Positions 1 to 64,000 of a DNA stretch of 64,000 nt are shown here, in pieces. The stretch comes from Clostridium sp. OS1-26. GTDB taxonomy: Bacteria; Bacillota; Clostridia; Clostridiales; Clostridiaceae. The position numbers were made by a program, and so were the translations under genes. Positions within the stretch are counted from its first letter, which is position 1, and every line of letters starts with the position of its first letter. The notes below the pieces were generated by a model. The model did not search any database. It was not told the origin of the DNA and saw only the letters and a list, made by a program, of their open reading frames with translations. The stretch covers positions 3,691,208 to 3,755,207 of the forward strand of contig NZ_CP133264.1 in NCBI RefSeq assembly GCF_030915445.1, in the 5' to 3' direction.

Positions 1-1
1 T

Positions 2-997
2 GGAGCTATTTCTGCAGGGAACTGTGTAGTGATAAAACCATCTGAATATACAACAAATGTTTCGAAGATAGTATGCAAAATAATAAAGGAAAACTTTAAT
101 GAAAAATATATAGAAGTTATAGAAGGGGGAAAAGAAGAAACTTCGATCTTAATTAATTCTCCCTTTGACTATATATTTTTTACAGGAAGTGTTGCCGTGG
201 GAAAAGTAGTTATGGAAGCAGCAGCTAAAAATCTGGTGCCTGTTACTCTTGAACTAGGCGGTAAAAGTCCCACTATTGTCCATAAGGATGCAAATATAGA
301 AAGTGCTTCAGAAAGAATAATTTGGGGAAAGTTTATGAATGTGGGGCAGACTTGTGTTGCTCCAGACTATCTGCTTGTTCATAAAGAAATTAAAGATCAA
401 TTAGCCTCTAAACTTGTAGAAAAAATAAAAATATTCTATGGAAATAATCCTAAGACAAGTAAGGATTACGGGAGAATAGTCAATGAAAAGCAGCTCTCTA
501 GAATTAAAGGATTAATTAATGAAGATAAGGTTATATTTGGTGGAGATTATGATGTAGAAGGATTATATATAGCTCCTACAATTATGAATAACGTAGCCTG
601 GGAAGATAAAGTTATGGAAGAGGAAATCTTTGGACCAGTGCTGCCTATTTTAGAGTATGAAGATTTAAATGAAATTATAAATAAAATAAATAGCAGACCA
701 AAGCCATTAGCCCTATATCTATTTACTGAAAGTAGAGAAGTTGAGAGAAAGGTTGTAGAAAACATTTCTTATGGCGGTGGATGTATTAATGATACAATGA
801 CACATTTAGCAAGTCCATTTTTACCCTTTGGAGGAGTTGGAACTGCAGGGGTAGGTTCCTACCATGGACAAAGAAGCTTTAAAACTTTTTCTCATATGAA
901 GAGTGTATTAAAGAAGAGTACCAGATTTAATTTGAAGTTTATTTTCCCTCCCTATACTAAGAAGAAGATGGCTATGCTTAGAAGAGTTATGAAATAG
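2..997 (+). CDS. Aldehyde dehydrogenase, class-3-like (5' end outside window)
   Basis: C-terminal two thirds of an NAD(P)-dependent aldehyde dehydrogenase, which oxidises aldehydes to acids. The reading frame is open back to base 2, so the start lies upstream; the GTG at 29 is internal. Visible are the nucleotide-binding FTGSVAVGK stretch, the LELGGKSP glutamate motif, the catalytic cysteine in GQTCVAPDY, and the late EEIFGPVLPI and PFGGVGTAGVGSYHG motifs. The GSYHGQRSFKTFSH ending and the basic tail resemble class 3 (YwdH-like) enzymes, which can associate with membranes. A hairpin terminator follows. The family call is firm; the physiological aldehyde is unknown. Confidence 0.93.
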   Translation, partial: GAISAGNCVVIKPSEYTTNVSKIVCKIIKENFNEKYIEVIEGGKEETSILINSPFDYIFFTGSVAVGKVVMEAAAKNLVPVTLELGGKSPTIVHKDANIESASERIIWGKFMNVGQTCVAPDYLLVHKEIKDQLASKLVEKIKIFYGNNPKTSKDYGRIVNEKQLSRIKGLINEDKVIFGGDYDVEGLYIAPTIMNNVAWEDKVMEEEIFGPVLPILEYEDLNEIINKINSRPKPLALYLFTESREVERKVVENISYGGGCINDTMTHLASPFLPFGGVGTAGVGSYHGQRSFKTFSHMKSVLKKSTRFNLKFIFPPYTKKKMAMLRRVMK

Positions 998-1009
998 CAG
1001 AAAAGAAAC

Positions 1010-1050
1010 AAGCACTATCACTACATTTGTATTGGTAGTGTTTTATTTTT
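1010..1050 (+). terminator. Rho-independent terminator after aldehyde dehydrogenase
   Basis: The arms AAGCACTATC (1010-1019) and GGTAGTGTTT (1034-1043) pair with G-T wobbles and are followed by a T-rich run. It lies 12 bases after the aldehyde dehydrogenase stop. Confidence 0.75.
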
Positions 1051-1113
1051 GATAAAGGTAAAAATAAGCTATAATATATATATACAGCATGAGTATTCTG
1101 GAGGGAAAAATAA

Positions 1114-3134
1114 ATGAGCATAGACAATTTAATTAAAAGGTTACAAAACATTATGAGACAAGATGCAGGAGTAGATGGAGATGCACAAAGAATAGGGCAG
1201 ATAGTGTGGATACTTTTTCTGAAAGTATATGATACTAAAGAAAAACTTTGGGAACTGCATGATGATTATGTTTCTATAATTCCAGAAGAGCTTAGATGGA
1301 GGAACTGGGCAGCCTGCAATAAAGATGGTGAAGCTATGACAGGAGATACGCTATTAGATTTTGTAAATGAACAGCTATTTCCTGTATTGAAGTCTTTAGA
1401 GGTAAATGAAACAACGGAAAAGAGAAGTGCAATAGTAAAGAATGTATTTGAAGGCGCTTATAATTATATGAAAAATGGAGTTCTTTTAAGACAGATTATA
1501 AATGCAGTAGATAAAATTGATTTTACAGAATATGAAGAAAGACATGCTTTTAATGATATTTATGAAACAATACTTAAAGACTTACAATCTGCAGGAAAAT
1601 CAGGAGAATTTTATACACCACGTGCTGTTACCGACTTTATAGCAGAAGTTCTTAAACCACAAATTGGAGAAAAGATAGCTGACTTTGCCTGTGGTACCGG
1701 TGGATTTTTGACTTCTGCATTACGTATACTAGAGAAACAAATAAAGACACCGCAAGATAGAGAACTAGTACAAAAAATATATATGGAATAGAAAAAAAGT
1801 CTCTTCCACATTTACTTTGTATGACAAATCTTCTGCTGCATGATATAGATGAGCCCAACATTGAACACAAGAACTCTTTGGAAAAAAACGTGAGAGATTA
1901 TAAAGAAGAAGATAAAGCAGATGTGATTATAATGAATCCTCCCTATGGAGGAACAGAAGAGGATGCAATAAAAATCAATTTTCCAGTGGAAATGCAGTCC
2001 TCTGAGACAGCAGATTTATTCATAGCATTAATACTATATAGGCTTAAAGAAAGTGGCAGAGCTGGAGTTGTATTGCCAGATAGTTTCTTATTTAGTGATG
2101 ATAGCACATCGATAAATATTAAAAGAAAGTTACTAGAGGAGTGTAATCTTCATACCATAGTAAGACTTCCAAAAGGAGTTTTTGCTCCTTATACAGATAT
2201 AGCAACGAATTTATTATTTTTTAATAAGACTGGTTCAACTAATGAAGTTTGGTACTATGAACATAAGCTGCCTGAAGGGTATAAAAATTATAGCAAAACT
2301 AAGCCAATAAACAATGAAGAATTTGAAGCGGAATTAAAATGGTGGAATGAAAGAGCAGAAAATAAATATGCATGGAAAGTACCTTTAAGTCAGATTATAG
2401 AAAATAATTATAATTTAGACATAAAAAATCCTAAGAGCAACGTAAATTCCTATTTACAAATGAGTAATGATATGATATGTGAACACTTTGATAAATCCAG
2501 TACCTCTATTATAAATTATTTGGGAGAGGTAAGAAATCAACTGACAGAGCTAACTAGGAATAAAAATGAGATTGACTGTAATACTTACAAAATTGCTGAT
2601 TTGTTAACAAGAGTTAAAGAAGCAGTTAATATAGAGGATGAGCCTTACTACAACAGAGTAACAATAAAAATAAATAATCAAGGAATAATATTAAGAGATA
2701 CTAAGCAGGGTAAGGAAATAGGAACCAAGAGACAGTTTAGAGTTAGAAAAGGTCAATTTTTATTATCTAAAATAGATGCAAGGAATGGAGCATTTGGAAT
2801 AATATCAGAGGAAATTGATAGAGCAATAATTACAGGGAACTTCTGGACCTATGAAGTAAACCATAAACTTTTAAATATTGAATGGTTTAATTTATATGTA
2901 TCCCTTCCTGAATTTATGGAAATTTGTGAAAAAACCAGTTCCGGTTCAACAAATAGAAAATACTTAAAGGAAGAAAAGTTTTTAGATTTTGAGATCGCTC
3001 TGCCGTCCATAGAAGAACAGAATGAAATGATATGCAAGTATAATAGAATAAAAGAGAGTATGGAATGGATTATATCAGAATTACAGGATAGTAAGGAATT
3101 AATACTAGCTAACTTGCTTAGTTCTTTTAAATAA
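1114..3134 (+). pseudogene. Type I N6-adenine methylase fused to one specificity domain (HsdM-HsdS), frameshifted
   Basis: Two frames, 1114-1791 and 1821-3134, form one protein of about 673 residues. The first holds the HsdM helical N-terminus and the AdoMet motif ADFACGTGGF; the second continues with LPHLLCMTN and the catalytic NPPY (MNPPYGG). An A6 run at 1772-1777 would need seven A's to join them, after which the text reads NIYGIEKKSLPHLL across the junction. After about residue 440 the protein carries a single HsdS-type target recognition domain and a C-terminal helix, so methylase and specificity subunits are fused. No HsdR gene follows, so it may be a solitary methylase or belong to a split system. 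Start: GGAGGG 8 bases before ATG 1114. The domain call is firm; whether the break is real is uncertain. Confidence 0.85.
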
Positions 3135-3180
3135 TTAGATTAATAATATAATAAAGGCTTATGAAATAGCATTAAAGTCG

Positions 3181-3220
3181 CCAGTAGCATGTTTTGCGAG
3201 GAATGCTGCTGGTAATTTTT
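3181..3220 (+). terminator. Terminator after the hsdM-hsdS fusion
   Basis: CCAGTAGCAT (3181-3190) pairs with ATGCTGCTGG (3203-3212) with one G-T pair, followed by a short T run. The rest of 3221-3400 is AT-rich with nothing recognisable. Confidence 0.7.
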
Positions 3221-3538
3221 GATGAAGTAGAGTTGAACAATAGTATAAAATATTATGGAATTAATTCAATATAAAACCATATGACGTATATATTGACAAA
3301 GCAATTTTAAGTATATATAATTGTTTTGTTAATAGAAAGTTAATAAAATTAGCTTCACTGGCACTATATGCACACCTTCATTAAATGAATATTACGCTCA
3401 GGTGTTGCATCAGAAGGCATTAACACAGATGGACAAGTATATCTTTATCATATATTTTCATCATTAGTGACTCAGAAACCTCAAGTATTAGAAGTAAAAT
3501 ACATAAACAATAAATTACAATGTGAGGTGAGTAAAATT

Positions 3539-4093
3539 ATGCCTATTGATCCACGCGAACTTGCTAAACATAATTTAGAAGTAATAACAGAGGAAAAGCA
3601 GCGTACTGATAAGAAGGCATATAAGATACTATGGACTGCTGTAAGCGTTAATTCATGTCTGGGTTTTGTTCCTGTGGGAATAAATATCTGGCTATTTGCT
3701 GGAGCTTCTATTGTTATGATAGTGTTTTTAGGAAAAAACTATGGTCTGGATTTAAATAGTAAGAGTGATGAAAGAATAATTAAACAAACCTTTTCTAAAA
3801 TTGGTGGAATCCTATTTATGGGAATATTAGGTGTGAAATTTTTTATTGAAGCTTTAAAAAATGCAGGCATAATGAAGATGGGACATACCACCTTGGTTGG
3901 TGGAACATTAAATGCAGTTTTATGTGGAGTTGTTACATATGCCTTAGGTTCTACTGCAAAAGTAATGTTTAAGCGTGAGCGTGAAATAAGCAATTTTGAG
4001 GCAAAAAAAGACTTAAAGGAAACCACTACCAAGGCAAAGGAAGAGTGGAAAAGAATAAGAATAAATTTAAATAAAATTGCGTATAAAGAATAA
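3539..4093 (+). CDS. Small membrane protein, possibly DUF697/YcjF-like
   Basis: 184 residues from ATG 3539, chosen because GAGGTGAG lies 8 bases upstream. Two hydrophobic stretches (about residues 40-65 and 85-145) are followed by a charged helical tail rich in Lys and Glu. The pattern VPVGINIWLFAGASIVMIVFLG resembles the membrane part of DUF697 proteins, but this is a weak match and no GTPase domain is present. The frame stays open upstream to a stop at 3386 and reads like protein (GINTDGQVYLYHIFSSLV), so this may be the surviving C-terminal part of a longer gene. Function unknown. Confidence 0.6.
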   Translation: MPIDPRELAKHNLEVITEEKQRTDKKAYKILWTAVSVNSCLGFVPVGINIWLFAGASIVMIVFLGKNYGLDLNSKSDERIIKQTFSKIGGILFMGILGVKFFIEALKNAGIMKMGHTTLVGGTLNAVLCGVVTYALGSTAKVMFKREREISNFEAKKDLKETTTKAKEEWKRIRINLNKIAYKE

Positions 4094-4146
4094 TCCTGCA
4101 AATTGTTATGGAACAAAGTGTGAAAAGCTTATGATATATCAGGTAA

Positions 4147-4180
4147 AGCCCTAAGAGATTGCTTCTCTTAGGGCTACTTT
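4147..4180 (+). terminator. Terminator after small membrane protein
   Basis: AGCCCTAAGAGA (4147-4158) pairs perfectly with TCTCTTAGGGCT (4164-4175), followed by CTTTT. Confidence 0.85.
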
Positions 4181-4208
4181 TAAAAGTAGGCATATAAAGT
4201 GAAACTTG

Positions 4209-4376
4209 AATCAGATGGGGTTTTAACCCCATCTGATTCTTAGCTGAACGAATCCAGGGATGTAGCCGCTCTTTACTCCCTCTTTTAGAAAAGCAGATAT
4301 CCCAAATCTGTGATTTGGTGATAGTCGCTTTCACAGAGTGCGAGGGAGTATTAGAGCGGGTAGTCATCGGATAAAT
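4209..4376 (-). repeat. Structured intergenic repeat, copy 1 (carries a nested palindromic repeat)
   Basis: Read on the minus strand this begins TTATCCGATGACTACC, forms a hairpin with arms CCGCTCT and AGAGCGG, continues with CCCTGGAT, and ends in a perfect hairpin AATCAGATGGGG/CCCCATCTGATT (4209-4238). The same series of blocks is found on the plus strand at 24820-24980. Unlike that copy, the central loop here contains about 55 extra bases (4290-4345) related to the palindromic repeats at 30099, 38124 and 46883. No protein gene is supported. It could be a non-coding RNA or the remnant of a mobile element; a HEARO-like (IscB-associated) RNA is one possibility. Confidence 0.6.
4290..4345 (+). 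repeat. Palindromic repeat, degenerate intergenic copy
   Basis: Contains AGCAGATATCCCAAATCTGT followed by GATTTGGTGATAGTCGCTT, matching in order the core blocks of the coding copies at 46883-46953 and 30099-30170 (AGCAGAGA, AAAATCTGTGATTTT, TCGCTTAC). It is not open in the coding frame of those copies because of a TGA after GATTTGG. Confidence 0.55.
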
Positions 4377-4399
4377 TATAGTAGAAGTAGGTGTTTTTA

Positions 4400-5269
4400 T
4401 TGATAATTGACTCGCATATACATATTGCTCAAAGTGCTTTATTTAATAAAAAAGACTGGAGCAATTCTACAATTGATTTAAAAGTAAATTGGATTACTGA
4501 GATTATAAAGAGATATAAAAGTAATAATATAATTGCTTTAAGGGATGGCGGTGATGGCATATTCGCTTCCTGCCTTGCACGAGAAATAGCAGAGAAGGAA
4601 GGTATAATATATAGAACTCCTATATTTGCAATATGTAAAAAGGGTCACTATGGATCATTTTTAGGAAGATCAATTTATGATATAGAAGACTTTAAAAGAG
4701 AGTTTGTTGTTTTACAAGATAACAAATTAGATCACCTTAAAATTATATTAACTGGAATGGTGAACTTTGATAAATTCGGTGATGTTGGAGAAGTTGCATT
4801 CACAGATGAGGAACTACAGCATATGGTGAAAAGTGCAAAGGAATACGGTGTTCCAGTAATGGTACATGCTAATGGGCGAGAGGGGGTATCTGCTGCAATA
4901 AAAGCAGGAGTGGATACTATAGAACATGGTTTTCTTATTTCTGATAAAGAACTGTATGGCATGGCGGAAAAAGGGATAGCATGGGTTCCTACTCTTGCTC
5001 CACTTGGTAATATTCTTGATGCAGAGGACCCAAAGTTCAAAAATCAAATGGATATAATAAGAGAGGTATACACTTTACAGGTTAACAACATAACAAAGGC
5101 TTATAAAATAGGAGTGGAAATTGCTCTTGGAAGTGATGCAGGGGCATATAGAGTGGGACATGTCACTGGAATTTTTGATGAAATAAAGCATTTTACTAAT
5201 ATTGGATTTAGTAAAAACACAGTTTTAAAAATGTGTCTCGAAAATGGGGCTAAAATATTAAAAATATAA
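4400..5269 (+). CDS. Amidohydrolase family metal-dependent hydrolase
   Basis: About 290 residues with the amidohydrolase (urease-superfamily) metal ligands: HxH in DSHIHI near the N-terminus, a lysine in HLKIILTG, His in VMVHANG, His in TIEHG and the late Asp in LGSDAGA. Such enzymes hydrolyse C-N or C-O bonds in small cyclic or amide substrates; the substrate cannot be told here. The frame is open from GTG 4391, but TTG 4400 sits about 7 bases after GTAGGTG and is preferred. Only 23 bases separate it from the structured repeat upstream. No partner genes identify a pathway. Confidence 0.8.
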   Translation: MIIDSHIHIAQSALFNKKDWSNSTIDLKVNWITEIIKRYKSNNIIALRDGGDGIFASCLAREIAEKEGIIYRTPIFAICKKGHYGSFLGRSIYDIEDFKREFVVLQDNKLDHLKIILTGMVNFDKFGDVGEVAFTDEELQHMVKSAKEYGVPVMVHANGREGVSAAIKAGVDTIEHGFLISDKELYGMAEKGIAWVPTLAPLGNILDAEDPKFKNQMDIIREVYTLQVNNITKAYKIGVEIALGSDAGAYRVGHVTGIFDEIKHFTNIGFSKNTVLKMCLENGAKILKI

Positions 5270-5345
5270 TTTTGTTATATAAAGTGGTAATAATAGAATA
5301 TAATAAAGAAAATTACCATTAAATTATAGATTATTGAGGAATAAA

Positions 5346-6589
5346 ATGAAAAAGAAGTTTAAGCTATCCTTTTTTCTATCATTAGTTATCTCACTGCTTT
5401 TAAGTTTTACTACTGGTTGTAGTAAAACAAATGAACCTTCCACTCATTGGAATGGTGCATGGAATGGGAGTGCAACAGATTTTACTTTTTTTCAGTTGAA
5501 TTATAAAAACCAAACTTTACGTACAGTAGTAACTTCAACCTTTGGGGGGCAAAAGAGAAAATAAAGATTTCAAACGAATTTGGAAAGGAGCCAATTAAAA
5601 TTGGTGCAGTTAGTTTTGCTATAGTTAACTCCGATGGCACTATTAATAATGATTTACAAAAGGCACTTACATTCAATGGTGAATCGACTGTAACTATTGA
5701 AAAAGGGACTTTTGTATGGAGTGATCCTTTTGAAGTTAATATAAAAGCATTAGACAAGGTAGCTGTAAGTATTTATCTTCCAAATGAGGTGAAAAATATA
5801 ACTGGTACTTGTGGAGGTGCAGAATCCTATTACTCACAAGTAGGGAATTTTACGAATTCAGTTGATACACAAAAAGATTTTAAACCCATTGGTATAAATG
5901 GAGTTCCAAAAGTATCTCCGTTTTTTACATCAATAGAAGTGATGACATCTGAAAAGAATGGGTCGATTATTGCTTTTGGAGATTCAATAACTACACTTTC
6001 CTGGCCAGACTACCTTGCAAAGGAATTGAATGATGCAAATATAAAAAACTTATCTGTAATTAGAGAGGCAATCGGCGGCAACAGAATATTGCATAATAGT
6101 GAAAGTAAACTTCATGGTTTGTTTGGACCCTCAGGAATTTCAAGATTTGAAAAAGCTATTATAGATCATCAAGGGGCAAAGTATATAATTGTTTTAGAGG
6201 GAGTCAATGATATAATGCATACAGGGCCGGGAGGGCTAGCTCCCGCTTCCGAAACTGTAAGTAAAGATGAAATAATTACTGGACTTGAAAAATATATTGA
6301 ATTGGCACATAAACACAACTTAAAGATATACGGAGCAACAATCATGCCCTTTAAAGGATATGAAGTATATACTGATGAGCTTGATATTAAGCGTAAAGAG
6401 ATTAATGAATGGATCAGAACTAGCGGGAAATTTGATGGAGTAATTGATTTTGATAAGGCAACCCTTGATCCTGACAATCCTTCAAAGTTGTTACCAAGAT
6501 ATGATAGCGGAGATCATCTTCATCCAAGTGACGCTGGTGGTGAGGCTATGGCAAAAGCCATTGATTTAAAATTCTTCTCTGGAAATTGA
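5346..6589 (+). pseudogene. SGNH/GDSL hydrolase lipoprotein, frameshifted
   Basis: A lipoprotein signal peptide with lipobox LSFTTGC opens the protein. A beta-rich domain follows, then an SGNH esterase domain with catalytic Ser in FGDSIT, Gly in GGNR, Asn in GVND, and Asp/His in GDHLHPS. It probably acts outside the membrane on acetylated carbohydrate. The frame from 5346 (GAGG upstream of ATG) stops at 5564, while the rest runs open to 6589. One extra base in the G6 run (5544-5549) or A4 run (5558-5561) restores a continuous protein of about 414 residues through GG-x-K-x-x-IKISNEFG. The hydrolase call is firm; loss of function is not established. Confidence 0.82.
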
Positions 6590-6751
6590 AATTATTGATT
6601 TTAAATACTTTTTAGAGCTGATGACCTTTAATTACGAAAAAACGCTGCTCAGGGTATAAAGAATGTTGAAAGTGAAAATATTATTAGAATCAATGATTAA
6701 AAATATTAAATTTTTTCAAGTATGTAGTTAGCCTGATAAGGAGTGAAACTA

Positions 6752-7452
6752 ATGCTGCATATCTTTTTTAAAGGAATAATTATTGGATTAATAACGGGTA
6801 TGCCTTTAGGGCCTATTGGTGCAATATGTTTACGAACCACACTTACCAATGGAGCTTTATTTGGGTTTGTAGCAGGATTAGGTTCCTGTATAGCAGATTC
6901 TATTTATGCAAGTATTGCTGCACTTGGTTTAACCTTCATTGCTAGGTTTCTTGCTAGATATCAGCATTATCTTCGCTTATTTGGCGGTATAATACTATTA
7001 ATATTTGGTATTCATGTTATTTTATCAAAAAAGAAAATAAGCAGGAGATTTCAAATAGTAAAACTCTCGCAAAGGCTTTCCTAACAACCTTTATGTTTGC
7101 GCTGGCAAATCCCGCAACGATTTTTTCATTCCTATTTGTATTTGCTAGCTATGGCTCGAAAAATATTGGCCATGGTGTAATTGCAAGAGCTATTTTGATA
7201 GCCGGTGTATTTTGTGGAAGTTTTTGTTGGTGGCTTATCCTTGTTTTGGTTGCTGATAGATTTCATAACCACTTAAATCCTAAAAAAATCTCTATTATAA
7301 ATAAGGTCATAGGCTCTATAATAGTTTTTTCTGGTATAGTTTTTATAGTCAGCATAGGAAACTATAAAAGATACATCAGCCCATCTTATTTGCATTCAAA
7401 ACTTTTTGAAATAATACTACATTTAAAGCCTCACCATCTCCATAAATTTTAA
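6752..7452 (+). pseudogene. LysE/RhtB-family exporter, frameshifted
   Basis: The N-terminal half (6752-7084) has the LysE hallmark GMPLGPIGAICLRTTL with three membrane spans. The C-terminal half (7093-7452) contains ALANPATIFSFLF and three more spans. Together they give a six-span amino-acid or small-molecule exporter of about 233 residues. The frames join if the A6 run at 7027-7032 has seven A's, reading SKKENKQEISNSKTLAKAF. ATG 6752 is preferred over GTG 6743 because AAGGAG lies 8 bases upstream. Substrate unknown. Sequencing error is a real alternative to a true pseudogene. Confidence 0.82.
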
Positions 7453-7604
7453 AAGGAACTTGATAGCAAATAGGAATATATCCAATGGTAAAAGTTATTC
7501 TGATAATATCATTGGATAAGCAATTAATCAGAGCTTTTGCTTTGTTTAAAAAAGCACTATATAATATGTATAGGATAATAGGAAGAGAACAGGAAGTGAA
7601 AGCT

Positions 7605-8540
7605 ATGGATAATGAAAAGCAGCAATTAAGTGTGGAAGTGGCAAGACTATATTATCAATCAGATTATAGCCAACAGCAGATTGCAACACAACTTGGTATA
7701 TCAAGACCAACTATATCAAGACTTCTTCAGTATGCCAAAGAAAAGGGTTATGTCAAAATTAGTATTATTGATCCTTTTGCTGATTTAGATAATTTAGCTA
7801 GCCAATTAAAAGAAAAATATAGATTGGATGATGTTCGTGTTGTTTTCTCACCAAAGGATGATTATGTTTCTATTAGAGAATATATAAGTAAGGAAGCGGC
7901 AGAATACTTACAGGAAACCATAAAGAATGGAGATATTCTTGGAGTAAGTTGGGGAACAACCATGTATGAAATTGCTAAAAGGCTTGTTCCCAAGAGTGTT
8001 AAAGGTGTGGAGGTAGTTCAACTAAAAGGGGGAATAAGTCACTCAGAAGTAAATACATATTCTTCAGAAACAATTGCCCTTTTTGCTGAGGCTTTTCAGA
8101 CAGTGCCAAGATACTTGCCCCTGCCTGTAATTTTTGATAATGCTGTTGTAAAACAAATGGTAGAAGAAGATCGTCATATTAAGAACACTATTGAAATGGG
8201 CATTCAAGCTAATGTAGCTATTTTTACAGTTGGTACTGTTCGAGATGGAGCATTACTTTTCCGTTTAGGTTACTTAAGCGAAGATGAGAAAGAGCTTTTA
8301 AAGAAGAAAAGCGTAGGAGATATCTGCTCACGTTTTTTTGATGAAAATGGCGAGATTTATGATGAACAAATTAATAATCGCACTATAGGTATATCTTTAG
8401 ATGCTCTTAAGCAAAAAGAAAAATCTATTCTAGTTGCAGGTGGTAAGTATAAGATAAAGGCAATTAAAGGGGCCTTAAATGGAAAATGTGCTAATATTTT
8501 AATTACCGATCAATATACCGCAAAAAAACTTTTAGAATAA
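7605..8540 (+). CDS. deoR: DeoR, SorC-family repressor of deoxyribonucleoside use
   Basis: 311 residues from ATG 7605, which follows AGGAAGTG; the frame is open from 7485 but lacks a better start. An N-terminal SorC-type helix-turn-helix (YSQQQIATQLGISRPTISRL) is followed by the sugar-binding regulatory domain (GDILGVSWGTTMYE, GTVRDGALLFRLGYL). It is next to deoC, as in Bacillus, where DeoR represses the deoxyribonucleoside operon until deoxyribose-5-phosphate binds. The operator-like palindrome at 8544 supports this role. The gene is complete. Confidence 0.9.
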   Translation: MDNEKQQLSVEVARLYYQSDYSQQQIATQLGISRPTISRLLQYAKEKGYVKISIIDPFADLDNLASQLKEKYRLDDVRVVFSPKDDYVSIREYISKEAAEYLQETIKNGDILGVSWGTTMYEIAKRLVPKSVKGVEVVQLKGGISHSEVNTYSSETIALFAEAFQTVPRYLPLPVIFDNAVVKQMVEEDRHIKNTIEMGIQANVAIFTVGTVRDGALLFRLGYLSEDEKELLKKKSVGDICSRFFDENGEIYDEQINNRTIGISLDALKQKEKSILVAGGKYKIKAIKGALNGKCANILITDQYTAKKLLE

Positions 8541-8543
8541 CAC

Positions 8544-8558
8544 TTGAACAAAATTTCA
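8544..8558 (+). promoter_or_regulatory. Predicted DeoR operator
   Basis: TTGAACAAAATTTCA, with TGAA and TTCA as inverted halves, lies just upstream of the deoC -35 box. It resembles the Bacillus DeoR operator palindrome as I remember it. A partial inverted copy (TGTTCGA, near 8574) follows within the promoter. Confidence 0.6.
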
Positions 8559-8566
8559 TAATAAAC

Positions 8567-8595
8567 TTTACAAATGTTCGAAAAGGTTTTATTAT
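8567..8595 (+). promoter_or_regulatory. deoC promoter
   Basis: TTTACA (8567-8572) and TATTAT (8590-8595) are separated by 17 bases, which puts the start of transcription near 8602, just before the AAGGGGA ribosome site of deoC. Confidence 0.55.
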
Positions 8596-8629
8596 AAATA
8601 TATAATAAATGATTAAGGGGAGATTTATA

Positions 8630-9277
8630 ATGAATATCGCTAAAATGATTGATCATACAGCATTAAAACCAGATACAAAAAGAGAACAAATTCTACAATT
8701 AATAGAAGAAGCAAAAAAATATCAATTTGCATCAGTTTGCGTAAACCCATACTGGGTTAAAACAGCAAGTGATGGACTAAAGGATAGTGGAGTAGATGTA
8801 TGTACTGTTATAGGATTTCCACTTGGAGCTAATACAACTGAAACAAAAGTATTTGAAACAAAGGATGCCATTAAAAATGGAGCAACTGAAGTAGACATGG
8901 TTATTAATGTTGGCGAGCTAAAAGACAAAAATGATGTTTACGTAGAACAAGACATTAAAGCTGTTGTAGAAGCAGCAAAAGGAAAAGCATTAGTAAAAGT
9001 TATTATTGAAACTTGTCTTTTAACAGATGAAGAAAAAATAAGAGCTTGTAAGTTAGCTAAAAAAGCAGGCACGGATTTTGTAAAAACATCAACAGGATTT
9101 TCAAAAGGTGGAGCTACAGTAGAAGATATTGAATTAATGCGTAAAACAGTAGGAAAAGAGATGGGCGTTAAGGCTTCCGGTGGCATCCATAACAAAGAAC
9201 AAGCGATGAATATGATAGAAGCAGGTGCAAGTCGTATAGGTGCAAGTGCAGGTATCGCAATTATTTCTGAAAAATAA
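8630..9277 (+). CDS. deoC: Deoxyribose-phosphate aldolase
   Basis: 215 residues, the usual DeoC length, from ATG 8630 (AAGGGGA upstream; ATG 8609 has no ribosome site). It cleaves 2-deoxyribose-5-phosphate to glyceraldehyde-3-phosphate and acetaldehyde in the cytoplasm. Visible are the N-terminal IDHTALKPD motif, the Schiff-base lysine in VKTSTGF (about residue 152), the activating lysine in KASGGI, and the phosphate-binding [10 protein letters not shown]. It is transcribed after deoR from its own operator-controlled promoter. No nucleoside phosphorylase or transporter gene follows, so it appears to be a two-gene locus. Confidence 0.97.
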
Positions 9278-9338
9278 AGAATAGCAATTACTTATTTAGA
9301 AGTACTAACACATCAATCTGAAATTTTAAATTATGTAT

Positions 9339-9374
9339 AAAGCACTGCCACTACAGTTGTAATGGCAGTGCTTT
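9339..9374. terminator. Bidirectional terminator between deoC and the radical-SAM gene
   Basis: AAAGCACTGCCA (9339-9350) pairs perfectly with TGGCAGTGCTTT (9363-9374). It serves deoC from the left and the minus-strand Ycf46-type operon from the right. Confidence 0.85.
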
Positions 9375-9379
9375 AATAA

Positions 9380-9970
9380 TTACACTTTAAACAATTCTTT
9401 TATAGATTCAAAGTCCCCCATACCATTTATTAATATTTTCCCTTGAGAATCCATTCTTACTTCAATCTGATTTTTTATTTCATATAGGTTATTTTTTATG
9501 TGATTATATCTATCTGTTAAAAAATGATATCTTTGATTAGAAGAGCCCACCCAAGGTCTGCTTAAGTCTTTTTTTTCTTTAATATAGGGTCCGTCTATTA
9601 AAATATCTGTTATACCTAGCAAATTCTTAATATCATCATTTGAAGACTCTTGTAATTCCTCTAATAAATAGCCTGTAAAGGTAACAATAGATAAGTTTTC
9701 TTTTTTTAATATTGCTCCAAGTTTACTTAGGGCTTGAGCTTGTTCAAAGGGTTCTCCGCCAACAAAGGTAACACCCTCTATTTCAGGACCATTCAATATT
9801 TTTTGTGCCAATTCTTCTACAGTTACTTCATAACCTTTATCCTTATCCCATGTAGATGGTGCCGCACAGCCAGGGCAGTGCCTAGAGCAGCCCTGTACCC
9901 AGATGCAAGCTCTTTTTCCTGGTCCCTCTACATTGGTTACAGATAAAAATCTGTGAATTCTAAGCTTCAT
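9380..9970 (-). CDS. Small radical-SAM protein (NrdG-like fold), last gene of the Ycf46-type operon
   Basis: 196 residues. The radical-SAM cluster motif CxxxCxxC is at Cys28, Cys32 and Cys35 (GCSRHCPGC), preceded by an NrdG-like N-terminus (SVTNVEGPGKRACIW) and followed by FVGGEPFEQA. Relatives activate glycyl-radical enzymes or modify peptides using AdoMet. No anaerobic ribonucleotide reductase (nrdD) is nearby; the gene instead sits 31 bases after a PH-like/HhH protein in an operon with an AAA ATPase. I infer a partner in that system rather than NrdG itself. The target is unknown. Confidence 0.8.
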   Translation of the reverse strand: MKLRIHRFLSVTNVEGPGKRACIWVQGCSRHCPGCAAPSTWDKDKGYEVTVEELAQKILNGPEIEGVTFVGGEPFEQAQALSKLGAILKKENLSIVTFTGYLLEELQESSNDDIKNLLGITDILIDGPYIKEKKDLSRPWVGSSNQRYHFLTDRYNHIKNNLYEIKNQIEVRMDSQGKILINGMGDFESIKELFKV

Positions 9971-10001
9971 TTAAATATATATCCTTTCTCAATTAACCAC
10001 T

Positions 10002-11276
10002 TTAATAATCAACAATTCTTCCCTTAAGCGGGTTATTTATATTGTCATTAATAATTTCTTCACTCTTTTTAATAACTTCATGTTTAGCAGAATTTTTCTT
10101 AAGGCCGCTAGTTTCGAAGGATAAATATTCTTTTAAATTCTCTGCTTCATGAGGTTTCAAGTTAAGTACATCTATAATATCATCTAAGGATGTAAATATT
10201 ACATTATTTTTTCTTTCTGATAATATCCTTTCTGATCTTTCTAAAGTAAAGTAGGGAAGAGTTAGTAATTGATCTAAAGGTACATTATTGATATTAATTA
10301 ATTTATTTTTAGGTTGATTATTCTCTAGTATGCCTATGCTAGCTTTACTGCTCGTGGATTTTGGTGTATTCTTATCCGATTTATTCTTTATCTGTTTTGT
10401 CTTATTTGGCTCCAAAATTCTTTTTTTAGAAGTTTTTTGTGAGATGATTTTTGAGATATAAGTTTGATTTAAATAATCATTAATTTCTAAAAATAAATTT
10501 GATAATACTTTAAAATCGTTTCTAGAACAATATATATTATAATATTTATTCAAAACTATAGCAGTACTATCATAATCAATATCCATTGTAAGGATATCTT
10601 CCCAGCTAATTAAGATCGTATTTCTTGAATTCTTTAAATATATACCATCATGGCAAATTGCAAATCCTTCTTTAAAATCTGCTGTGCTCATATTATATAA
10701 AGCAATTAATTTTTTATAGTTGGTTATGCCCAGAGATGCCCTTAATTTATTTAATGTCGTAAGTGGTATGTCATTGGTAAGGTATGTATCCATAGCCATG
10801 TATTTTTCGCATATTTCTTTTAGGATGTTGACGGATATTTCCACATTTTCCACGCTTTTTAGAACAATTTCTTTTGGAGCAGAATCCTTATATATATGAT
10901 CTTTAATATCTAAAAGAAATTCAGCTAACATTTTACTACGATAGTCACCATAAATATCAATATTATAAAAGTTATTTAGTATTAAATAATGATCTTTTGT
11001 GTTAAAACAAACAGAATCAAGATCATCCCACAAAATTACATTGCTACAATTTGAAGCATGTCTCCAATATAAGCCATCACTACAAATTGCTAAACCATCT
11101 TTACAGCTTCCAAATATAGTGTTATCGTAAAGCGCAATGATTGCCGAAGTTTTAGGTATTTTAAAGCTTTCTCTGGCATTTCTTAATTTTTTAGGTGGTA
11201 TATTTTCGTAAAAATATAAATCGTCGCATTCATGTCGTTTATATATTTCTTTTATAGTTTCAAATGAAATTATCAT
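10002..11276 (-). CDS. Duplicated PH-like domain plus helix-hairpin-helix protein with GRIVDY tail
   Basis: 424 residues. Two copies of a domain of about 125 residues (about 5-130 and 145-270) share the core GLAICSDGLYW/GFAICHDGIYL, then a tryptophan-aspartate or -glutamate strand (LWDDLDSV, SWEDILTM), which resembles bacterial PH-like domains. A Lys/Asn/Ser-rich linker leads to a helix-hairpin-helix-like segment (INNVPLDQLLTLPYFTLE to LNLKPHEAENL, about 325-390) like those in two other operon proteins. The protein ends in GRIVDY, nearly identical to the tails of four neighbours. Soluble; it could bind DNA or protein. Specific function not recognised. Confidence 0.75.
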   Translation of the reverse strand: MIISFETIKEIYKRHECDDLYFYENIPPKKLRNARESFKIPKTSAIIALYDNTIFGSCKDGLAICSDGLYWRHASNCSNVILWDDLDSVCFNTKDHYLILNNFYNIDIYGDYRSKMLAEFLLDIKDHIYKDSAPKEIVLKSVENVEISVNILKEICEKYMAMDTYLTNDIPLTTLNKLRASLGITNYKKLIALYNMSTADFKEGFAICHDGIYLKNSRNTILISWEDILTMDIDYDSTAIVLNKYYNIYCSRNDFKVLSNLFLEINDYLNQTYISKIISQKTSKKRILEPNKTKQIKNKSDKNTPKSTSSKASIGILENNQPKNKLININNVPLDQLLTLPYFTLERSERILSERKNNVIFTSLDDIIDVLNLKPHEAENLKEYLSFETSGLKKNSAKHEVIKKSEEIINDNINNPLKGRIVDY

Positions 11277-11292
11277 AGCGTTAACCTTCCTG

Positions 11293-12011
11293 TTAGATAT
11301 TAATGGTTATAACAATAGAGTTATCTTCCATAATCTCTTCGCTTTCGATTTTATATCCTTTTTCTTCAACCTTAGTCTTTAGATTTTCATAGGTTTTGTT
11401 TTGAACATTACGTCTATAATCCTCATCTAAATTATTTAAGTTCATGATTATATCTTTTAAGTCTTTTTCATTTTCTATCTCTATCATATAAGATGAGTTT
11501 TCATTAAGTTTAAATTTAAAAGTATGATTATCAATCCTACAATTTATAATTCCATTGATTTGTGTTGAATAATTAACTCCATAATCATCTAAAGTTTTCA
11601 TTAGTATACTTTTGTCTTTAAAGTTTGTTGGATATGATTTAGGTATAACTGTATTTGTATTCTCATTTAAATTTGTAACGAATACTTTTCTGCCTGAGGT
11701 CTTTTCTATTTTCTGCATAAACATAGCTATGCTTTCTTTTAGATCATATTTTGAAAATACTGCTGTCCACTTTCCGTCTATAAACTCCCAAAAGAAAAAT
11801 TCTTTTCACCATTAATATGAGTTTTTATACTATCTCCCCACTGCACAGCATCAAATCCAGCTTTTCTTACAGTACTAACCAATTCCTTCTCATCTTTAAA
11901 ATTTGTTTTAACTTTAACCTGTAAGGATTCAACCATTTCCTCAAATCTCTTTTTTCCCATAACACCGCGCACAACTAATGCTAATGGTATTAGTGCTAAT
12001 GATATTGACAT
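11293..12011 (-). pseudogene. DUF1257 (Ycf35-like) protein with two related modules, frameshifted
   Basis: Two frames, 11778-12011 and 11293-11724, are one gene. If the A5 run at 11795-11799 (T5 in the gene) has six bases, the protein reads on through NFFFWEFIDGKWTAVF to IEKTSGRKVF, about 240 residues. A short hydrophobic N-terminus precedes a module starting TNFKDEKELVSTVRKAGFD. A second module starts TNFKDKSILMKTLDDYGV and ends with a Ycf35-like YENLKTKVEEKGYKIESEE. Start: AGGAGG upstream of ATG at 12011. In cyanobacteria and plastids Ycf35 relatives accompany Ycf46 ATPases, as here. Function unknown; the break may be a sequencing error. Confidence 0.72.
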
Positions 12012-12050
12012 TTAAAAATCCTCCTACATACTATTATTTTAATAAAGTTT

Positions 12051-13724
12051 TTAAAAATCTATTGCTCTTCCACCTCTACTGGATTTAATATCTTCAGAAT
12101 TGTTAGAATTTCCTTCAGATCTATTTTCTTCTCTAATTTCTATTGCTTCATAATTGGTACGATCTTCTCTAGGGGTTGCTGCTACTGCACGTACATTAGC
12201 CCATTCACGTATAGCTCTGATTTGTTCTGCCTGAGTCACAACAAGAGGCACTGTATTCTTTATGGTTTTTTCAAAGTCTTCAAAAGTAATGCTTCTATCT
12301 TCAGAATAAGCTTCAAATAAAGCTGATATTACTGATTGTTCTATTTCTGATCCAACAAAACCTTCGGTTATTTGGGAAAGCTTATTTAAAACCTCATCAG
12401 TTAGAGTAAAATCTCCCTTTACAAAGTCATCTTTGATTCTTTTATTTATATGAACATTAAATATATCTTTTCTTTCAGTAAAAGTAGGTAAATCTACAAA
12501 AAATATCTCATCGAAACGTCCTTTACGCAATAATTCAGCAGGGAGCTGACTTATATTGTTTGCAGTTGCTACTACAAATACTGGCTCTGTTTTTTCCTGC
12601 ATCCAGGTTAAAAAGGTTCCAAATATTCTTGTGGTTGTTCCACTATCTCCAGAGCCTTGACCACTTAGCCCTTTTTCAATTTCATCTATCCAAAGTATTG
12701 ATGGTGAAACTGCTTCTGCAGTCTTTATAGCTTTTCTCATATTTTCTTCACTACTTCCAACAATGCCGCTAAAGATTCTACCCATATCGAGACGTAAAAG
12801 TGGAAGCTGCCACATAGCACTTATAGATTTTGCAATTAAACTTTTACCACAACCAGGCACACCAGTTATCAAAACTCCCTTAGGAGCAGGTAATCCATAT
12901 TTTTTCGCAGAATCAAGCCAGGACTTATTACGTTTCATAAGCCATCTCTTTAGATTTTGTAATCCTCCAACATCATCGATATTTAGATCACTTTTTATAA
13001 ATTCCAAAATACCAGTTTTTTTAATAACTTGGCACTTTTCATCTAAAATTAATTCTATATCGTTACCATCCAAGCTTCCATCTTGAGCCATTGCACGAGC
13101 AAAGGAGTTTTCAGCTTCCTGAAAGGTCAAACCTAATGCAGCTTTTGATAATCTTTCTTTCTCATCCTCATTAAGATTTATATTAATTCTTCCAGTAGCT
13201 CCGTTTACATTAATCATTTCGTTCAGTAAGGATTTTATCTCCTCAGCAGTAGGTAGATTGAAGTCCAATATACTTATATCCTTTTGTAAATCCATAGGTA
13301 GTACTAAACTTGGAGAAACAAATATTACATTTTTAGGTCTAGGGCTTTGTTTTATATTTGATGCAATATCTCTTATCTTTCTTACTATTTCATTATCTTG
13401 ATTTCTTCCGTTAACTCCAAAGAATACATGAAAATCCTTCAGTATAAATACTGCTGCCTCCGAATATTTTTCTATAAACTCTAAGGCTTTAATAGGTGAT
13501 TTTGTTTCCTGTGAGCCTTTTTCTGATTGTCCGATTATTCCAGAGGTTAAACTCCAGGTAAATATCTGCCTAGGAGTCCTTATAGTATCTTTATTGCTAG
13601 CTACATCTTTTATTACCGATAAAACCCTGTCTTCTTCCCATGTAGGAATATATATGTATGGGAATCTAGCTTTTAATAAACTGCATAAATCCCTTTTAAA
13701 TTTGTGTGTAGTGTTTTTCTCCAT
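12051..13724 (-). CDS. Ycf46-type AAA+ ATPase with GRAIDF tail
   Basis: 557 residues. The N-terminal half is the Ycf46-type extension (PYIYIPTWEEDRV, FILKDFHVFF), a degenerate ATPase-like region. The C-terminal AAA+ module has Walker A GVPGCGKS (about 287-294), the pattern PLLRLDMGRIFSGIVGSSEE, Walker B ILWIDEIEK (about 341), and the arginine-finger region RKGRFDE (about 400). The last residues are SRGGRAIDF, a variant of the GRIVDF tail on four other operon proteins. It probably remodels protein complexes using ATP. Start: AAGGAGAG ahead of ATG 13724. Ycf46 itself is poorly understood, so the role is open. Confidence 0.9.
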   Translation of the reverse strand: MEKNTTHKFKRDLCSLLKARFPYIYIPTWEEDRVLSVIKDVASNKDTIRTPRQIFTWSLTSGIIGQSEKGSQETKSPIKALEFIEKYSEAAVFILKDFHVFFGVNGRNQDNEIVRKIRDIASNIKQSPRPKNVIFVSPSLVLPMDLQKDISILDFNLPTAEEIKSLLNEMINVNGATGRININLNEDEKERLSKAALGLTFQEAENSFARAMAQDGSLDGNDIELILDEKCQVIKKTGILEFIKSDLNIDDVGGLQNLKRWLMKRNKSWLDSAKKYGLPAPKGVLITGVPGCGKSLIAKSISAMWQLPLLRLDMGRIFSGIVGSSEENMRKAIKTAEAVSPSILWIDEIEKGLSGQGSGDSGTTTRIFGTFLTWMQEKTEPVFVVATANNISQLPAELLRKGRFDEIFFVDLPTFTERKDIFNVHINKRIKDDFVKGDFTLTDEVLNKLSQITEGFVGSEIEQSVISALFEAYSEDRSITFEDFEKTIKNTVPLVVTQAEQIRAIREWANVRAVAATPREDRTNYEAIEIREENRSEGNSNNSEDIKSSRGGRAIDF

Positions 13725-13822
13725 TTGTATCTCTCCTTGTATGCCAAATTATTAAAATCATACTTATATTAAATTTATAAATAAGGTATAGATAACATAA
13801 AAACTATCTATACCTGCATTTA

Positions 13823-14686
13823 TTAAAAGTCGACTATTCTTCCAATTTTACTAGAAAACTCATTAGTTTTAGACTCAGTTTCAATTTTATTCACTATAAT
13901 TAAAGGCTTAATTCTCTCCAATACATGAGGTTTTAAGGATAATATTTCTGCAAATTCAGCTATTGAATTGAAAGATCCTTTAGTTTCCCTATGATTTATT
14001 GCTTTTTTAGCAAGTATTAAACCTATACCAGGTAGGGAAGCTAGTTCGCCTTCAGAGGCTGTATTAATATTTATTGCTTCTTTTTTACCTTTAATTAATA
14101 TATTGTCTGTTTTATCCCTAGAATTATTAACTTGATTTATTTTAATTTCTTTTGTACTTTGTAGGTTATCTTTAGTCTTTGGAATTTTTTTATCTTTAGT
14201 TAACAAACTTTCTGATTCCCTTGTAGTAGCAGTAAACTCATTTACTATAGATTCTTTTATATTTTCTTGTGAATCTTTAACCTCTGAAACTTTTTTATCT
14301 GAATTTATTAATTTATTTTTTTCTATAATTGCTTTTACTTCATCTTTGGTTAATATTTTTCCTTCTCGAATTGCTTCTAGCCTAATTAAGTATTCCTTTC
14401 TTATCCAAAATGCTTGGATTATTGCCATAATTTGGAGTAAGTTGCAATATTTTTCTAAAGCTTCATAATCTCCTGGGTGACCGCCTGAAAAATAAAGCAA
14501 ACAAATAGATATAATCAGAGGAGTAGCATAAAATATACCCCAATAAATCCATCGTTTAACATTTGTTGTTAAGCCAACATACAAAATAGCCATCCAATTC
14601 ATCATAGGAATAAATGCAACTATTATATAACAAGATTCACTTATTTCCCATTTAGAACCTTTAGATGTAACCGCCATATTAATCAT
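13823..14686 (-). CDS. Membrane protein with C-terminal helix-hairpin-helix and GRIVDF tail (paralogue 1)
   Basis: About 287 residues; ATG 14686 or 14677 are both possible after AAAGG. The N-terminus (about 1-110) has a KWEI...NW...YVGL signature and about three to four membrane spans, then RKEYLIRLEAIREGK. A low-complexity Lys/Glu/Ser linker leads to a ComEA-like helix-hairpin-helix (ELASLPGIGLILAKKAINH) and SLKPHVLERIKPLI, ending in GRIVDF. It is closely related to 14716-15483 over both ends. I infer a membrane anchor that presents a DNA- or protein-binding HhH domain to the cytoplasm. Confidence 0.8.
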   Translation of the reverse strand: MINMAVTSKGSKWEISESCYIIVAFIPMMNWMAILYVGLTTNVKRWIYWGIFYATPLIISICLLYFSGGHPGDYEALEKYCNLLQIMAIIQAFWIRKEYLIRLEAIREGKILTKDEVKAIIEKNKLINSDKKVSEVKDSQENIKESIVNEFTATTRESESLLTKDKKIPKTKDNLQSTKEIKINQVNNSRDKTDNILIKGKKEAININTASEGELASLPGIGLILAKKAINHRETKGSFNSIAEFAEILSLKPHVLERIKPLIIVNKIETESKTNEFSSKIGRIVDF

Positions 14687-14715
14687 CAACCTTTACAATA
14701 ATTTAAATAGAATAG

Positions 14716-15483
14716 CTAAAAATCCACTATTCGTCCATTTTTATTAGAAATATTGCTATTTTTATGTTCATGTTCTAAGCACTTAACTGTTATTAAAGGT
14801 TTAATTCTTTCCAACACATGAGGTTTCAAAGATAGTACTTCTGCCAATTCATCTACTGAATTAAAATATCCTTTAGTTTCTCTATGATTTATTGCCTTTT
14901 TAGCAAGTATTGAACCTATACCTGGTAGGGAAGCTAGTTCACTTTCAGAAGCTATATTAATATCTATGAATTTATTTTTATAATCTTCTTTATCAGATTC
15001 TTCTGATTCTATAGGTGATTCTTTAACTTCAATCTTTGCACTTTTTTCAACGCTGAAGTTAGGTTCTACAACGCCATTTCCGCTAACAGATTGTGGATAT
15101 CCAATGTCTTCTAAATTCATTTTTGAAAGTTTTATTGTGGTTATAATTTTTTTTACCTCAGAATCAGATAAAACTTTACCTCTTTTAATGGCATCCAATC
15201 TAATAAGATATTCTGTTCTTATCATAAAGGCATGAACTATTCCAATTATGCCCAAAATAATAGTTAAACCAGCCGTAAAACTATTATTGATTCCTGCTGC
15301 TATAGCTAATATGAAAGGTATTGAATATATTAGTCCGCTAAATATCCATTTTTTACATTTTGTCTTATATCCAATATAAAAAAAACCTATCCAATTAAAA
15401 AAAGCTAAAGTAAAAGTAAAAAGAATCCATAAAGAATTTAATATTTCCCACTTTTTCCCTCGTGATGTAATATTCATTATCAT
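14716..15483 (-). CDS. Membrane protein with C-terminal helix-hairpin-helix and GRIVDF tail (paralogue 2)
   Basis: About 255 residues from ATG 15483 (ATG 15495 is the alternative). Same layout as the next gene downstream: N-terminal GKKWEILNSLW and FFNWIGFFYIGYKTKCKKW with several membrane spans, IRTEYLIRLDAIKRGK, an acidic linker, then the helix-hairpin-helix ELASLPGIGSILAKKAINH and a GRIVDF end. The HhH parts of the two paralogues differ at only a few positions, which suggests recent duplication or gene conversion. It follows 15502-16053 within about 20 bases. Function not recognised. Confidence 0.8.
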   Translation of the reverse strand: MIMNITSRGKKWEILNSLWILFTFTLAFFNWIGFFYIGYKTKCKKWIFSGLIYSIPFILAIAAGINNSFTAGLTIILGIIGIVHAFMIRTEYLIRLDAIKRGKVLSDSEVKKIITTIKLSKMNLEDIGYPQSVSGNGVVEPNFSVEKSAKIEVKESPIESEESDKEDYKNKFIDINIASESELASLPGIGSILAKKAINHRETKGYFNSVDELAEVLSLKPHVLERIKPLITVKCLEHEHKNSNISNKNGRIVDF

Positions 15484-15501
15484 ACCAACTTTCATAAAAT
15501 A

Positions 15502-16053
15502 TTAGAAATCTACTATTCTTCCTCTATCTTTTGTTTCATTATCTTTAATACTACTTTCTTTATTTTCTGAGATATCTTCATTTGAAATTATATTTTTAGA
15601 TTCTTGTGTCAATGTTATATTTCTATTATCTGCATAAAAAGACTCCTTTTCAGCATAGGTACTTTGAGAATTTATTCTAGTTTCATTAATAAACCCGTCT
15701 ATATCAACGTCATCTAAATACTTACTTTTTATAAATCTACCACCACTCTTTAGCATTCTATCATATCTAATAAGGTATTCTTCTCTTATCTTAAAGACAT
15801 GGACTATACTTATTATTCCCGAGATTATTACTCCATAGAAGGTTAAGTCTGTAAATTTTCCCATTATTATAGTTAAAATTAAGGGCAATGCATAAAGCAT
15901 ACCATAATACATCCACTTTTTACACTTTACTAACCAACCGCAATATAAAAAAGTAAACCAGTTGAAGAAGCCTAAAAAGAAAGTAGGTAATACAATAATA
16001 GAATTAATAATTTCCCACCTCTTACCTCTATCTGTAACCGCCAATTTATTCAC
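15502..16053 (-). CDS. Membrane protein with GRIVDF tail, lacking HhH (paralogue 3)
   Basis: 183 residues from GTG 16053 (AAAGGCTG upstream), overlapping the end of the DUF2997 gene by 8 bases. It shares the N-terminal GKRWEIINS and NWFTFLYCGW...KKW membrane domain and the REEYLIRYDRM segment with the two downstream paralogues. The helix-hairpin-helix domain is missing, yet the GRIVDF tail is kept after a charged linker. That argues the tail matters independently of HhH. Function not recognised. Confidence 0.75.
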   Translation of the reverse strand: MNKLAVTDRGKRWEIINSIIVLPTFFLGFFNWFTFLYCGWLVKCKKWMYYGMLYALPLILTIIMGKFTDLTFYGVIISGIISIVHVFKIREEYLIRYDRMLKSGGRFIKSKYLDDVDIDGFINETRINSQSTYAEKESFYADNRNITLTQESKNIISNEDISENKESSIKDNETKDRGRIVDF

Positions 16054-16261
16054 CAGCCTTTAATTCTTGATGTTCAACCTCATCTAACATTACTTTTTCT
16101 GTTTCATAATATTCTTTTGTATAATCAGAATCCACCGTCTCAGCTTGTAAAATATCTTCTAATATTTTAATGTAATCAGTGCATTTTTTACCTTTTACTC
16201 CTTGAACTTCAGCTTGTACAGTTCCATCTTCAAAAATCTGGACTTTAATTCGTTTTGTCAA
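16046..16261 (-). CDS. DUF2997 family protein, first gene of the Ycf46-type operon
   Basis: 71 residues from TTG 16261 with GGGGGAG upstream. The N-terminus, IKVQIFEDGTVQAEVQGVKGKKCTD, has the DUF2997 pattern of a small beta hairpin followed by a helix carrying Gly-Lys-x-Cys. DUF2997 genes commonly accompany DUF1257 and Ycf46-type ATPases, supporting the operon assignment. It is soluble and of unknown function. The C-terminal extension is acidic. Confidence 0.8.
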   Translation of the reverse strand: MTKRIKVQIFEDGTVQAEVQGVKGKKCTDYIKILEDILQAETVDSDYTKEYYETEKVMLDEVEHQELKAGE

Positions 16262-16278
16262 TTTTACTCCCCCTCAGT

Positions 16279-16413
16279 AAGTGTAATTTTTGTAGAGTTG
16301 TACCATTATATGAATTTAATAGTATACAGATTAATTATATATTTTTAGAGGGTTTTTTTCAACATTTGCCAATATGTTAATATAATTCCAAGTGTAATTT
16401 GTGCAGAACTATA
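16279..16413. repeat. Direct repeat pair in the divergent promoter region
   Basis: AAGTGTAATTTTTGTAGAG (16279-16297) recurs as AAGTGTAATTTGTGCAGAA (16390-16408), both in the plus orientation. It lies between the Ycf46-type operon and the ECF sigma gene. They may be regulator or sigma-factor sites; the rest of 16262-16495 is AT-rich with no gene. Confidence 0.45.
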
Positions 16414-16495
16414 AAATAAAATTTTAAAACTATTTTTAAACTTATTACGAATATATAAATAGATGGAAAAAACTACATAAGAATGTGAGAAAAAT

Positions 16496-17029
16496 ATGGA
16501 CAAGAAACTTATAAAACAGATAAGAAAAGGAAATAGATCAGCTGCAAATGACCTTATTTCTAGATACTATAAAGAAATATATACATATGTATACAAGCAA
16601 ACTATTGATAAAGAGCTGTCTATGGATTTAACTCAAGATATATTCATAAGCATGTTAAAGTCCATAGATAACTTTGATGACAAGAAAGCCTCCTTTAGAA
16701 CATGGTTATATAAGATAACAACTTATAGAATTGTAGATTACTATCGATCCAGATACTATAAATACACTAAGATTTCTGTACCTATTGAAGATACAAAAAT
16801 CTATGATGACAAGGACATTATAACTGCAATAGAGTACAAGCAAGATGCAGAAGGAATAATAGCAATAGTAAATACCTTTGATTCCATATGTCAGCAGATA
16901 GTTAGATTAAAGTTATTTGGTGAATATACTTTTAAAGAAATATCTACTATCCTTCAGATATCAGAATCTACAGTAAAAACCAAATATTATTCTACAATAA
17001 ATAAAATAAGAAGTTTGTGCAAGGAGTAA
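16496..17029 (+). CDS. ECF-type RNA polymerase sigma factor
   Basis: 177 residues with the two sigma domains of ECF factors. Region 2 is visible as YKEIYTYVYKQ, DLTQDIFISMLKSIDNF and FRTWLYKITTYRIVDYYRS; region 4 is QIVRLKLFGEYTFKEISTILQISESTVKTKYYSTINKIR. It directs polymerase to a small set of promoters, most likely its own operon. The ribosome site is weak (TGTGAG). It opens a five-gene unit with a membrane protein (possible anti-sigma or sensor) and an ABC exporter. No classical zinc anti-sigma motif is seen next door. Confidence 0.92.
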   Translation: MDKKLIKQIRKGNRSAANDLISRYYKEIYTYVYKQTIDKELSMDLTQDIFISMLKSIDNFDDKKASFRTWLYKITTYRIVDYYRSRYYKYTKISVPIEDTKIYDDKDIITAIEYKQDAEGIIAIVNTFDSICQQIVRLKLFGEYTFKEISTILQISESTVKTKYYSTINKIRSLCKE

Positions 17030-17033
17030 TAAG

Positions 17034-17795
17034 ATGAAAAAGGACAAGTTGTATATAGATATGCCAGATGAAATTACTATACAAAATGAGATAAATTCCA
17101 TATTAGAAAAAGGTATTAAAAAAGAAGAGCCTTTCTATTTGTATATGAAAAACATGTACAGAAAGATAGGAGTTAAATATCTATTTCATGATGTAGGAGA
17201 AATCATATTTACTGTAACTTTGATTTTAACTTTATTAATTCTAGTTGCTGCAAATATAACTTCCGTGATAAATATAAAATCTGAAAGATTATATGTTTTT
17301 ATAATGATAGTGTCGCCAATCCTATATTTAGTTATGTCCTTGCTAGCTTTTGTAATTGCAAAGGATAGAGGAACCTATGAAATAATGATGACTTGCAAGC
17401 ACAATTTATACGAGTTGGCAGCCTTTAGAATGTTTGTATTTAGTATTATATGCATTTTATCTAATGTAGTACTTATATGTATAATCACAGCTAGGTATGA
17501 TGAAATAAACTTTTGGAGAGCTTTTGTAATTTCTGTTACTTCTCTATTTTTATTCTCTACCACTTTTTTATATACCATGTTTATTACAGGTTGGAAATTT
17601 GTAAAGTACATTGTAATAATAGGGTGGATATTTATTAATCTTGCTTTAAGTATATTAAATAGGAATATTTACATTGAGTTTCTTACATCAATGCCTATTT
17701 TTGTATATTTAATTGTAACAGCATTCTGCATATATACTTACTTAAAAAATCTAAAAAAACTTATTAATTTTTCAAGTATGAAAGGGGCTATTTAA
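17034..17795 (+). CDS. Multi-span membrane protein paired with the sigma factor
   Basis: 253 residues: a soluble N-terminus of about 60 residues, then six hydrophobic spans (from EIIFTVTLILTLLILVAA onwards). It starts 5 bases after the sigma gene and ends 2 bases before the ABC ATPase gene, so it is translationally tied to both. By position it could be the anti-sigma factor/sensor or part of the transporter. No enzyme motif is visible. Similar sigma-membrane protein-ABC units occur in Clostridia. Function is inferred from context only. Confidence 0.7.
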   Translation: MKKDKLYIDMPDEITIQNEINSILEKGIKKEEPFYLYMKNMYRKIGVKYLFHDVGEIIFTVTLILTLLILVAANITSVINIKSERLYVFIMIVSPILYLVMSLLAFVIAKDRGTYEIMMTCKHNLYELAAFRMFVFSIICILSNVVLICIITARYDEINFWRAFVISVTSLFLFSTTFLYTMFITGWKFVKYIVIIGWIFINLALSILNRNIYIEFLTSMPIFVYLIVTAFCIYTYLKNLKKLINFSSMKGAI

Positions 17796-17796
17796 A

Positions 17797-18663
17797 ATGT
17801 TATCAGTTAACAATGTCAGTAAAAGTTATGGTGATTTTTTAGTGCTTAAAGATATTAATCTAGAATTATCAAAGGGAGTATATGGCTTACTTGCACCAAA
17901 TGGAGCAGGCAAAACTACTCTTATAAAAATGCTAACTACATTACTTTATCCAGCAGAAGGAGAAATTTTATATGATGGCAAGGATATAGTTAAAATGGAT
18001 GAAGATTACCGTGATATATTGGGATATTTACCTCAAAACTTTGGATATTACAAAAACTATAGTCCTACAAAATATCTCCTCTATTTAGCTGTGCTAAAAG
18101 GCATAGAGAAAAAAACAGCAAAAAACAAAGTTGAAGAGGTTTTAAAATCAGTAGGACTTGAAGAGGTAAAAGATAAGAAAATGAAGAAATTTTCTGGTGG
18201 AATGATTCAAAGGGTAGGTATAGCTCAGGCAATACTAAATGATCCTAAAGTTCTTATTTTAGATGAGCCAACTGCAGGACTAGATCCTAAAGAAAGAGTA
18301 CGTTTTAGAAATTTAATCAGTGAATTATCAATGAATAGAATAGTTATTCTTTCCACACATATAGTATCTGATTTAGAATCAATAGCTAATGAAATAATTA
18401 TGATAAAGGATGGAGCAATTGCTTATAAAGATAATATTGAAGGTATATGTAAAATGCTTCAAGGCAAAATCTATGAAATAGAGGTGAACTTTAAAGATAT
18501 AGAAGGGTTTAGAGAGCAGTATTTTTCATTATCTGAAAGGCAGGAAAATGAGAAAATTAGAGTAAGATTTATATGTGATGGAAAGGTAGAGGGTCAATGG
18601 GAAGCTGTTTATCCAAATTTAGAAGATGTATTTTTATATGTTTATAAAGATGAGCAGATATAA
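17797..18663 (+). CDS. ABC transporter ATP-binding protein
   Basis: 288 residues. Walker A is APNGAGKTT (first Gly replaced by Ala, common in this subgroup), Q-loop YLPQNFG, ABC signature SGGMIQRVGIAQ, and Walker B LILDEPTAGLDP with H-loop STHIV. It powers the two permeases downstream, probably for export of a peptide or antibiotic or for envelope defence. Start: GAAAGGGG ahead of ATG 17797. It belongs to the ECF sigma operon, so expression is probably under that sigma factor. Confidence 0.93.
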   Translation: MLSVNNVSKSYGDFLVLKDINLELSKGVYGLLAPNGAGKTTLIKMLTTLLYPAEGEILYDGKDIVKMDEDYRDILGYLPQNFGYYKNYSPTKYLLYLAVLKGIEKKTAKNKVEEVLKSVGLEEVKDKKMKKFSGGMIQRVGIAQAILNDPKVLILDEPTAGLDPKERVRFRNLISELSMNRIVILSTHIVSDLESIANEIIMIKDGAIAYKDNIEGICKMLQGKIYEIEVNFKDIEGFREQYFSLSERQENEKIRVRFICDGKVEGQWEAVYPNLEDVFLYVYKDEQI

Positions 18664-18675
18664 GAGGGGAAACGT

Positions 18676-19935
18676 ATGAATGTTAAGTTAAATGAGTTTA
18701 AAAAGATTATAACCTCTCCTGTAATATTAAGTCTTTTAATTATATTCATATTTTTTAACTTCTTTATAATATTTGAAAATTCATTTTGTAGAGCCGAGCT
18801 TAAGGTTTTAAATAATATTGTAAGTAAATTTGGATACAAAATAGATAAGGAAACTTTGGAAAATTTTAAGAATTATTATGATGAAAGATTGAAAGAGATG
18901 AATGAGATTACCTATAAGAAGACTTCAAGAACCTATGAAAGTGCTTCTGAATTTTTTCAATATAAAAATCATGAAAGTAATGTATACAGTAAAGATGATA
19001 TGGAGTTTTTTAAGAATTTATCTATTGAAGAAGGTTATTATTTTACGGCCAGAAATATTGATTCTATTTATAATAAAATTGACATCATACAAATAGCTGA
19101 AGGCGAAATAAAGAAGTATAATTTTAGCGGAAAGGCTGCCGAAATTGTAAGAAGTGAGTATAAAAGCTTTAATAAGAGATTTAATGAATTAATAAAAAAT
19201 GAAGAACATAAAAATCTATTTTTCATGGGAAATACATATAGAATGCATTCTTTGCTGTTTAAGGACTTATTTAGGAGTTTTATATTTGAAATAATTATAT
19301 TATCTGTACTTGTTACAGGGTATTCGGTAAATTATGAATTTGATAATAGTACTCAGCTTTTAGCATACTCTACTAAAAGAGGGAGGAACTTAATTAAAGA
19401 TAAACTTTTATCTTCTATATTTGCAAATTTAATAACTGCTACATTAATTATAAGTACAGGAATTATGGCATACTTTACTACATTTAATTATTCAGGATTA
19501 TGGAATATACCTATAAGCAGCTATTTTAATGCTGAATATAATCATCCGTATATGAGTAAGTGGAATATGACCTTCATTCAATACCTTATTTGTGGAATAG
19601 TTATTATCTATATCTTAACTTTTCTTTTTACAGGTATTACTTTTGTAATTAGCAGATATATGAAAAATAGTTATATTGTATTTTTTATTTTTGCCACAGT
19701 ATTTTCTGGAGCTTTAGTACTTTCTAGTTTTTTACCTACAAATAGCAGTGCGGTTTTTATAGGAGGATTTACGCCTTTTATGTTAAGTATGAATTCTTCT
19801 TTCTGGTTTATGGAATCTGGGGCCTTTGCTACTTTTAAATACTATGAATTAATTATAGTGTTAATGTGGACAACCATTATGATTATTTCAAATATTTTGT
19901 CCATAAAAAGCTTTAAAAAAATCGATATATCTTAA
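18676..19935 (+). CDS. ABC-2-like permease 1
   Basis: 419 residues: one N-terminal membrane span, a large extracytoplasmic loop of about 170 residues (charged, Tyr-rich), then five or six spans in the C-terminal half. This is the ABC-2 permease layout with a large loop. GAGGGG precedes ATG 18676. It is related in layout to the next gene (motif FDNSTQLLAYSTKRGRNLIKDK here, NINFLQYTSKKGRKIFKSK there). It probably forms a heterodimeric channel with it. Confidence 0.82.
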   Translation: MNVKLNEFKKIITSPVILSLLIIFIFFNFFIIFENSFCRAELKVLNNIVSKFGYKIDKETLENFKNYYDERLKEMNEITYKKTSRTYESASEFFQYKNHESNVYSKDDMEFFKNLSIEEGYYFTARNIDSIYNKIDIIQIAEGEIKKYNFSGKAAEIVRSEYKSFNKRFNELIKNEEHKNLFFMGNTYRMHSLLFKDLFRSFIFEIIILSVLVTGYSVNYEFDNSTQLLAYSTKRGRNLIKDKLLSSIFANLITATLIISTGIMAYFTTFNYSGLWNIPISSYFNAEYNHPYMSKWNMTFIQYLICGIVIIYILTFLFTGITFVISRYMKNSYIVFFIFATVFSGALVLSSFLPTNSSAVFIGGFTPFMLSMNSSFWFMESGAFATFKYYELIIVLMWTTIMIISNILSIKSFKKIDIS

Positions 19936-19946
19936 GGAGGATTTAA

Positions 19947-21110
19947 ATGGGTATAGTCATTAATGAAATCAAGAAAATATTTAATACTAAAATGGTGATT
20001 TTACTTATAATAATTAATATAATTATGTATTTTTTGCTTATTGAATTTGACATTAAGCATTTTCCTAATGGCAGACCAGCAGGAGATAACTATAGAATAG
20101 CGGTTCAAATGCAAAAGGACTATGGAACAAATATGGATGAGGAAGAGTTCGAAAACTTTAAAAGTATATATAATGAAAAACTGAAAGAGGCAGATAAGTA
20201 TATTCAAGGAGATAAAGAGTTTAGGGAACTGGGTATAAAAAATTATAAGGAATTCATTGAAAAAAAAGAAGAAAATTTGTATAAAGATAAAGAAAGTGAA
20301 AGTAAACTTGACAAACTGTACAGTAGGATAATGTTTAAAGAGATGGTAGATTTATTTTGGGAAATACCACAAAGAGAAGATATAATTAAACGATATGAAA
20401 ACAAAGATAAATTTATGTTTATGAACTATAGGAATCTTACAAAACAGCAGGAGACAAGGATTAAAGAAATTTTGAATAATAAAAGTGATACATCCGTATT
20501 TCATGAGGTTATTATCGAAAATTATAATTTTCTTATCTTTCATGTTTCTTTAGCTATACTTATTAGCACAATATTTATGATTTCTCCAGTATATTTAAGG
20601 GATAACAAAAATAATATAAATTTTTTGCAGTATACATCTAAAAAGGGAAGAAAAATATTTAAAAGTAAGGCTATAGCTGCAATTATATCCTCTTTTATAA
20701 TAACAACAATTCAATTTATATGCTTCTTTGCGCTGTATTCTCAGAATAAGGTAGGTATGTTTTTTCACTCTAATATAAACTCTCTTTTAAATTTTAGACA
20801 TTCATGGTACGACATTACTTTTATTCAGTACATAGCAATTACAGTAGCAGCTGTATATATACTGGTATTGGCATTTACAATGATGTCTATACTTGTTTCT
20901 AGTACTGCACATAATTATATAGCTTTGGTAGGTGTACAGCTTCCTATTGCTCTTTTAATCTTTAAAGTGTTTTTAAGAACTGCTGTAACAGATTTAGTAG
21001 ATATTAGATTTAAGGAGGGGATTGTCCCTTTATGTTATGCTGTTGTTGTTATATTGCTTATAGCATTAATTATTAAAAGATGGAGAAGGGAAAGAGTAGC
21101 AGATATTTAA
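19947..21110 (+). CDS. ABC-2-like permease 2
   Basis: 387 residues with the same design as the preceding gene: one N-terminal span, a charged loop of about 160 residues, then C-terminal spans, and the shared YTSKKGRKIFKSK motif at the cytoplasmic side. AAGGAGG lies before ATG 19947. Last gene of the ECF sigma operon. Substrate unknown. Confidence 0.82.
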   Translation: MGIVINEIKKIFNTKMVILLIIINIIMYFLLIEFDIKHFPNGRPAGDNYRIAVQMQKDYGTNMDEEEFENFKSIYNEKLKEADKYIQGDKEFRELGIKNYKEFIEKKEENLYKDKESESKLDKLYSRIMFKEMVDLFWEIPQREDIIKRYENKDKFMFMNYRNLTKQQETRIKEILNNKSDTSVFHEVIIENYNFLIFHVSLAILISTIFMISPVYLRDNKNNINFLQYTSKKGRKIFKSKAIAAIISSFIITTIQFICFFALYSQNKVGMFFHSNINSLLNFRHSWYDITFIQYIAITVAAVYILVLAFTMMSILVSSTAHNYIALVGVQLPIALLIFKVFLRTAVTDLVDIRFKEGIVPLCYAVVVILLIALIIKRWRRERVADI

Positions 21111-21540
21111 AGACACGCACAGGTTATTTACTTTAGAGATAAATTTATTTGACTATATTTTAAGTCAATGTTGAAAATCAAAAACTTTATGACTTAATGT
21201 GATATAATCCATGCTTATATAAAAATAACTGATTTAAAAAAAGAAGCGATATTTGTTTGGAAAATTTATTTACAATTAATATATAACTAAAAGTTAAAAT
21301 ATTTTCAAAAATTATTCTTATCATAATAATTATATTTTATCTTAGAAACCTTTAACTTGCAAGAAAATATAAGTATATTTAAGTGTAGGTGTACATATTT
21401 ATCAACAGTTTATAAGTTTATACCAAGACAACATTTATCATCATTTATGACATTTAGAGTTGCTGAAAAATAATGCTATAATATTTTCAATATAAGAACG
21501 TTTTTATATTATTTTATAATATATTTTTGGAGGAATTTTT
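21111..21540. other. AT-rich non-coding gap
   Basis: No open frame of note. It contains a short inverted repeat TTGACT/AGTCAA (21149-21168) and a possible -10 box TATAAT at 21477-21482 before the truncated GNAT gene. Nothing else recognised. Confidence 0.5.
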
Positions 21541-21840
21541 ATGCAACAAGTTTATGAAACAAAACGCCTTGTATTGAAAATATTAGATAAAACTTATGTG
21601 GAATTAGTTTTAGATTATTACTTAAGAAATAAGTTGTTTTTAGAAGAATGGGAGCCTAAAAGGAGTGAAGAATTTTATACAAAGTGGTATCGAGAAGAAC
21701 AATTGGATAAAGAGTTAGTTAATATTGAAAATGGTAATTCCTTTAGAGTATGGCTTTTTATCTATGGTTATGATATCATGAACCCGTTAATTCATATAAT
21801 CAATAATTTCTACAATAGGAGATGGACAATATGGATATGA
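21541..21840 (+). pseudogene. Truncated GNAT (RimJ-like) acetyltransferase
   Basis: The first 70 or so residues (ETKRLVLKILDKTYVELVLD ... NSFRVWLF) match the start of RimJ-type ribosomal-protein or small-molecule acetyltransferases. After NGNSFRVWLF the sequence changes abruptly into an unrelated tail of about 30 residues, and the acetyl-CoA binding motif is absent. The 3' part has therefore been deleted up to the promoter region of the LysR gene. Good ribosome site (GGAGGA). Probably non-functional. Confidence 0.7.
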
Positions 21841-22747
21841 GACAATTAAAAACATTTATAACCATTGCAAGACTGAATAGTTTTACTCAAGCAGCAAATC
21901 AGTTGGGATATGCACAGTCATCCATTACTTCTCAGATTCAGTTATTAGAAAAGGAATTAGGCACTCGGCTATTTGAAAGGTTTGGTAAAAATATATCCCT
22001 TACTTCAGAAGGAAAAGAATTCCTTTTATATGCCAAACAATTACTTGATCTTTGGGAAAAGGCTAAAGGCGTAGTAGCTTTTTCGGAAATTCCTAAAGGC
22101 ACTCTTACTATAGGTGTGGTGGAATCTATCTGCGCTGTCAAACTACCTAAATTTTTAAAAGAGTATAATAAATGTTATCCTGATGTAGAAATTGTCTTGA
22201 AAATTGGTACTTCATGTGAACTTCAGTCATTACTTAGGGAAAACCAAATTGATGTAGCGATTTTACTTGATCAAAAATTTCTTCTCCTGAATTTATTATA
22301 GAATTTCAGCAACAAGAACCAGTAATGTTACTAGCTGCTCCTGACCATACTTTAGCAGGAGAAGAGAGCCTTTATCCTGAAGACGTATCCAAATATTCAT
22401 TGATACTTACAGGACAGGACTGTATTTGTCGAAATCTCTTCGAAAAATTTTTAAAAGATGCAAATGTAACTCCAAAATTAACTATTGATACAAGCAATGT
22501 TCAAACGATTAAAGAGCTTGTTATTTCAGGCTTCGGTATAACACTTCTACCTCGATTTGCAGCTATTGATGAAGTGGAAAGTAACCAGTTAACAGAGCTT
22601 TGCTGGCGTGGTACAGCTCTTGATATCATGACACAAGTTATTCGTCATAAGGATAAATGGATTTCTTCCGCCTTAAGAGAATTTATAAGAATGATACAAA
22701 AACTGAATTTTAATCGATTCAGTTTTTTGTGGCAGTGGAATTTTTAA
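21831..22747 (+). pseudogene. LysR-family transcriptional regulator, frameshifted
   Basis: The frame 21831-22301 holds the LysR winged helix (MRQLKTFITIARLNSFTQAANQLGYAQSSITSQI is the HTH region) and the first part of the effector domain. The frame 22325-22747 holds the rest. They join if the A5 run at 22273-22277 has six A's, giving DQKISSPEFIIEFQQQ. Start: AGGAG 9 bases before ATG 21831; ATG 21822 is too close. The last codons run through a hairpin terminator (22699-22728), so the true stop may be earlier. No target operon is adjacent. Confidence 0.8.
22699..22728 (+). terminator. Hairpin terminator inside the 3' end of the lysR frame
   Basis: AAAACTGAAT (22699-22708) pairs with ATTCAGTTTT (22717-22726) and runs into six T's. 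It overlaps the annotated coding end, suggesting the present stop at 22747 is not the original one. Confidence 0.7.
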
Positions 22748-22929
22748 GTTAGATCAATCGATTTTTTCGAATTATGCGATTAAAACTATCAATTTTACTA
22801 ATAACAAAGTGCATGATATTATAATAAGCATAGGAGGAATTAATTATATTAGGTGATATTTATAAACAAATATAATTAACCTTAAGAGATATTGTAGTGT
22901 ATAGGATTATGATTATATGGAGGGGTTAT

Positions 22930-23757
22930 ATGGACAAGCAGGACATAATAAAAATAGCGACACATTTTGTAGAAAACTCAGAAGAAAACATTATAACAAA
23001 GCAAATTGCGCTTTCAGAAAATGTTGTAGGAATGAAGATTTTTGATGCTCCCATTTTTGCCTTTGGTGATGCAAATGATGAGTATTTCAAATTATTGAAA
23101 GAACCATCTGCAGTAGGTAATCATTTTTGGCTTCCACAAGAGTGGTTACCGCAGTCCAAAACAGTTATATCATTCTTTTTGCCATATACAGAAGCAGTAA
23201 AGCGCGGCAATAGAAAAGATATGTCATGGCCATCTGAAGAATGGTTACATGGACGTATTGAAGGTGAAGTTTTGTCAAATAAGCTATGTGAGTATTTGAA
23301 CTCTAAATTGATAGATAATGGATATAAAAGTATTATACCGTCTTTGGATGAAAGGTTCTGGTATAAAGCAGGATATAATAACGCTACGCCTCATCCTGAT
23401 GTATCATTTACAAGTAATTGGTCTGAAAGACATGTAGCTTTTGTTTGCGGACTTGGAACATTTGGCCTTTCTAAAGGACTTATAACTAAAAAAGGTATTG
23501 CAGGCAGCTTTGGCAGCATTATAACTGAATTATATTTACCTCCAGATAAAAGAGAATATGAAAGCACTTATGAATATTGTTCTATGTGTGGTGCATGTAT
23601 AAGAAATTGCCCTGCAAATGCCATATCCATAGATAAAGGGAAGAACCACATTCTATGTTCTAATTTCTTAGACAAAACAGAAGAAAAACACAAACCAAGA
23701 TATGGTTGCGGAAAATGCCAAGTAGGGGTGCCCTGCCAGAGTTGCATCCCTAAATAG
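22930..23757 (+). CDS. QueG-like 4Fe-4S protein (epoxyqueuosine reductase-related)
   Basis: 275 residues from ATG 22930 with AGGGG upstream. The N-terminal part (VISFFLPYT, FVCGLGTFGLSKGLIT, GSIITELYL) follows the cobalamin-dependent QueG fold. The C-terminus has a ferredoxin cluster motif CSMCGACIRNCP and a further cysteine-rich end (CGKCQVGVPCQSC). True QueG is longer with HEAT repeats, so this is a shorter relative of unknown substrate. Probably a cytoplasmic iron-sulphur reductase. It ends just before a strong terminator. Confidence 0.8.
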   Translation: MDKQDIIKIATHFVENSEENIITKQIALSENVVGMKIFDAPIFAFGDANDEYFKLLKEPSAVGNHFWLPQEWLPQSKTVISFFLPYTEAVKRGNRKDMSWPSEEWLHGRIEGEVLSNKLCEYLNSKLIDNGYKSIIPSLDERFWYKAGYNNATPHPDVSFTSNWSERHVAFVCGLGTFGLSKGLITKKGIAGSFGSIITELYLPPDKREYESTYEYCSMCGACIRNCPANAISIDKGKNHILCSNFLDKTEEKHKPRYGCGKCQVGVPCQSCIPK

Positions 23758-23762
23758 AAAAA

Positions 23763-23810
23763 CTGTAAGCAGATTTTTTAATTAATTAATCTGCTTACAG
23801 TCTTTTTATT
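23763..23810 (+). terminator. Terminator after the QueG-like gene
   Basis: CTGTAAGCAGATT (23763-23775) pairs perfectly with AATCTGCTTACAG (23788-23800), followed by TCTTTTTATTT. Confidence 0.9.
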
Positions 23811-23873
23811 TGCTTTGTAAATGATCGAAATGAAGTGAATTATAATAATATAATTCTATGTAAATACTACAAT

Positions 23874-23902
23874 TTGTACAAGTATCTACTTTTTAGTATA
23901 AT
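23874..23902 (+). promoter_or_regulatory. Promoter of the Cof-type phosphatase gene
   Basis: TTGTAC (23874-23879), a 17-base spacer, and a consensus TATAAT (23897-23902). The spacer region is flanked by TTTGTAC and TATACAAA, a partial palindrome that could be an operator. Confidence 0.6.
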
Positions 23903-23940
23903 ACTATACAAAAGCTAAATATAAAGAAGGGACGGTACAA

Positions 23941-24768
23941 ATGACTAGATATAAATGGTGTGTATGCGACATGGATGGGACATTACTAAATTCTCAAAGT
24001 GCCATATCAGAGGAAAATGAAGCAGCATTAAAAAGACTACAGGAAAAAGGAATAGAAGTTATTATTGCCTCTGGAAGAACAGATCTTATGGTTAAATCCT
24101 ATATAAAGCAGTTAGGATTGACAGGTCCTGTTATATCCAGTAATGGAGGATTAATTAGAAACATAAAAACGGGAGAAATACTTTATTTAAAGCTAATTGA
24201 AAAGTCAGTAGTAAAAGAAGTCTTAGATTTTTGCAGTGAAAATAATATAGACTTTTTAATATATACTATTGATAGGGTGTATGGAAATAAAGGAAATCCT
24301 CTTATGCTTAAGTATGGAAAACTCAATAAAAATCTTCCAGAAAGTATAAATGTGCCTTTAGAATATTTACACAATGTAAATGAAACCATTGATAACATAG
24401 ATGTACTTAAGATTTTACTTGTTTGTGGTGACCATGAAAGAATTATAGAGCTGGAAGAGTACTTTTCCAAGAATGAGAAGATTACTGCTGTAAGCTCAGC
24501 AAAGGGACTTTTAGACATAATGGCACCGAACATATCCAAGGGTAATGCACTGAAAATTTTAGCAGAAAAGATGGATGTAGATTTAAATGATGTAATTGCT
24601 TTTGGAGATAACTACAATGACGCAGAAATGTTAAAATCTGTTGGGATGCCTATAGCGGTAGAAAATGCTGTAGAAGATATCAAACTCCAGGCAAAATATA
24701 TAACTAAATCTAATAATGAATCCGGAATAGCTCATGCAATCAATAACTTCATTTTAGCAAAGAATTAG
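23941..24768 (+). CDS. Cof-type HAD-superfamily phosphatase
   Basis: 275 residues of the HAD type IIB (Cof/YcsE) family, which dephosphorylate sugar phosphates, FMN or similar metabolites. Motif I is DMDGTLL, motif II SSNGG, motif III the lysine in PNISKGNAL, and motif IV GDNYNDAEML. The cap domain lies between motifs II and III. Start: GGGACGG 7 bases before ATG 23941. A stand-alone gene with its own promoter and terminator. Substrate not predictable. Confidence 0.93.
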   Translation: MTRYKWCVCDMDGTLLNSQSAISEENEAALKRLQEKGIEVIIASGRTDLMVKSYIKQLGLTGPVISSNGGLIRNIKTGEILYLKLIEKSVVKEVLDFCSENNIDFLIYTIDRVYGNKGNPLMLKYGKLNKNLPESINVPLEYLHNVNETIDNIDVLKILLVCGDHERIIELEEYFSKNEKITAVSSAKGLLDIMAPNISKGNALKILAEKMDVDLNDVIAFGDNYNDAEMLKSVGMPIAVENAVEDIKLQAKYITKSNNESGIAHAINNFILAKN

Positions 24769-24780
24769 GACCTTTTTAAA

Positions 24781-24816
24781 AATAAGTATTAGCAATAGCG
24801 CTGATGCTTATTTTTT
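24781..24816 (+). terminator. Terminator after Cof-type phosphatase
   Basis: ATAAGTATTAGC and GCTGATGCTTAT (ending 24811) pair with one wobble and are followed by a T6 run. Confidence 0.75.
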
Positions 24817-24819
24817 CTG

Positions 24820-24980
24820 TTTATCCGATGACTTACCCGCTCTAATACTCCCAGAGTAAAGAGCGGCTATGCCCCTGGATAACGACTTCTAAGCTTCAGA
24901 TGGAGGATAAATGCCTGAATGGTATTTAATTAGCAAAATTGCTCGGTGGTTGTAGACAAACTCCACCTGAAGCTAAAAAT
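24820..24980 (+). repeat. Structured intergenic repeat, copy 2
   Basis: Begins TTATCCGATGACTTACC and forms a hairpin with CCGCTCT/AGAGCGG arms around TACTC/GAGTA. It continues TATGCCCCTGGATAACGACT and closes with a long-range stem AGCTTCAG.TGGAG (24892-24905) / CTCCACCTGAAGCT (24961-24974). The 5' half matches the minus strand of 4209-4376 block by block, without the nested repeat found there. It has the look of a folded RNA or mobile-element remnant; a HEARO-like RNA is a possibility. No open frame. It fills most of the gap 24769-25083. Confidence 0.65.
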
Positions 24981-25083
24981 TCTGTTTATAGCTTGAAAGG
25001 TTGTCACTAAAAAGTGTAAAATTTAGAAGAAGTTAATTATATAAAAAATGTAATATCTTATTAGTGATAAGGAGTTGATGGTA

Positions 25084-25857
25084 ATGAGTACAACTATTTA
25101 CTATTTCACTGGTACAGGAAATTCCCTTAAAATAGCTAAGGATTTAAAAGATGAGTTAGAAAATGCTAATACTATACAGATATGCAAGAATAATATGAAT
25201 ATAAAGGCTGATATACAGTCAGAAAGGATAGGTTTTGTTTTTCCAGTTTATCTTAGAGGGTTGCCTCACATGGTAAAAAGCTTTGTAGAAAACCTTACTA
25301 TTAATACTAATGCGTACTTTTTTGCAGTTGCAAGTTATGGAAGCTATGCAGCTTTATCCTTTGAACAGTTACATGGTTTACTTCAAGATAAAGGAGCTGT
25401 GTTATCTGGAGCATTTGGAATGCCTATGCCTGGAACTATGTGGTCGATGTATTACCCACATCCAAAGGAAGATTATATTAGTAGAATTGAAGCTCAAAAA
25501 GAAAAAACTATAAATATTGCTAAAGAAATCAATAATAAAACTGTAGTTAAACTTCAAAATATATCTATGAGAGCTTCTGAAGAAAAAATGTACAAAGCTT
25601 TTCAGCCTGCTGGTGAAGATAAAGACTTTTGGACAGATGAAAAATGCGATGGATGTGGAATTTGTTCTAAAATATGTGCTGCTAATAATATAAAGATAAT
25701 TGATAAAAAGCCTACTTGGCAGCATCAATGTGAGCAGTGCTTAGCTTGTCTTCATTGGTGTCCGAAAGAAGCTATTCAGTATAAGAAGGATTCTTTAAAC
25801 AAAGAACGATATCATAATCCATATATTAAAGTACAGGAGCTATTTCAGAAAATCTAA
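25084..25857 (+). CDS. EFR1-type ferrodoxin: flavodoxin-like domain plus two 4Fe-4S clusters
   Basis: 257 residues from ATG 25084 (AAGGAG 9 bases upstream; ATG 25078 is too close). The flavodoxin-like N-terminus has the FMN loop YFTGTGNSLK and VFPVYLRGLP. The C-terminus has two 4Fe-4S motifs, CDGCGICSKICAANNI and CEQCLACLHWCP. EFR1 proteins shuttle electrons at low potential in anaerobes. Single gene with its own ribosome site. Partner enzyme unknown. Confidence 0.9.
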   Translation: MSTTIYYFTGTGNSLKIAKDLKDELENANTIQICKNNMNIKADIQSERIGFVFPVYLRGLPHMVKSFVENLTINTNAYFFAVASYGSYAALSFEQLHGLLQDKGAVLSGAFGMPMPGTMWSMYYPHPKEDYISRIEAQKEKTINIAKEINNKTVVKLQNISMRASEEKMYKAFQPAGEDKDFWTDEKCDGCGICSKICAANNIKIIDKKPTWQHQCEQCLACLHWCPKEAIQYKKDSLNKERYHNPYIKVQELFQKI

Positions 25858-25953
25858 ATACATGAAAATATATAAATTTCAATGACTTTTCCACAATATT
25901 ATATTTTCTTACAGAGTATTTCAATAGATTATTACATATGGAGGTAATGAGTT

Positions 25954-26550
25954 ATGACAGAAAAAGAAAAAATGTTAAATGGGAAACCATATAAATCCTT
26001 TGGAAAAGAATTATTTGATGAACGCCAATATGCAAAAGAACTGTTATTTGAATATAATAACTTACGTCCAAATGAAATTGATAAGAGAAATGAAATCATA
26101 AAAAAATTATTTGGCAAGGCTGATGATAATTTCTTTATAGAACCACCATTCAGATGTGATTATGGATATAATATTTCTATTGGGAAAAACTTTTATTCTA
26201 ATTACAATTGCATTATTTTAGATTGTGCCAAGGTTACTATTGGGGATAATGTTATGTTTGCTCCAAATGTCAGTCTTTTTACAGCAGGCCATCCAGTTCA
26301 TTTTGCGCCACGTAACGAAGGGCTTGAGTATGCATTTCCAATTACTATAGGTGATAATGTTTGGATAGGAGGCGGCGTTATTATAAATCCAGATATCACT
26401 ATTGGCGACAATGTAGTAATTGGTTCTGGAAGCGTGGTAACAAAGGATATTCCATCTAATTCTATAGCAGCAGGCAACCCATGTAGGGTAATACGAGAAA
26501 TTACCGATATAGATAAACAGTACTACTTTAAAAATCTTAAAATTGAATGA
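25954..26550 (+). CDS. Maltose/galactoside-type O-acetyltransferase (left-handed beta helix)
   Basis: 198 residues. N-terminal Maa domain (EKEKMLNGKPYKSF, LFDERQYAKELLFEYN), then hexapeptide repeats (VTIGDNVMFAPN, ITIGDNVWIGGG, ITIGDNVVIGSG) and the catalytic His in FTAGHP. It transfers acetyl from acetyl-CoA to a sugar hydroxyl in the cytoplasm. Start: GGAGG before ATG 25954. The family is certain; the sugar acceptor is not. Confidence 0.94.
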   Translation: MTEKEKMLNGKPYKSFGKELFDERQYAKELLFEYNNLRPNEIDKRNEIIKKLFGKADDNFFIEPPFRCDYGYNISIGKNFYSNYNCIILDCAKVTIGDNVMFAPNVSLFTAGHPVHFAPRNEGLEYAFPITIGDNVWIGGGVIINPDITIGDNVVIGSGSVVTKDIPSNSIAAGNPCRVIREITDIDKQYYFKNLKIE

Positions 26551-26589
26551 TTTTATATATTAATTCACAATTAAAGTTTTGCTAATTAA

Positions 26590-26631
26590 AAGTAGCTTCA
26601 TGGAGTTTGACAACCATGAAGCTACTTCAAT
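26590..26631. terminator. Bidirectional terminator between acetyltransferase and degV
   Basis: AAGTAGCTTCATGG (26590-26603) pairs perfectly with CCATGAAGCTACTT (26614-26627). It serves both converging genes. Confidence 0.88.
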
Positions 26632-26658
26632 TTAAGGAAAACAATAATTTAAGTTCTG

Positions 26659-27519
26659 CTATATATAAGAAGATCTTTTATTTATCCAGGAGAGACCAAT
26701 GCTTCTAGTTCCTGTATGCACGCTTATTACAGGAGATAGTTCTTCAATCGTAATTTCAAGTTCAGGGTAGATATTCAGCAGCCTTTCCTTTAAATCCGAT
26801 GCATAATCATATCCATTTGCATGTGCTAGAATAATTTTTGAATCTCCAGAAAGCTTTGCATTTTCAATTTGCTCAACTAAATTATCGTATACTTTTCTCA
26901 TTGTTCTTACTTTCTGATTTACTAATATTTTACCTTCTTCAAAAGATAAGATTGGTTTTATGTTAAACATTTTACCAAAGGAGGCCGCGGACAATGATAT
27001 TCTTCCAGTACGATGTAAATGGCCTAAATCATCTACTACCAATAATATTCTTGAATTTGCTCTAATATATTCAAGATTTTTAATGATATCTTCAATGCCA
27101 GCTCCATTTTTTATCAATTCCAAGGTTTCAATCGCCATTTGTTTTTGAATAGTAGATGTAAATAAGGAATCAAAAACAGTTATTTTATCTTCCGAAATTT
27201 GAGCTCTAGCTAACATTCCTGTTTGAAATGTACCGCTTAGCTTAGAACTAATGGTAATATATATTATGTGATCGTATTTTTCTACTAATTCTTCTAGAAG
27301 TTTAAAAACATCTCCAGCAGCTGGCTGTGAAGTAGTTGGCAGATCTAAAGATTCGTCCATCTTTTCACAGAATTCACTTGGAGTTATATCTAAACCATCC
27401 CTGAAATCTTTACCATCAATCATTAGATGTAATGGTATTGAGTATAAGTTGCTATTATTTTCAATTATTTCTTTATCAATTACAGCAGTGCTATCAACAA
27501 CTACAGCTATTTTATGCAT
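26659..27519 (-). CDS. DegV family fatty-acid-binding protein
   Basis: 286 residues from ATG 27519, with GAGGTGG upstream (the GTG at 27528 is within that site). Motifs VVDSTA at the start, LPTTSQPAAGDV, ITISSKLSGTFQT, VFDSLFTS and VVDDLGHLHRTGRI are typical of DegV/FakB, which bind fatty acids and hand them to a FakA kinase. The paired divergent TetR gene and its palindromic operator suggest lipid- or fatty-acid-responsive control. No FakA in the window. Confidence 0.92.
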   Translation of the reverse strand: MHKIAVVVDSTAVIDKEIIENNSNLYSIPLHLMIDGKDFRDGLDITPSEFCEKMDESLDLPTTSQPAAGDVFKLLEELVEKYDHIIYITISSKLSGTFQTGMLARAQISEDKITVFDSLFTSTIQKQMAIETLELIKNGAGIEDIIKNLEYIRANSRILLVVDDLGHLHRTGRISLSAASFGKMFNIKPILSFEEGKILVNQKVRTMRKVYDNLVEQIENAKLSGDSKIILAHANGYDYASDLKERLLNIYPELEITIEELSPVISVHTGTRSIGLSWINKRSSYI

Positions 27520-27548
27520 ATAATCCACCTCAAAAAAATGTTATAAAT

Positions 27549-27571
27549 GTTACAAGTTATACACTTGTAAC
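27549..27571. promoter_or_regulatory. Palindromic operator between degV and tetR
   Basis: GTTACAAGT and ACTTGTAAC form a perfect 9-bp inverted repeat with a 5-base spacer. A further half site (ACTTGTA) follows next to TATAAT-like boxes. The position between divergent degV and the TetR gene suggests it is bound by that TetR. Confidence 0.7.
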
Positions 27572-27654
27572 ACTTGTATACTTATAATATAATACTATAA
27601 AGTGTGAAGTCAATTAAATACAATAAGTTATACAAATAAGGAGAAAAGTTACAC

Positions 27655-28233
27655 ATGAATCAAATTAAAGAAAAAGTTAATCCTATAACTTTAAGGTCTA
27701 AAAGTTTGATTGTAAAATCACTAATTGAATTAATGGATAAAAAACCTTATAGTGAAATAACTTTAAAAGAAATTGCTGAAAATGCAGATTTAACCAGGCA
27801 AACAGTTTATAGAAACTTTGCTAAAAAAGAAGCCATATTAGAGTACTATGTAGATGGATTTTATAATGATTTTATAAGTGCAATTTCAGCTAAAAGTGAT
27901 ATAACGTTATATGACCTTCTCATTACATACTTTGAATATTGGTATAAAAATAGAGAATTTCTTAAAAAACTTGTAGACAACAATGTATATCAAATATTAC
28001 TGGATTTACATTTAAAATACTTAAGTTCCATGGCAACAGATGAAAATTTTAAAGATTTAACTTTTGTATCAGATAATAGTTATTTTAATCATTTTTCAGC
28101 AGGCGGATTATGGTTTGCGCTTAAAAAGTGGGTTGAAGATGGTACAGAAAAGACTCCAAAGGAAATGACAAATATTATTTTAAACTTTTATCAAGTGAAG
28201 GGCCTAAATGTGAAAGATATGAAGAGAGAATAA
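27655..28233 (+). CDS. TetR/AcrR family regulator
   Basis: 192 residues. N-terminal TetR helix-turn-helix (SLIVKSLIELMDKKPYSEITLKEIAE, then DLTRQTVYRNFAKKEAIL), followed by an all-helical ligand domain of the TetR_C type (YKNREFLKKLVDNNVYQILL). AAGGAG precedes ATG 27655. It is divergent from degV with a perfect palindrome between, so it probably represses itself and degV. Ligand unknown; a fatty acid is a reasonable guess. Confidence 0.9.
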   Translation: MNQIKEKVNPITLRSKSLIVKSLIELMDKKPYSEITLKEIAENADLTRQTVYRNFAKKEAILEYYVDGFYNDFISAISAKSDITLYDLLITYFEYWYKNREFLKKLVDNNVYQILLDLHLKYLSSMATDENFKDLTFVSDNSYFNHFSAGGLWFALKKWVEDGTEKTPKEMTNIILNFYQVKGLNVKDMKRE

Positions 28234-28310
28234 AGTTGGAAACCTTATTTTTATGTACATAATATTATCTAGATTCGTAGAAATTAAAGTATAGATAATA
28301 TTATTGTAAT

Positions 28311-28346
28311 GAGAGGAGCAGAGCTTAAAAGCTCTGAAGTATAGAT
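28311..28346 (+). promoter_or_regulatory. Ribosome site separated from its start by a small hairpin
   Basis: The SD-like GAGAGGAG (28311-28318) is 28 bases from ATG 28347, too far for normal use. Between them lies AGAGCTT-AA-AAGCTCT (28320-28335). If this hairpin forms, the effective spacing drops to about 12. An in-frame TAG at 28341 rules out an earlier start. Confidence 0.5.
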
Positions 28347-29369
28347 ATGTTTATTCCTAAGAGAGTAATATTTGAAAAAGGTTCTTTAGATTATGAAATA
28401 GGTAAAAATATATACAATAAATTCAAGGATAACTCTGATGTGGAAACAATAAAGCTAACTTCTAATAAAGTTAAAGAAAATATTCCTGGTGAAGGGCTAT
28501 TTAATTTTTATAGAGAAGGTAAAAAGACATTGGTGGTTGGAGTGAAGAAGGGGTTTAAGTTTCAGTCCTGTAAGCCTTCAGCTCATTATCAATTACCAAT
28601 AGTGTCGGGTTGCATAGGACAATGCCAGTATTGTTACTTAAATACTAATTTAGGTGATAGGCCTTATATAAAAATTAATGCTAATTTAGATGATATTCTA
28701 GAACAAGCACAAAAATATATAGATGAAAGATTGCCCGAAGAAACAATATTCGAGGGTTCTGCAACATCGGATCCAGTACCAATAGAACCATATACTAATG
28801 CTTTAAAGAGGACTATTGAATACTTCGGTAAAAGTGAAAAAGGAAGATTTAGATTTGTTACTAAGTATAGTGATATAGACACATTACTTGATGCTAAACA
28901 TAATGGACGTACAGAGATAAGATTTACACTGAATACAGATAAGGTAATTAAGGAATATGAAAATAGAACTGCATCAGCTGCCAAAAGGATAGAGGCCTGT
29001 GTAAAGGTAGCAAAAGTAGGATATCCTATTGGATTTATAATAGCTCCGGTATTCTTGTATGATAACTGGAAAGAGGACTATAGAGAGCTGTTATTAGAGT
29101 TACATAAGCAGTTGCCAAATGATTTAGACTATCCTTTGATGTTTGAGGTTATATCTCATAGATATACAACGAGAGCTAAAAATATAATATTAGAGGTATT
29201 CCCCGATACTACACTACCTATGAATGATGAAGACAGAAAATATAAGTATGGGCAGTTTGGATATGGCAAGTTTGTTTACACAAAAGAGCAGCTGGAGGAA
29301 ATGAAAGAGTTCTTTAAAAATGAGATAGAATCGATATTTGAGAATAATATTATAAAATATATAATATGA
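28347..29369 (+). CDS. splB: Spore photoproduct lyase-family radical-SAM protein
   Basis: 340 residues, the SplB length. Radical-SAM cluster Cys89, Cys93, Cys96 (SGCIGQCQYCYL), preceded by CKPSAHYQLP and followed by FEGSATSDP and RFVTKYSD. SP lyase reverses the thymine dimer typical of UV-damaged spore DNA. The H-donor cysteine of characterised enzymes (141 in B. subtilis) has no counterpart at residues 136-142 (EGSATSD), so either activity is altered or this is a paralogue. The ATG at 28347 is fixed by the upstream stop. The family call is firm; the symbol is by similarity. Confidence 0.85.
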   Translation: MFIPKRVIFEKGSLDYEIGKNIYNKFKDNSDVETIKLTSNKVKENIPGEGLFNFYREGKKTLVVGVKKGFKFQSCKPSAHYQLPIVSGCIGQCQYCYLNTNLGDRPYIKINANLDDILEQAQKYIDERLPEETIFEGSATSDPVPIEPYTNALKRTIEYFGKSEKGRFRFVTKYSDIDTLLDAKHNGRTEIRFTLNTDKVIKEYENRTASAAKRIEACVKVAKVGYPIGFIIAPVFLYDNWKEDYRELLLELHKQLPNDLDYPLMFEVISHRYTTRAKNIILEVFPDTTLPMNDEDRKYKYGQFGYGKFVYTKEQLEEMKEFFKNEIESIFENNIIKYII

Positions 29370-29377
29370 AGTAACCT

Positions 29378-29394
29378 CGTTATCCAGGGACATA
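29378..29394 (-). repeat. Fragment of the structured intergenic repeat
   Basis: CGTTATCCAGGGACATA matches, with one difference, the reverse complement of 24868-24884. It lies just after the splB stop and before a terminator. Confidence 0.45.
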
Positions 29395-29397
29395 AAA

Positions 29398-29431
29398 ATC
29401 ATAGTTACTATGCCAGTAACTATGATTTTTT
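29398..29431. terminator. Terminator between splB and the LysE-family gene
   Basis: ATCATAGTTACT (29398-29409) pairs perfectly with AGTAACTATGAT (29415-29426), followed by five T's. Confidence 0.88.
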
Positions 29432-30031
29432 TACTGCAGTTTTTATTCCAAAAGCAATTAATACTAGTCCCACAATTATATTCAATGAATTAAGAACAGA
29501 TGATTCTAAAAAATTATTTATAAAACTACCTGAAATTGAAATAGCTGTTAGAAAAAATAGAGTTGATAACACTGCACCAAGCCCAAAGGAATACATATTC
29601 TTTTGCTGCATGTTTTCTTCAGAAATTTTTGTGGAGAAAACGCCTGCCCAAAACAGTATCGTTAGTGGATTAGATAGAGTTAATATAAGAGTTTTTAGAA
29701 AAACACCTTCCATACTTTGTTTTGACAGAAAGTTTAAGCTCGGTATTAGAGAAATCCCCCAAACTCCAACTACATTACTTGTACCAAAAATAATAAGTAT
29801 AAAAGCTCCAAAGTATTTTATCATTTCCTTTGCTTTTTCATGTTTATTAAGTATGGTTCCAATACCAAAGATTGCTGCCAGTATATATAAACCATCAATA
29901 ATTGTTACACCTAATACCCCTGTCTCTGCGGTTAAAAAGCCTGAAGAAGCTGCAGTTTGAAAAATAAATAAGCAAATCGGTCCTACTGCAATCTGTAATA
30001 ACATTCCAAATCGAAAGCCTTTAAAAATCAT
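29420..30031 (-). CDS. LysE-family translocator
   Basis: 203 residues with six membrane spans. The N-terminus FRFGMLLQIAVGPICLFIFQTA carries the LysE/RhtB GP motif and the middle has LTLSNPLTILFWAGVF. It exports amino acids or related small molecules. AGGAGG precedes ATG 30031. It stands alone, converging on splB. Intact, unlike the LysE gene at 6752-7452. Substrate unknown. Confidence 0.87.
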   Translation of the reverse strand: MIFKGFRFGMLLQIAVGPICLFIFQTAASSGFLTAETGVLGVTIIDGLYILAAIFGIGTILNKHEKAKEMIKYFGAFILIIFGTSNVVGVWGISLIPSLNFLSKQSMEGVFLKTLILTLSNPLTILFWAGVFSTKISEENMQQKNMYSFGLGAVLSTLFFLTAISISGSFINNFLESSVLNSLNIIVGLVLIAFGIKTAVKKS

Positions 30032-30098
30032 ATAGAAACCTCCTGTTAAGTACTAGTTCTCTTAGTGCGGATAAAAAAATTAAGACATTTAATTTTAT

Positions 30099-30170
30099 AT
30101 GAAACTCCTCTTCCTTACGTTGGAGGAGTAAGCGATTCACACAAAATCACAGATTTTGGTTCTCTGCTTA
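30099..30170 (-). repeat. Palindromic repeat overlapping the end of the sensor kinase gene
   Basis: 72 bases closely matching 46883-46953 in reverse orientation: shared blocks TAAGCAGAGA, CCAAAATCT-TGATTTTGTG, TCGCTTACTC and GGAGTTTCAT. It supplies the last codons of the kinase (SREPKSVILCESLTPPT) and its stop codon. The core AAAATC-TGT-GATTTT is an inverted repeat. Confidence 0.85.
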
Positions 30171-31575
30171 AAACTAAGGTTAGAGCAGTACCAATTCCTA
30201 ATGTGCTCTCTATAGAAATAGAAGCTTCATGAATATCTATTATCTGTTTTGCTATAGCCATACCCAAGCCAGAGCCTTCTGTCGAAGATGAGGTATTTGT
30301 TCCTCTATAATACCTTTCGAATATGTGATTTAAATCTTCAGAAGATATACCAGTTCCGTTATCTTTTATTTCTATATAAATATCCTCTTTTTTATAAATA
30401 TAAATATCAATTTTAACATTTTCATCATTATGGATTATTGAGTTAAAAATCAAGTTAACTAAACATCTTTTAAATAAAGCTTCATCTACATAGGCAGATA
30501 TGTTTTCTTCTGAAGCATTAAAATTTATCTTCCTATTTGAGTATAAGGGGTGATTTAATATTTCTATAATTATATTTTGAAGTAGAATAACTAAATTTAC
30601 TTCTTTTTTATTTAAAGGAAAGGCTTTACTTTTTATCTTATAAGTTAAGTTTAAATCACCGATCAAGCTCTCAATATATAAAGCTTTATCATATATTATA
30701 TTTGAATAATCTAAAATCTCTTCTTGAGAAAAGCTGTATTCACTATCTTTCATAAGCTCTGAATATCCTTTAATAGAAGATAAAGGAGTTTTTATATCAT
30801 GAGATATAGAAGAAATCCAGGTATCCCTCATCTTATCTAGTTGATCACGCTTATTTTTATTTTCTCTAAGAGTTATTCCTAAATTATTTAGATTACTAAG
30901 CACATTTTTATATATGCCTTTCTCTTTAAAGTTAATATCGTAGATTCCTTTAGAAAGCTGGTTTATGCCATTTATAATATTTTCTAGAGGCTTACCCATT
31001 CTCATACCAAATAAAAAATAGGATAAGATTATCGCCACAAAGATATTTATACACATTAAAATAATAAGCCCATTCCAAGCAAAGCTTTTTACTGCAGAAG
31101 GATTAAAGATAAGAGTATACTTTGCAATAGTACTAGTTGGAAAACCTATAATATAAGTAAAACTCTTATTATTAAGAACTTTTTCACTTACAAATACAGA
31201 GGAATTTGCAATATCATATTTATAAATATGTGCAAAATTTATTGGAGTATATTTTATAGGAACTTCCTTTGGTTTATCAAAGGAATAGACTTCCTTAAAG
31301 TCATTATCTATTATTTGAAGCCATGCAGAATTTTTTTTAAGCTGTTCTTTACCATCAGTAGTTAAATAAGGTGTATTGTCATTTATACCTATGTGATCAG
31401 AAAAATTTAAAGTGAATCTTTGAGGGCTAAAATAGGACAGATCTTTAGTATACACAATTACCTCAAAATAGATAACTAAATTTAATATAAACTCTACAAT
31501 AACTATAATTATAAGTGTAACTAAAAATTTTCTTGTTATTGATAGATTGGTTTTCAGCTTATTTATAATCTTCAT
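30115..31575 (-). CDS. Sensor histidine kinase, cell-envelope/peptide-stress type
   Basis: 486 residues: two membrane spans flanking an extracytoplasmic sensor (about 35-165), HAMP-like segment, HisKA with the phosphorylated His in SSISHDIKTPLSSIKGYSELM, then HATPase motifs (N box LVNLIFNSIIHND, G1 DNGTGIS, G2 GSGLGMAIAKQ). The normal end LTLVLSRE is followed by a foreign tail PKSVILCESLTPPT encoded by a repeated DNA element. It overlaps the regulator unit by position (1-base gap) and faces an ABC transporter, as in CprK/BceS-like antimicrobial peptide sensing. Confidence 0.92.
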   Translation of the reverse strand: MKIINKLKTNLSITRKFLVTLIIIVIVEFILNLVIYFEVIVYTKDLSYFSPQRFTLNFSDHIGINDNTPYLTTDGKEQLKKNSAWLQIIDNDFKEVYSFDKPKEVPIKYTPINFAHIYKYDIANSSVFVSEKVLNNKSFTYIIGFPTSTIAKYTLIFNPSAVKSFAWNGLIILMCINIFVAIILSYFLFGMRMGKPLENIINGINQLSKGIYDINFKEKGIYKNVLSNLNNLGITLRENKNKRDQLDKMRDTWISSISHDIKTPLSSIKGYSELMKDSEYSFSQEEILDYSNIIYDKALYIESLIGDLNLTYKIKSKAFPLNKKEVNLVILLQNIIIEILNHPLYSNRKINFNASEENISAYVDEALFKRCLVNLIFNSIIHNDENVKIDIYIYKKEDIYIEIKDNGTGISSEDLNHIFERYYRGTNTSSSTEGSGLGMAIAKQIIDIHEASISIESTLGIGTALTLVLSREPKSVILCESLTPPT

Positions 31576-31576
31576 T

Positions 31577-32293
31577 TTATACTTCCTTTATCAATTTGTA
31601 TCCTAATCCTTTAATAGTTATTATATGTTTAGGGTTAGAAGGATCAGCTTCTATCTTTTCTCTTAGCTTTCTTATATGCACCATTATGGTGTTGTCATAT
31701 CCTTCAAAATCGTCTCCCCATACTGCATCGCACAACATTTGTTTACTCAATATCTGATTTGAGTTTTTAGCCATATAAGATAATAGCGTGTATTCTCTTG
31801 GAGTAAGGGAAAGCAGTTCAGTATCTTTTACAACCTCTCCTTTATGTAAATCAATAATTACATTTCCAAAGCTTATTTTTTCTTCTTTTAAAGATAACTC
31901 ATTTTTTATGTATATGTTTCTTCTTAAATGAGCCTTAATTCTAAAAGCCACTTCCTTTGGACTGAAAGGTTTGGTAACATAATCGTCAGCACCTAGTCCT
32001 AGAGCTAAAATTTTATCTACATCTTCAGATTTGGCCGATAAGAAAACAATTGGAACAAAGGAGAATTCCCGTATTTGTTTGCATACCTCAAAACCATCTA
32101 TGTGAGGCATCATTATATCTAAAACAATTAAATCTGGTTTTTCGATTTTGCATAAGCTAATGCCTTCTAGGCCATTAGTAGCTTTAATTATTCTTCTAAA
32201 GCCTTCCTTTTTTAGAACAGTTTCTATAAGTTTTAAAAGTTCAATTTCATCATCAATTAAAAGGATTTTTCTATCTAAAATTTCATCATACAC
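31577..32293 (-). CDS. OmpR-family response regulator
   Basis: 238 residues from GTG 32293, with AGGAGGT upstream. Receiver domain with acidic pair DDE, phospho-Asp in DLIVLDIMMPH, and Lys in VTKPFSP; C-terminal winged helix with LTPREYTLLSYMAKN and VMVHIRKLREKIE. It works with the kinase next to it. Phased TTAAG repeats at 32482-32520, upstream of the divergent ABC genes, are its likely binding sites. Confidence 0.95.
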   Translation of the reverse strand: MYDEILDRKILLIDDEIELLKLIETVLKKEGFRRIIKATNGLEGISLCKIEKPDLIVLDIMMPHIDGFEVCKQIREFSFVPIVFLSAKSEDVDKILALGLGADDYVTKPFSPKEVAFRIKAHLRRNIYIKNELSLKEEKISFGNVIIDLHKGEVVKDTELLSLTPREYTLLSYMAKNSNQILSKQMLCDAVWGDDFEGYDNTIMVHIRKLREKIEADPSNPKHIITIKGLGYKLIKEV

Positions 32294-32481
32294 GATTATA
32301 GACCTCCTGGATATATATAAATAACATTAAAACATGCTTAACTTCAGTATTAAAATAGATAGATATTCTAAACTGTTAACAATTTCTGATTATCTATAAG
32401 TTTAACATATTGAATTTAAAAAGCATTTGGCATTTTTAATTATAGCATCTAATCTTATATATTTAGCAAGATATTGAAATT

Positions 32482-32531
32482 TTAAGGTTCTCTTAAGGTT
32501 CTAATAAAGATCTGTTAAGCTTGGCAGCTTA
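32482..32531 (+). promoter_or_regulatory. Phased TTAAG repeats, predicted response-regulator sites
   Basis: TTAAGGTTCT at 32482 and again at 32493 (11-base phase), then TTAAGC at 32515, exactly two turns later. The last overlaps a perfect palindrome TAAGCT-TGGC-AGCTTA (32516-32531). A poor promoter (TTGGCA at 32521, TGTAGA at 32545) follows, as expected for an activated gene. OmpR-type regulators bind such tandem repeats. Confidence 0.65.
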
Positions 32532-32617
32532 GTATTTTATTGTGTGTAGATGCTTGAAATTCAATAGAACAGAATTTTGAAAGATGTCAAAAATTTAAAA
32601 ATTAGGGAGGACTAAAA

Positions 32618-33529
32618 ATGTCACAACTTATTATCCAAACAAAAAATTTAAATAAAAGCTTTGAAGGTTTTAAGGCAGTAAATGAATTAAATTTACAGGT
32701 GAAAAAGGGAAGAATATATGGATTTCTAGGCCCTAATGGCGCTGGGAAATCTACAACTATCCGTATGCTTTTAGGACTTATGAAACCAACAAGCGGAGAA
32801 ATAAAAATCTTTCAGAAGAATTTAAGTGAAAATAAAATGGAGATTTTAAGGAAAATAGGATCTATTGTAGAAGCACCCTCATATTACGGAAATCTAACTG
32901 CATATGAAAATTTACAGGTAACAGCAAAGCTTTTAGATATAAGCTACAAAACTATTGATGAAGTGCTTGAAATAGTAAGACTTACTGAGTGGAAAAATAA
33001 GCAAGTTAAAAAATTTTCTCTTGGAATGAAGCAGAGACTAGGTATTGCCCAGGCATTAATTTCAAAACCAGAACTGTTGATACTAGACGAGCCAACAAAC
33101 GGTCTTGATCCTGCAGGAATACATGAGATAAGAGAACTTATAAAAAGCCTTCCTAAAATATCAAATATTACAGTAATAATATCCAGCCATATTTTAAGTG
33201 AGATAGAACTTATGGTAGATGATATTGGAATCATAAATAAAGGTAAGCTTTTATTTCAAGGAACCCTTGAAGAACTGCACAGTAGAAGTAAAGGGGAAAT
33301 ATGTATAGCTTCCCGTAACTTAGATGAAACAGTGAAAACTTTAAATGATTATGGGTATAGAACAACAGTAAAAAATAACAGCATATTTATAAAACCTACA
33401 GAAATTAGTGCGGATGAATTACTTAAAGAATTGATACTAAAAGGCAATAAAATATTTAAATTTGTAGAAGTTGAAAAAAGTCTTGAACAAATATTCATGG
33501 ATGTTACTGAAGGGGGAAAGGCTATATGA
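32618..33529 (+). CDS. ABC transporter ATP-binding protein, BcrA/lantibiotic-immunity type
   Basis: 303 residues. Walker A GPNGAGKST, Q-loop IVEAPSYYGNLTAYENLQ, signature SLGMKQRLGIAQA, Walker B LILDEPTNGLDP, H-loop SSHIL. The N-terminal and Q-loop features match the BcrA/LanF group, which expels bacitracin-like or lantibiotic peptides from the membrane. It overlaps the first permease gene by 4 bases. The divergent two-component system suggests peptide-inducible expression, as with Clostridioides cprABC. Confidence 0.93.
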   Translation: MSQLIIQTKNLNKSFEGFKAVNELNLQVKKGRIYGFLGPNGAGKSTTIRMLLGLMKPTSGEIKIFQKNLSENKMEILRKIGSIVEAPSYYGNLTAYENLQVTAKLLDISYKTIDEVLEIVRLTEWKNKQVKKFSLGMKQRLGIAQALISKPELLILDEPTNGLDPAGIHEIRELIKSLPKISNITVIISSHILSEIELMVDDIGIINKGKLLFQGTLEELHSRSKGEICIASRNLDETVKTLNDYGYRTTVKNNSIFIKPTEISADELLKELILKGNKIFKFVEVEKSLEQIFMDVTEGGKAI

Positions 33530-34284
33530 GCTTAGCATCAATTTTAAGATCTGAATTTATGAAGTATAAAAGAAGCGCTTTATATAAAGTAGCATTTGCC
33601 ATTCCTATACTTTCTGTTGTTCTATTTTTTATAAACTTACATTTAAGATTTGATTGGTTAACTTCTGGTAAAAAACTTGAACAAGCAATAAAAATGGGGA
33701 TAGGCGATAAATTAGGTATATTAATTTATACAAATCATCTAGGGACATTATGGTTTTTCTTTTTACTCACACTAATCGTTCTGCTGTCTGTTATAGTAAA
33801 TTATGCTGAATACAGTGAAAATACTTGGAAGCAGATACTATCAAGGCCAGTAGATAGGTGGAAGATATATTTTTCAAAATGGGTAGTGATTTTTACATTT
33901 ACCACTATAGCTATAATCATAAATACTTTGGGATTAATAGCTATGAAAAACATCTTTAAGGTAGATGGAAGTTATATATTAATAGTAAAATATTTTGTAT
34001 TTCAATTTGCTACTGCTTCAGGAGTTATAAGTATTCAACAGTTTATTAGCTGTTATATTAAAAATTCTTTGATGGCAGCAGGAGTAGGATTTGCAGGTGT
34101 AATGAGTGCCTACATGATGGCTCAAAGCAAAACTTTTGGAAATATTTTTCCTTATTCATGTTTTTTAAGAGCAATGCCTTTCGAAGGTGGAAGTGATTCA
34201 CAAATAGCAGCGATTTTTGGAGTTGTTTCTTGTGTTATATGGTTATCTATAGGGATTTTAGAGTTTAAAAATAGAGAGGTTTAG
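33526..34284 (+). CDS. Lantibiotic-immunity-type ABC permease 1
   Basis: 252 residues, six membrane spans, in the EpiE/MutE layout: N-terminal RSEFMKYKRSALYK, then YSENTWKQILSRPVDRWKIYFSKW in the loop after span 2. It forms the membrane channel with the next gene and the ATPase before it. It starts within the ATPase stop (4-base overlap). Substrate probably an antimicrobial peptide; inferred from family. Confidence 0.86.
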   Translation: MSLASILRSEFMKYKRSALYKVAFAIPILSVVLFFINLHLRFDWLTSGKKLEQAIKMGIGDKLGILIYTNHLGTLWFFFLLTLIVLLSVIVNYAEYSENTWKQILSRPVDRWKIYFSKWVVIFTFTTIAIIINTLGLIAMKNIFKVDGSYILIVKYFVFQFATASGVISIQQFISCYIKNSLMAAGVGFAGVMSAYMMAQSKTFGNIFPYSCFLRAMPFEGGSDSQIAAIFGVVSCVIWLSIGILEFKNREV

Positions 34285-34293
34285 GAGGTTATT

Positions 34294-35028
34294 ATGAAGA
34301 AGTTATTAGAAGCAGAGTTATTAAAGCTAAAACATTCTAACATTCTTGCTTTGATAATGTTTTTGCCACTGTTTTTTGTAGCATTAGGATTTACGAACTT
34401 TATAAGGTATAAGGAGTTATTTACCTCAAAAGGACAAAATATATGGCAGCAGGTCTATACTCAAAGTGCAATGTTTTATGGATTATTCATACTTTCTTTA
34501 TTCGTTACTATAGTAATGGCTATAATAGTTAGAATAGAAAATAGCGAAAATAATTTTAGAAGAATTTTAACTCTTTCGGTAAAAAGAAAAGAAATTTATT
34601 TAGCAAAGTTTTTGGTGGGAGCTGGTATTGTATTTCTAAATTTACTTGGGTTTATGCTTATGGTTATAGCAGCAGGAAGTATTTTAGCAGGAACTAGTAA
34701 AATGCCTTTGGGTATAGTGTATGGTCCGTTATTAGCCTTTGTTGCACTTATTCCAGTTATGGCAATACAATATTATTTTAGCATGAGGTTTTCTAATATA
34801 GGAGTCGCATTAGGTATAGGAGCGGTATTTTCTATTCCTTCAGTATTAATATCTAATACTAGATTTTGGATTTTTTTCCCTTGGACATATTCAGGAAGAG
34901 CTATTTTGAGTGGAGCAAATACGCAGCCTTTTGAAACGGGATGGTATATGTATGCTATTGGTATAGTTATAGCTTTATTGTTTACTCTTAGAGGTATGTA
35001 TGAATTTAGTGAAAAGGATATTGTGTAA
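34294..35028 (+). CDS. Lantibiotic-immunity-type ABC permease 2
   Basis: 244 residues, six spans, in the MutG/EpiG layout: LLEAELLKLKHSNILALIM at the start and ENSENNFRRILTLSVKRKEIYLAKFL in the cytoplasmic loop, parallel to permease 1. AGGAGG lies before ATG 34294. Completes the three-gene exporter and is followed by a terminator. Confidence 0.86.
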   Translation: MKKLLEAELLKLKHSNILALIMFLPLFFVALGFTNFIRYKELFTSKGQNIWQQVYTQSAMFYGLFILSLFVTIVMAIIVRIENSENNFRRILTLSVKRKEIYLAKFLVGAGIVFLNLLGFMLMVIAAGSILAGTSKMPLGIVYGPLLAFVALIPVMAIQYYFSMRFSNIGVALGIGAVFSIPSVLISNTRFWIFFPWTYSGRAILSGANTQPFETGWYMYAIGIVIALLFTLRGMYEFSEKDIV

Positions 35029-35033
35029 CAATG

Positions 35034-35064
35034 ATGGAGCATAGTTTTATGCTTCATTTTTTTA
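35034..35064 (+). terminator. Terminator after the ABC transporter operon
   Basis: ATGGAGCAT and ATGCTTCAT pair around GTTTT with one wobble, followed by a T7 run. Confidence 0.75.
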
Positions 35065-35261
35065 TAATGCAAATAATAATATGATATATAGATAAGTTAA
35101 TAGGTCATTCGCAGCAATTTAGATTGAGGAATTATAAAAATTTTATTTACAACGTAACAATGTTATGTTACACTTAATTCATAGAAAGTAAGTCAATACT
35201 TTAGCATAATAAGTAGCATATTTTAACCAAAGCTATAAAGCATTAGAGAGGTGTTTATTAT

Positions 35262-35888
35262 ATGGAGCAGGATTTAATATCTAAAAAGGATCTACTTGAG
35301 CTTACGGGTATCTCATATGGTCAACTATATAGGTGGAAAAGGAAAAATTTAATCCCTGAAGATTGGTTTATTAGGAAATCTACCTTTACGGGGCAAGAGA
35401 CATTTTTCCCAAAAGATAAGATTCTAACAAGGATTGATAAAATAATAAATATGAAGGATGATCTATCATTAGATGATTTGGCAGATATGTTTTCTCCGAA
35501 TCCTACTGAAACTATGTTGAATAAAGATGAAGTAGTGAAACGTAACATTGTTTCGAAGGTGACGCTTAACTTTTTTATAGAACAGCAGGGATATTCCGAG
35601 GAGTTTTCTTTTGAAAAGATACTCTATGCTTATATACTGGAAAAGCTGCTTCAAACAGGTGAAATCAGTCTGGATGAAGGGAAAACCCTTCTTCAAGTGT
35701 TATCAGATAGCTATAAAAAATTTGAAGGCAAAAACTGTGAATTAATTTTTATTCGTAAATTTGGAATTTCTACATGCTTCTTAGTTTCAATTCCTAGTGA
35801 AATCTACTTCGAAAGCGGTGTGAAGGTTGTTGCTAGATTTAACTTAGCAAATTGTATTGAAGAATTAAAAATTAAAATGAATGATTAA
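35262..35888 (+). CDS. yhbD: YhbD-like protein (DUF4004) with MerR-like N-terminus
   Basis: 208 residues. The N-terminus (ISKKDLLELTGISYGQLYRWKRKNLIPEDWFIRK, residues about 5-40) is a MerR-like winged helix. The rest is helical and acidic. It matches B. subtilis YhbD in length, start and position before two bactofilin genes (yhbE, yhbF). Probably a regulator or partner of those cytoskeletal proteins. AGAGAGG precedes ATG 35262. The symbol rests on gene order as well as sequence. Confidence 0.8.
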   Translation: MEQDLISKKDLLELTGISYGQLYRWKRKNLIPEDWFIRKSTFTGQETFFPKDKILTRIDKIINMKDDLSLDDLADMFSPNPTETMLNKDEVVKRNIVSKVTLNFFIEQQGYSEEFSFEKILYAYILEKLLQTGEISLDEGKTLLQVLSDSYKKFEGKNCELIFIRKFGISTCFLVSIPSEIYFESGVKVVARFNLANCIEELKIKMND

Positions 35889-35902
35889 TGGAGGTATATA
35901 TT

Positions 35903-36643
35903 ATGGAGAATATAGTAAGACATAACCTTAAAATCGCTGGAGAAGGTACTGCATCTGGAGGATTTTATGATAAGATAGCAGTTAGTGGAAAAGCTGATAT
36001 AAATGGTGATTTTGATTGCATTGATTTCAAGATAAGTGGAGCCTGTGATGTTAACGGGAATTTAAAATCAAAAACTGGAAAAATCAGTGGAGAAGTTAAG
36101 ATAAAAGGAAATCTGGAATCAGAAGAATTCAAAATAAGTGGCAATTCCAATATACAAGGAGATGTTGCAGTAAAAAGAATTAAAGTTCAAGGTGGAACTA
36201 ACATTGGAGGCAATATATCATCAGAAGAAGTTAACCTTTTTGGTGAAATGAAGGTTGAGGGTGATTGCAATGCGGAAGTTTTTCTTTCAAGGGGTGCCTT
36301 TACTATAGGCGGCCTATTAAATGCTGGTGAGCTTAACATTGTATTGTACTCAAAATCTAAGGTAACTGAGATAGGCGGAGAAAAAATTACTATTAAAAAG
36401 GGTATAACTTCTAAAATAAAGAAAATCATTAAATCTATTTTTCCACCATCAGACTTATTTGATGTAAAATTATATGCCGAGTCTATAGAAGGCGATGATA
36501 TATATTTAGAAGATACTAAAGCTAAAGTTGTACGAGGAAATAATGTTACTATAGGAGAAGGCTGTGAGATCGAGCTTGTAGAGTATAGAAACAACTTCGA
36601 ACAGCTTGGTAATTGCAAAGTTTTAGAAAATAGGAAGGTATAA
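35903..36643 (+). CDS. yhbE: Bactofilin-like polymer-forming protein (YhbE-like)
   Basis: 246 residues from ATG 35903 with GGAGGT upstream; ATG 35888 is part of the preceding stop region. The protein is almost entirely short beta-helical repeats with G-[DNE]-[IVL] turns (SGKADINGDFDC, SGEVKIKGNLES, SGNSNIQGDVAV), the bactofilin pattern. A linker of about 60 residues breaks them before a final EGDDIYLEDTKAKVVRGNNV block. Such proteins polymerise at the membrane and affect morphology or motility. Paralogue of the next gene. Confidence 0.85.
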   Translation: MENIVRHNLKIAGEGTASGGFYDKIAVSGKADINGDFDCIDFKISGACDVNGNLKSKTGKISGEVKIKGNLESEEFKISGNSNIQGDVAVKRIKVQGGTNIGGNISSEEVNLFGEMKVEGDCNAEVFLSRGAFTIGGLLNAGELNIVLYSKSKVTEIGGEKITIKKGITSKIKKIIKSIFPPSDLFDVKLYAESIEGDDIYLEDTKAKVVRGNNVTIGEGCEIELVEYRNNFEQLGNCKVLENRKV

Positions 36644-36670
36644 GGCATTAGTAATTTGTAGTCTTATATG

Positions 36671-36779
36671 ACACTCAAATTATATGAGTGTATGAATTAT
36701 TGGAGGTTAAAGTCCTAAATTGACTTTAACAGGTAATTTTACTATTGGAAACAAGCAAAATTACCCAGTGTGACCACTG
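36671..36779 (+). promoter_or_regulatory. Four consecutive hairpins between the two bactofilin genes
   Basis: ACACTCA/TGAGTGT (36671-36691), GTTAAAGTC/GACTTTAAC (36706-36730), GGTAATTTT/AAAATTACC (36732-36765) and CAGTG/CACTG (36766-36779) lie in series and end at the GGAGG of the second gene. None is followed by a T run, so they look like a structured leader rather than a terminator. Confidence 0.55.
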
Positions 36780-36794
36780 AAAGGAGGAATTAAA

Positions 36795-37526
36795 ATGGAA
36801 AATAGACATGATTTAAAGATATCTGGTATGACAACTTCATCTGGAGGATTTTATAAGGATGTAGTGGTTAGTGGAACTGCACGAATAAATGGCGATTTGG
36901 ATTGTATGAATATTAATATTGATGGGCTTTGCAAAATAATCGGTAATGTAAAAGCAAAAGATATAGATATAAATGGGGAAAGTAGACTTGATGGAAACTT
37001 AGAATGTGAAAAAATTAAAGTTAATGGTCATTCAAAGATTAGCGGCAATGCAGTAGTTAAGGATATGGACATTTCTGGCGCTGTTAATATTGATGGAAGC
37101 ATTTCAGCGGAGAATATGTCTATTCAAGGCGTTGTAAAAGTTAATGGTAATTGTGATTCTGAAAACTTTGTCTCAAAGGGAGGATTTAATATATCCGGGC
37201 TTTTAAATTCAGGAAATGTTGAAGTAGAGTTATACACTAAGTGCAAAGTAAAAGAAATTGGTGGAGAAAAAATTAATGTAAGAAAGGGTACAGCTTCAAT
37301 ATTCAATAAGCTTATGAAACCTCTTTTTACTATGATGGACATTTATGATGGTCTTACTGTTGAAACCATTGAAGGTGATGATATCTATTTAGAGAATACT
37401 AAAGCTAAAGTAGTAAGAGGAAATAATATAAGAATAGGATCTAACTGCGAAATTGACCTTATAGAGTATAAGAATAGCTTTGAGAAATCTCAAGATACTA
37501 ATGTTAAAGAAAGTAGAAAAATGTAA
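36795..37526 (+). CDS. yhbF: Bactofilin-like polymer-forming protein (YhbF-like)
   Basis: 243 residues, same plan as the preceding gene: beta-helical repeats (SGTARINGDLDC, NGESRLDGNLEC, SGAVNIDGSISA) and the closing EGDDIYLENTKAKVVRGNNI block. The two paralogues align over their whole length, so they probably co-polymerise. AAGGAGG precedes ATG 36795. A structured leader separates it from its paralogue. Confidence 0.85.
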   Translation: MENRHDLKISGMTTSSGGFYKDVVVSGTARINGDLDCMNINIDGLCKIIGNVKAKDIDINGESRLDGNLECEKIKVNGHSKISGNAVVKDMDISGAVNIDGSISAENMSIQGVVKVNGNCDSENFVSKGGFNISGLLNSGNVEVELYTKCKVKEIGGEKINVRKGTASIFNKLMKPLFTMMDIYDGLTVETIEGDDIYLENTKAKVVRGNNIRIGSNCEIDLIEYKNSFEKSQDTNVKESRKM

Positions 37527-37550
37527 AAATATAAAAATATTTTCATCAAA

Positions 37551-37579
37551 TTGAACTCAATAGATTTTAATGTTATGAT
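37551..37579 (+). promoter_or_regulatory. luxS promoter
   Basis: TTGAAC (37551-37556), 17-base spacer, TATGAT (37574-37579). Transcription would start near 37586, inside the left arm of the hairpin AAGATATTGCA/TGCAATATCTT (37582-37611). Confidence 0.55.
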
Positions 37580-37581
37580 AT

Positions 37582-37620
37582 AAGATATTGCAAATTACTG
37601 TGCAATATCTTAATTGTTTT
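37582..37620 (+). terminator. Hairpin upstream of luxS (terminator or leader element)
   Basis: AAGATATTGCA (37582-37592) pairs perfectly with TGCAATATCTT (37601-37611), followed by a T-rich stretch. It could terminate the bactofilin transcript, or attenuate luxS if transcription comes from upstream. Confidence 0.6.
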
Positions 37621-37643
37621 ATTTTAACTTAGGAGGAAAACAA

Positions 37644-38123
37644 ATGGAGAAAATTACAAGCTTCACTATAAACCATTTAGAACTATACCCTGGTGTTTAC
37701 GTTTCAAGAAAAGATAATGTTGGACAGTCAGTTGTTACAACTTTCGATATTAGAATGACTAGACCAAATGCAGAGCCTGTTATGAACACTGCAGAGATGC
37801 ATGCTATAGAACATTTAGCTGCAACTTTTTTAAGAAATCATAGTGAGTATGGTTCAAAAATAGTTTACTTTGGACCTATGGGATGTAGAACAGGCTTTTA
37901 TTTACTTTTAAGTGGAGATTATGAGTCAAAGGATATAATTGATCTATTATCAGAAATGTTTCGTTTTATTGCAAACTTTGAAGGAGAAGTACCTGGTGCT
38001 TCTGCAAGAGATTGCGGTAATTACTTAGATATGAATCTGCCTATGGCAAAATACTTAGCTAATAAATTTTTAAACGAAGTTTTATTAAATATAACTGATA
38101 AAAACTTATATTATCCAGATTAA
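37644..38123 (+). CDS. luxS: S-ribosylhomocysteine lyase (AI-2 synthesis)
   Basis: 159 residues from ATG 37644 with AGGAGG upstream. It cleaves S-ribosylhomocysteine to homocysteine and the AI-2 precursor DPD. Metal ligands are in HAIEH (residues 53-57) and the cysteine of RDCGNY, and the catalytic cysteine is in MGCRTG. Own promoter; the stop codon is directly followed by palindromic repeats. No pfs or methionine genes are nearby. Confidence 0.97.
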   Translation: MEKITSFTINHLELYPGVYVSRKDNVGQSVVTTFDIRMTRPNAEPVMNTAEMHAIEHLAATFLRNHSEYGSKIVYFGPMGCRTGFYLLLSGDYESKDIIDLLSEMFRFIANFEGEVPGASARDCGNYLDMNLPMAKYLANKFLNEVLLNITDKNLYYPD

Positions 38124-38220
38124 TAAGCAGATATCTCAAATCTTAAGTAGATATCCAAAATCTCTGATTTTGAGATGATCACTTACACAGAGTGCAGATT
38201 TTGATATGGTCGCTTACAAA
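38124..38220 (+). repeat. Degenerate palindromic repeat cluster after luxS
   Basis: Two partial copies in tandem: TAAGCAGATATCTCAAATC, then TAAGTAGATATCCAAAATC followed by TGATTTTGAGATGATCACTT, then a second TTTTGATATGGTCGCTTAC end. It matches the blocks of the coding copies at 30099 and 46883 and the copy at 4290. It begins right after the luxS stop. Confidence 0.6.
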
Positions 38221-38230
38221 GATAATAATT

Positions 38231-38268
38231 AACCCCATGTTGTAGAGAAACAACATGGGGTTTTGTTT
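38231..38268 (+). terminator. Terminator after luxS
   Basis: AACCCCATGTTGT (38231-38243) pairs perfectly with ACAACATGGGGTT (38250-38262), followed by TTGTTTTA. The rest of 38269-38519 is AT-rich with nothing recognised. Confidence 0.9.
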
Positions 38269-38519
38269 TATTGAGGGAGCTTTTAAAAGTAAGTTGCGGA
38301 AGAAGAAGGCGTTGTGTGCGGCGGAATTATAATGAAATAAAGATAAAAATATAATTAGAATAAAGTAGACTTAATTTAACAAAGTAAGAAGGAAATTCAC
38401 AATTAATATCGAATAATACAATATATAGAAAAAAAGTTAAAGTATATGATGAAAGTTATATATTTGTAAAAATAATTATTTATTTCCTGTGAAAAATCAT
38501 AAAATTATGAAGAAAGGTT

Positions 38520-38996
38520 ATGAAAAATATGATGAAGCTCAATTATATAGAATTTTTTTTAAGATGTATTCCTGAAGCTTTATTGATAATTTGGGGAATA
38601 TGCATAGTAGCTAGAAAGTCAATTAATATAAAAATTTATATATTTTCCAGTACAATAATGGGGTTAGTGGTTTTTTTTGTAAGAATGCTTCCTATTTATT
38701 TTGGAGTACATACGTTCATTGGTGTTGTTTTGATTATATGCACCATGGCTATTATTGGTATGCCGATAGTAAAGTCAATATATGGTACTCTACTTATGTT
38801 TTTAATACTCAGCTTAAGTGAATATTTAAATATGACAATATTAAATTTACTAAATGTCAATACAAATATTGAATTTACAAACCCCGTTATGAAATCTGTA
38901 TTTGGTATTCCATCATTAATTATTACAGGTTTATTTATTATAGTAATTCAACATTTTACAAATAAGGGAAAAAAGTTAAAAAATGTAATCGACTAA
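38520..38996 (+). CDS. Agr-locus-type integral membrane protein
   Basis: 158 residues with five or six membrane spans and little else. The text FLRCIPEALLIIWGI, FVRMLPIYFGVH and PIVKSIYGTLLMFLILSLSEY resembles membrane proteins next to AgrD-type peptide genes in clostridia, like the membrane half of an AgrC kinase without the kinase half. ATG 38520 follows AAAGG. It is probably linked to the small peptide gene 186 bases downstream. Exact role unknown. Confidence 0.65.
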   Translation: MKNMMKLNYIEFFLRCIPEALLIIWGICIVARKSINIKIYIFSSTIMGLVVFFVRMLPIYFGVHTFIGVVLIICTMAIIGMPIVKSIYGTLLMFLILSLSEYLNMTILNLLNVNTNIEFTNPVMKSVFGIPSLIITGLFIIVIQHFTNKGKKLKNVID

Positions 38997-39181
38997 AAGA
39001 ATCACAGTTACCATAAGAAGAAAGGATAGATTAGTTTTAGCTACTTATAAACATAAAAAACAAATTATTTTATTATTTAATCATATCAACTGTAGTATTA
39101 ATAATGATGCTGTTTATATTACATAAAATATATATTAGTTTCTATTATATTAAAGCTATATTGTTGAAAGGAGGAAGCATC
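38997..39181 (+). other. Possible eroded agrB C-terminus
   Basis: In one frame the region reads TVVLIMMLFILHKIYISFYY followed by IKAILLKGG, a membrane-span-like segment ending just at agrD. The frame upstream (RLVLATYKHK) is offset across an A6 run (about 39058). AgrB would be expected directly before AgrD. The match is weak and could be chance in AT-rich DNA. Confidence 0.3.
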
Positions 39182-39316
39182 GTGAAAAATAAGGCTATAA
39201 AGTTGTTTGCTAGTTTTGCTACGCTAATATGTACATTAGCGGCTTTATCAACTTCAGCTTCAGCTTGTACATGGGCTCTGTATCAGCCAAAAGAGCCTAA
39301 GTGTCTTAGGGAATAA
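39182..39316 (+). CDS. agrD: AgrD-type cyclic lactone autoinducer peptide precursor
   Basis: 44 residues from GTG 39182, with GGAGGA 6 bases upstream; the frame from 39104 is too long for this family. An amphipathic N-terminus (KNKAIKLFASFATLICTLAAL) is followed by SACTWALYQPKEPKC and an acidic tail LRE. The YQPKEPK block after the cysteine is the hallmark of clostridial AgrD precursors; a thiolactone or lactone ring at the Cys would be cut out by AgrB and exported. No intact agrB is seen. The kinase downstream may be its sensor, by position. Confidence 0.85.
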   Translation: MKNKAIKLFASFATLICTLAALSTSASACTWALYQPKEPKCLRE

Positions 39317-39423
39317 AGCATGAAAAATTATAATAAACATTTTTAAGGTAAAGATTACTGATTTTTTAATTGGTGATTTTTACTTTTTATAGATATTTAT
39401 AGATATGGAAGGGAGACTTATTT

Positions 39424-41280
39424 ATGAAACAGGATATAAATGAAAATGAAAATAATATATTTATGATATTATCTATTATGAAGCTTGCGATAATAGTATT
39501 CATTAGTATAATTATATATATTAACATACCAAATAATTGGACATTTTTTAAGATAAAAAATAAAAGTTATTTTAATTCATATAGCACAGAACTACTTCTT
39601 TGTTTTTCAGTATTGACTTTTGCAACTTGGGTAATAATTAATTCAAAATTAAAATTAGTAACTAAGGGCTCATGGTTGATTGAAAATATTTTTTTTATAT
39701 TAATTATATCTTTACCCATATATTTATTTAATGTATATGATAATGAATATAAATATTTATTTTTATTATTAATAATATGTTCAGTTATTAAATATGGATT
39801 ACGATATGGAATTCTCACCTCACTTTTTTCCTCTATATTTATTCTTGGAGCAGATTTATTATATGCTTCAACAGTTAATGGTATTAATATGAGTTTTCAA
39901 AAAGATTTAATAATGGTGGGCATTTTTATTTTTGTTGCATGGATTCTTGGATATTATGTGGAACTAGAAAATGAAAATAAAAGGAAAAAGGACAATCAGC
40001 TTAAATTATTAAGTACTAAACTGGAGAAACAGAATACAGAGAGGCGTATTATTGAAGAGTTATTATTGAAAAATAAAATATGCTACGATATATTGTTCGA
40101 AAATTCACAAAACGCTATCGTTGTTCATGCTGATGGCAAAATTTTGTATGCAAATAAGAGTGCAGCTAGATTGCTGGGATATGAAGATCCTCTACAATTA
40201 AATGATGAATTAGTCTATAAGTATTATTCACAAAATAATATAATGTCTACAAAAGAAAAGTATTTAAATATAGTTAGCGATAAGCTTTCTAAAGTTACAT
40301 ATGAAGAAAACATACTAAACTGCAAAGGTAAATCAATTGCAGTGCGTAATACATCTTCTTTTTTTATATATGAAGGCAAGGCTTCAGTATTGACTTTTTT
40401 ACTTGATATAACATCAGAAAAAGAAATAGAAACATTAAAGCATGATGTAGAAAAAAAATTAAAACTATTGAATAAATCTAGAGAATTTAATACCCTTATA
40501 ACAGAGTTTTTTACTAATATCTCTCATGAATTTAAAACGCCAGTTAATGTCATTTCTATTGCTATTCAAACAATGAATGTGTATTTTGAAAATTTTAATA
40601 TTGATAATATAGATAAATGCAAATCATATTTAAAAATAATGAAACAAAACTGTTTTAGAATGACTAGATTAATAAATAATCTTATGGATATCACTAAAGT
40701 TGATTCTGGATTTGTTAAGATGAACAAAAGAAACGATAACATAGTGAGCGTTATTGAAGATATTACTCAGTCCGTAGCAGCTTATGTAAAAAGCAAGGAT
40801 ATAGAACTTATATTTGACACTAATGTTGAAGAAAAAATTATGGCTTTTGACCATGATAAAATAGAGCGGGTAATATTGAATTTACTATCTAACGCTTTTA
40901 AATATACTAGTTCTAATGGACATATATATGTAAGTTTAGAAGATAGAGGAGAAAGTGTTATTATTAAAGTTAAAGATGATGGACAAGGTATTCCTCAGGA
41001 CATGGCTAATGTCATATTTGAACGTTTTGGGCAAGCAAATCGGTCACTTTCAAGACAATGTGAAGGAACTGGAATAGGATTGTATCTTGTTAAATCCTTT
41101 GTTGAAATACATGGTGGCAAAATAAGTGTCACTAGCGAAGAAGGAGAAGGCTGTGAATTTACAATAGTATTGCCTGTAGAATTCGTTACTAATGAAAATT
41201 ATGAAGATAAGGCTTTTTGCGAAAGTAAGGTAGAGAGGATAAATATAGAATTTTCCGATGTATATTCAATATCAACTTAA
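39424..41280 (+). CDS. PAS-domain sensor histidine kinase
   Basis: 618 residues. Five or six N-terminal membrane spans (to about 185), a short coiled coil, a PAS domain (LFENSQNAIVVHADGKILYA, about 220-330), HisKA with NISHEFKTPVNVIS, and HATPase motifs (LNLLSNAFKYTS, DDGQGIP, FGQANRSLSRQCEGTGIGLYL). The architecture matches clostridial orphan kinases that can feed Spo0A or act in quorum sensing. No response regulator gene follows. It may read the agrD peptide, inferred from adjacency only. GAAGGGAG precedes ATG 39424. Confidence 0.9.
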   Translation: MKQDINENENNIFMILSIMKLAIIVFISIIIYINIPNNWTFFKIKNKSYFNSYSTELLLCFSVLTFATWVIINSKLKLVTKGSWLIENIFFILIISLPIYLFNVYDNEYKYLFLLLIICSVIKYGLRYGILTSLFSSIFILGADLLYASTVNGINMSFQKDLIMVGIFIFVAWILGYYVELENENKRKKDNQLKLLSTKLEKQNTERRIIEELLLKNKICYDILFENSQNAIVVHADGKILYANKSAARLLGYEDPLQLNDELVYKYYSQNNIMSTKEKYLNIVSDKLSKVTYEENILNCKGKSIAVRNTSSFFIYEGKASVLTFLLDITSEKEIETLKHDVEKKLKLLNKSREFNTLITEFFTNISHEFKTPVNVISIAIQTMNVYFENFNIDNIDKCKSYLKIMKQNCFRMTRLINNLMDITKVDSGFVKMNKRNDNIVSVIEDITQSVAAYVKSKDIELIFDTNVEEKIMAFDHDKIERVILNLLSNAFKYTSSNGHIYVSLEDRGESVIIKVKDDGQGIPQDMANVIFERFGQANRSLSRQCEGTGIGLYLVKSFVEIHGGKISVTSEEGEGCEFTIVLPVEFVTNENYEDKAFCESKVERINIEFSDVYSIST

Positions 41281-41465
41281 TAGCAGGTATTTGATTACGG
41301 TTTGTCTTCATTATTAAAACCTAGGAATACACATGACTGTATTAGGGAAATCTGATACGGTTTTTATATGTTCAGCATGAATTAAGAATACTTTTAGAGT
41401 TTTGTAACAAATCTAATAGTTTATGCATACTCTGCTAGTAGATAGAAAGTTAGTAGGAGAGTTAT

Positions 41466-41813
41466 ATGGGTAAGCCAAAATTGAAGACAAAACGCTTTAC
41501 TGTTAATTTAGATGATTATGTTATAGATGCAGCCAAACAAAAAGCGGAAACTATGTTCAGAGGGAATTTGAATAATTATATCAATTGGCTTATATGCAGC
41601 AACAATAAGCAGGTAATTAAGAAAAGGATAAAGGAATTAGACCAGGAAGCAGAGAAGAAAAAGCCTAAAGCTATTTCAGATACAGATAAAACAGCGATGT
41701 ACAATAATATCTGTGATTACTGCAGTGAGCCTATTTATCAGGGAGACGATATCTGCAAAGCTGAGGGTTATGAAAACTATATCCATAAAAAATGCTGTAG
41801 GAAAGAGGAATAA
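41466..41813 (+). CDS. Small RHH-like and zinc-ribbon protein
   Basis: 115 residues. The N-terminus (KRFTVNLDDYVIDAAKQKAE) resembles a ribbon-helix-helix DNA-binding fold. A basic linker (KKRIKELDQEAEKKKPK) leads to a C-terminal metal-binding segment CDYCSEPIYQGDDIC...HKKCC. It could be a small DNA-binding regulator. AGGAG lies 7 bases before ATG 41466. It stands alone with a terminator. I do not recognise a named family. Confidence 0.6.
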   Translation: MGKPKLKTKRFTVNLDDYVIDAAKQKAETMFRGNLNNYINWLICSNNKQVIKKRIKELDQEAEKKKPKAISDTDKTAMYNNICDYCSEPIYQGDDICKAEGYENYIHKKCCRKEE

Positions 41814-41836
41814 TTTTTATAGAAGTTAAATAAAAG

Positions 41837-41878
41837 AACTGTAGGTAGATTTTTAATTAATCTGCTGCAGTTTTTTTG
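41837..41878 (+). terminator. Terminator after the RHH/zinc protein gene
   Basis: AACTGTAGGTAGATT (41837-41851) pairs imperfectly with AATCTGCTGCAGTT (41859-41872), followed by T's. Confidence 0.7.
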
Positions 41879-42014
41879 TTTATATACATTTGAATGTGGG
41901 TAGTTGGTTAGGAATAAATTTAAGAAATTATAAAAAATATCGAAAATAGTAAATATATAACTAAATATAAAATGAGTAATTAAATTAACTATATATTACA
42001 TTTGGGGGATTGAA

Positions 42015-43130
42015 ATGAAAAATTTAAATGCTTTAAAACCACCAGTAGAAATTTTTTATGAGGAAGAGCTTAGAGCTTTAGAAGAAAATGATAATGAGCC
42101 TAAACCTAAAAATTGGAGGTTGTCTCCAAAGGCTGTAAAGACTTTTATATTAGGAAGCAGCAGAGCTATTGAATATAATGACAAAAAGATTAAGATAAAG
42201 AAAAAGTTTTATGGAGATGATAGTCTTATAGAAAGATGCATAATAACTTTAGCAGGAAATAGAGGACTTATGCTGGTAGGAGAGCCTGGAACTGCAAAGA
42301 CTATGCTTAGCGAGCTTTTAAGTGCAGCTATTAGTGGTACAAGCACTAATACAGTACAGGGAACAGCAGGAACTACAGAGGACATGATTAAGTATAGTTG
42401 GAATTATGCCATGCTTTTAGGTAAAGGACCTACCGAGGAGGCATTAGTACCTTCACCTCTTTATGTAGGTATGAGCAAAGGTATAATAACTAGATTTGAG
42501 GAAATAACCAGATGCCCTTCAGAGGTACAAGATAGTCTAATAAGTATAGTTAGTGATAAGGTTTTAAATATACCAGAATTAGGTGATGAAGGATTACTAT
42601 TTGCACAACCAGGTTTTAATATTATTGCTACAGCTAATATAAGAGATAAGGGCGTAAATGAAATGAGTAGTGCCCTTAAAAGAAGATTTAACTTTGAAAC
42701 TATATTTCCTATAAATGATGTCTCTTTAGAAGCTAAAATTATTGAACAAGAAGTGCAAAAGTTAGTAGAAGAGTCAGATGTTAAGGTGAAAATAGATAGG
42801 GATGTGGTCAATCTATTAGCAACTACTTTCCACGAGTTAAGAGAAGGAGTTACAGCAGAAGGAAGTAGAATAGATAAACCAGCTGCAGTTATGAGTACTG
42901 CTGAAGCTGTATCTGTGTGCTATCAAACAGCAATGAGTGCTTATTACTATGACAAGTCAAAAATGAAGGTAGATTCAATGGTACAAAATATATTAGGAAC
43001 TGTAGTTAAAGAAAGCAGAGAAGATATAGACAAACTAAAAAATTACTTCAATATAATTGTAAAATCTAAAAGCTTAAAAGAAGGTGGATTATGGAAGGAA
43101 TTTTACGAGGCAAGGAAATGGATAAAATAG
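42015..43130 (+). CDS. MoxR-family AAA+ ATPase (YehL-like)
   Basis: 371 residues. Walker A GEPGTAKT (about 89-96), a MoxR-type Walker B region RFEEITRCPSEVQDSL, sensor-1 IATAN, and ALKRRFNFE as the arginine-finger region. MoxR ATPases act as chaperones with VWA-domain partners, and one lies two genes on. Gene order (MoxR, DUF5682, VWA, SWIM) is that of E. coli yehL-yehM-yehP-yehQ. GGGGG precedes ATG 42015. The start of the next gene overlaps its end by 40 bases. Confidence 0.9.
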   Translation: MKNLNALKPPVEIFYEEELRALEENDNEPKPKNWRLSPKAVKTFILGSSRAIEYNDKKIKIKKKFYGDDSLIERCIITLAGNRGLMLVGEPGTAKTMLSELLSAAISGTSTNTVQGTAGTTEDMIKYSWNYAMLLGKGPTEEALVPSPLYVGMSKGIITRFEEITRCPSEVQDSLISIVSDKVLNIPELGDEGLLFAQPGFNIIATANIRDKGVNEMSSALKRRFNFETIFPINDVSLEAKIIEQEVQKLVEESDVKVKIDRDVVNLLATTFHELREGVTAEGSRIDKPAAVMSTAEAVSVCYQTAMSAYYYDKSKMKVDSMVQNILGTVVKESREDIDKLKNYFNIIVKSKSLKEGGLWKEFYEARKWIK

Positions 43131-45507
43131 ATGAGATATACAAAAGAGCTTATGATTTATCAAGTAATGTAGTATATTTTCCTGTTAGACACCACAGTCC
43201 TGCTTGTTCTTTTCATTTAAAAAAAGTAATAGATGTTTATAAGCCACAGGTTATCTTGATAGAAGGACCTTCAGATGCTAATTCTGTAATACCTTATATT
43301 GGTGATGAGGACACAGAGGCACCTGTATGTATTTACTATAGTTATACAGATGAAAAGAAAATGGTGACAGAAGGAGGAGAAAAGTATAAATGCTATTATC
43401 CTTTTTTAGACTATTCTCCAGAGCTTTTGGCTATAAGAGAGAGTAAAAAAAGAAATATTTTAGCTGAATTCATAGACTTACCTTATGCAGAAATATTAAT
43501 AAATAGTGAGGAAGGAAAAGGTCTTAGAAAAACTGAAGAAAAGAATTCTTATAATGATGATTATTTATTTCAAAAAGTAAGTTCATAAATTCTCTTTGTG
43601 AAAAACAAGGCTGTAGAAGCTTTAATGAACTATGGGAAATGTTATTTGAAATAGATGGACTAAAAATAGAAACAGAGAGTTTTATGAAAAATATGATTGC
43701 CTTTTGTTATCTTTCTAGATGCTTTGAAAGTGAAGAAATGCTTAAGGAAGATGGATGTATTGCTAGAGAAAAATACATGGCTTCAAAAGTAAAAGAATTT
43801 ACTTCAAAGTATAATAAAATTTTAGTAGTAACAGGAGGATTCCATACCTCAGGACTTATACAGCTCTCAAGTGAAAATATAGAGATTAAGTTACATAACA
43901 TTAGTGAAAAAAATGTAGGAGCTTATGCTATGATATATTCCTTTGAGGAAAGTGATCAGTTAAATGGTTATGCTAGTGGAATGCCTTATCCAGCTTTTTA
44001 TCAAAGAATATGGAATAACTTATGTGAGGAGATTGAAAATCCATATGAAAAGGCTGTATTGCATTTTATAGTAAGGTGTGGAAGAAACATAAGAAACTCA
44101 GTAGGTGGTTTGTCTACTGCAGATGAAATTGAAGCACTAAGTATGGCAAAAGGGCTTCAAAAGCTTAGAAGTAAATCAGAATGTGGAGTTTATGAACTGC
44201 AAGACGCAATAAGAGCTACTTATATAAAAGGTGAGCTGAACATGGCATCGGATGCTCCACTATTAGATTTGCTTAAGCTCTTAAGAGGTAGAGGTATGGG
44301 ACGTCTTTGCAACAATGCAAAAGTACCTCCTATTGTTTTAGATTTTAGAGAGCTTTGCAGCAGATATAAGATAAAAGTTAACAGTACTTTGAAGCAGGAA
44401 CTAGTGCTAGATCTTTATAAAAGCAATAAGCATAAAGAAATAAGTGAATTTCTTCATAGAATGAAATTTTTAAATGCAGGTTTTTGTTTAAATGTTAAAG
44501 GACCAGATTTTATAAATAAAAAAGATGTAAATCTTATAAGAGAAACTTGGAATTACAAATGGAGCGTTAACTTAGAAAGTAGCCTCATTGAAAATTCAGT
44601 CTATGGTGGAACAGTAAAAGAAGCAGTAGAATCCTTACTCTTGAAGAAGCTGTCTAGTAATTCAAGTGATAGTGGCGCTATGTCTGAGGGGCTTATAGAA
44701 GCTTTTATGATGGGATACAAAGATATTATTTTAAATGCTTTATCCACTATAAAAGATATAGTTATAAATGACAACAATTTCTATTCTGTAGCTGAATGTA
44801 CGTATAATATATATTTTTTACACAGCGGTAATATATTATTTTCAGCTTCACAGGATGAAAATATAAGTAAGCTTTTAGTTCAATGTTATAACAAAGCTGT
44901 GACTTTAGTTCCAGAGCTTTATGCAGTACCAGAAGAAGAGGAAAATAAGATTATAGATAAGCTTAAAAATTTATATCATATATGTTTAGAACCAGAATTT
45001 GAAGCTCATATAGATATCTTTAAAGAGGCTCTATGGACTATTATAAATAAAAGTTCTCCCAATGCAGCATTAGAGGGGGCAGCTTTAGGCTTACTGCTTG
45101 GATTTAATGAAGTGGACACTTCCTACATATTAAAAAAGGCAGAAGGATATCTCTATGGTACTGGAGAGAAATTTTTAAATTCTGCTGCTTTCTTAAAAGG
45201 ATTATTTTCTACTGCAAGAGATGTAGTTTTAAGTGAAGAAAAAATGATTATAGGAATAGACAATGTCTTAAGGAATCTTAATGAAGAGGATTTTTTAAGA
45301 CTTTTACCTGAACTTAGACTTTCTTTTAGTTTCTTTGCACCTAATGAAATAAATCAAATAGGTAAGAGCATAAGCGAACATTATGATATAAGTGAAAGAA
45401 AGCTATTTAATGTAGAGGCAGTAGATCCTGAAGAATTAAATTTAGCTTTAGAACTTGATAAGTTTGGCAAAGAAGCTTTAAGGGAGTTGGGATTATTAAA
45501 TGAGTAA
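43091..45507 (+). pseudogene. DUF5682 protein (YehM-like), frameshifted
   Basis: About 806 residues if joined. The first frame 43091-43588 has VYFPVRHHSPACSFHLKK and VILIEGPSDAN, typical of the DUF5682 N-terminus; the second, 43639-45507, completes it (VVTGGFHTSGL, later helical repeats). An A5 run at 43572-43576 needs six A's, giving SKFINSLCEKQGCRSFNELW across the junction. ATG 43091 (AAGGTGG) or ATG 43118 (AAGGA) are both possible. It sits between the MoxR and VWA genes and overlaps the VWA gene by 8 bases, so the operon is tightly coupled. Role unknown. Confidence 0.83.
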
Positions 45508-46630
45508 GGATATAAGCACTATTAACAGGTGGAGACTGGTTTTGGGCAAGTATTCTAGCAATCACTTAACTTTTTCTGAAGATAATATAAACTATGCGGA
45601 TATGGATACTTTACTGGAATTTTTATATGAAAGAGAGTATGGAGAAGAAAGAGGAGTAAGAAGTGATAAAAGAGCTGGTTCTTTGGATCCATCTAACCTT
45701 ACGGTGCCTCAGTGGATCACAAAGATAAAAGAATTATTCCCAAAAGAAACGGTAGAAATATTAGAAAAACATGCTTTAGATAAATATAACTTAAAGGAAT
45801 TGCTTACAGATAAAACTGTCCTTGAAAAGTTAGAACCAAATCCAGAGCTTTTAAAAAGTATTCTTCAAATGAAACATCTTATGAAGGGCGAAGTTTTAGA
45901 AACAGCAAAGAAAATAGTAAAAGCTACAGCAGAAGAAATAGCTAAAAAGCTAGAACAAGATGTAAAAACAGCTATTAATGGTAGACTAGATAGAAATAAA
46001 TATGGTGGGATAAAGTCTTCTCGAAACATAGACTTCAAAAGAACCATAAAACACAATTTGAAAAATTTTGATAGAGAGTTAAACACTCTTGTGGTGGATA
46101 GAGTTTATTTTAATAAGAGAGTAAAACCTTCTAATCCATGGAATGTAATAATTGCAGTAGATGAAAGCGGCAGTATGTTAGATTCAGTTATTCATAGTGC
46201 CATTATGGCTGGAATATTTTCTAAATTGCCTATGTTAAAAACAAATCTAGTTATATTTGATACAGAAATAGTTGATCTTACAGAGTATGTAGAGGATGTT
46301 GTACAAACTCTAATGAGTATTCAATTAGGAGGAGGAACTAATATATCTAGAGCACTTCAATATTGTAATGGATTGATGGAAAATCCTCATAAAACTATAG
46401 TGATATTGGTGACAGACCTTTATGAAGGCGGAAGTTATGGAACTATGTATGCTAGAGCAAAGGATATAGTTGAGTCTGGAGCAAGACTTATAATACTTCC
46501 TGCTTTAGGTATAGATGCAGAGCCTATATATGATAGAGGTGCTGCAGAAAAAATGGCAGCTCTAGGTGCTAAGGTGGCTGCGGTAACTCCAGGAGGGCTT
46601 GCAAAATGGATAGCACAGATAATTTCTTGA
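45500..46630 (+). CDS. VWA-domain protein (YehP-like)
   Basis: 376 residues. The helical N-terminus (about 1-190) is followed by a von Willebrand factor A domain with an intact metal site: DESGSML (about residue 220), Thr in GGGTNISRAL, and Asp in VTDLYEGG. VWA partners of MoxR ATPases are thought to direct the ATPase to targets or metals. It starts inside the DUF5682 stop and overlaps the SWIM gene by 25 bases. Complete. Confidence 0.9.
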   Translation: MSKDISTINRWRLVLGKYSSNHLTFSEDNINYADMDTLLEFLYEREYGEERGVRSDKRAGSLDPSNLTVPQWITKIKELFPKETVEILEKHALDKYNLKELLTDKTVLEKLEPNPELLKSILQMKHLMKGEVLETAKKIVKATAEEIAKKLEQDVKTAINGRLDRNKYGGIKSSRNIDFKRTIKHNLKNFDRELNTLVVDRVYFNKRVKPSNPWNVIIAVDESGSMLDSVIHSAIMAGIFSKLPMLKTNLVIFDTEIVDLTEYVEDVVQTLMSIQLGGGTNISRALQYCNGLMENPHKTIVILVTDLYEGGSYGTMYARAKDIVESGARLIILPALGIDAEPIYDRGAAEKMAALGAKVAAVTPGGLAKWIAQIIS

Positions 46631-48343
46631 AGAAAATAGGAGAGTTTTTATTAGCTATAGATGATGAATTCTTAATAGGAATAAGTAATAAAGGTATATT
46701 TAATAGAGCTAAAAAGGATTTGGAAAAATCAGGAGAAATAAAAGTAGTAGTAGAAGGCACAACATTAAAATGTATTTTAGAAGATGGAACAGAGTGTATC
46801 ATAAATGAGGACATTAAAGCTTATAAATGTTCCTGTCCTTCAAGGACTATATGTAAGCACGTAATTATGTGCTATTTGTATATAAGCAGAGAGCCAAAAT
46901 CTATGATTTTGTGCGAGTCGCTTACTCATTCGACGGAGGAGAAGGAGTTTCATTTATTAAATAAGAAGGAAGAGGGCACAAAGTTTAATTTTGGTAAACT
47001 TTTAAATATAGATATCGAAAGTCTATCAAAACTGCTAGGAGAAAAGGATTTCGATGAAATAGTAAAAAGAATAAATTTTGGTGTACAGGTAGAAATAGAA
47101 GAAACTTCTCTGCTTACTATAAGGTTCAAAGATGAAGAGTATAAGGTTAAGTTAATTCCAAATACTAAAGAAACAATCTCGCCTAAAGAAATTTTAGAAG
47201 AAGCTATATGTTCCTGCAAAAGTAAAGATATATGTAGGCATAAGGTAGAAGCTGTAATTCATTATGAAATTTTTAGAGGTTTTATAAAAAAAGAAGATTT
47301 AGCTATTTTAAATAAAAAATCTAAAGTTGAAAAAACACTTTTGATTGAAGGTGTACTTCTGGTTAAAAAACTTATGGAAGAGATTTTATTTATAGGAGTA
47401 TCTAGGCTTCCAGAAAATATTATAGATAAAGTAGAGAGTACGGCGGTATTATGCCACAATTACAATATACCTAATTTAGAAAAAATGCTTAGAAGCGTTA
47501 AAAGCGAAATAGAACTTTATATGAATAAAAACGCCTCCTTTTCAATAGCTTCCTTAAGAAAAAGGATAGGTTATATATACACTACTGCTTTAGCTATAGA
47601 AAATTGTAAGGACGAAAATAAGCTTTATAAATTATGTGGAGAACATAAATCCGCTTATTATGATATACCACCAATTATCTTATATGGTATAGGAGCAGAA
47701 GCTTGGAGTTCTAAATCAGGATACGAGGGAGTTACATATTACTATTTTGAAGAAACTAGAGGAAAACTACTTACTTATACGAACTCAAGACCAACCTATT
47801 ATGATACAAAAAAGAAGCTATGGAATTGCTTACAGTGAAGTCCCAAGCTGGGGTATAGAAGGTAGTTTAGAGGAAATATCTCAATATGCAATAAAGCTTA
47901 CTAAGGGCAAAATTAATGATGAGGGAAGAATCTCCTCCAGTGAACAAAGTAAAGGGGAGCTTTTAGAAAAAAATGACATATATAAGTTGAATTTTAAAGA
48001 GTTATTTATAGATAACTGGCAGAAGCTTTTAAAAGTTTACTCTAAAGAAAATAGAAATATGTATATTATTAAGATTGCAAGCTATGAAAAAAGTTATTTT
48101 GACAACATAAATCAAAGATTTATATTGCCTATTTATGATGAAGAAAAAAATATGCTTTATATAGAGATAGATTATTCTAAAGAGAAAAAAAGAATGATAC
48201 AAAAGTTTGAAAGAATGGAAAGACTGAAAAAATATTCTGATAGAATTCTTGTACATGCTTACTTAAAGGAAGGTCAGATTAGAGTGACACCTATTGTAGC
48301 CTATTATGAAGATGGAAATATGGTGAACTTAACCATGAATTAA
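46606..48343 (+). pseudogene. SWIM zinc-finger protein (YehQ-like), frameshifted, with an inserted repeat
   Basis: Two SWIM fingers are visible: Cys75, Cys77, Cys83, His85 (CSCPSRTICKH) and a second CSCKSKDICRH near residue 202. The frame 46606-47838 must shift near the A6 run at 47808-47813 (five or eight A's) to continue as SYGIAYSEVPSWGIEGSL to 48343, about 579 residues. Residues about 94-115 (SREPKSMILCESLTHSTEEK) are encoded by a repeated DNA element also found at the end of the sensor kinase gene. SWIM domains bind zinc and contact DNA or protein. Last of the four tightly overlapping yeh-like genes. Confidence 0.82.
46883..46953 (+). repeat. Palindromic repeat inserted in frame in the SWIM gene
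   Basis: 71 bases from TAAGCAGAGA to GGAGTTTCAT, closely matching 30099-30170 (opposite strand). Both copies are read in the same frame, giving SREPKSMILCESLTHST here and SREPKSVILCESLTPPT in the kinase. The core AAAATC/GATTTT is an inverted repeat. Confidence 0.85.
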
Positions 48344-48437
48344 AGGCTAGTTATCATGCACTATACGCTAACCAAGGATGTTTTTTTATACTTAAAGACA
48401 TTCTATCTAACTAATAAATGTTGTAAGGAGAGCTTTT

Positions 48438-48764
48438 ATGGGAAAATACGATAATTTATACTTGCTTATTCAAGATGTTGAAGGACTAATGGATAGTATG
48501 CTCATAAGTGGTTTTAATGTAGTAAATACAGGATTATTAGATACTATGACTGAGATTTATGAAAACTGTGAAAGAGTTGGATTAAGTTTTGCAGCTGAAA
48601 CCCTTAAAGAAATTATACAAGCTCAAGAGAAAAAAAGACATGATATGAACTATAACTATAAAGAAATTATAAGTAATTACTTTTTGTTAAGTAATTATAT
48701 AGAGATTATTAAAAGCAAACTAGAGTTAGAAAAAGCAAAAAGAGATATGGAGTTAAGTAAATAA
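48438..48764 (+). CDS. Small helical protein of unknown function
   Basis: 108 residues, predicted all-helical, acidic N-terminal half and a Lys/Glu-rich coiled-coil C-terminus (KSKLELEKAKRDMELS). AAGGAGAG precedes ATG 48438. It follows the SWIM gene by about 95 bases and may belong to the yeh-like operon. I do not recognise a family. Confidence 0.6.
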   Translation: MGKYDNLYLLIQDVEGLMDSMLISGFNVVNTGLLDTMTEIYENCERVGLSFAAETLKEIIQAQEKKRHDMNYNYKEIISNYFLLSNYIEIIKSKLELEKAKRDMELSK

Positions 48765-48811
48765 GGCAACTGCCTCAAGAACAGAAATGAATGAAAATTG
48801 GGGAGGGTAGC

Positions 48812-49375
48812 ATGGATAACAATAGAGAAATATTAAAAAATTTGATGTCAATTGATAACATAGAGAAAATGTCAGCAGCAGATATAATAGATGATATTGC
48901 ATCTAATTTATATAATGAGGAAAATTTTCATATTAAAAAACCAGATGTGTTTAATAGAATTCCTTTAATTATAAAAGATATTATTTTATTAATAGATTTT
49001 GATATTGAAGTAAATATGAATGGCATATTAGGGTTTTTAGAAAATTCTACAGGGTTATTTTTAAATGAAACTATAGATGCATTGGAGCGAATTGATGCAT
49101 ATGAGGATATGAAAATATTGAAAAATATAGCAGCTATAATGAAAAGATATAATACTAGCACCTATGATTTAAGAGAGAATGTTAATAATGGAAGTTTATA
49201 TGAAATAACAAGCTTTATTGAAACCCATGGTGATGACTATGATGAAATGGCAGATGAAATAATAATGGAAGCAGATAAACTGTATATTGGAAATCCCGAT
49301 AGAAATATATTTGATAATTTAGAAATTTACATAGAAAAGTATAAGAAGGAATTGGTTGCAGAAATTCTAAGGTAA
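48812..49375 (+). CDS. DMP19-domain (DUF4375-like) protein
   Basis: 187 residues from ATG 48812 with GGGAGGG upstream (ATG 48791 precedes that site). The central helix block NMNGILGFLENSTGLFLNETIDALERI has the pattern of DMP19/DUF4375 proteins, often found among immunity genes of polymorphic toxin loci and thought to mimic DNA or bind protein; the protein is strongly acidic. First of a series of immunity-type genes. Confidence 0.68.
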   Translation: MDNNREILKNLMSIDNIEKMSAADIIDDIASNLYNEENFHIKKPDVFNRIPLIIKDIILLIDFDIEVNMNGILGFLENSTGLFLNETIDALERIDAYEDMKILKNIAAIMKRYNTSTYDLRENVNNGSLYEITSFIETHGDDYDEMADEIIMEADKLYIGNPDRNIFDNLEIYIEKYKKELVAEILR

Positions 49376-49453
49376 ATTTATGATTTGAAAGGATTTAATT
49401 AAATCATAAAATAATGATAAAAATTAATTTTATTGGAAGGTAAATGATATATT

Positions 49454-50122
49454 ATGGACAAGCATAAAATAATTATAAATAAAATACAAAATTATTTAAT
49501 TAAAAATGGATTTGATGAGGATAAAATAAACAATGCATTCTCACCTTGTTTAGATAAGGAAAAACTAAAGCCTCTAACAGATTTACATAATTTTTTTAGT
49601 TACTGGTCATCTATATTTTATGAAGAAGATGGTGAGCTTTTAGCATTGAAGAATTATAATATGCCTAATAATGTGATTAGTTTTTATGAAAGCTTTGAAC
49701 CAGGAGAAATTCCTCAATTAGGTGGTGGGGTAGACTTACTAGATCTTAATGGTATTAAGGAAGAGAATTGCAATCTTTCACCAGGAGCCTATCTTATTCA
49801 ATATGGGCTTATTACGTTTGCTACTACAGTTGGTGGGAATGTAATTTGTATGGACTTAAATACAATAAATAATGGTGAACCAAGAATAATCTATGCAGAT
49901 AAGTCATGGTTTTTATTTAATGAACAAGAACGTAAGTTAGAGTTTAGTTTTTATCCTTTTGAAATACAAGAGGAAGATGAATTTTTAACACAAAGCATTA
50001 TAAAAAAGTATATGCCGGAAATTAGTAGTACATTTACTGAATTTCTTGAAATGTTGTGTTCAGAAGATGAGTGGGATGCTGAAGATTATTATGAAAAGGT
50101 TGGAAATAAGGTTGAAAAATAG
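49454..50122 (+). CDS. SMI1/KNR4 (SUKH) superfamily protein
   Basis: 222 residues, acidic. MPNNVISFYESFEPGEIPQLGG, then FATTVGGNVICMDLNTINNGEPRIIYAD and a C-terminal FTEFLEML match the SUKH fold: an N-terminal helix pair, a central sheet with GNVICMD, and a closing helix. SUKH proteins are immunity proteins against nuclease and other toxins. GGAAGG precedes ATG 49454. No toxin gene is adjacent. Confidence 0.75.
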   Translation: MDKHKIIINKIQNYLIKNGFDEDKINNAFSPCLDKEKLKPLTDLHNFFSYWSSIFYEEDGELLALKNYNMPNNVISFYESFEPGEIPQLGGGVDLLDLNGIKEENCNLSPGAYLIQYGLITFATTVGGNVICMDLNTINNGEPRIIYADKSWFLFNEQERKLEFSFYPFEIQEEDEFLTQSIIKKYMPEISSTFTEFLEMLCSEDEWDAEDYYEKVGNKVEK

Positions 50123-50209
50123 AGAGTGGTTACAAATGAACAATTGGATTTCAATTAATTTAGTTTAATACACTTGAGAAATAACATTAATAAAAGGAAA
50201 AGGTGATTA

Positions 50210-50677
50210 TTGTTGAGATACAAAGAAGAAATTAGTTTTTTAGAAAAGGTTGAAGATAAAAAGAAAGCTGAAATGAATGAGCGTAAAAAGTGGACAGATG
50301 AAGAAACAACGGAATTAAGCCTGCAGTATCCAGGTATTCCAGAAGATTATTTAGACTATCTTAAGGAAATAGGAACAGGATCATTTAGGGAATGTCAATT
50401 TATAGTTCATGGAGCTTTAGAAACTATAGAGGATCTTACAGGGTATGATTTGTATGATTTGTATGATTTGGAAGATAAGAAATTTTTAGTTTTTGGAGAT
50501 AACTATAGTGGTGATTTTTCAGGATTTCTTATTGAAGATGAATGGAAGGTTGCTGAATTTTGGCATGAAAGTGAAGAGCTGCATATTACTGGACAAACCT
50601 TTCAACAATACATAAGAAATCAGATGTTGATGGACGAAAGTGGTGGAGATAGAAGAATAAAAGTCACTAGTATATAG
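50210..50677 (+). CDS. SMI1/KNR4 (SUKH) superfamily protein
   Basis: 155 residues from TTG 50210 or 50213, after AAGGTG. QYPGIPEDYLDYLKEIGTGSFRECQF is the SUKH N-terminal motif and FLIEDEWKVAEF the central strand. Three perfect in-frame copies of a 9-base unit (50444-50470) encode YDLYDLYDL. Paralogous to 57765-58199 over most of its length, which suggests duplication within the island. Confidence 0.8.
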   Translation: MLRYKEEISFLEKVEDKKKAEMNERKKWTDEETTELSLQYPGIPEDYLDYLKEIGTGSFRECQFIVHGALETIEDLTGYDLYDLYDLEDKKFLVFGDNYSGDFSGFLIEDEWKVAEFWHESEELHITGQTFQQYIRNQMLMDESGGDRRIKVTSI

Positions 50678-50709
50678 GAATTAAACCTAGATAAAGAGGA
50701 GAGGAATAA

Positions 50710-51903
50710 ATGAACAATGAATTAAAAGTAATATTAGATGACTTTTCTAGTTTTATGAAAACACCTTTTAAAAATATTAGTGATGTAAAGGATAAAAATA
50801 AGTTTTTTTATAAAGATGAGATTATAAATTTAGTTAAGTATTGTAATGAAAACAAACATAAAATAGATGAAGTGTTAACAAAAGTATCAGATGAATTTAA
50901 TGAATATGATAGTTTAAAAGCAAATCTTCTTTGTCATGTATGTGGTGCTTTGGTAGAGTTTGGTGGTAATCAGGATATAGTAATTTCACATGTAATTCAA
51001 AAGCTTAAAGAAGCGTTAATGTGGATAGTATCAGCTCAAATTAATCATGAAATTGATAATAGAAAAAAGGTATACATATATGTAAGTTTTGCATCTATAG
51101 ATTATTTAATAATGACAGCTATGACAATGCTCTCAAGAAACTCTTTAGAAAGAGAAAAATTTAAGAATGATAAAGATATTCAGATTTTAATAGATACGAT
51201 TAGTTCAGAGATTGGAGAAAACATATACTATCTTAAGAAGATAATGGAACTTACAGATAACCTAGAAATTATTGTAATACATCCGAATAAAAAGAAAGGA
51301 TATAAAGTTAAAGTAGACGGGGTACAAAACTATTTTCACTTCTTTACTTTACTTCAAGGTGAACTCATAGAAAAAGTTAGTTATGAGTTAGGAGTGGATA
51401 AAGCTTTATTAAATAAAAATGCAGTAGATGTGGCAAGAGCAGCAAAAGTTCCTGATAGCTCTGAAAAAGCAGAAGACAAGGCCATATTTAGCTATTATAT
51501 ATGGACTGCTCTTAGCTCTGACAAAACACTAAGTCAAAATGTGCCACCTGAACAGTGGATTTATGGGGAATTATTTCCTAAACATACACCAACAATTCTT
51601 GGTGAAAAGGTAGTATTAATTGGAGATAATGTATTAGCAGAGCGTAGCTGGGATAGATCATTTTTTTCTCCACTGCATGATGCACTAAAATCACAGGTTT
51701 CAATCTTATCACATTTAACTGAGCCTGAAGTTGAAGAGTGGCTGCATAAGATAGTTTTGGAAAAAGGTAAAATAAAACAAACTAGTACAAGTAATGAAAG
51801 TGCTAAAGAAATAAAAGACGATGAAGAAGTAGAAATAGAAACTAAGGTTGAAAATAATGAAAAAGGTTTTAAGAAATTTTTTAAAAAGTTATTTAATAAA
51901 TAG
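50710..51903 (+). CDS. Unrecognised 397-residue protein
   Basis: Mostly helical, soluble. A mid-region block (PPEQWIYGELFPKHTPTILGEKVVLIG, then SWDRSFFSPLHDALKS) looks conserved in style, and the last 20 residues are very basic (KGFKKFFKKLFNK) after an acidic stretch. AGAGGAGAGG precedes ATG 50710. It sits among immunity-type genes, but its size and lack of a SUKH pattern set it apart. I do not recognise it; it could be an effector, adaptor or membrane-peripheral protein. Confidence 0.55.
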   Translation: MNNELKVILDDFSSFMKTPFKNISDVKDKNKFFYKDEIINLVKYCNENKHKIDEVLTKVSDEFNEYDSLKANLLCHVCGALVEFGGNQDIVISHVIQKLKEALMWIVSAQINHEIDNRKKVYIYVSFASIDYLIMTAMTMLSRNSLEREKFKNDKDIQILIDTISSEIGENIYYLKKIMELTDNLEIIVIHPNKKKGYKVKVDGVQNYFHFFTLLQGELIEKVSYELGVDKALLNKNAVDVARAAKVPDSSEKAEDKAIFSYYIWTALSSDKTLSQNVPPEQWIYGELFPKHTPTILGEKVVLIGDNVLAERSWDRSFFSPLHDALKSQVSILSHLTEPEVEEWLHKIVLEKGKIKQTSTSNESAKEIKDDEEVEIETKVENNEKGFKKFFKKLFNK

Positions 51904-51948
51904 TTGTTAAAAGTACGAGTTATGTTAAAAAGAAAGGAAGTGTCTTAA

Positions 51949-52572
51949 ATGGGACTATTTTTAGCAATGTCAGGAGTAATTGGTAAGGATACAAGAGAAG
52001 TAACGAAAGCCTTAAAGGAATATACCAATCTGAAAAAAGGCACTATAGAAGAAGTATCGCCAGAGAATGAAGCTTTTAATTTGTGTGTTATTGGTGGAAA
52101 TGGTAAAAATACTACTATAGTTTATCCAGATGACTTTATTGAGTGGGATGAGGCATCAGAATATTTATCCAGAGTATTGAATACAAGTGTATTTTCATTT
52201 CATATTCATGATGGCGATCTTTGGATGTATGTTTTTTATAACTGTGGTAATGTTGAGGATCGGTTTAACCCTGTTCCAGACTATTGGCAGGAGTTATCCT
52301 CAGAGGAAATAGAGGAATGGAGGGGTGATCCAGAAATTATTTGCAATTTTGTAAAGGGCACTTCAGTACAGAATATTAAAAATTATTATAAGTTTTGGGA
52401 TGAGTATGATGAAAGTGAGGAAAAAGCTTACGAAGAAGATGAGTTTTGCTTTGGAGAAGACTGGCAAATTATAGACTTTATGAATAAGGTTAATATTATA
52501 TATCCCTTTGAGAATGATACTGGATTTCCAATAGGAAAAACTTATAAATTTGTGATTCCAGATGAATTATAA
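51949..52572 (+). CDS. Acidic immunity-like protein of unknown family
   Basis: 207 residues, rich in Asp, Glu, Trp and Tyr. A central block FSFHIHDGDLWMYVFYNCGN followed by DRFNPVPDYWQELSSEEIEEW gives a beta-sheet region then helices. The pattern looks like a recurring hypothetical family in toxin-immunity neighbourhoods, but I cannot name it. AAAGGAAG precedes ATG 51949. It overlaps the region leading into the next gene (same-strand gap of 13 bases). Confidence 0.6.
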   Translation: MGLFLAMSGVIGKDTREVTKALKEYTNLKKGTIEEVSPENEAFNLCVIGGNGKNTTIVYPDDFIEWDEASEYLSRVLNTSVFSFHIHDGDLWMYVFYNCGNVEDRFNPVPDYWQELSSEEIEEWRGDPEIICNFVKGTSVQNIKNYYKFWDEYDESEEKAYEEDEFCFGEDWQIIDFMNKVNIIYPFENDTGFPIGKTYKFVIPDEL

Positions 52573-52585
52573 AGGAGATATAAAA

Positions 52586-53299
52586 ATGAAATATGAAGAA
52601 CTTAACAGCATATATAAAACTCATATACCTTTAGAGATTTTAGAAGTGCTAGAGAATCATAGTCACAAACAAGAGCAAAGTGAATTTTTTATCAGATTAA
52701 TGGAAATAGACGAAATATTAGAAATGAAAGATTTTTTAGATAAGCTTAAGGTATTTAGAAACTTAATACCAATATGGGCAGATGATAACTCTAACTATAT
52801 TTGTATGTATTATTCGGGACCATTAAAGTATAGAATTTGTTATTTAAATCATGAAGAAACTGATATTTCACCTCAATATAGAACTATACAAGCATTTGTT
52901 ACTGAACTTGAAAAAGATGAGGAGTGTGACTGGGAAGAATTAATAAAAGATTATCCTGATAGAGATAAAATGAATAGAAATGACGTAGAGGCAGATTTAA
53001 GTTCAATTAAGGAGTTAAATTCAGTGCTGGATAATAATGATTTGGATGAGGATTTGAGAACTCAAATAATATATTCTATATTAGCGTTAACTCCGTATGA
53101 TCATTTAAATAGTATAGTTAAATACTTAGATGATGAAGATGACTATGTACAAGAAAGAGCATGTGACATAGTTGGATTCCACAGGTATAGTCCAGCTATC
53201 AATAAGCTAAGAGAACTTTGTATAAGTGGAATGGTTAATGTGCCAGGAGCAGCGGAAAGGGCATTGAGAAAAATGGGAAATAGTAAAGAGGAACTGTAG
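52586..53299 (+). CDS. SUKH-like domain with C-terminal HEAT repeats
   Basis: 237 residues from ATG 52586, with AAGGAG 9 bases upstream (ATG 52562 lies before that site). The N-terminal half has a SUKH-like pattern (LDKLKVFRNLIPIWADDNSNYICMYY). The C-terminal half has HEAT-type helices (IVKYLDDEDDYVQERACDIVGF, AINKLRELCI). Such fusions occur among immunity-type genes. Acidic, cytoplasmic. Partner unknown. Confidence 0.65.
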   Translation: MKYEELNSIYKTHIPLEILEVLENHSHKQEQSEFFIRLMEIDEILEMKDFLDKLKVFRNLIPIWADDNSNYICMYYSGPLKYRICYLNHEETDISPQYRTIQAFVTELEKDEECDWEELIKDYPDRDKMNRNDVEADLSSIKELNSVLDNNDLDEDLRTQIIYSILALTPYDHLNSIVKYLDDEDDYVQERACDIVGFHRYSPAINKLRELCISGMVNVPGAAERALRKMGNSKEEL

Positions 53300-53384
53300 T
53301 ATAAGTTAGACAACTGGTATAGCTCTCTATTAGATAGATTTGATAAAAAAGTAATAAATGAAGTAATAAATATTAAAGGTGATA

Positions 53385-54239
53385 ATGTATGTAAAAAATC
53401 ATTTTTGGATTTTTCAAGAAAAAAATAAGCAGCCAGTACAGAAAGGTCTTAGTGATAAGAAGGGGAGAAGTAGAGTGTTATCTAATAATTTAAAATTAAA
53501 ATTAAAAGATGTTATAGAAAAAAATAATTTAAATGACATTGAATCTTTAATGTTTAAAGATTCGGAGACGTGTTTTAGTATATGTATTGAAGAAAAAGAA
53601 GATTACATAGCAACCGGAAATAGTAGAATTGCTGGTTATCCAGATTTGCCTCCATCTATACAATGGCCAGTTGAAGATGACAACTATTATACATTTATCG
53701 CTCAAATAAATTTATCGGAACTTCCAGAAAACAATATCACTTTTTTACCTAATAAAGGTATAATATATTTTTTTCTTGGATTTGATGATATGGCATCAGA
53801 TGTAGAGCATAAAGTGCTTTATTATAATGGAGATTTATCCATGCTAAAAAAGACTATGCCACCTGAAGGCAAAGAGGAAGTAGACTTTGAAAACCGTGAT
53901 TTTACAGCATATAAAATTTCATTTGAAGAAGATATATCAATATCCACTGATAGTGAAACTGCTGATTTATTATTTGAAAATAATGAAGATATTTATGATA
54001 TGTTTTGTGCCGGACGGGATATGCTGTGGGGACATCCTGAAACTATTTATGGCGGTAATCCTTGTGAAGAACTTGATGAAAATGGAGATAAAAGATGGCA
54101 CTTACTTCTTAAGCTTACATCCATAGATGAAGTAGGAATGTGTTGGTGGGATGCAGGTTATTTAGAGTTTTTAATTGATACTAAGTATTTGAGCAAATTA
54201 GATTTTTCTGAAACCCAAGCTTGCATAGAAACTAGTTAG
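53385..54239 (+). CDS. DUF1963 (YwqG-like) protein
   Basis: About 284 residues from ATG 53385 (GTG 53379 is alternative) after AAAGG. The motifs SRIAGYPDLPPSIQWP, YTFIAQINLSEL, KGIIYFFLGF and MLWGHPETIYGG are typical of DUF1963/YwqG, a beta-rich fold of unknown role often found in bacterial immunity gene arrays. The N-terminal 40 residues are basic and may be a poorly conserved lead-in. A second DUF1963-like gene lies at 58315. Confidence 0.75.
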   Translation: MYVKNHFWIFQEKNKQPVQKGLSDKKGRSRVLSNNLKLKLKDVIEKNNLNDIESLMFKDSETCFSICIEEKEDYIATGNSRIAGYPDLPPSIQWPVEDDNYYTFIAQINLSELPENNITFLPNKGIIYFFLGFDDMASDVEHKVLYYNGDLSMLKKTMPPEGKEEVDFENRDFTAYKISFEEDISISTDSETADLLFENNEDIYDMFCAGRDMLWGHPETIYGGNPCEELDENGDKRWHLLLKLTSIDEVGMCWWDAGYLEFLIDTKYLSKLDFSETQACIETS

Positions 54240-54277
54240 GATGAATTAATATGAAATAATAGAAAGAGGAAGAATTA

Positions 54278-54964
54278 ATGGGAAATAAGCAATATAACTT
54301 AAGTCCATATACATTATTAAGTAAATTATATAATAACAATATTGAAGGCTTTTCAGAAGAAGAAATATCCAAAGCTGAAAAACGTTTAAACATAAAATTG
54401 CCGAAGCTATTAAGAGATTATTATTTATATTATGGAAAACTAAATATTAATAGTAGTCTACATAGAATTTTTTCGCCAGATGAGCTTGATTTTTCGTATA
54501 GTTACTTAATGAAAGAAGTAGAAGATAATGAGATAGAAACTACTATGGAAGACTTAGAACAAACAAAAAATTATTTATTGTTCTGGGTAGAGAATCAGGG
54601 TTGTTGGTATCAAGGAATAGATATTGAAGATATAGAAGATGATAATCCAAAGGTTTATATAACAACTAATGATGATTTATTTAAATGGGCTCTTTGCTCA
54701 AATTCTTTCTATTCTCACATATTAAGTATGATAGATGAACAACTGCAGGATAGTGATTTAGAATATAAAGATGTATCTAAAGAAGATATTCCACTAATTT
54801 TAAAACAAAATGAAATTGATACAAAAAAATTAATATCTACTATAAATCATCATAATAGTGTACATGTTGTTACGTGTTGGGATGCAGAGAAGAAAAGACT
54901 ATTTTATTTTATAAGGGAAAAAGAAGAATTAGAAAGTTTAAGGATTATATCAGCTCAAAATTAA
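54278..54964 (+). CDS. SMI1/KNR4 (SUKH) superfamily protein
   Basis: 228 residues. FSEEEISKAEKRLNIKLPKLLRDYYLYYGKLN is a clear SUKH N-terminal motif, then YLLFWVENQGCWYQGIDIEDIED for the central strands and NDDLFKWALCSNSFYSHIL for the closing helix. AGAGGAAG precedes ATG 54278. Immunity-type. Followed by about 195 bases of AT-rich DNA. Confidence 0.8.
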   Translation: MGNKQYNLSPYTLLSKLYNNNIEGFSEEEISKAEKRLNIKLPKLLRDYYLYYGKLNINSSLHRIFSPDELDFSYSYLMKEVEDNEIETTMEDLEQTKNYLLFWVENQGCWYQGIDIEDIEDDNPKVYITTNDDLFKWALCSNSFYSHILSMIDEQLQDSDLEYKDVSKEDIPLILKQNEIDTKKLISTINHHNSVHVVTCWDAEKKRLFYFIREKEELESLRIISAQN

Positions 54965-55161
54965 TTACTAATAATGTTGGATATAGATTAATATAACTGT
55001 ATATTTATTTCGCTATATTCTTAGTATGTTTATTAACTTTAAAATAGCGATAATTAGACAATAGTAAATGAACAAGACATATGAAAGATATAAAACAACT
55101 CAATAAATAGTAATTTATCGAGTATATTGTAGAACTACACATTGAAATTTGGAGGTAAATA

Positions 55162-55824
55162 ATGAATGAAATAATTAGCATAGATAAAATTCTATATAGT
55201 AAGGTTTCTTTAGAAAAGGATTATCGGGAAGAAACAAATAAATTAGGGTGGGGGGATTATACTGATGTTTTATATTCTTTTCTTGGAGTTTTTGTTGTGG
55301 GTCTAAAGGTATATTGTGGTTCAAATGAATATGCTAATTTAAAAAAAATATTGGATAAAGAAATACAAATTAATGGGCATCAAAGAGAATATAGTTGGAA
55401 TTTTATTAGGACCTTTGTTAAGCATTATTCTGAACAAGATAAGGATAATAAAATTAAGATTGCTGTCGATGAATTAAAAAATCTTAAAGAAATGAAAGAA
55501 TTTATTAATGTCTATAATTCAATAGGAAATGTTTTTCCTATATGGCCAGGAGGTAATATACATAGAGGTACAAATGGATGTTATGATATTCCCGATATCT
55601 ATTTTAACAAAGGAGATATCCGTAACTATTCCGAGCACTTTTTTAATACATTTTGTACAAGTAATTTTATGGAAAAAATTATAGATGGAGATTATTGTAC
55701 TTTTACTCCTAACTCAATACTGAATTTTGACAGAGAAGAGTATAGGAAATTCTTAATTCATATTCATGATACGATATGCGAAAGAGAAGAAAAAATAAAT
55801 ATCACATTAAAATTATTGGAATAA
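55162..55824 (+). CDS. Conserved hypothetical protein (DUF6994-like)
   Basis: 220 residues. The block FINVYNSIGNVFPIWPGGNIHRG followed by NGCYDIPDIYF is distinctive and seen in a hypothetical family that I believe is DUF6994. The C-terminus is a charged helix (FREEYRKFLIHIHDTICEREE-like). GGAGG precedes ATG 55162. Function unknown. Its place among immunity genes is the only context. Confidence 0.6.
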   Translation: MNEIISIDKILYSKVSLEKDYREETNKLGWGDYTDVLYSFLGVFVVGLKVYCGSNEYANLKKILDKEIQINGHQREYSWNFIRTFVKHYSEQDKDNKIKIAVDELKNLKEMKEFINVYNSIGNVFPIWPGGNIHRGTNGCYDIPDIYFNKGDIRNYSEHFFNTFCTSNFMEKIIDGDYCTFTPNSILNFDREEYRKFLIHIHDTICEREEKINITLKLLE

Positions 55825-55961
55825 TTCTTTATACTCATAAATTTCAATTTGTCTGATTTAAAAAAATTAGTGGTTTACTTAATGCATATCTTTTTCATTA
55901 TACGACTTAACTATTGAAAAAAGATAAGAATAATCTTTATTGAATAAGGAGCAATTAAAAA

Positions 55962-56741
55962 ATGAGACTAAGTAAAGAAGAAATAGAAAAGTGTAATGAC
56001 CCTAGTGAACTTGGAAATATGTTAAGACAAGCAGCAAAGGAAGGGGAGCTAGATTTAGTTAAACTGATTATAAGTAAAGGCTCAGCAGATATAAATTACA
56101 ATGGCAAGGATAAGGCATTTGTATGTAATTCTACCCCACTGCAGTGGGCTGTAATTAGTGGAAATTTAAATGTTGTTAAACTTTTATTAGAAAATGGTGC
56201 AAATGTATCAATAACTGATAAATGGGGATATAGACCTTTTAATGAAGCAGTAGAGGCAGCTAATGATAGATGGGGGTATAGAGCTCTTGATGAATCCATA
56301 GGAAAATATGATAAGGAAATACTGGAGATTATTAAAATTCACGAGCCCAAAGAATGGCATCAGCGTGAATGGTGTATACAAAGCTTGAAAAGCTTTGAGT
56401 TACCTGATGAGGTTATTGAATTTTTAGGCTCTGAAAATAGGAAAATAGATTTAAAAGAATCTGAGTGGACAAATTATGTTGAATTTTATGCTCTTGATGA
56501 GGTAAGAGTATTTAAATGGAATGACATGACATTTGTTGATTTGGTATACGATGTAGATGATTATGACAATATAGGAGTAATGTCCTGGATACCAGAACAT
56601 AAAAGTTTTGCATGTCTAGATATGGAACATGCAAAGTTTGGTTTTATTCCAGGGCTGACATGGAGCGAATTTATGGCAAGTCCTGCTAGGTATATCGATG
56701 GATCATTATCATGGGAATTTTGTGAAGATGATGATGAGTAG
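55962..56741 (+). CDS. Ankyrin-repeat protein with a C-terminal SUKH-like domain
   Basis: 259 residues. Ankyrin repeats at about 15-110 (TPLQWAVISGNLNVVKLLLENGANVSITDKWG). A tandem duplication of 48 bases (units from 56217 and 56265) gives the pair DKWGYRPFNEAVEAAN and DRWGYRALDESIGKYD. The C-terminal half (LKSFELPDEVIEFLG, FYALDEVRVFKWNDM) has a SUKH-like layout. Very acidic end (EFCEDDDE). AAGGAG precedes ATG 55962. Confidence 0.72.
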   Translation: MRLSKEEIEKCNDPSELGNMLRQAAKEGELDLVKLIISKGSADINYNGKDKAFVCNSTPLQWAVISGNLNVVKLLLENGANVSITDKWGYRPFNEAVEAANDRWGYRALDESIGKYDKEILEIIKIHEPKEWHQREWCIQSLKSFELPDEVIEFLGSENRKIDLKESEWTNYVEFYALDEVRVFKWNDMTFVDLVYDVDDYDNIGVMSWIPEHKSFACLDMEHAKFGFIPGLTWSEFMASPARYIDGSLSWEFCEDDDE

Positions 56742-56768
56742 CTTTATATAATGGGAGGGAGTGGAGCT

Positions 56769-57263
56769 ATGAAAATCAGAAAAGCAGAACTTGGAGATTT
56801 AAAAGAAATTATGGACATCTTTAGTAATGCAATTAGTACAATGAATAATAACAATATACACCAATGGGACGGAATATATCCTACCGAGGATATTATTAAG
56901 CAAGATATATTAAAAAGGCAAATGCATGTTGGAATTAAAGATAATACTATTGCTTCTGTTGTAGTTGTTAATGATGAATTTGACGAACAGTACAAAAATG
57001 GTAATTGGAAATATAGCAATGAAAGATTTGCTGTAATACATCGATTATGTGTTAATCCAATTTATCAAAATCAAAAAATAGGAAAAAATACAATGCTTAT
57101 GATTGAAGATTTATTAAAGAAAGAAGGAATAGACTGTATTAGATTAGATGCTTTTTCTCTAAATCCATATGCATTAAAAATGTATGAAAAGCTTGGATAT
57201 GAAAAGGTTGGAGAAACAAACTGGAGAAAAGGATTGTTTTATTTGTTTGAGAAGAAACTATAG
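56769..57263 (+). CDS. GNAT family N-acetyltransferase
   Basis: 164 residues from ATG 56769 (GGGAGGGAG upstream). The acetyl-CoA site is visible in RFAVIHRLCVNPIYQNQKIGKN, followed by LRLDAFSLNPYALKMYEKLGYE-type ending (IRLDAFSLNPYALKMYEKLG). Acceptor unknown. A complete gene, unlike the truncated GNAT at 21541. It may be a passenger in the immunity-type island. Confidence 0.9.
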   Translation: MKIRKAELGDLKEIMDIFSNAISTMNNNNIHQWDGIYPTEDIIKQDILKRQMHVGIKDNTIASVVVVNDEFDEQYKNGNWKYSNERFAVIHRLCVNPIYQNQKIGKNTMLMIEDLLKKEGIDCIRLDAFSLNPYALKMYEKLGYEKVGETNWRKGLFYLFEKKL

Positions 57264-57293
57264 TATGTTTTTTAAAATCTAGGGAGGTTATTT

Positions 57294-57608
57294 ATGAGTA
57301 TAAACGAAAATATTTGCCAACAAAAATTATTAGTCTCAAAGTTATCTATTGCTTCATTCATTTTAGCAGTGTTGGCATATGCTATATTAATTTTTATATT
57401 AATATTTAAGATATCTCTTAAAGCACTTTTGGCATTTGCACCTTTAATAATGCTTTTTTCATTAACAACTAGTTTAATATTATCAATCATAGATTTAAGA
57501 AGAAAAAATAGAAAGAAAATCCTTTCTATTATAGCAACCGTTCTTTCAGGTTTATATTTTTTATTTATAATTGGTGGAATAGCTGTTACTTTATTAATGC
57601 ATAAATGA
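57294..57608 (+). CDS. Small membrane protein, DUF4190-like
   Basis: 104 residues with three hydrophobic spans (SIASFILAVLAYAILIFILI, LLAFAPLIMLFSLTTSLIL, IIATVLSGLYFLFIIGG) separated by a basic loop RRKNRKK. GGGAGG precedes ATG 57294. No catalytic motif. The layout resembles DUF4190-type small membrane proteins. Confidence 0.6.
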   Translation: MSINENICQQKLLVSKLSIASFILAVLAYAILIFILIFKISLKALLAFAPLIMLFSLTTSLILSIIDLRRKNRKKILSIIATVLSGLYFLFIIGGIAVTLLMHK

Positions 57609-57741
57609 TGTAGAAGTATTTATTACAGAGGAGTCAAAAGGAGCCACAACTTGTTTTAATCATGATGAAGCTATTGGAGATCATTGGATTGAAATGGTTA
57701 TTGATGAAAAAGAAATTGAAAGCTTTGTAGTGAATGGATAA
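57607..57741 (+). pseudogene. C-terminal stub of an immunity-type gene
   Basis: A 44-codon open stretch with no start, overlapping the previous stop: DVEVFITEESKGATTCFNHD then EAIGDHWIEMVIDEKEIESF and two stops. Its coding-like character and lack of ATG or ribosome site suggest the 3' remnant of a deleted gene. Confidence 0.5.
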
Positions 57742-57764
57742 TAATACAGGAAGTGATAAGTATT

Positions 57765-58199
57765 ATGAGATATGAAAAAGAAATTGAATTTTTAAAATCT
57801 ATAGAGCGATTAGACACGCCTCTAACTTTAGATCAAAACAAAAGAGAACTGTATTCTAAAAAGCAGATAGAAGAATTGAGAAAAGAACATCCTCAAATAC
57901 CTGAAGATTATCTTGAGTATCTTTCAGAAATAGGTGCAGGCAGTTTTAGAGAAGAGTTTTGTACTATTTTTGGAGAACTATGTGAAATTGAGGATTTTTA
58001 TGATGAGAGCCTTTTAGAATTTTTGGATTTCGAGGAGAGGGTAGTACAATTTGGGTGCGATCCTTCTGGTAAAGCTTTAGTTTTTTTAATTGATGAGAAT
58101 TGGGAAGTAGGAGAAATTTGGGATGATGATTTGGGTAGTGTAGATCGAACTGGAAAAGCATTTTATGATTATATTTGTGAAGTAATAAATACACTCTGA
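57765..58199 (+). CDS. SMI1/KNR4 (SUKH) superfamily protein
   Basis: 144 residues from ATG 57765 with AGGAAGTG upstream. EHPQIPEDYLEYLSEIGAGSFREEF is the SUKH motif; FLIDENWEVGEIWDD the central strand; TGKAFYDYICEV the closing helix. Paralogue of 50210-50677, with matching ends and spacing. Immunity-type. Confidence 0.82.
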   Translation: MRYEKEIEFLKSIERLDTPLTLDQNKRELYSKKQIEELRKEHPQIPEDYLEYLSEIGAGSFREEFCTIFGELCEIEDFYDESLLEFLDFEERVVQFGCDPSGKALVFLIDENWEVGEIWDDDLGSVDRTGKAFYDYICEVINTL

Positions 58200-58201
58200 T
58201 A

Positions 58202-58303
58202 GTCAAAATTAATTGGTATGATGTAGAAGAATATGGACATGAACCAGCTTCAAGAGAGATTGCAGAAAAAGTATTTAAAATGAGAAAAGTAAATGATTTA
58301 TAG
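58202..58303 (+). pseudogene. Gene stub between immunity genes
   Basis: A 33-codon open stretch without a start: VKINWYDVEEYGHEPASREI then AEKVFKMRKVNDL and TAG. It looks like the C-terminal end of a lost protein and lies 3 bases after the previous gene. Confidence 0.45.
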
Positions 58304-58314
58304 GAGAAGAATAC

Positions 58315-58974
58315 ATGATAAAAAAATACTCAATAGATTTTATTGAAGAAAAGAAAAAAGTAGAAATGCCAGTAACTAAATTTGGGGGACAACCAATTTG
58401 GATAGATAAAGCTCAATGGCCTATTGATGAGGAAAATGGCAAACCAATGAGATTCATATGTCAAATAGAACTTTATCCTGAAATTTTTGGTGAGAGTAAA
58501 TTTAAAATGGCTTATTTATTTGTTTCAAAAGAATGGAATAATTATGTTGTTATATGTCAGCCATCAAATACAAAAATAGTGACAAATGATATAGTTAAAG
58601 GTCCAACAATTTATAAAATGGTAGAAAAGAAGAATAGCTCATTTTTAGTTCCACAAGGTTGTGAGTTTACAGTTAACCTTATTTTAGGAGAAGATTATAA
58701 TTTTGTTCATCAAAGTCCTTATTTTAAAGGTGATGAACTTGTTTTTGAAGAGAGTCCAGAAGATTACAATGAAATATTGGATGGAAATAAAATAGGTGGA
58801 ACACCTCTTTTTCTAAACTGTGATGAGCTTCCGGAAGGAGATATGTGGAAGTTGTTATTACAATTAGATGCTACTAAACTACCATTTGAACTTAACTTTG
58901 GTGATGCTGGAATGGGATTTTTCCTTATAAATATGAAAGACAATAATTTGAAGTTTATTATAGAAAGTTGCTAA
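58315..58974 (+). CDS. DUF1963 (YwqG-like) protein
   Basis: 219 residues. PVTKFGGQPIWIDKAQWPID, MRFICQIELYPEIF, GGTPLFLNCDELP and LLLQLDATKLPFELNFGDAG follow the DUF1963 pattern. AGGAGA precedes ATG 58315. Same broad family as 53385-54239 but distantly related. Immunity-type by context. Confidence 0.75.
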   Translation: MIKKYSIDFIEEKKKVEMPVTKFGGQPIWIDKAQWPIDEENGKPMRFICQIELYPEIFGESKFKMAYLFVSKEWNNYVVICQPSNTKIVTNDIVKGPTIYKMVEKKNSSFLVPQGCEFTVNLILGEDYNFVHQSPYFKGDELVFEESPEDYNEILDGNKIGGTPLFLNCDELPEGDMWKLLLQLDATKLPFELNFGDAGMGFFLINMKDNNLKFIIESC

Positions 58975-59009
58975 TAAAAAATTAAAGAAATATAGAAAGG
59001 AAATAAATT

Positions 59010-59588
59010 ATGAAAGATATTATTATGAATTTAAACTTTTCACAAGAAACAAAGGATTTTTTATGTAAAACAAAAATTGAAGTGGATGAATTTGAAGATA
59101 TAAATATTAAATTTTTTAATAAGGAACGTGGATTTTTATGTGATGTGGTAGAGTGGACAAAGATAAATGATCATACACTAAATAATTTTAATAAGAAATT
59201 TGTATCAGAGTTCTTAGGAGAACTTGAAAAATTCAGAGCATATTATGTTATTGCTGACAACTTAGATAGTGGTAATTTGATAGCTATACAGGAATCCACA
59301 GGAGAAATTTATGAACTTGAACATGAAGTTATTGAAGAAGTTGTAGCATCTTTTGTGAATTCTTCTTTTGTCAAAATGTATGAAAGTATGAAATATTTTA
59401 AGGAAATGAAAAGTAAAATTATTGAATTTAGAGAACAGGAAAATATTGAGGAGATTGAGATGTTGCTTGAAAAAGCCAAAAAAGATCTTGTTTTAATAGA
59501 TAATAAAGTAGTTATTAATGATGATGAGTATAATTGTCAGTTTTGGAATGGAATGATAGAAAGTTATAGAGAATGGTGTTTAGATTAA
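59010..59588 (+). CDS. SUKH-4-type immunity-like protein
   Basis: 192 residues. YYVIADNLDSGNLIAIQEST then GEIYELEHEVIEEVVASFVNSSFVKMYESM matches SUKH-4-like immunity proteins, where a strand pair is followed by the VNSS helix. A Glu-rich C-terminal part (EIEMLLEKAKKDL) adds helices. AAAGGAAA precedes ATG 59010. Directly before the DUF4132 gene. Confidence 0.68.
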   Translation: MKDIIMNLNFSQETKDFLCKTKIEVDEFEDINIKFFNKERGFLCDVVEWTKINDHTLNNFNKKFVSEFLGELEKFRAYYVIADNLDSGNLIAIQESTGEIYELEHEVIEEVVASFVNSSFVKMYESMKYFKEMKSKIIEFREQENIEEIEMLLEKAKKDLVLIDNKVVINDDEYNCQFWNGMIESYREWCLD

Positions 59589-59628
59589 AAAAGATAGAAT
59601 ATAAAAATAAAGAGAGGGGTTAAGAATC

Positions 59629-62600
59629 ATGGGGTTACAGCAACACTTAATAGAAAAAATAAGTAATGTGCTATTAGAACTCGGATTATCCAATGAAGTT
59701 ATTGATAGTTTTGAAGCGTACATAGAAGGAACCTTAGAAGAACAGGGGTTTTTCAAAAGTCTTCCTAATATAGATATGGATAATTTAAATGCCGATGTAG
59801 CAGAACAAATGGTCAGTACCTATAAATCCTTAGATAAACATAAAGCTTATGATTATCTTTCAAAGTATATAAAAATATTATTTCAAATGGGAAAAGTATC
59901 TGTATTTTCAATTATAGATAAGACAACCTATTATTATGGAGATGAATATTGCAAAAGGTTTTTAAAATATAATATAAGTCCCTCATTTGTCATAGCATAT
60001 TATGCTAAGTGCATTACTAGACAAGAACGTACCTTAGAACGAGGATTTATTAAGTTTTACGATAGTCTTTATGAGGAATACAAAAATGCATTTAAAGAAG
60101 CCTTTGCTATTAGTAAGATAAATGAACAAGCAATTATAGCAACTTATTTAATTCAGAAAGAAAAGGATAAAGAACTTTGCAGGTGGCTAGAAGAAGATAT
60201 GGTTAATTCCATAGGAGCTCTATTCAATGATAAAATACCTTCTCAGGAAACAGACATTTTAGCGAAATACTTAAAAGTTGAGACTTCAGATTTAGAAGAA
60301 ACAATAGAACTATTAAAAAGTAATAATAGCTTAGCTTCAAATATTAATACATATACTTTAAAATTCCTTATAGGAATCAGCTCTACTATATCTAATGAAT
60401 CAGATATAGCAAATAGATTTATTAAATTTGCTATATTATTCGATTATGAGAAATCCTTTGATGGCTTATATAACTATCTTAAATATAATAGATATAACAA
60501 AATTACAAAATTTATGGACAAACTTCAAATTAAAAAAGAATTATATATTGCATGGATGGGAAATGCCAATTCTCTTAGATACCATGATTATACCTTTGAA
60601 AAGGAGTTAAAAGAAGAATTAGATAAAAATAAAGAAGAGTTCATAAAGGCTATTACAATGTGTAGTGGTATTAATAAAGCTTATATGGCTTCACTTCTTT
60701 GGCAAAAGGGAGAAGGGTTAGAATTCGTAGGTGAAGGAGAAGATGTTTTTATTCATGAATTTTCTGCGCTTATGGATAAAGTAAATATTGAAATAGATAT
60801 TTATGAAAACTTTATTGAATATTTAAGAGGTAATATTTCTTTTGACAATATAAGCAAAGCATTACAAGGACTATTAGGAAAAAAAGATATGTATATATAT
60901 AATTCTAATTTTTGTAAGGTCCTGTTTTGGTTAAAAGATGTATCTCCTATGTTTGAAAAAGCTATGAAGATATTCATTACTATAGGAAATCCGGACATAT
61001 TAAGACACATATATGATGACTATAAAAAATTTAAAGGTATGAAAATTGGAGATGAAGATTTAAATTCTTTTATAGAATTATTGGATAGTTATGGAGCTTC
61101 AATAATGAATTATACCTCTTTCTTAGGAAACTATGCCTTTGGTAATTATGTTAAAGAAGTATTACGTAATCAATCAACAAGTATTATTGCGAAACTAATT
61201 GAAAAGGATGAAGAGCAGTTTATAGAAAATATACCTTATTGTCAGGCTGAAACAAGAGCAGGCTTTTTAGAAATATTATTTCAATATTGTGATGGGTCCA
61301 AAGGTGCAAAAGTTCTTATAGAGTATTTAGGAGATTCTTCAAAGATTGTAAGGGAGAAAGTCATAGAACTTTTAACTTTAAGTGAAAAAAGCCATGAGAT
61401 GGTAATACCTAGTTTAAGTGCAAAAAAACAAGCAGTTAGGGAAGCAGCGGTAAGGATACTTTCCAAAAGCAGTAATGAAAAAGTAATTGAAGCATTAAAT
61501 AAAGCCTTAGAAGTAGAAAAAAGTGAAAAAATAAAGGCACTTTTAAGAGAAGCTTTAAATGTAGAAAGTGATTTAGAAGAAAATAATGATGAACTAGGTA
61601 TTTTAGAATACTGTAAAAAAGCTTTAAAGGGTAATAAAGCAGCAGGTTTGAAGTGGTTAGATTGCGATACCTTATCAAAAGTAAGATTTAAGGATAGTGA
61701 AAAGTTTGCAGAGGATGAAATTATAAAATATATGCTTATATGTTATTCTTCCTGCATTGAAATAGGTTTAAGTAGTGAAGCGAAAATGGTAAGTGAACTT
61801 TTAGATGCAAAAGATTTAGCAAAATTAGCTTTAGAAGTTTTTGAAAGATGGCTTAATAGCGGAGCAGAAAGCAAGAAAAAATGGGTGCTCCCTTTTGCAG
61901 CGGTTTATGGAGATTATGATGTGATTAGCGCATTGAAAAAGAATATAGAAGAGTGGGCAAAGAATTCAAGAGGGGCTATTGCTAGTGAGGCTGTAAAGGC
62001 TCTTGCGCTTAATGGAAGTAATGAAGCTCTTATAATAGTGGACAATATAGCAAGAAAGTTTAAATTTAAGCAGGTTAAAAATGCTGCAGCTACTGCACTT
62101 CAATTTGCATCCGAACAAATGGATATAGATATGGAAGAACTTTCAGATAGAATAGTTCCAGACTTAGGTTTTGACATAAAAGGAGAAAGAGTTTTTGACT
62201 ACGGAGATAGAAAGTTTATTGTAACCCTTACTCCTGAGCTTACTTTAGATGTACAAGATGAAAGTGGCAAAAACTTTAAAAACCTTCCAGCACCAAATAA
62301 AAAAGATGATGAAACTAAAGCAGCAGAAGCTTCATTAGAATTTAAGAACTTAAAGAAACAGTTAAAAACAGTAGCAAATATACAAGCTATTCGTTTAGAG
62401 TTGGCGCTATCTAGCAATAGAAAGTGGACAAAAGAAGCATGGGTAAAGCTCTTTGTTGAAAATCCTATTATGCATCAATTTTCCATAGGTCTCGTATGGG
62501 GTATTTATGAAGACAATATTTTAACTGATAGTTTCAGATATATGGAGGATGGCAGCTTTAATACTAAAGATGAAGATGAATATGAATTAAAGAATGGAGT

Positions 62601-63138
62601 AGTAATAGGAATTGTTCATCCAATAGAATTAAGTAAAGAAGATATGGAATTGTGGAAAGAACAGTTTGAAAACTATGAAATTAAACAGCCCCTTGAACAG
62701 TTAAATAGAGAGATATTTACGGTTACTGAAGAAGAAAAAACTAATAAGAAGGTAGAACGCTTTGGAGGAATCATGTTAAATGGTTTATCTCTATTAGGTA
62801 AGTTAACTAGCTTTGGATGGAGTAGAGGGCCAATTGGAGATGGCGGCGGTTACTATACTTTTTACAAGGAAGATAGTACTTTTAAAATAGATGTTGAATT
62901 AAGTTTTAGTGGTGTAAGTGTAGGCTATGAAAATGAAGAAGTAACAGTATATGACTTAAGTTTTTATAAAGAAGGAACAGCATCAAAATATAGTTATATA
63001 AATGACAAAATGTATGAGCATAATGTTGTATCACCAGAGACACTGCCTAAAAGATTTCTTAGTGAGATTCTATATCAAATAAATAAGGCAACGGCTTCAA
63101 AAACAGGAACTAATGAGAATTGGAAGGAAGAGAAGTAG
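59629..63138 (+). CDS. Large DUF4132 protein (YehI/MolR-like)
   Basis: 1169 residues. A long helical N-terminus with HEAT-like repeats (VLIEYLGDSSKIVREKVIEL, about 555-645; again about 770-830), then the DUF4132 core: RKWTKEAWVKLFVENPIMHQ (about 931), FSIGLVWGIYED, and GWSRGPIGDGGGYYTFYKED (about 1065). E. coli YehI (MolR) has this domain and belongs to the yeh cluster with MoxR, DUF5682, VWA and SWIM partners. Here it lies 11 kb from them, beyond the immunity-type genes. GAGGGG precedes ATG 59629. Function unknown. Confidence 0.85.
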   Translation: MGLQQHLIEKISNVLLELGLSNEVIDSFEAYIEGTLEEQGFFKSLPNIDMDNLNADVAEQMVSTYKSLDKHKAYDYLSKYIKILFQMGKVSVFSIIDKTTYYYGDEYCKRFLKYNISPSFVIAYYAKCITRQERTLERGFIKFYDSLYEEYKNAFKEAFAISKINEQAIIATYLIQKEKDKELCRWLEEDMVNSIGALFNDKIPSQETDILAKYLKVETSDLEETIELLKSNNSLASNINTYTLKFLIGISSTISNESDIANRFIKFAILFDYEKSFDGLYNYLKYNRYNKITKFMDKLQIKKELYIAWMGNANSLRYHDYTFEKELKEELDKNKEEFIKAITMCSGINKAYMASLLWQKGEGLEFVGEGEDVFIHEFSALMDKVNIEIDIYENFIEYLRGNISFDNISKALQGLLGKKDMYIYNSNFCKVLFWLKDVSPMFEKAMKIFITIGNPDILRHIYDDYKKFKGMKIGDEDLNSFIELLDSYGASIMNYTSFLGNYAFGNYVKEVLRNQSTSIIAKLIEKDEEQFIENIPYCQAETRAGFLEILFQYCDGSKGAKVLIEYLGDSSKIVREKVIELLTLSEKSHEMVIPSLSAKKQAVREAAVRILSKSSNEKVIEALNKALEVEKSEKIKALLREALNVESDLEENNDELGILEYCKKALKGNKAAGLKWLDCDTLSKVRFKDSEKFAEDEIIKYMLICYSSCIEIGLSSEAKMVSELLDAKDLAKLALEVFERWLNSGAESKKKWVLPFAAVYGDYDVISALKKNIEEWAKNSRGAIASEAVKALALNGSNEALIIVDNIARKFKFKQVKNAAATALQFASEQMDIDMEELSDRIVPDLGFDIKGERVFDYGDRKFIVTLTPELTLDVQDESGKNFKNLPAPNKKDDETKAAEASLEFKNLKKQLKTVANIQAIRLELALSSNRKWTKEAWVKLFVENPIMHQFSIGLVWGIYEDNILTDSFRYMEDGSFNTKDEDEYELKNGVVIGIVHPIELSKEDMELWKEQFENYEIKQPLEQLNREIFTVTEEEKTNKKVERFGGIMLNGLSLLGKLTSFGWSRGPIGDGGGYYTFYKEDSTFKIDVELSFSGVSVGYENEEVTVYDLSFYKEGTASKYSYINDKMYEHNVVSPETLPKRFLSEILYQINKATASKTGTNENWKEEK

Positions 63139-63161
63139 AGATTTTTAATGTGGAGGAATAA

Positions 63162-63665
63162 ATGTCAAAGGATATTATCGAATGTAAGATTGACGAATTT
63201 TTAAAAGAGTTTGAAGGGATTAATTGGTTAAAATGTGCTGGTGATGAAAGTGATAGATATAGAGTTGTACGTTCTTTTACCGAAGCATGGGATGGTTGGA
63301 ATGATAAAATGCTTAAAGTATGGCTCAAGGAAAGTGAAAATATAGAAAAAGTTGCAATGGACTCTATTGGGGATGAAGCTATTGATTTAATATTTGGCAG
63401 AATCGCTGAGGCAATGGGACCCAAAATTGCCGAGGGATTAGTAAAATTTAAAGATAGAATTGAAAACGCTGTGTTGGATAACGATACATGTGGATTAGAT
63501 TATGAAATAATCGATTTTATAAAGCGAGATATGGCTTGGGCTTGTGTTGAGAGGATTACTGATAATATAGGATTTTTCAACAAAGTATTAGGAGTTTTGG
63601 TCGAAGGTCGCTGGGCATGTGCCTGGGAAGGAAACTATCCATCAGGGCGATTTGTAATAATGTGA
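63162..63665 (+). CDS. Conserved hypothetical protein, immunity-type context
   Basis: 167 residues: helical N-terminus, KWLKCAG-like segment (NWLKCAGDESDRYRVVRSF), and a distinctive end GRWACAWEGNYPSGRFVIM. GGAGG precedes ATG 63162. It starts 23 bases after the DUF4132 gene. I do not recognise a family name. Confidence 0.6.
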   Translation: MSKDIIECKIDEFLKEFEGINWLKCAGDESDRYRVVRSFTEAWDGWNDKMLKVWLKESENIEKVAMDSIGDEAIDLIFGRIAEAMGPKIAEGLVKFKDRIENAVLDNDTCGLDYEIIDFIKRDMAWACVERITDNIGFFNKVLGVLVEGRWACAWEGNYPSGRFVIM

Positions 63666-63747
63666 TAAGGAAGTCTTTTAATCCTAAAATGCTTAAAATC
63701 AATCCGTGTAGTATATGCTGCAGGATATATTTAAAGGAGAAACTTAT

Positions 63748-64000
63748 ATGGGAAGTATTGCTATAAAATTAGATCCATCAAAAATGGACAATCCAGATTT
63801 AGATTTAAGATATATAATACCAGATAAAAGTGAAGAGTTGACAAAAGGAGCAGTTAAAGATGATGGATATGACTATTCGTCTGATGGAACAAATTCTATT
63901 ATTATTTTTCTAAGTAGTGAAGATCCTAAAAAATATGTAAATGAAGTTTTAGATATTTTAAGAAATGAAGATTTTTGGACAATAATATTTATGAAGTTGG
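63748..64000 (+). CDS. Immunity-type hypothetical protein (3' end outside window)
   Basis: First 84 residues of a gene running off the window: MGSIAIKLDPSKMDNPDLDL, then LRYIIPDKSEEL and GTNSIIIFLSSEDPKKYVNEV. AAAGGAGA lies 7 bases before ATG 63748. The acidic N-terminus with a strand (IIIFL) and helix resembles small immunity proteins, but no family can be named from this part. Confidence 0.6.
   Translation, partial: MGSIAIKLDPSKMDNPDLDLRYIIPDKSEELTKGAVKDDGYDYSSDGTNSIIIFLSSEDPKKYVNEVLDILRNEDFWTIIFMKL

Follow-up and report, generated by a model that had tools for sequence, protein, structure and literature searches.

A compact operon of eight genes occupies positions 9380–16261, on the minus strand, of the window, the 64,000-nucleotide stretch of Clostridium sp. 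OS1-26 that was analyzed. Five of the eight products end alike, as stated in the original prediction; the exact C-termini are GRIVDF in three proteins, GRIVDY in one and GRAIDF in another. At the high-coordinate end, a gene for a 71-residue DUF2997 protein without the tail (16046–16261; PF11211, 2.8e-16) overlaps the gene for a 183-residue membrane protein (15502–16053). Two further membrane proteins, of 259 residues (14716–15495) and 288 residues (13823–14689), follow. All three membrane proteins end in GRIVDF, and their tail codons with stop (15502–15522, 14716–14736 and 13823–13843) fit, without mismatches, a degenerate nucleotide pattern (GRIVD[FY]-stop) that encodes GRIVD[FY] and a stop codon. 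The larger two contain an HhH domain (HHH_3, 8e-18 and 2.3e-16, respectively), whereas the 183-residue paralogue has no Pfam match and keeps the tail nonetheless, again as had been noted.

The AAA ATPase (12051–13724) has 557 residues, a Pfam AAA domain at residues 284–411 (1.3e-30) and the C-terminus RGGRAIDF, whose GRAIDF codons with stop (12051–12071) differ from the pattern at three positions. Next to it, a DUF1257-like gene without the tail (11293–12011) is split into two frames (11778–12011 and 11293–11724); an intact single-frame relative exists in locus L021. A 424-residue protein with PH-like repeats and an HhH domain (10002–11276; HHH_3, 1.4e-07) ends in GRIVDY (codons with stop at 10002–10022, no mismatches), and the operon closes with a 196-residue, NrdG/PflA-like radical-SAM protein that has a CxxxCxxC motif and no tail (9380–9970; Fer4_12, 5.1e-37). 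Transmembrane segments and the two PH-like repeats were assigned by eye. Since the three membrane proteins are paralogues, the window holds three independent instances of the tail (the membrane family, the PH-like/HhH protein and the ATPase), not five.

The ATPase is of the Ycf46 type: it matches PHROG 8638 over residues 6–522 (3.1e-146), N-domain included, and lies in a module with adjacent DUF2997 and DUF1257-like genes, recognized by PF11211 and by cross-matching profiles. An alignment of 62 family sequences includes Omnitrophota and Asgard MAG relatives. The DUF1257 label given earlier holds by homology, as an annotated DUF1257 gene in locus L124 is picked up by the family profile too, but not by Pfam, which gave no match to either of the two window frames. 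A predicted model of the DUF1257-like protein (239 residues) has a pLDDT of 87 and a pTM of 0.62, and comparison with the sequences of solved structures produced no convincing match. We found no described molecular function in the literature for the group of Ycf46-type ATPase, DUF1257 and DUF2997, and no match to searches for a GRIVDF tail, for ycf46 with radical SAM or with Clostridium AAA, or for DUF3150. The tail offers a way into this widespread AAA family, for which the literature that we searched describes no molecular function.

Distribution of the C-terminal tail

Across the 5.88-Mb genome, the GRIVD[FY]-stop pattern is matched without mismatch at four sites, each of which lies in this operon. 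Matches with two mismatches were at control level and were dropped. We then compared 81 loci (the window and 80 relatives), gathered through the AAA gene. Homologous operons, in which the absence of the tail was to be looked for, keep it: of the 75 ORFs that match the HhH profile and lie no farther than 7 kb from the AAA gene, selected without regard to the tail, 74 end in R-x-[IVL]-[DE]-hydrophobic, and the 75th ends in GRVMDV. Beyond that distance, none of the 273 called genes has the core tail. Among called genes of at least 100 residues outside the core families, it occurs in 5 of 898, all five being operon members or partners; the gene caller was simple and, in GC-rich loci, also produced some spurious antisense genes. 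None of 179 core-family profile matches carries it (radical SAM 0/53, DUF1257-like 0/57, a second DUF1257 profile 0/9, DUF2997 0/60; some genes are matched by two profiles). A 61-residue stop-to-stop frame in locus L023, 8.9 kb from the AAA gene, ends in RNVDF.

The recurring positions of the tail are R(-5), [IVL](-3), [DE](-2) and a hydrophobic last residue. The L078 partner (ending PGNKLDL) is left out of the partner alignment. Between HhH domain and tail lies a variable stretch with a median of 19 residues (range 14–44). The tail is shared between phyla and is also seen on plasmids and in a subset of phages and satellites. In the window and in most tailed bacterial loci it is present on the ATPase and at least one partner, and clade versions of this arrangement are seen in part of the phage loci. 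The strict form is at the C-terminus of the ATPase in only 55 of the 81 loci, is absent from six weaker AAA relatives in Clostridia, and is on neither the ATPase nor a near neighbor in 70 of 87 viral loci.

The proteins that end in the tail, or in its clade-specific variant, are of unrelated types: AAA, TM, PH-like, Mrr, TPR, DUF3150, DUF6744 and WGR. Partners without HhH include TM-only proteins and the Mrr-like nucleases of loci L032, L033 and L036; Mrr_cat matches 3 of 63 partner members. Among 17 listed partners of the phrog_11021 type, 12 do not end in the tail, and 12 have an internal copy of the motif within their last 52 residues (GRALDL, HRAIDL, PARGIDL and others). Such internal copies fit a putative short linear motif.

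Co-variation of ATPase and partner tails

The wording of the ATPase tail and that of its partners change together by clade, as the following examples from outside the bacterial operons illustrate. In L216 and L219, an ATPase ending in RSINLN accompanies DUF3150 partners ending in RAILLD and RAVLLD, and in L217 an RAINLN ATPase is found with a 290-residue protein ending in RAVVLD and a small protein ending in RAVVLN. Elsewhere, SRAATLDL is paired with SRASMLEL or SRAAMLEL, LSVLEL with SRASVLEL, and RKIS, RKIA or RKLA with the partner ends RKFA, RKFAA or RRIA. The phrog_11021 pairs combine RALDL on the ATPase with RALEL or RAIEL, and the satellite phage Javan368 combines TRKVLV with NRKIKI.

In a clustered tail-matching test (score of at least 14), 10 of 46 clusters matched, compared with a permuted mean of 2.6 and a maximum of 9, and none of 500 permutations reached as high a number. 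An upstream segment of the ATPase, used as a control, gave 2, and a random anchor gene, a milder control with one locus per cluster, gave a mean of 0.9 and a maximum of 3. Of the ten clusters that matched, two or three (the acidic L157 and L162, and L179) may reflect composition; one (L121/L123) represents the bacterial operon type, carried on plasmids. The unclustered viral test at its highest threshold gave 4, not beyond the permutation maximum of 5. Among bacterial loci, own-tail matching (32, versus a permuted mean of 26.4 and maximum of 33) did not rise above permutation; it is uninformative there because the tails are alike.

Possible readers of the tail

The tail looks like an undescribed address tag by which an AAA machine would recognize its partners. 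We propose that it is a putative docking motif, R-x-[IVL]-[DE]-[FYLIV], usually placed at the very C-terminus. The Ycf46-type ATPase would read this motif and recruit interchangeable partners to the ATPase ring; in the window, these would be the membrane proteins and the PH-like protein; in most of them, a ComEA-like HhH module precedes a short flexible end. The ATPase's own copy probably docks on the adjacent subunit or competes with the partners, which could serve self-inhibition or ring assembly, while the DUF1257-like, DUF2997 and radical-SAM proteins would be accessory layers and not the reader. Judged from sequence comparison, we regard this explanation as a whole as moderately probable.

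The original prediction was that the shared tail serves as a signal for a single reading component, for example the ATPase or the radical-SAM protein. Its presence across phyla, plasmids and phages and its co-variation by clade support such a signal; of the two candidates, the ATPase appears favored, and the radical-SAM protein is disfavored as an obligate reader or modifier. The ATPase is favored because no other component is found in all of the tail-bearing loci examined, a commonality that is partly by construction, as the loci were collected by this gene. There is also a natural deletion. Five actinobacterial genomes that have the ATPase and a TM partner retain the partner tail (GRRLDL or GRVLDL) in all five cases. 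Genome searches found no DUF2997 in them and no match to the DUF1257-like profile (as distinct from the classical DUF1257 profile). The family radical-SAM protein is likewise absent, with best scores of 104–106 bits in four genomes and 56 in the fifth, compared with 250–258 bits in two relatives in which the system is retained. This persistence points to the ATPase as the likeliest reader and indicates that the radical-SAM protein is not obligate. The ATPase's own tail has decayed in these reduced genomes, so the self-docking part of the proposal is not general.

Alternatively, the AAA pore may grip the partners' C-terminal tail and pull, with the ATPase's copy serving as a self-substrate for autoregulation. 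The same co-variation and deletion evidence would apply, the tails follow the HhH domain closely on a stretch of variable length, and the AAA domain matches Cdc48/p97, which is an unfoldase. However, AAA pores usually tolerate loose sequence, whereas specific residues recur at -5, -3, -2 and the final position here, and the internal copies and clade-specific matching suggest a sequence-specific pocket. We consider such an unfolding handle unlikely.

A DUF1257-like or DUF2997 scaffold that binds the tails of ATPase and partners alike seems more doubtful still. Most tailed loci that are not truncated by a contig end contain both genes, and in the Omnitrophota loci L077 and L079 DUF2997/DUF1257 accompany tailed ATPases that lack the radical-SAM protein. 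Neither gene, however, was found in the five actinobacterial genomes that keep the partner tail, and neither was detected in the fetched stretches around the tailed satellite and phrog_11021 phage pairs.

Recognition and modification of the tail by the radical-SAM enzyme, yielding a glycyl radical, an epimer or a crosslink, is quite improbable. The NrdG/PflA class acts on C-terminal peptides, the family has CxxxCxxC with invariant EG..R and GGEP, and ATPase tail and family radical-SAM protein occur together in 47 of the 81 loci and are both missing in 19. The window protein scores 114.2 bits against TIGR02491 (NrdG), below the cut-off of 126.1, and no glycyl-radical enzyme is found among the operon's Pfam matches. 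The glycine at position -6, a possible PflA/NrdG-like target, is not invariant, being replaced by glutamate in 30 of 84 partner tails. Moreover, no family radical-SAM protein was found in Omnitrophota genomes whose ATPases end in KERKLE[FL], nor was it detected in the fetched stretches of the satellite and phrog_11021 pairs. We rejected an obligate modification of this kind on the actinobacterial deletion, the Omnitrophota genomes and the glutamate at -6.

A family relic, or a generic C-terminus that protects from C-terminal proteases and has no reader, is highly improbable: three of the five tailed proteins in the window are paralogues and acidic-hydrophobic termini are simple, but unrelated proteins end in the tail or a clade version, other genes of the same loci lack it, and its wording co-varies with the local ATPase. 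A sliding-clamp-type motif was rejected by eye, as position -4 is not glutamine and no fifth residue follows.

R20 of the ATPase was considered as a candidate tail-reading residue. This position is arginine in 53 of 53 tailed bacterial and 14 of 14 tailed phage ATPases; among 73 ATPases without a tail, a set from which seven loci were excluded because their tails are decayed or near misses, the share is 34%. In a fuller set, R20 occurs in 81 of 100 ATPases whose end is acidic-hydrophobic and in 28 of the 74 remaining ones; counted by cluster, the figures are 9 of 14 and 14 of 41. These fuller counts downgrade R20 as a tail-reading residue to only a lead.

Returning to the docking motif, it could belong to a private, evolving address code, an extension that we offer tentatively. 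Ycf46-type ATPases of bacteria, plasmids, satellites and phages would display the motif of their clients on their own C-terminus, with motif and reader drifting together by clade. The addition of some six residues would then be enough to swap one client module for another (HhH, PH-like, TPR, Mrr nuclease, DUF3150, WGR, membrane anchors), and self-tag and client tags would compete for the same sites on the ring, thereby setting activity. If docking is correct, genomes and phages could be searched with the tail for clients of these ATPases, and the ATPase would bear the same tag as its clients.

Relationship to known systems

C-terminal peptides shared by different proteins and read by a common partner have precedents. 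The C-terminal tip of SSB and the acidic tails of phage T7 gp2.5 and gp4 have a hydrophobic end and a common reader. These tails are long and acidic and do not conform to R-x-[IVL]-D-F; we claim no homology, and in the present case the ATPase itself is tagged and the tag varies by clade. The EEVD tails of Hsp70 and Hsp90, read by TPR co-chaperones, are likewise one C-terminal tag on unrelated machines, but there the partners read, whereas here both partners and machine are tagged. The C-terminal peptide of SspB docks on the N-domain of ClpX, an adaptor tail on an AAA ATPase as proposed here, although ClpX is untagged and belongs to a different AAA clade.

The Ycf46/Ycf35 (DUF1257)/DUF2997 gene group of cyanobacteria and plastids shares the AAA family and the DUF2997 and DUF1257-like genes; DUF2997-ycf35-fed7 is among the gene clusters listed in PMC4284462. 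Unlike here, the one cyanobacterial ATPase examined, the plasmid-borne L124, ends in LQLDIRS, without the tail, and no HhH partner or family radical-SAM protein was detected at its locus.

No named anti-phage system in PADLOC (2023) gave a specific core match. The window ATPase matches only IetA/TRIP13 models, over the AAA domain, the radical-SAM protein has a weak match to pVip (1.3e-4), and the DUF1257-like protein (from L021) and DUF2997 have none. An N-terminal stretch of Bunzi BnzA matches 4 of 63 partners, including the PH-like protein of the window (4.6e-16; residues 5–93, profile positions 5–94 of 544). The rest of BnzA is unmatched in the partners, and BnzB had no match among the 63 partners or 10 further proteins, so the Bunzi combination of full-length BnzA and BnzB is not found here. 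The Mrr-like, BnzA-like and TPR modules, together with the occurrence on plasmids, satellites and phages, suggest that the system takes part in mobile-element conflicts, which could be traced by the tag; possibly, the operon encodes a membrane-associated mobile-element or phage-conflict system. Flanking genes give a weak indication: 102 of the 145 listed were scanned, without a control set, and 22 defense-model families were matched at 1e-10; these include RT_UG29, MzaA, REase_II, PDC-S31, AriA and PycTM, and some are generic (dGTPase, GlgB).

The eight-gene operon and its shared tail

The operon extends from 16261 to 9380 on the minus strand and contains eight genes, in the order DUF2997; three membrane protein paralogues, the second and third of which carry a ComEA-like HhH domain that the first lacks; a Ycf46-type AAA ATPase (AAA); a DUF1257-like gene (11293–12011, minus strand); a PH-like protein with HhH; and an NrdG/PflA-like radical-SAM protein (rSAM). 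Five of the eight products end in GRIVDF (three), GRAIDF or GRIVDY, versions of the pattern R-x-[IVL]-[DE]-hydrophobic (the strict tail); tail-bearing proteins encoded near the AAA gene are called partners here. Searched with DNA encoding a GRIVD[FY] end, the 5.88-Mb genome gives four exact matches, every one inside the operon. In Clostridium drakei, the closest relative fetched (89% AAA identity), the three membrane proteins and AAA bear tails in the same order, and the interval from the DUF1257-like gene to rSAM is without the PH-like gene. The DUF1257-like gene of the window is split over two frames, with the break in a T-rich run, and occupies a single frame of 239 aa in a close relative (L021); the split may reflect assembly error, slippage or decay.

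Docking peptides shared at C-termini have precedents in the SSB tip, T7 tails, EEVD and SspB. New here are an ATPase that bears the tag of its own clients and a tag that drifts by clade. No description of the tail or the operon was found in the literature searched, which covered Ycf46 in part.

Distribution and composition of the tail

With the AAA protein as query, 80 loci were fetched, one genome per species, giving 81 with the window. An HhH profile was built from the domain alone, with the tail excluded, and complete ORFs lying no more than 7 kb from the AAA gene were counted. The tail ends 74 of 75 such HhH ORFs, the exception being GRVMDV at L062, and the profile found no HhH ORF beyond 7 kb in the 81 loci. 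The tail is absent from genes matched by the profiles for rSAM (0/53), DUF1257-like (0/57), a second DUF1257 (0/9) and DUF2997 (0/60), some genes being matched by two profiles. Of the remaining 898 called genes with products of 100 aa or more, only five have the tail, all of them operon members: the Mrr-like membrane nucleases of L032, L033 and L036, and the Gastranaerophilales-type partners of L041 and L046. None of 273 called genes more than 7 kb from the AAA gene has it. The pattern also occurs in a 61-aa stop-to-stop frame (L023) and a 74-aa frame adjoining the L092 AAA, neither counted as a member.

The 84 partner tails from 53 loci were picked by the core pattern, which fixes R, [IVL], [DE] and the last-residue class by choice. 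Gly occupies position −6 in 49 and Glu in 30, and the tails close with Leu (31), Phe (26), Ile (10), Tyr (9), Val (6) or Trp (2). Information content at linker positions −30 to −7 is 0.3 to 1.1 bits. The strict tail ends 55 of the 81 AAAs, where it is tighter than in partners (Gly at −6 in 52/55, final Phe in 50/55). By record title, tailed loci include Bacillota, Actinomycetota, Tenacibaculum, Gastranaerophilales MAGs, an Armatimonadetes MAG and a Sebaldella MAG. When 174 AAAs are placed on a tree that ignores their last 40 residues, the strict tail requires 17 changes, compared to 54.6 with shuffled labels; it is inherited, with several gains or losses.

Sixty-three partners were scanned, drawn from 85 listed frames after exclusion of near-duplicates and others. 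Pfam assigned HHH_3 to 47, TPR models to up to 7, and Mrr_cat and GYF_2 to 3 each, while PADLOC matched 4, the window PH-like protein among them, to the N-terminal stretch of BnzA and up to 3 to nuclease-type models (PDC-S02, ZorD, LmuA, mREase_IV). What the partners have in common is the tail, not the HhH domain.

Other recurrent C-termini were observed. Homologous 182–201 aa proteins by the operon in L032, L033 and L036 end in SYNNFEL, TLQNFEL or TLQQFEL. Asgard-archaeal MAG AAAs (L087, L093, L098) and a bacterial MAG AAA (L083) end in QLEI, DIEI, EIEI or GLEI, with a penultimate acidic residue, a hydrophobic last residue and no Arg; these ends may represent an older form of the tail. In L040–L046, L048 and L052, the product of a gene lying upstream of the partner genes always ends in RKVYTIC (RKVFTIC in L055); the gene is probably an orthologue with no connection to the system.

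Occurrence is patchy. Within the genus, three of seven genomes, including its own, have a family AAA at 1e-100, one of the three being tail-less. Within the class, 8 of 391 genomes, including its own, have one at 1e-130; two of the eight (own and L111) have tail and rSAM, and the other six do not.

Mobile carriers and covariation of tails

At E 1e-60, AAA relatives were found in 57 of 72,556 plasmid and 6 of 50,697 phage records, as well as in IMG/VR contigs. One Rhodococcus and one Paenarthrobacter plasmid carry the whole operon with tails; their AAA and partner ends are, respectively, GGRTFEF (which departs from the strict pattern) with GRRLEF, and GGRRIDF with GGRTLDL. On a plasmid of Paenibacillus polymyxa, DUF1257, DUF2997 and rSAM occur with two TM-segment proteins ending in SRVIHF and KRVIRL, but the AAA ends in YRRISH. 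Satellite phage Javan368 of Streptococcus has an AAA ending in TRKVLV and, nearby, a protein (TM by eye) ending in NRKIKI. Such mobile carriers, the Mrr-like, BnzA-like and TPR modules and the patchy occurrence hint at a possible cellular role in conflict with phages or plasmids.

Phage partners belong to different families (phrog_11021, DUF3150, DUF6744 and WGR proteins), and their tails change together with those of the AAAs. RALDL-type AAAs pair with RALEL, RAIEL and RKLDI, although the AAAs of L203 and L205 lack the Arg (TALDL, VALDL); RSINLN pairs with DUF3150 partners ending in RAILLD or RAVLLD; RAINLN (L217) with a 290-aa protein ending in RAVVLD and a small protein ending in RAVVLN; SRAATLDL with SRASMLEL and SRAAMLEL; LSVLEL with SRASVLEL; and RKIS, RKIA and RKLA with RKFA, RKFAA and RRIA. 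Against this pattern, the strict tail is on neither the AAA nor a near neighbour in 70 of 87 viral loci, a count whose gene caller missed some overlapping partners (e.g. that of L190).

Covariation was assessed with 88 AAAs in 46 clusters (60% identity), a cluster being positive if the last six residues of a neighbour match those of the local AAA at a score of at least 14. Ten of 46 were positive, whereas 500 between-cluster reassignments of AAA tails averaged 2.6 and peaked at 9. An upstream AAA segment in place of the tail gave 2; random anchor genes, a milder control with one locus per cluster, gave a mean of 0.9 (maximum 3). At thresholds 13, 15, 16 and 17 the observed count exceeded all 500 permutations; as counter-evidence, the unclustered test at threshold 18 gave 4, below the permutation maximum of 5. 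L157, L162 and L179, two or three of the ten positives, may be composition effects, and the positive cluster L121/L123 is of the bacterial operon type.

Phage AAAs of IMG/VR L148, L153, L154, L157, L162, L171 and relatives have acidic ends (DEDDL, DEGDDL, EEEDL), not R-x-L-D-L. On a Pseudanabaena plasmid (L124), a tail-less Ycf46-type AAA, DUF1257 and DUF2997 adjoin Hsp70 and GrpE genes. On the Treponema succinifaciens plasmid pTRESU01 (L122), an AAA ending in VRKLEM and rSAM directly precede an annotated phage baseplate assembly protein V and a 1164-aa protein, an arrangement that may connect them with an injection-type apparatus.

Accessory genes and the putative reader

In most of the 81 loci rSAM and the AAA tail are present or absent together. 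With a threshold of 190 bits for rSAM within a locus, and with up to 2 extra residues allowed for the AAA tail, 47 loci have both, 19 neither, 11 the tail alone and 4 rSAM alone. Among tail-alone loci, the contigs of L024, L035, L051, L068 and L086 are short or cut, and L053 has rSAM on a different contig of the same genome. L077, L079 and L084, from an older clade, have DUF2997 and DUF1257 at a locus without rSAM, and no rSAM was found in the whole genomes of L077 and L079. L058 and L064 are left over, the genome of L064 having no rSAM. In the rSAM-alone loci, the L042 frame stops within the tail, 15 bases short of the contig end; AAAs of L075 and L078 end in RARKLYF and YGRILHF; and L062 has a tail-less AAA, even though GRVMDV ends its partner.

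A natural deletion was found in the family of L072 (Sanguibacter), where 7 of 81 genomes have AAA. In five (G007, G008, G478, G429, G449), a TM protein (TM by eye) encoded next after AAA ends in GRRLDL (three) or GRVLDL (two). These have no family rSAM (best 104–106 bits in four, 56 in G008; 258 and 250 bits in the system-keeping relatives G432 and G470), no DUF2997 and, genome-wide by the DUF1257-like profile, no DUF1257-like protein. Since the partner tail is kept, it does not require rSAM, DUF2997 or the DUF1257-like protein, AAA being the sole known component left. On the AAA itself the tail has decayed in these five (GGGRKVVF, ATAQATA, TAPAPA and, twice, RGRRVAY), as would fit if its function depended on the fuller system.

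By elimination, AAA is the favoured reader of the tail. The hydrophobic residues at −3 and −1 and Arg at −5 would lie on a single face of an extended strand, which suggests, as an inference, docking by strand addition or into a groove. The AAA's own tail would sit in the same site of a neighbouring subunit until a partner comes; alternatively, it could serve ring assembly with several partners. Docking, and with it the proposed address code that drifts by clade, is slightly weakened by tail-less AAA relatives in Clostridia and by phrog_11021 partners without a terminal tail. Among 17 phrog_11021-type partners listed, the strict tail is terminal in 5, while 12 have a copy inside their last 52 residues (e.g. 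GRALDL, HRAIDL, PARGIDL, GRGIDF). The five reduced actinobacterial partners also have degenerate internal copies (GGRVLDP, GRRLES, GRVLEP); thus, the free carboxylate may not be essential. The main rival to docking is that the tail is an unfolding handle held by the AAA pore. A less likely rival, a DUF1257-like or DUF2997 scaffold that binds the tails, gains slightly from the genome-wide search having used the DUF1257-like profile and not the classical DUF1257 one. Modification of the tail by rSAM could be an added layer.

R20 of the window AAA, in the RARFP motif of the N-domain, is Arg in 53/53 tailed bacterial and 14/14 tailed phage AAAs, and in 34% of 73 tail-less AAAs. It is a candidate tail-contact residue, weakly supported at the cluster level.
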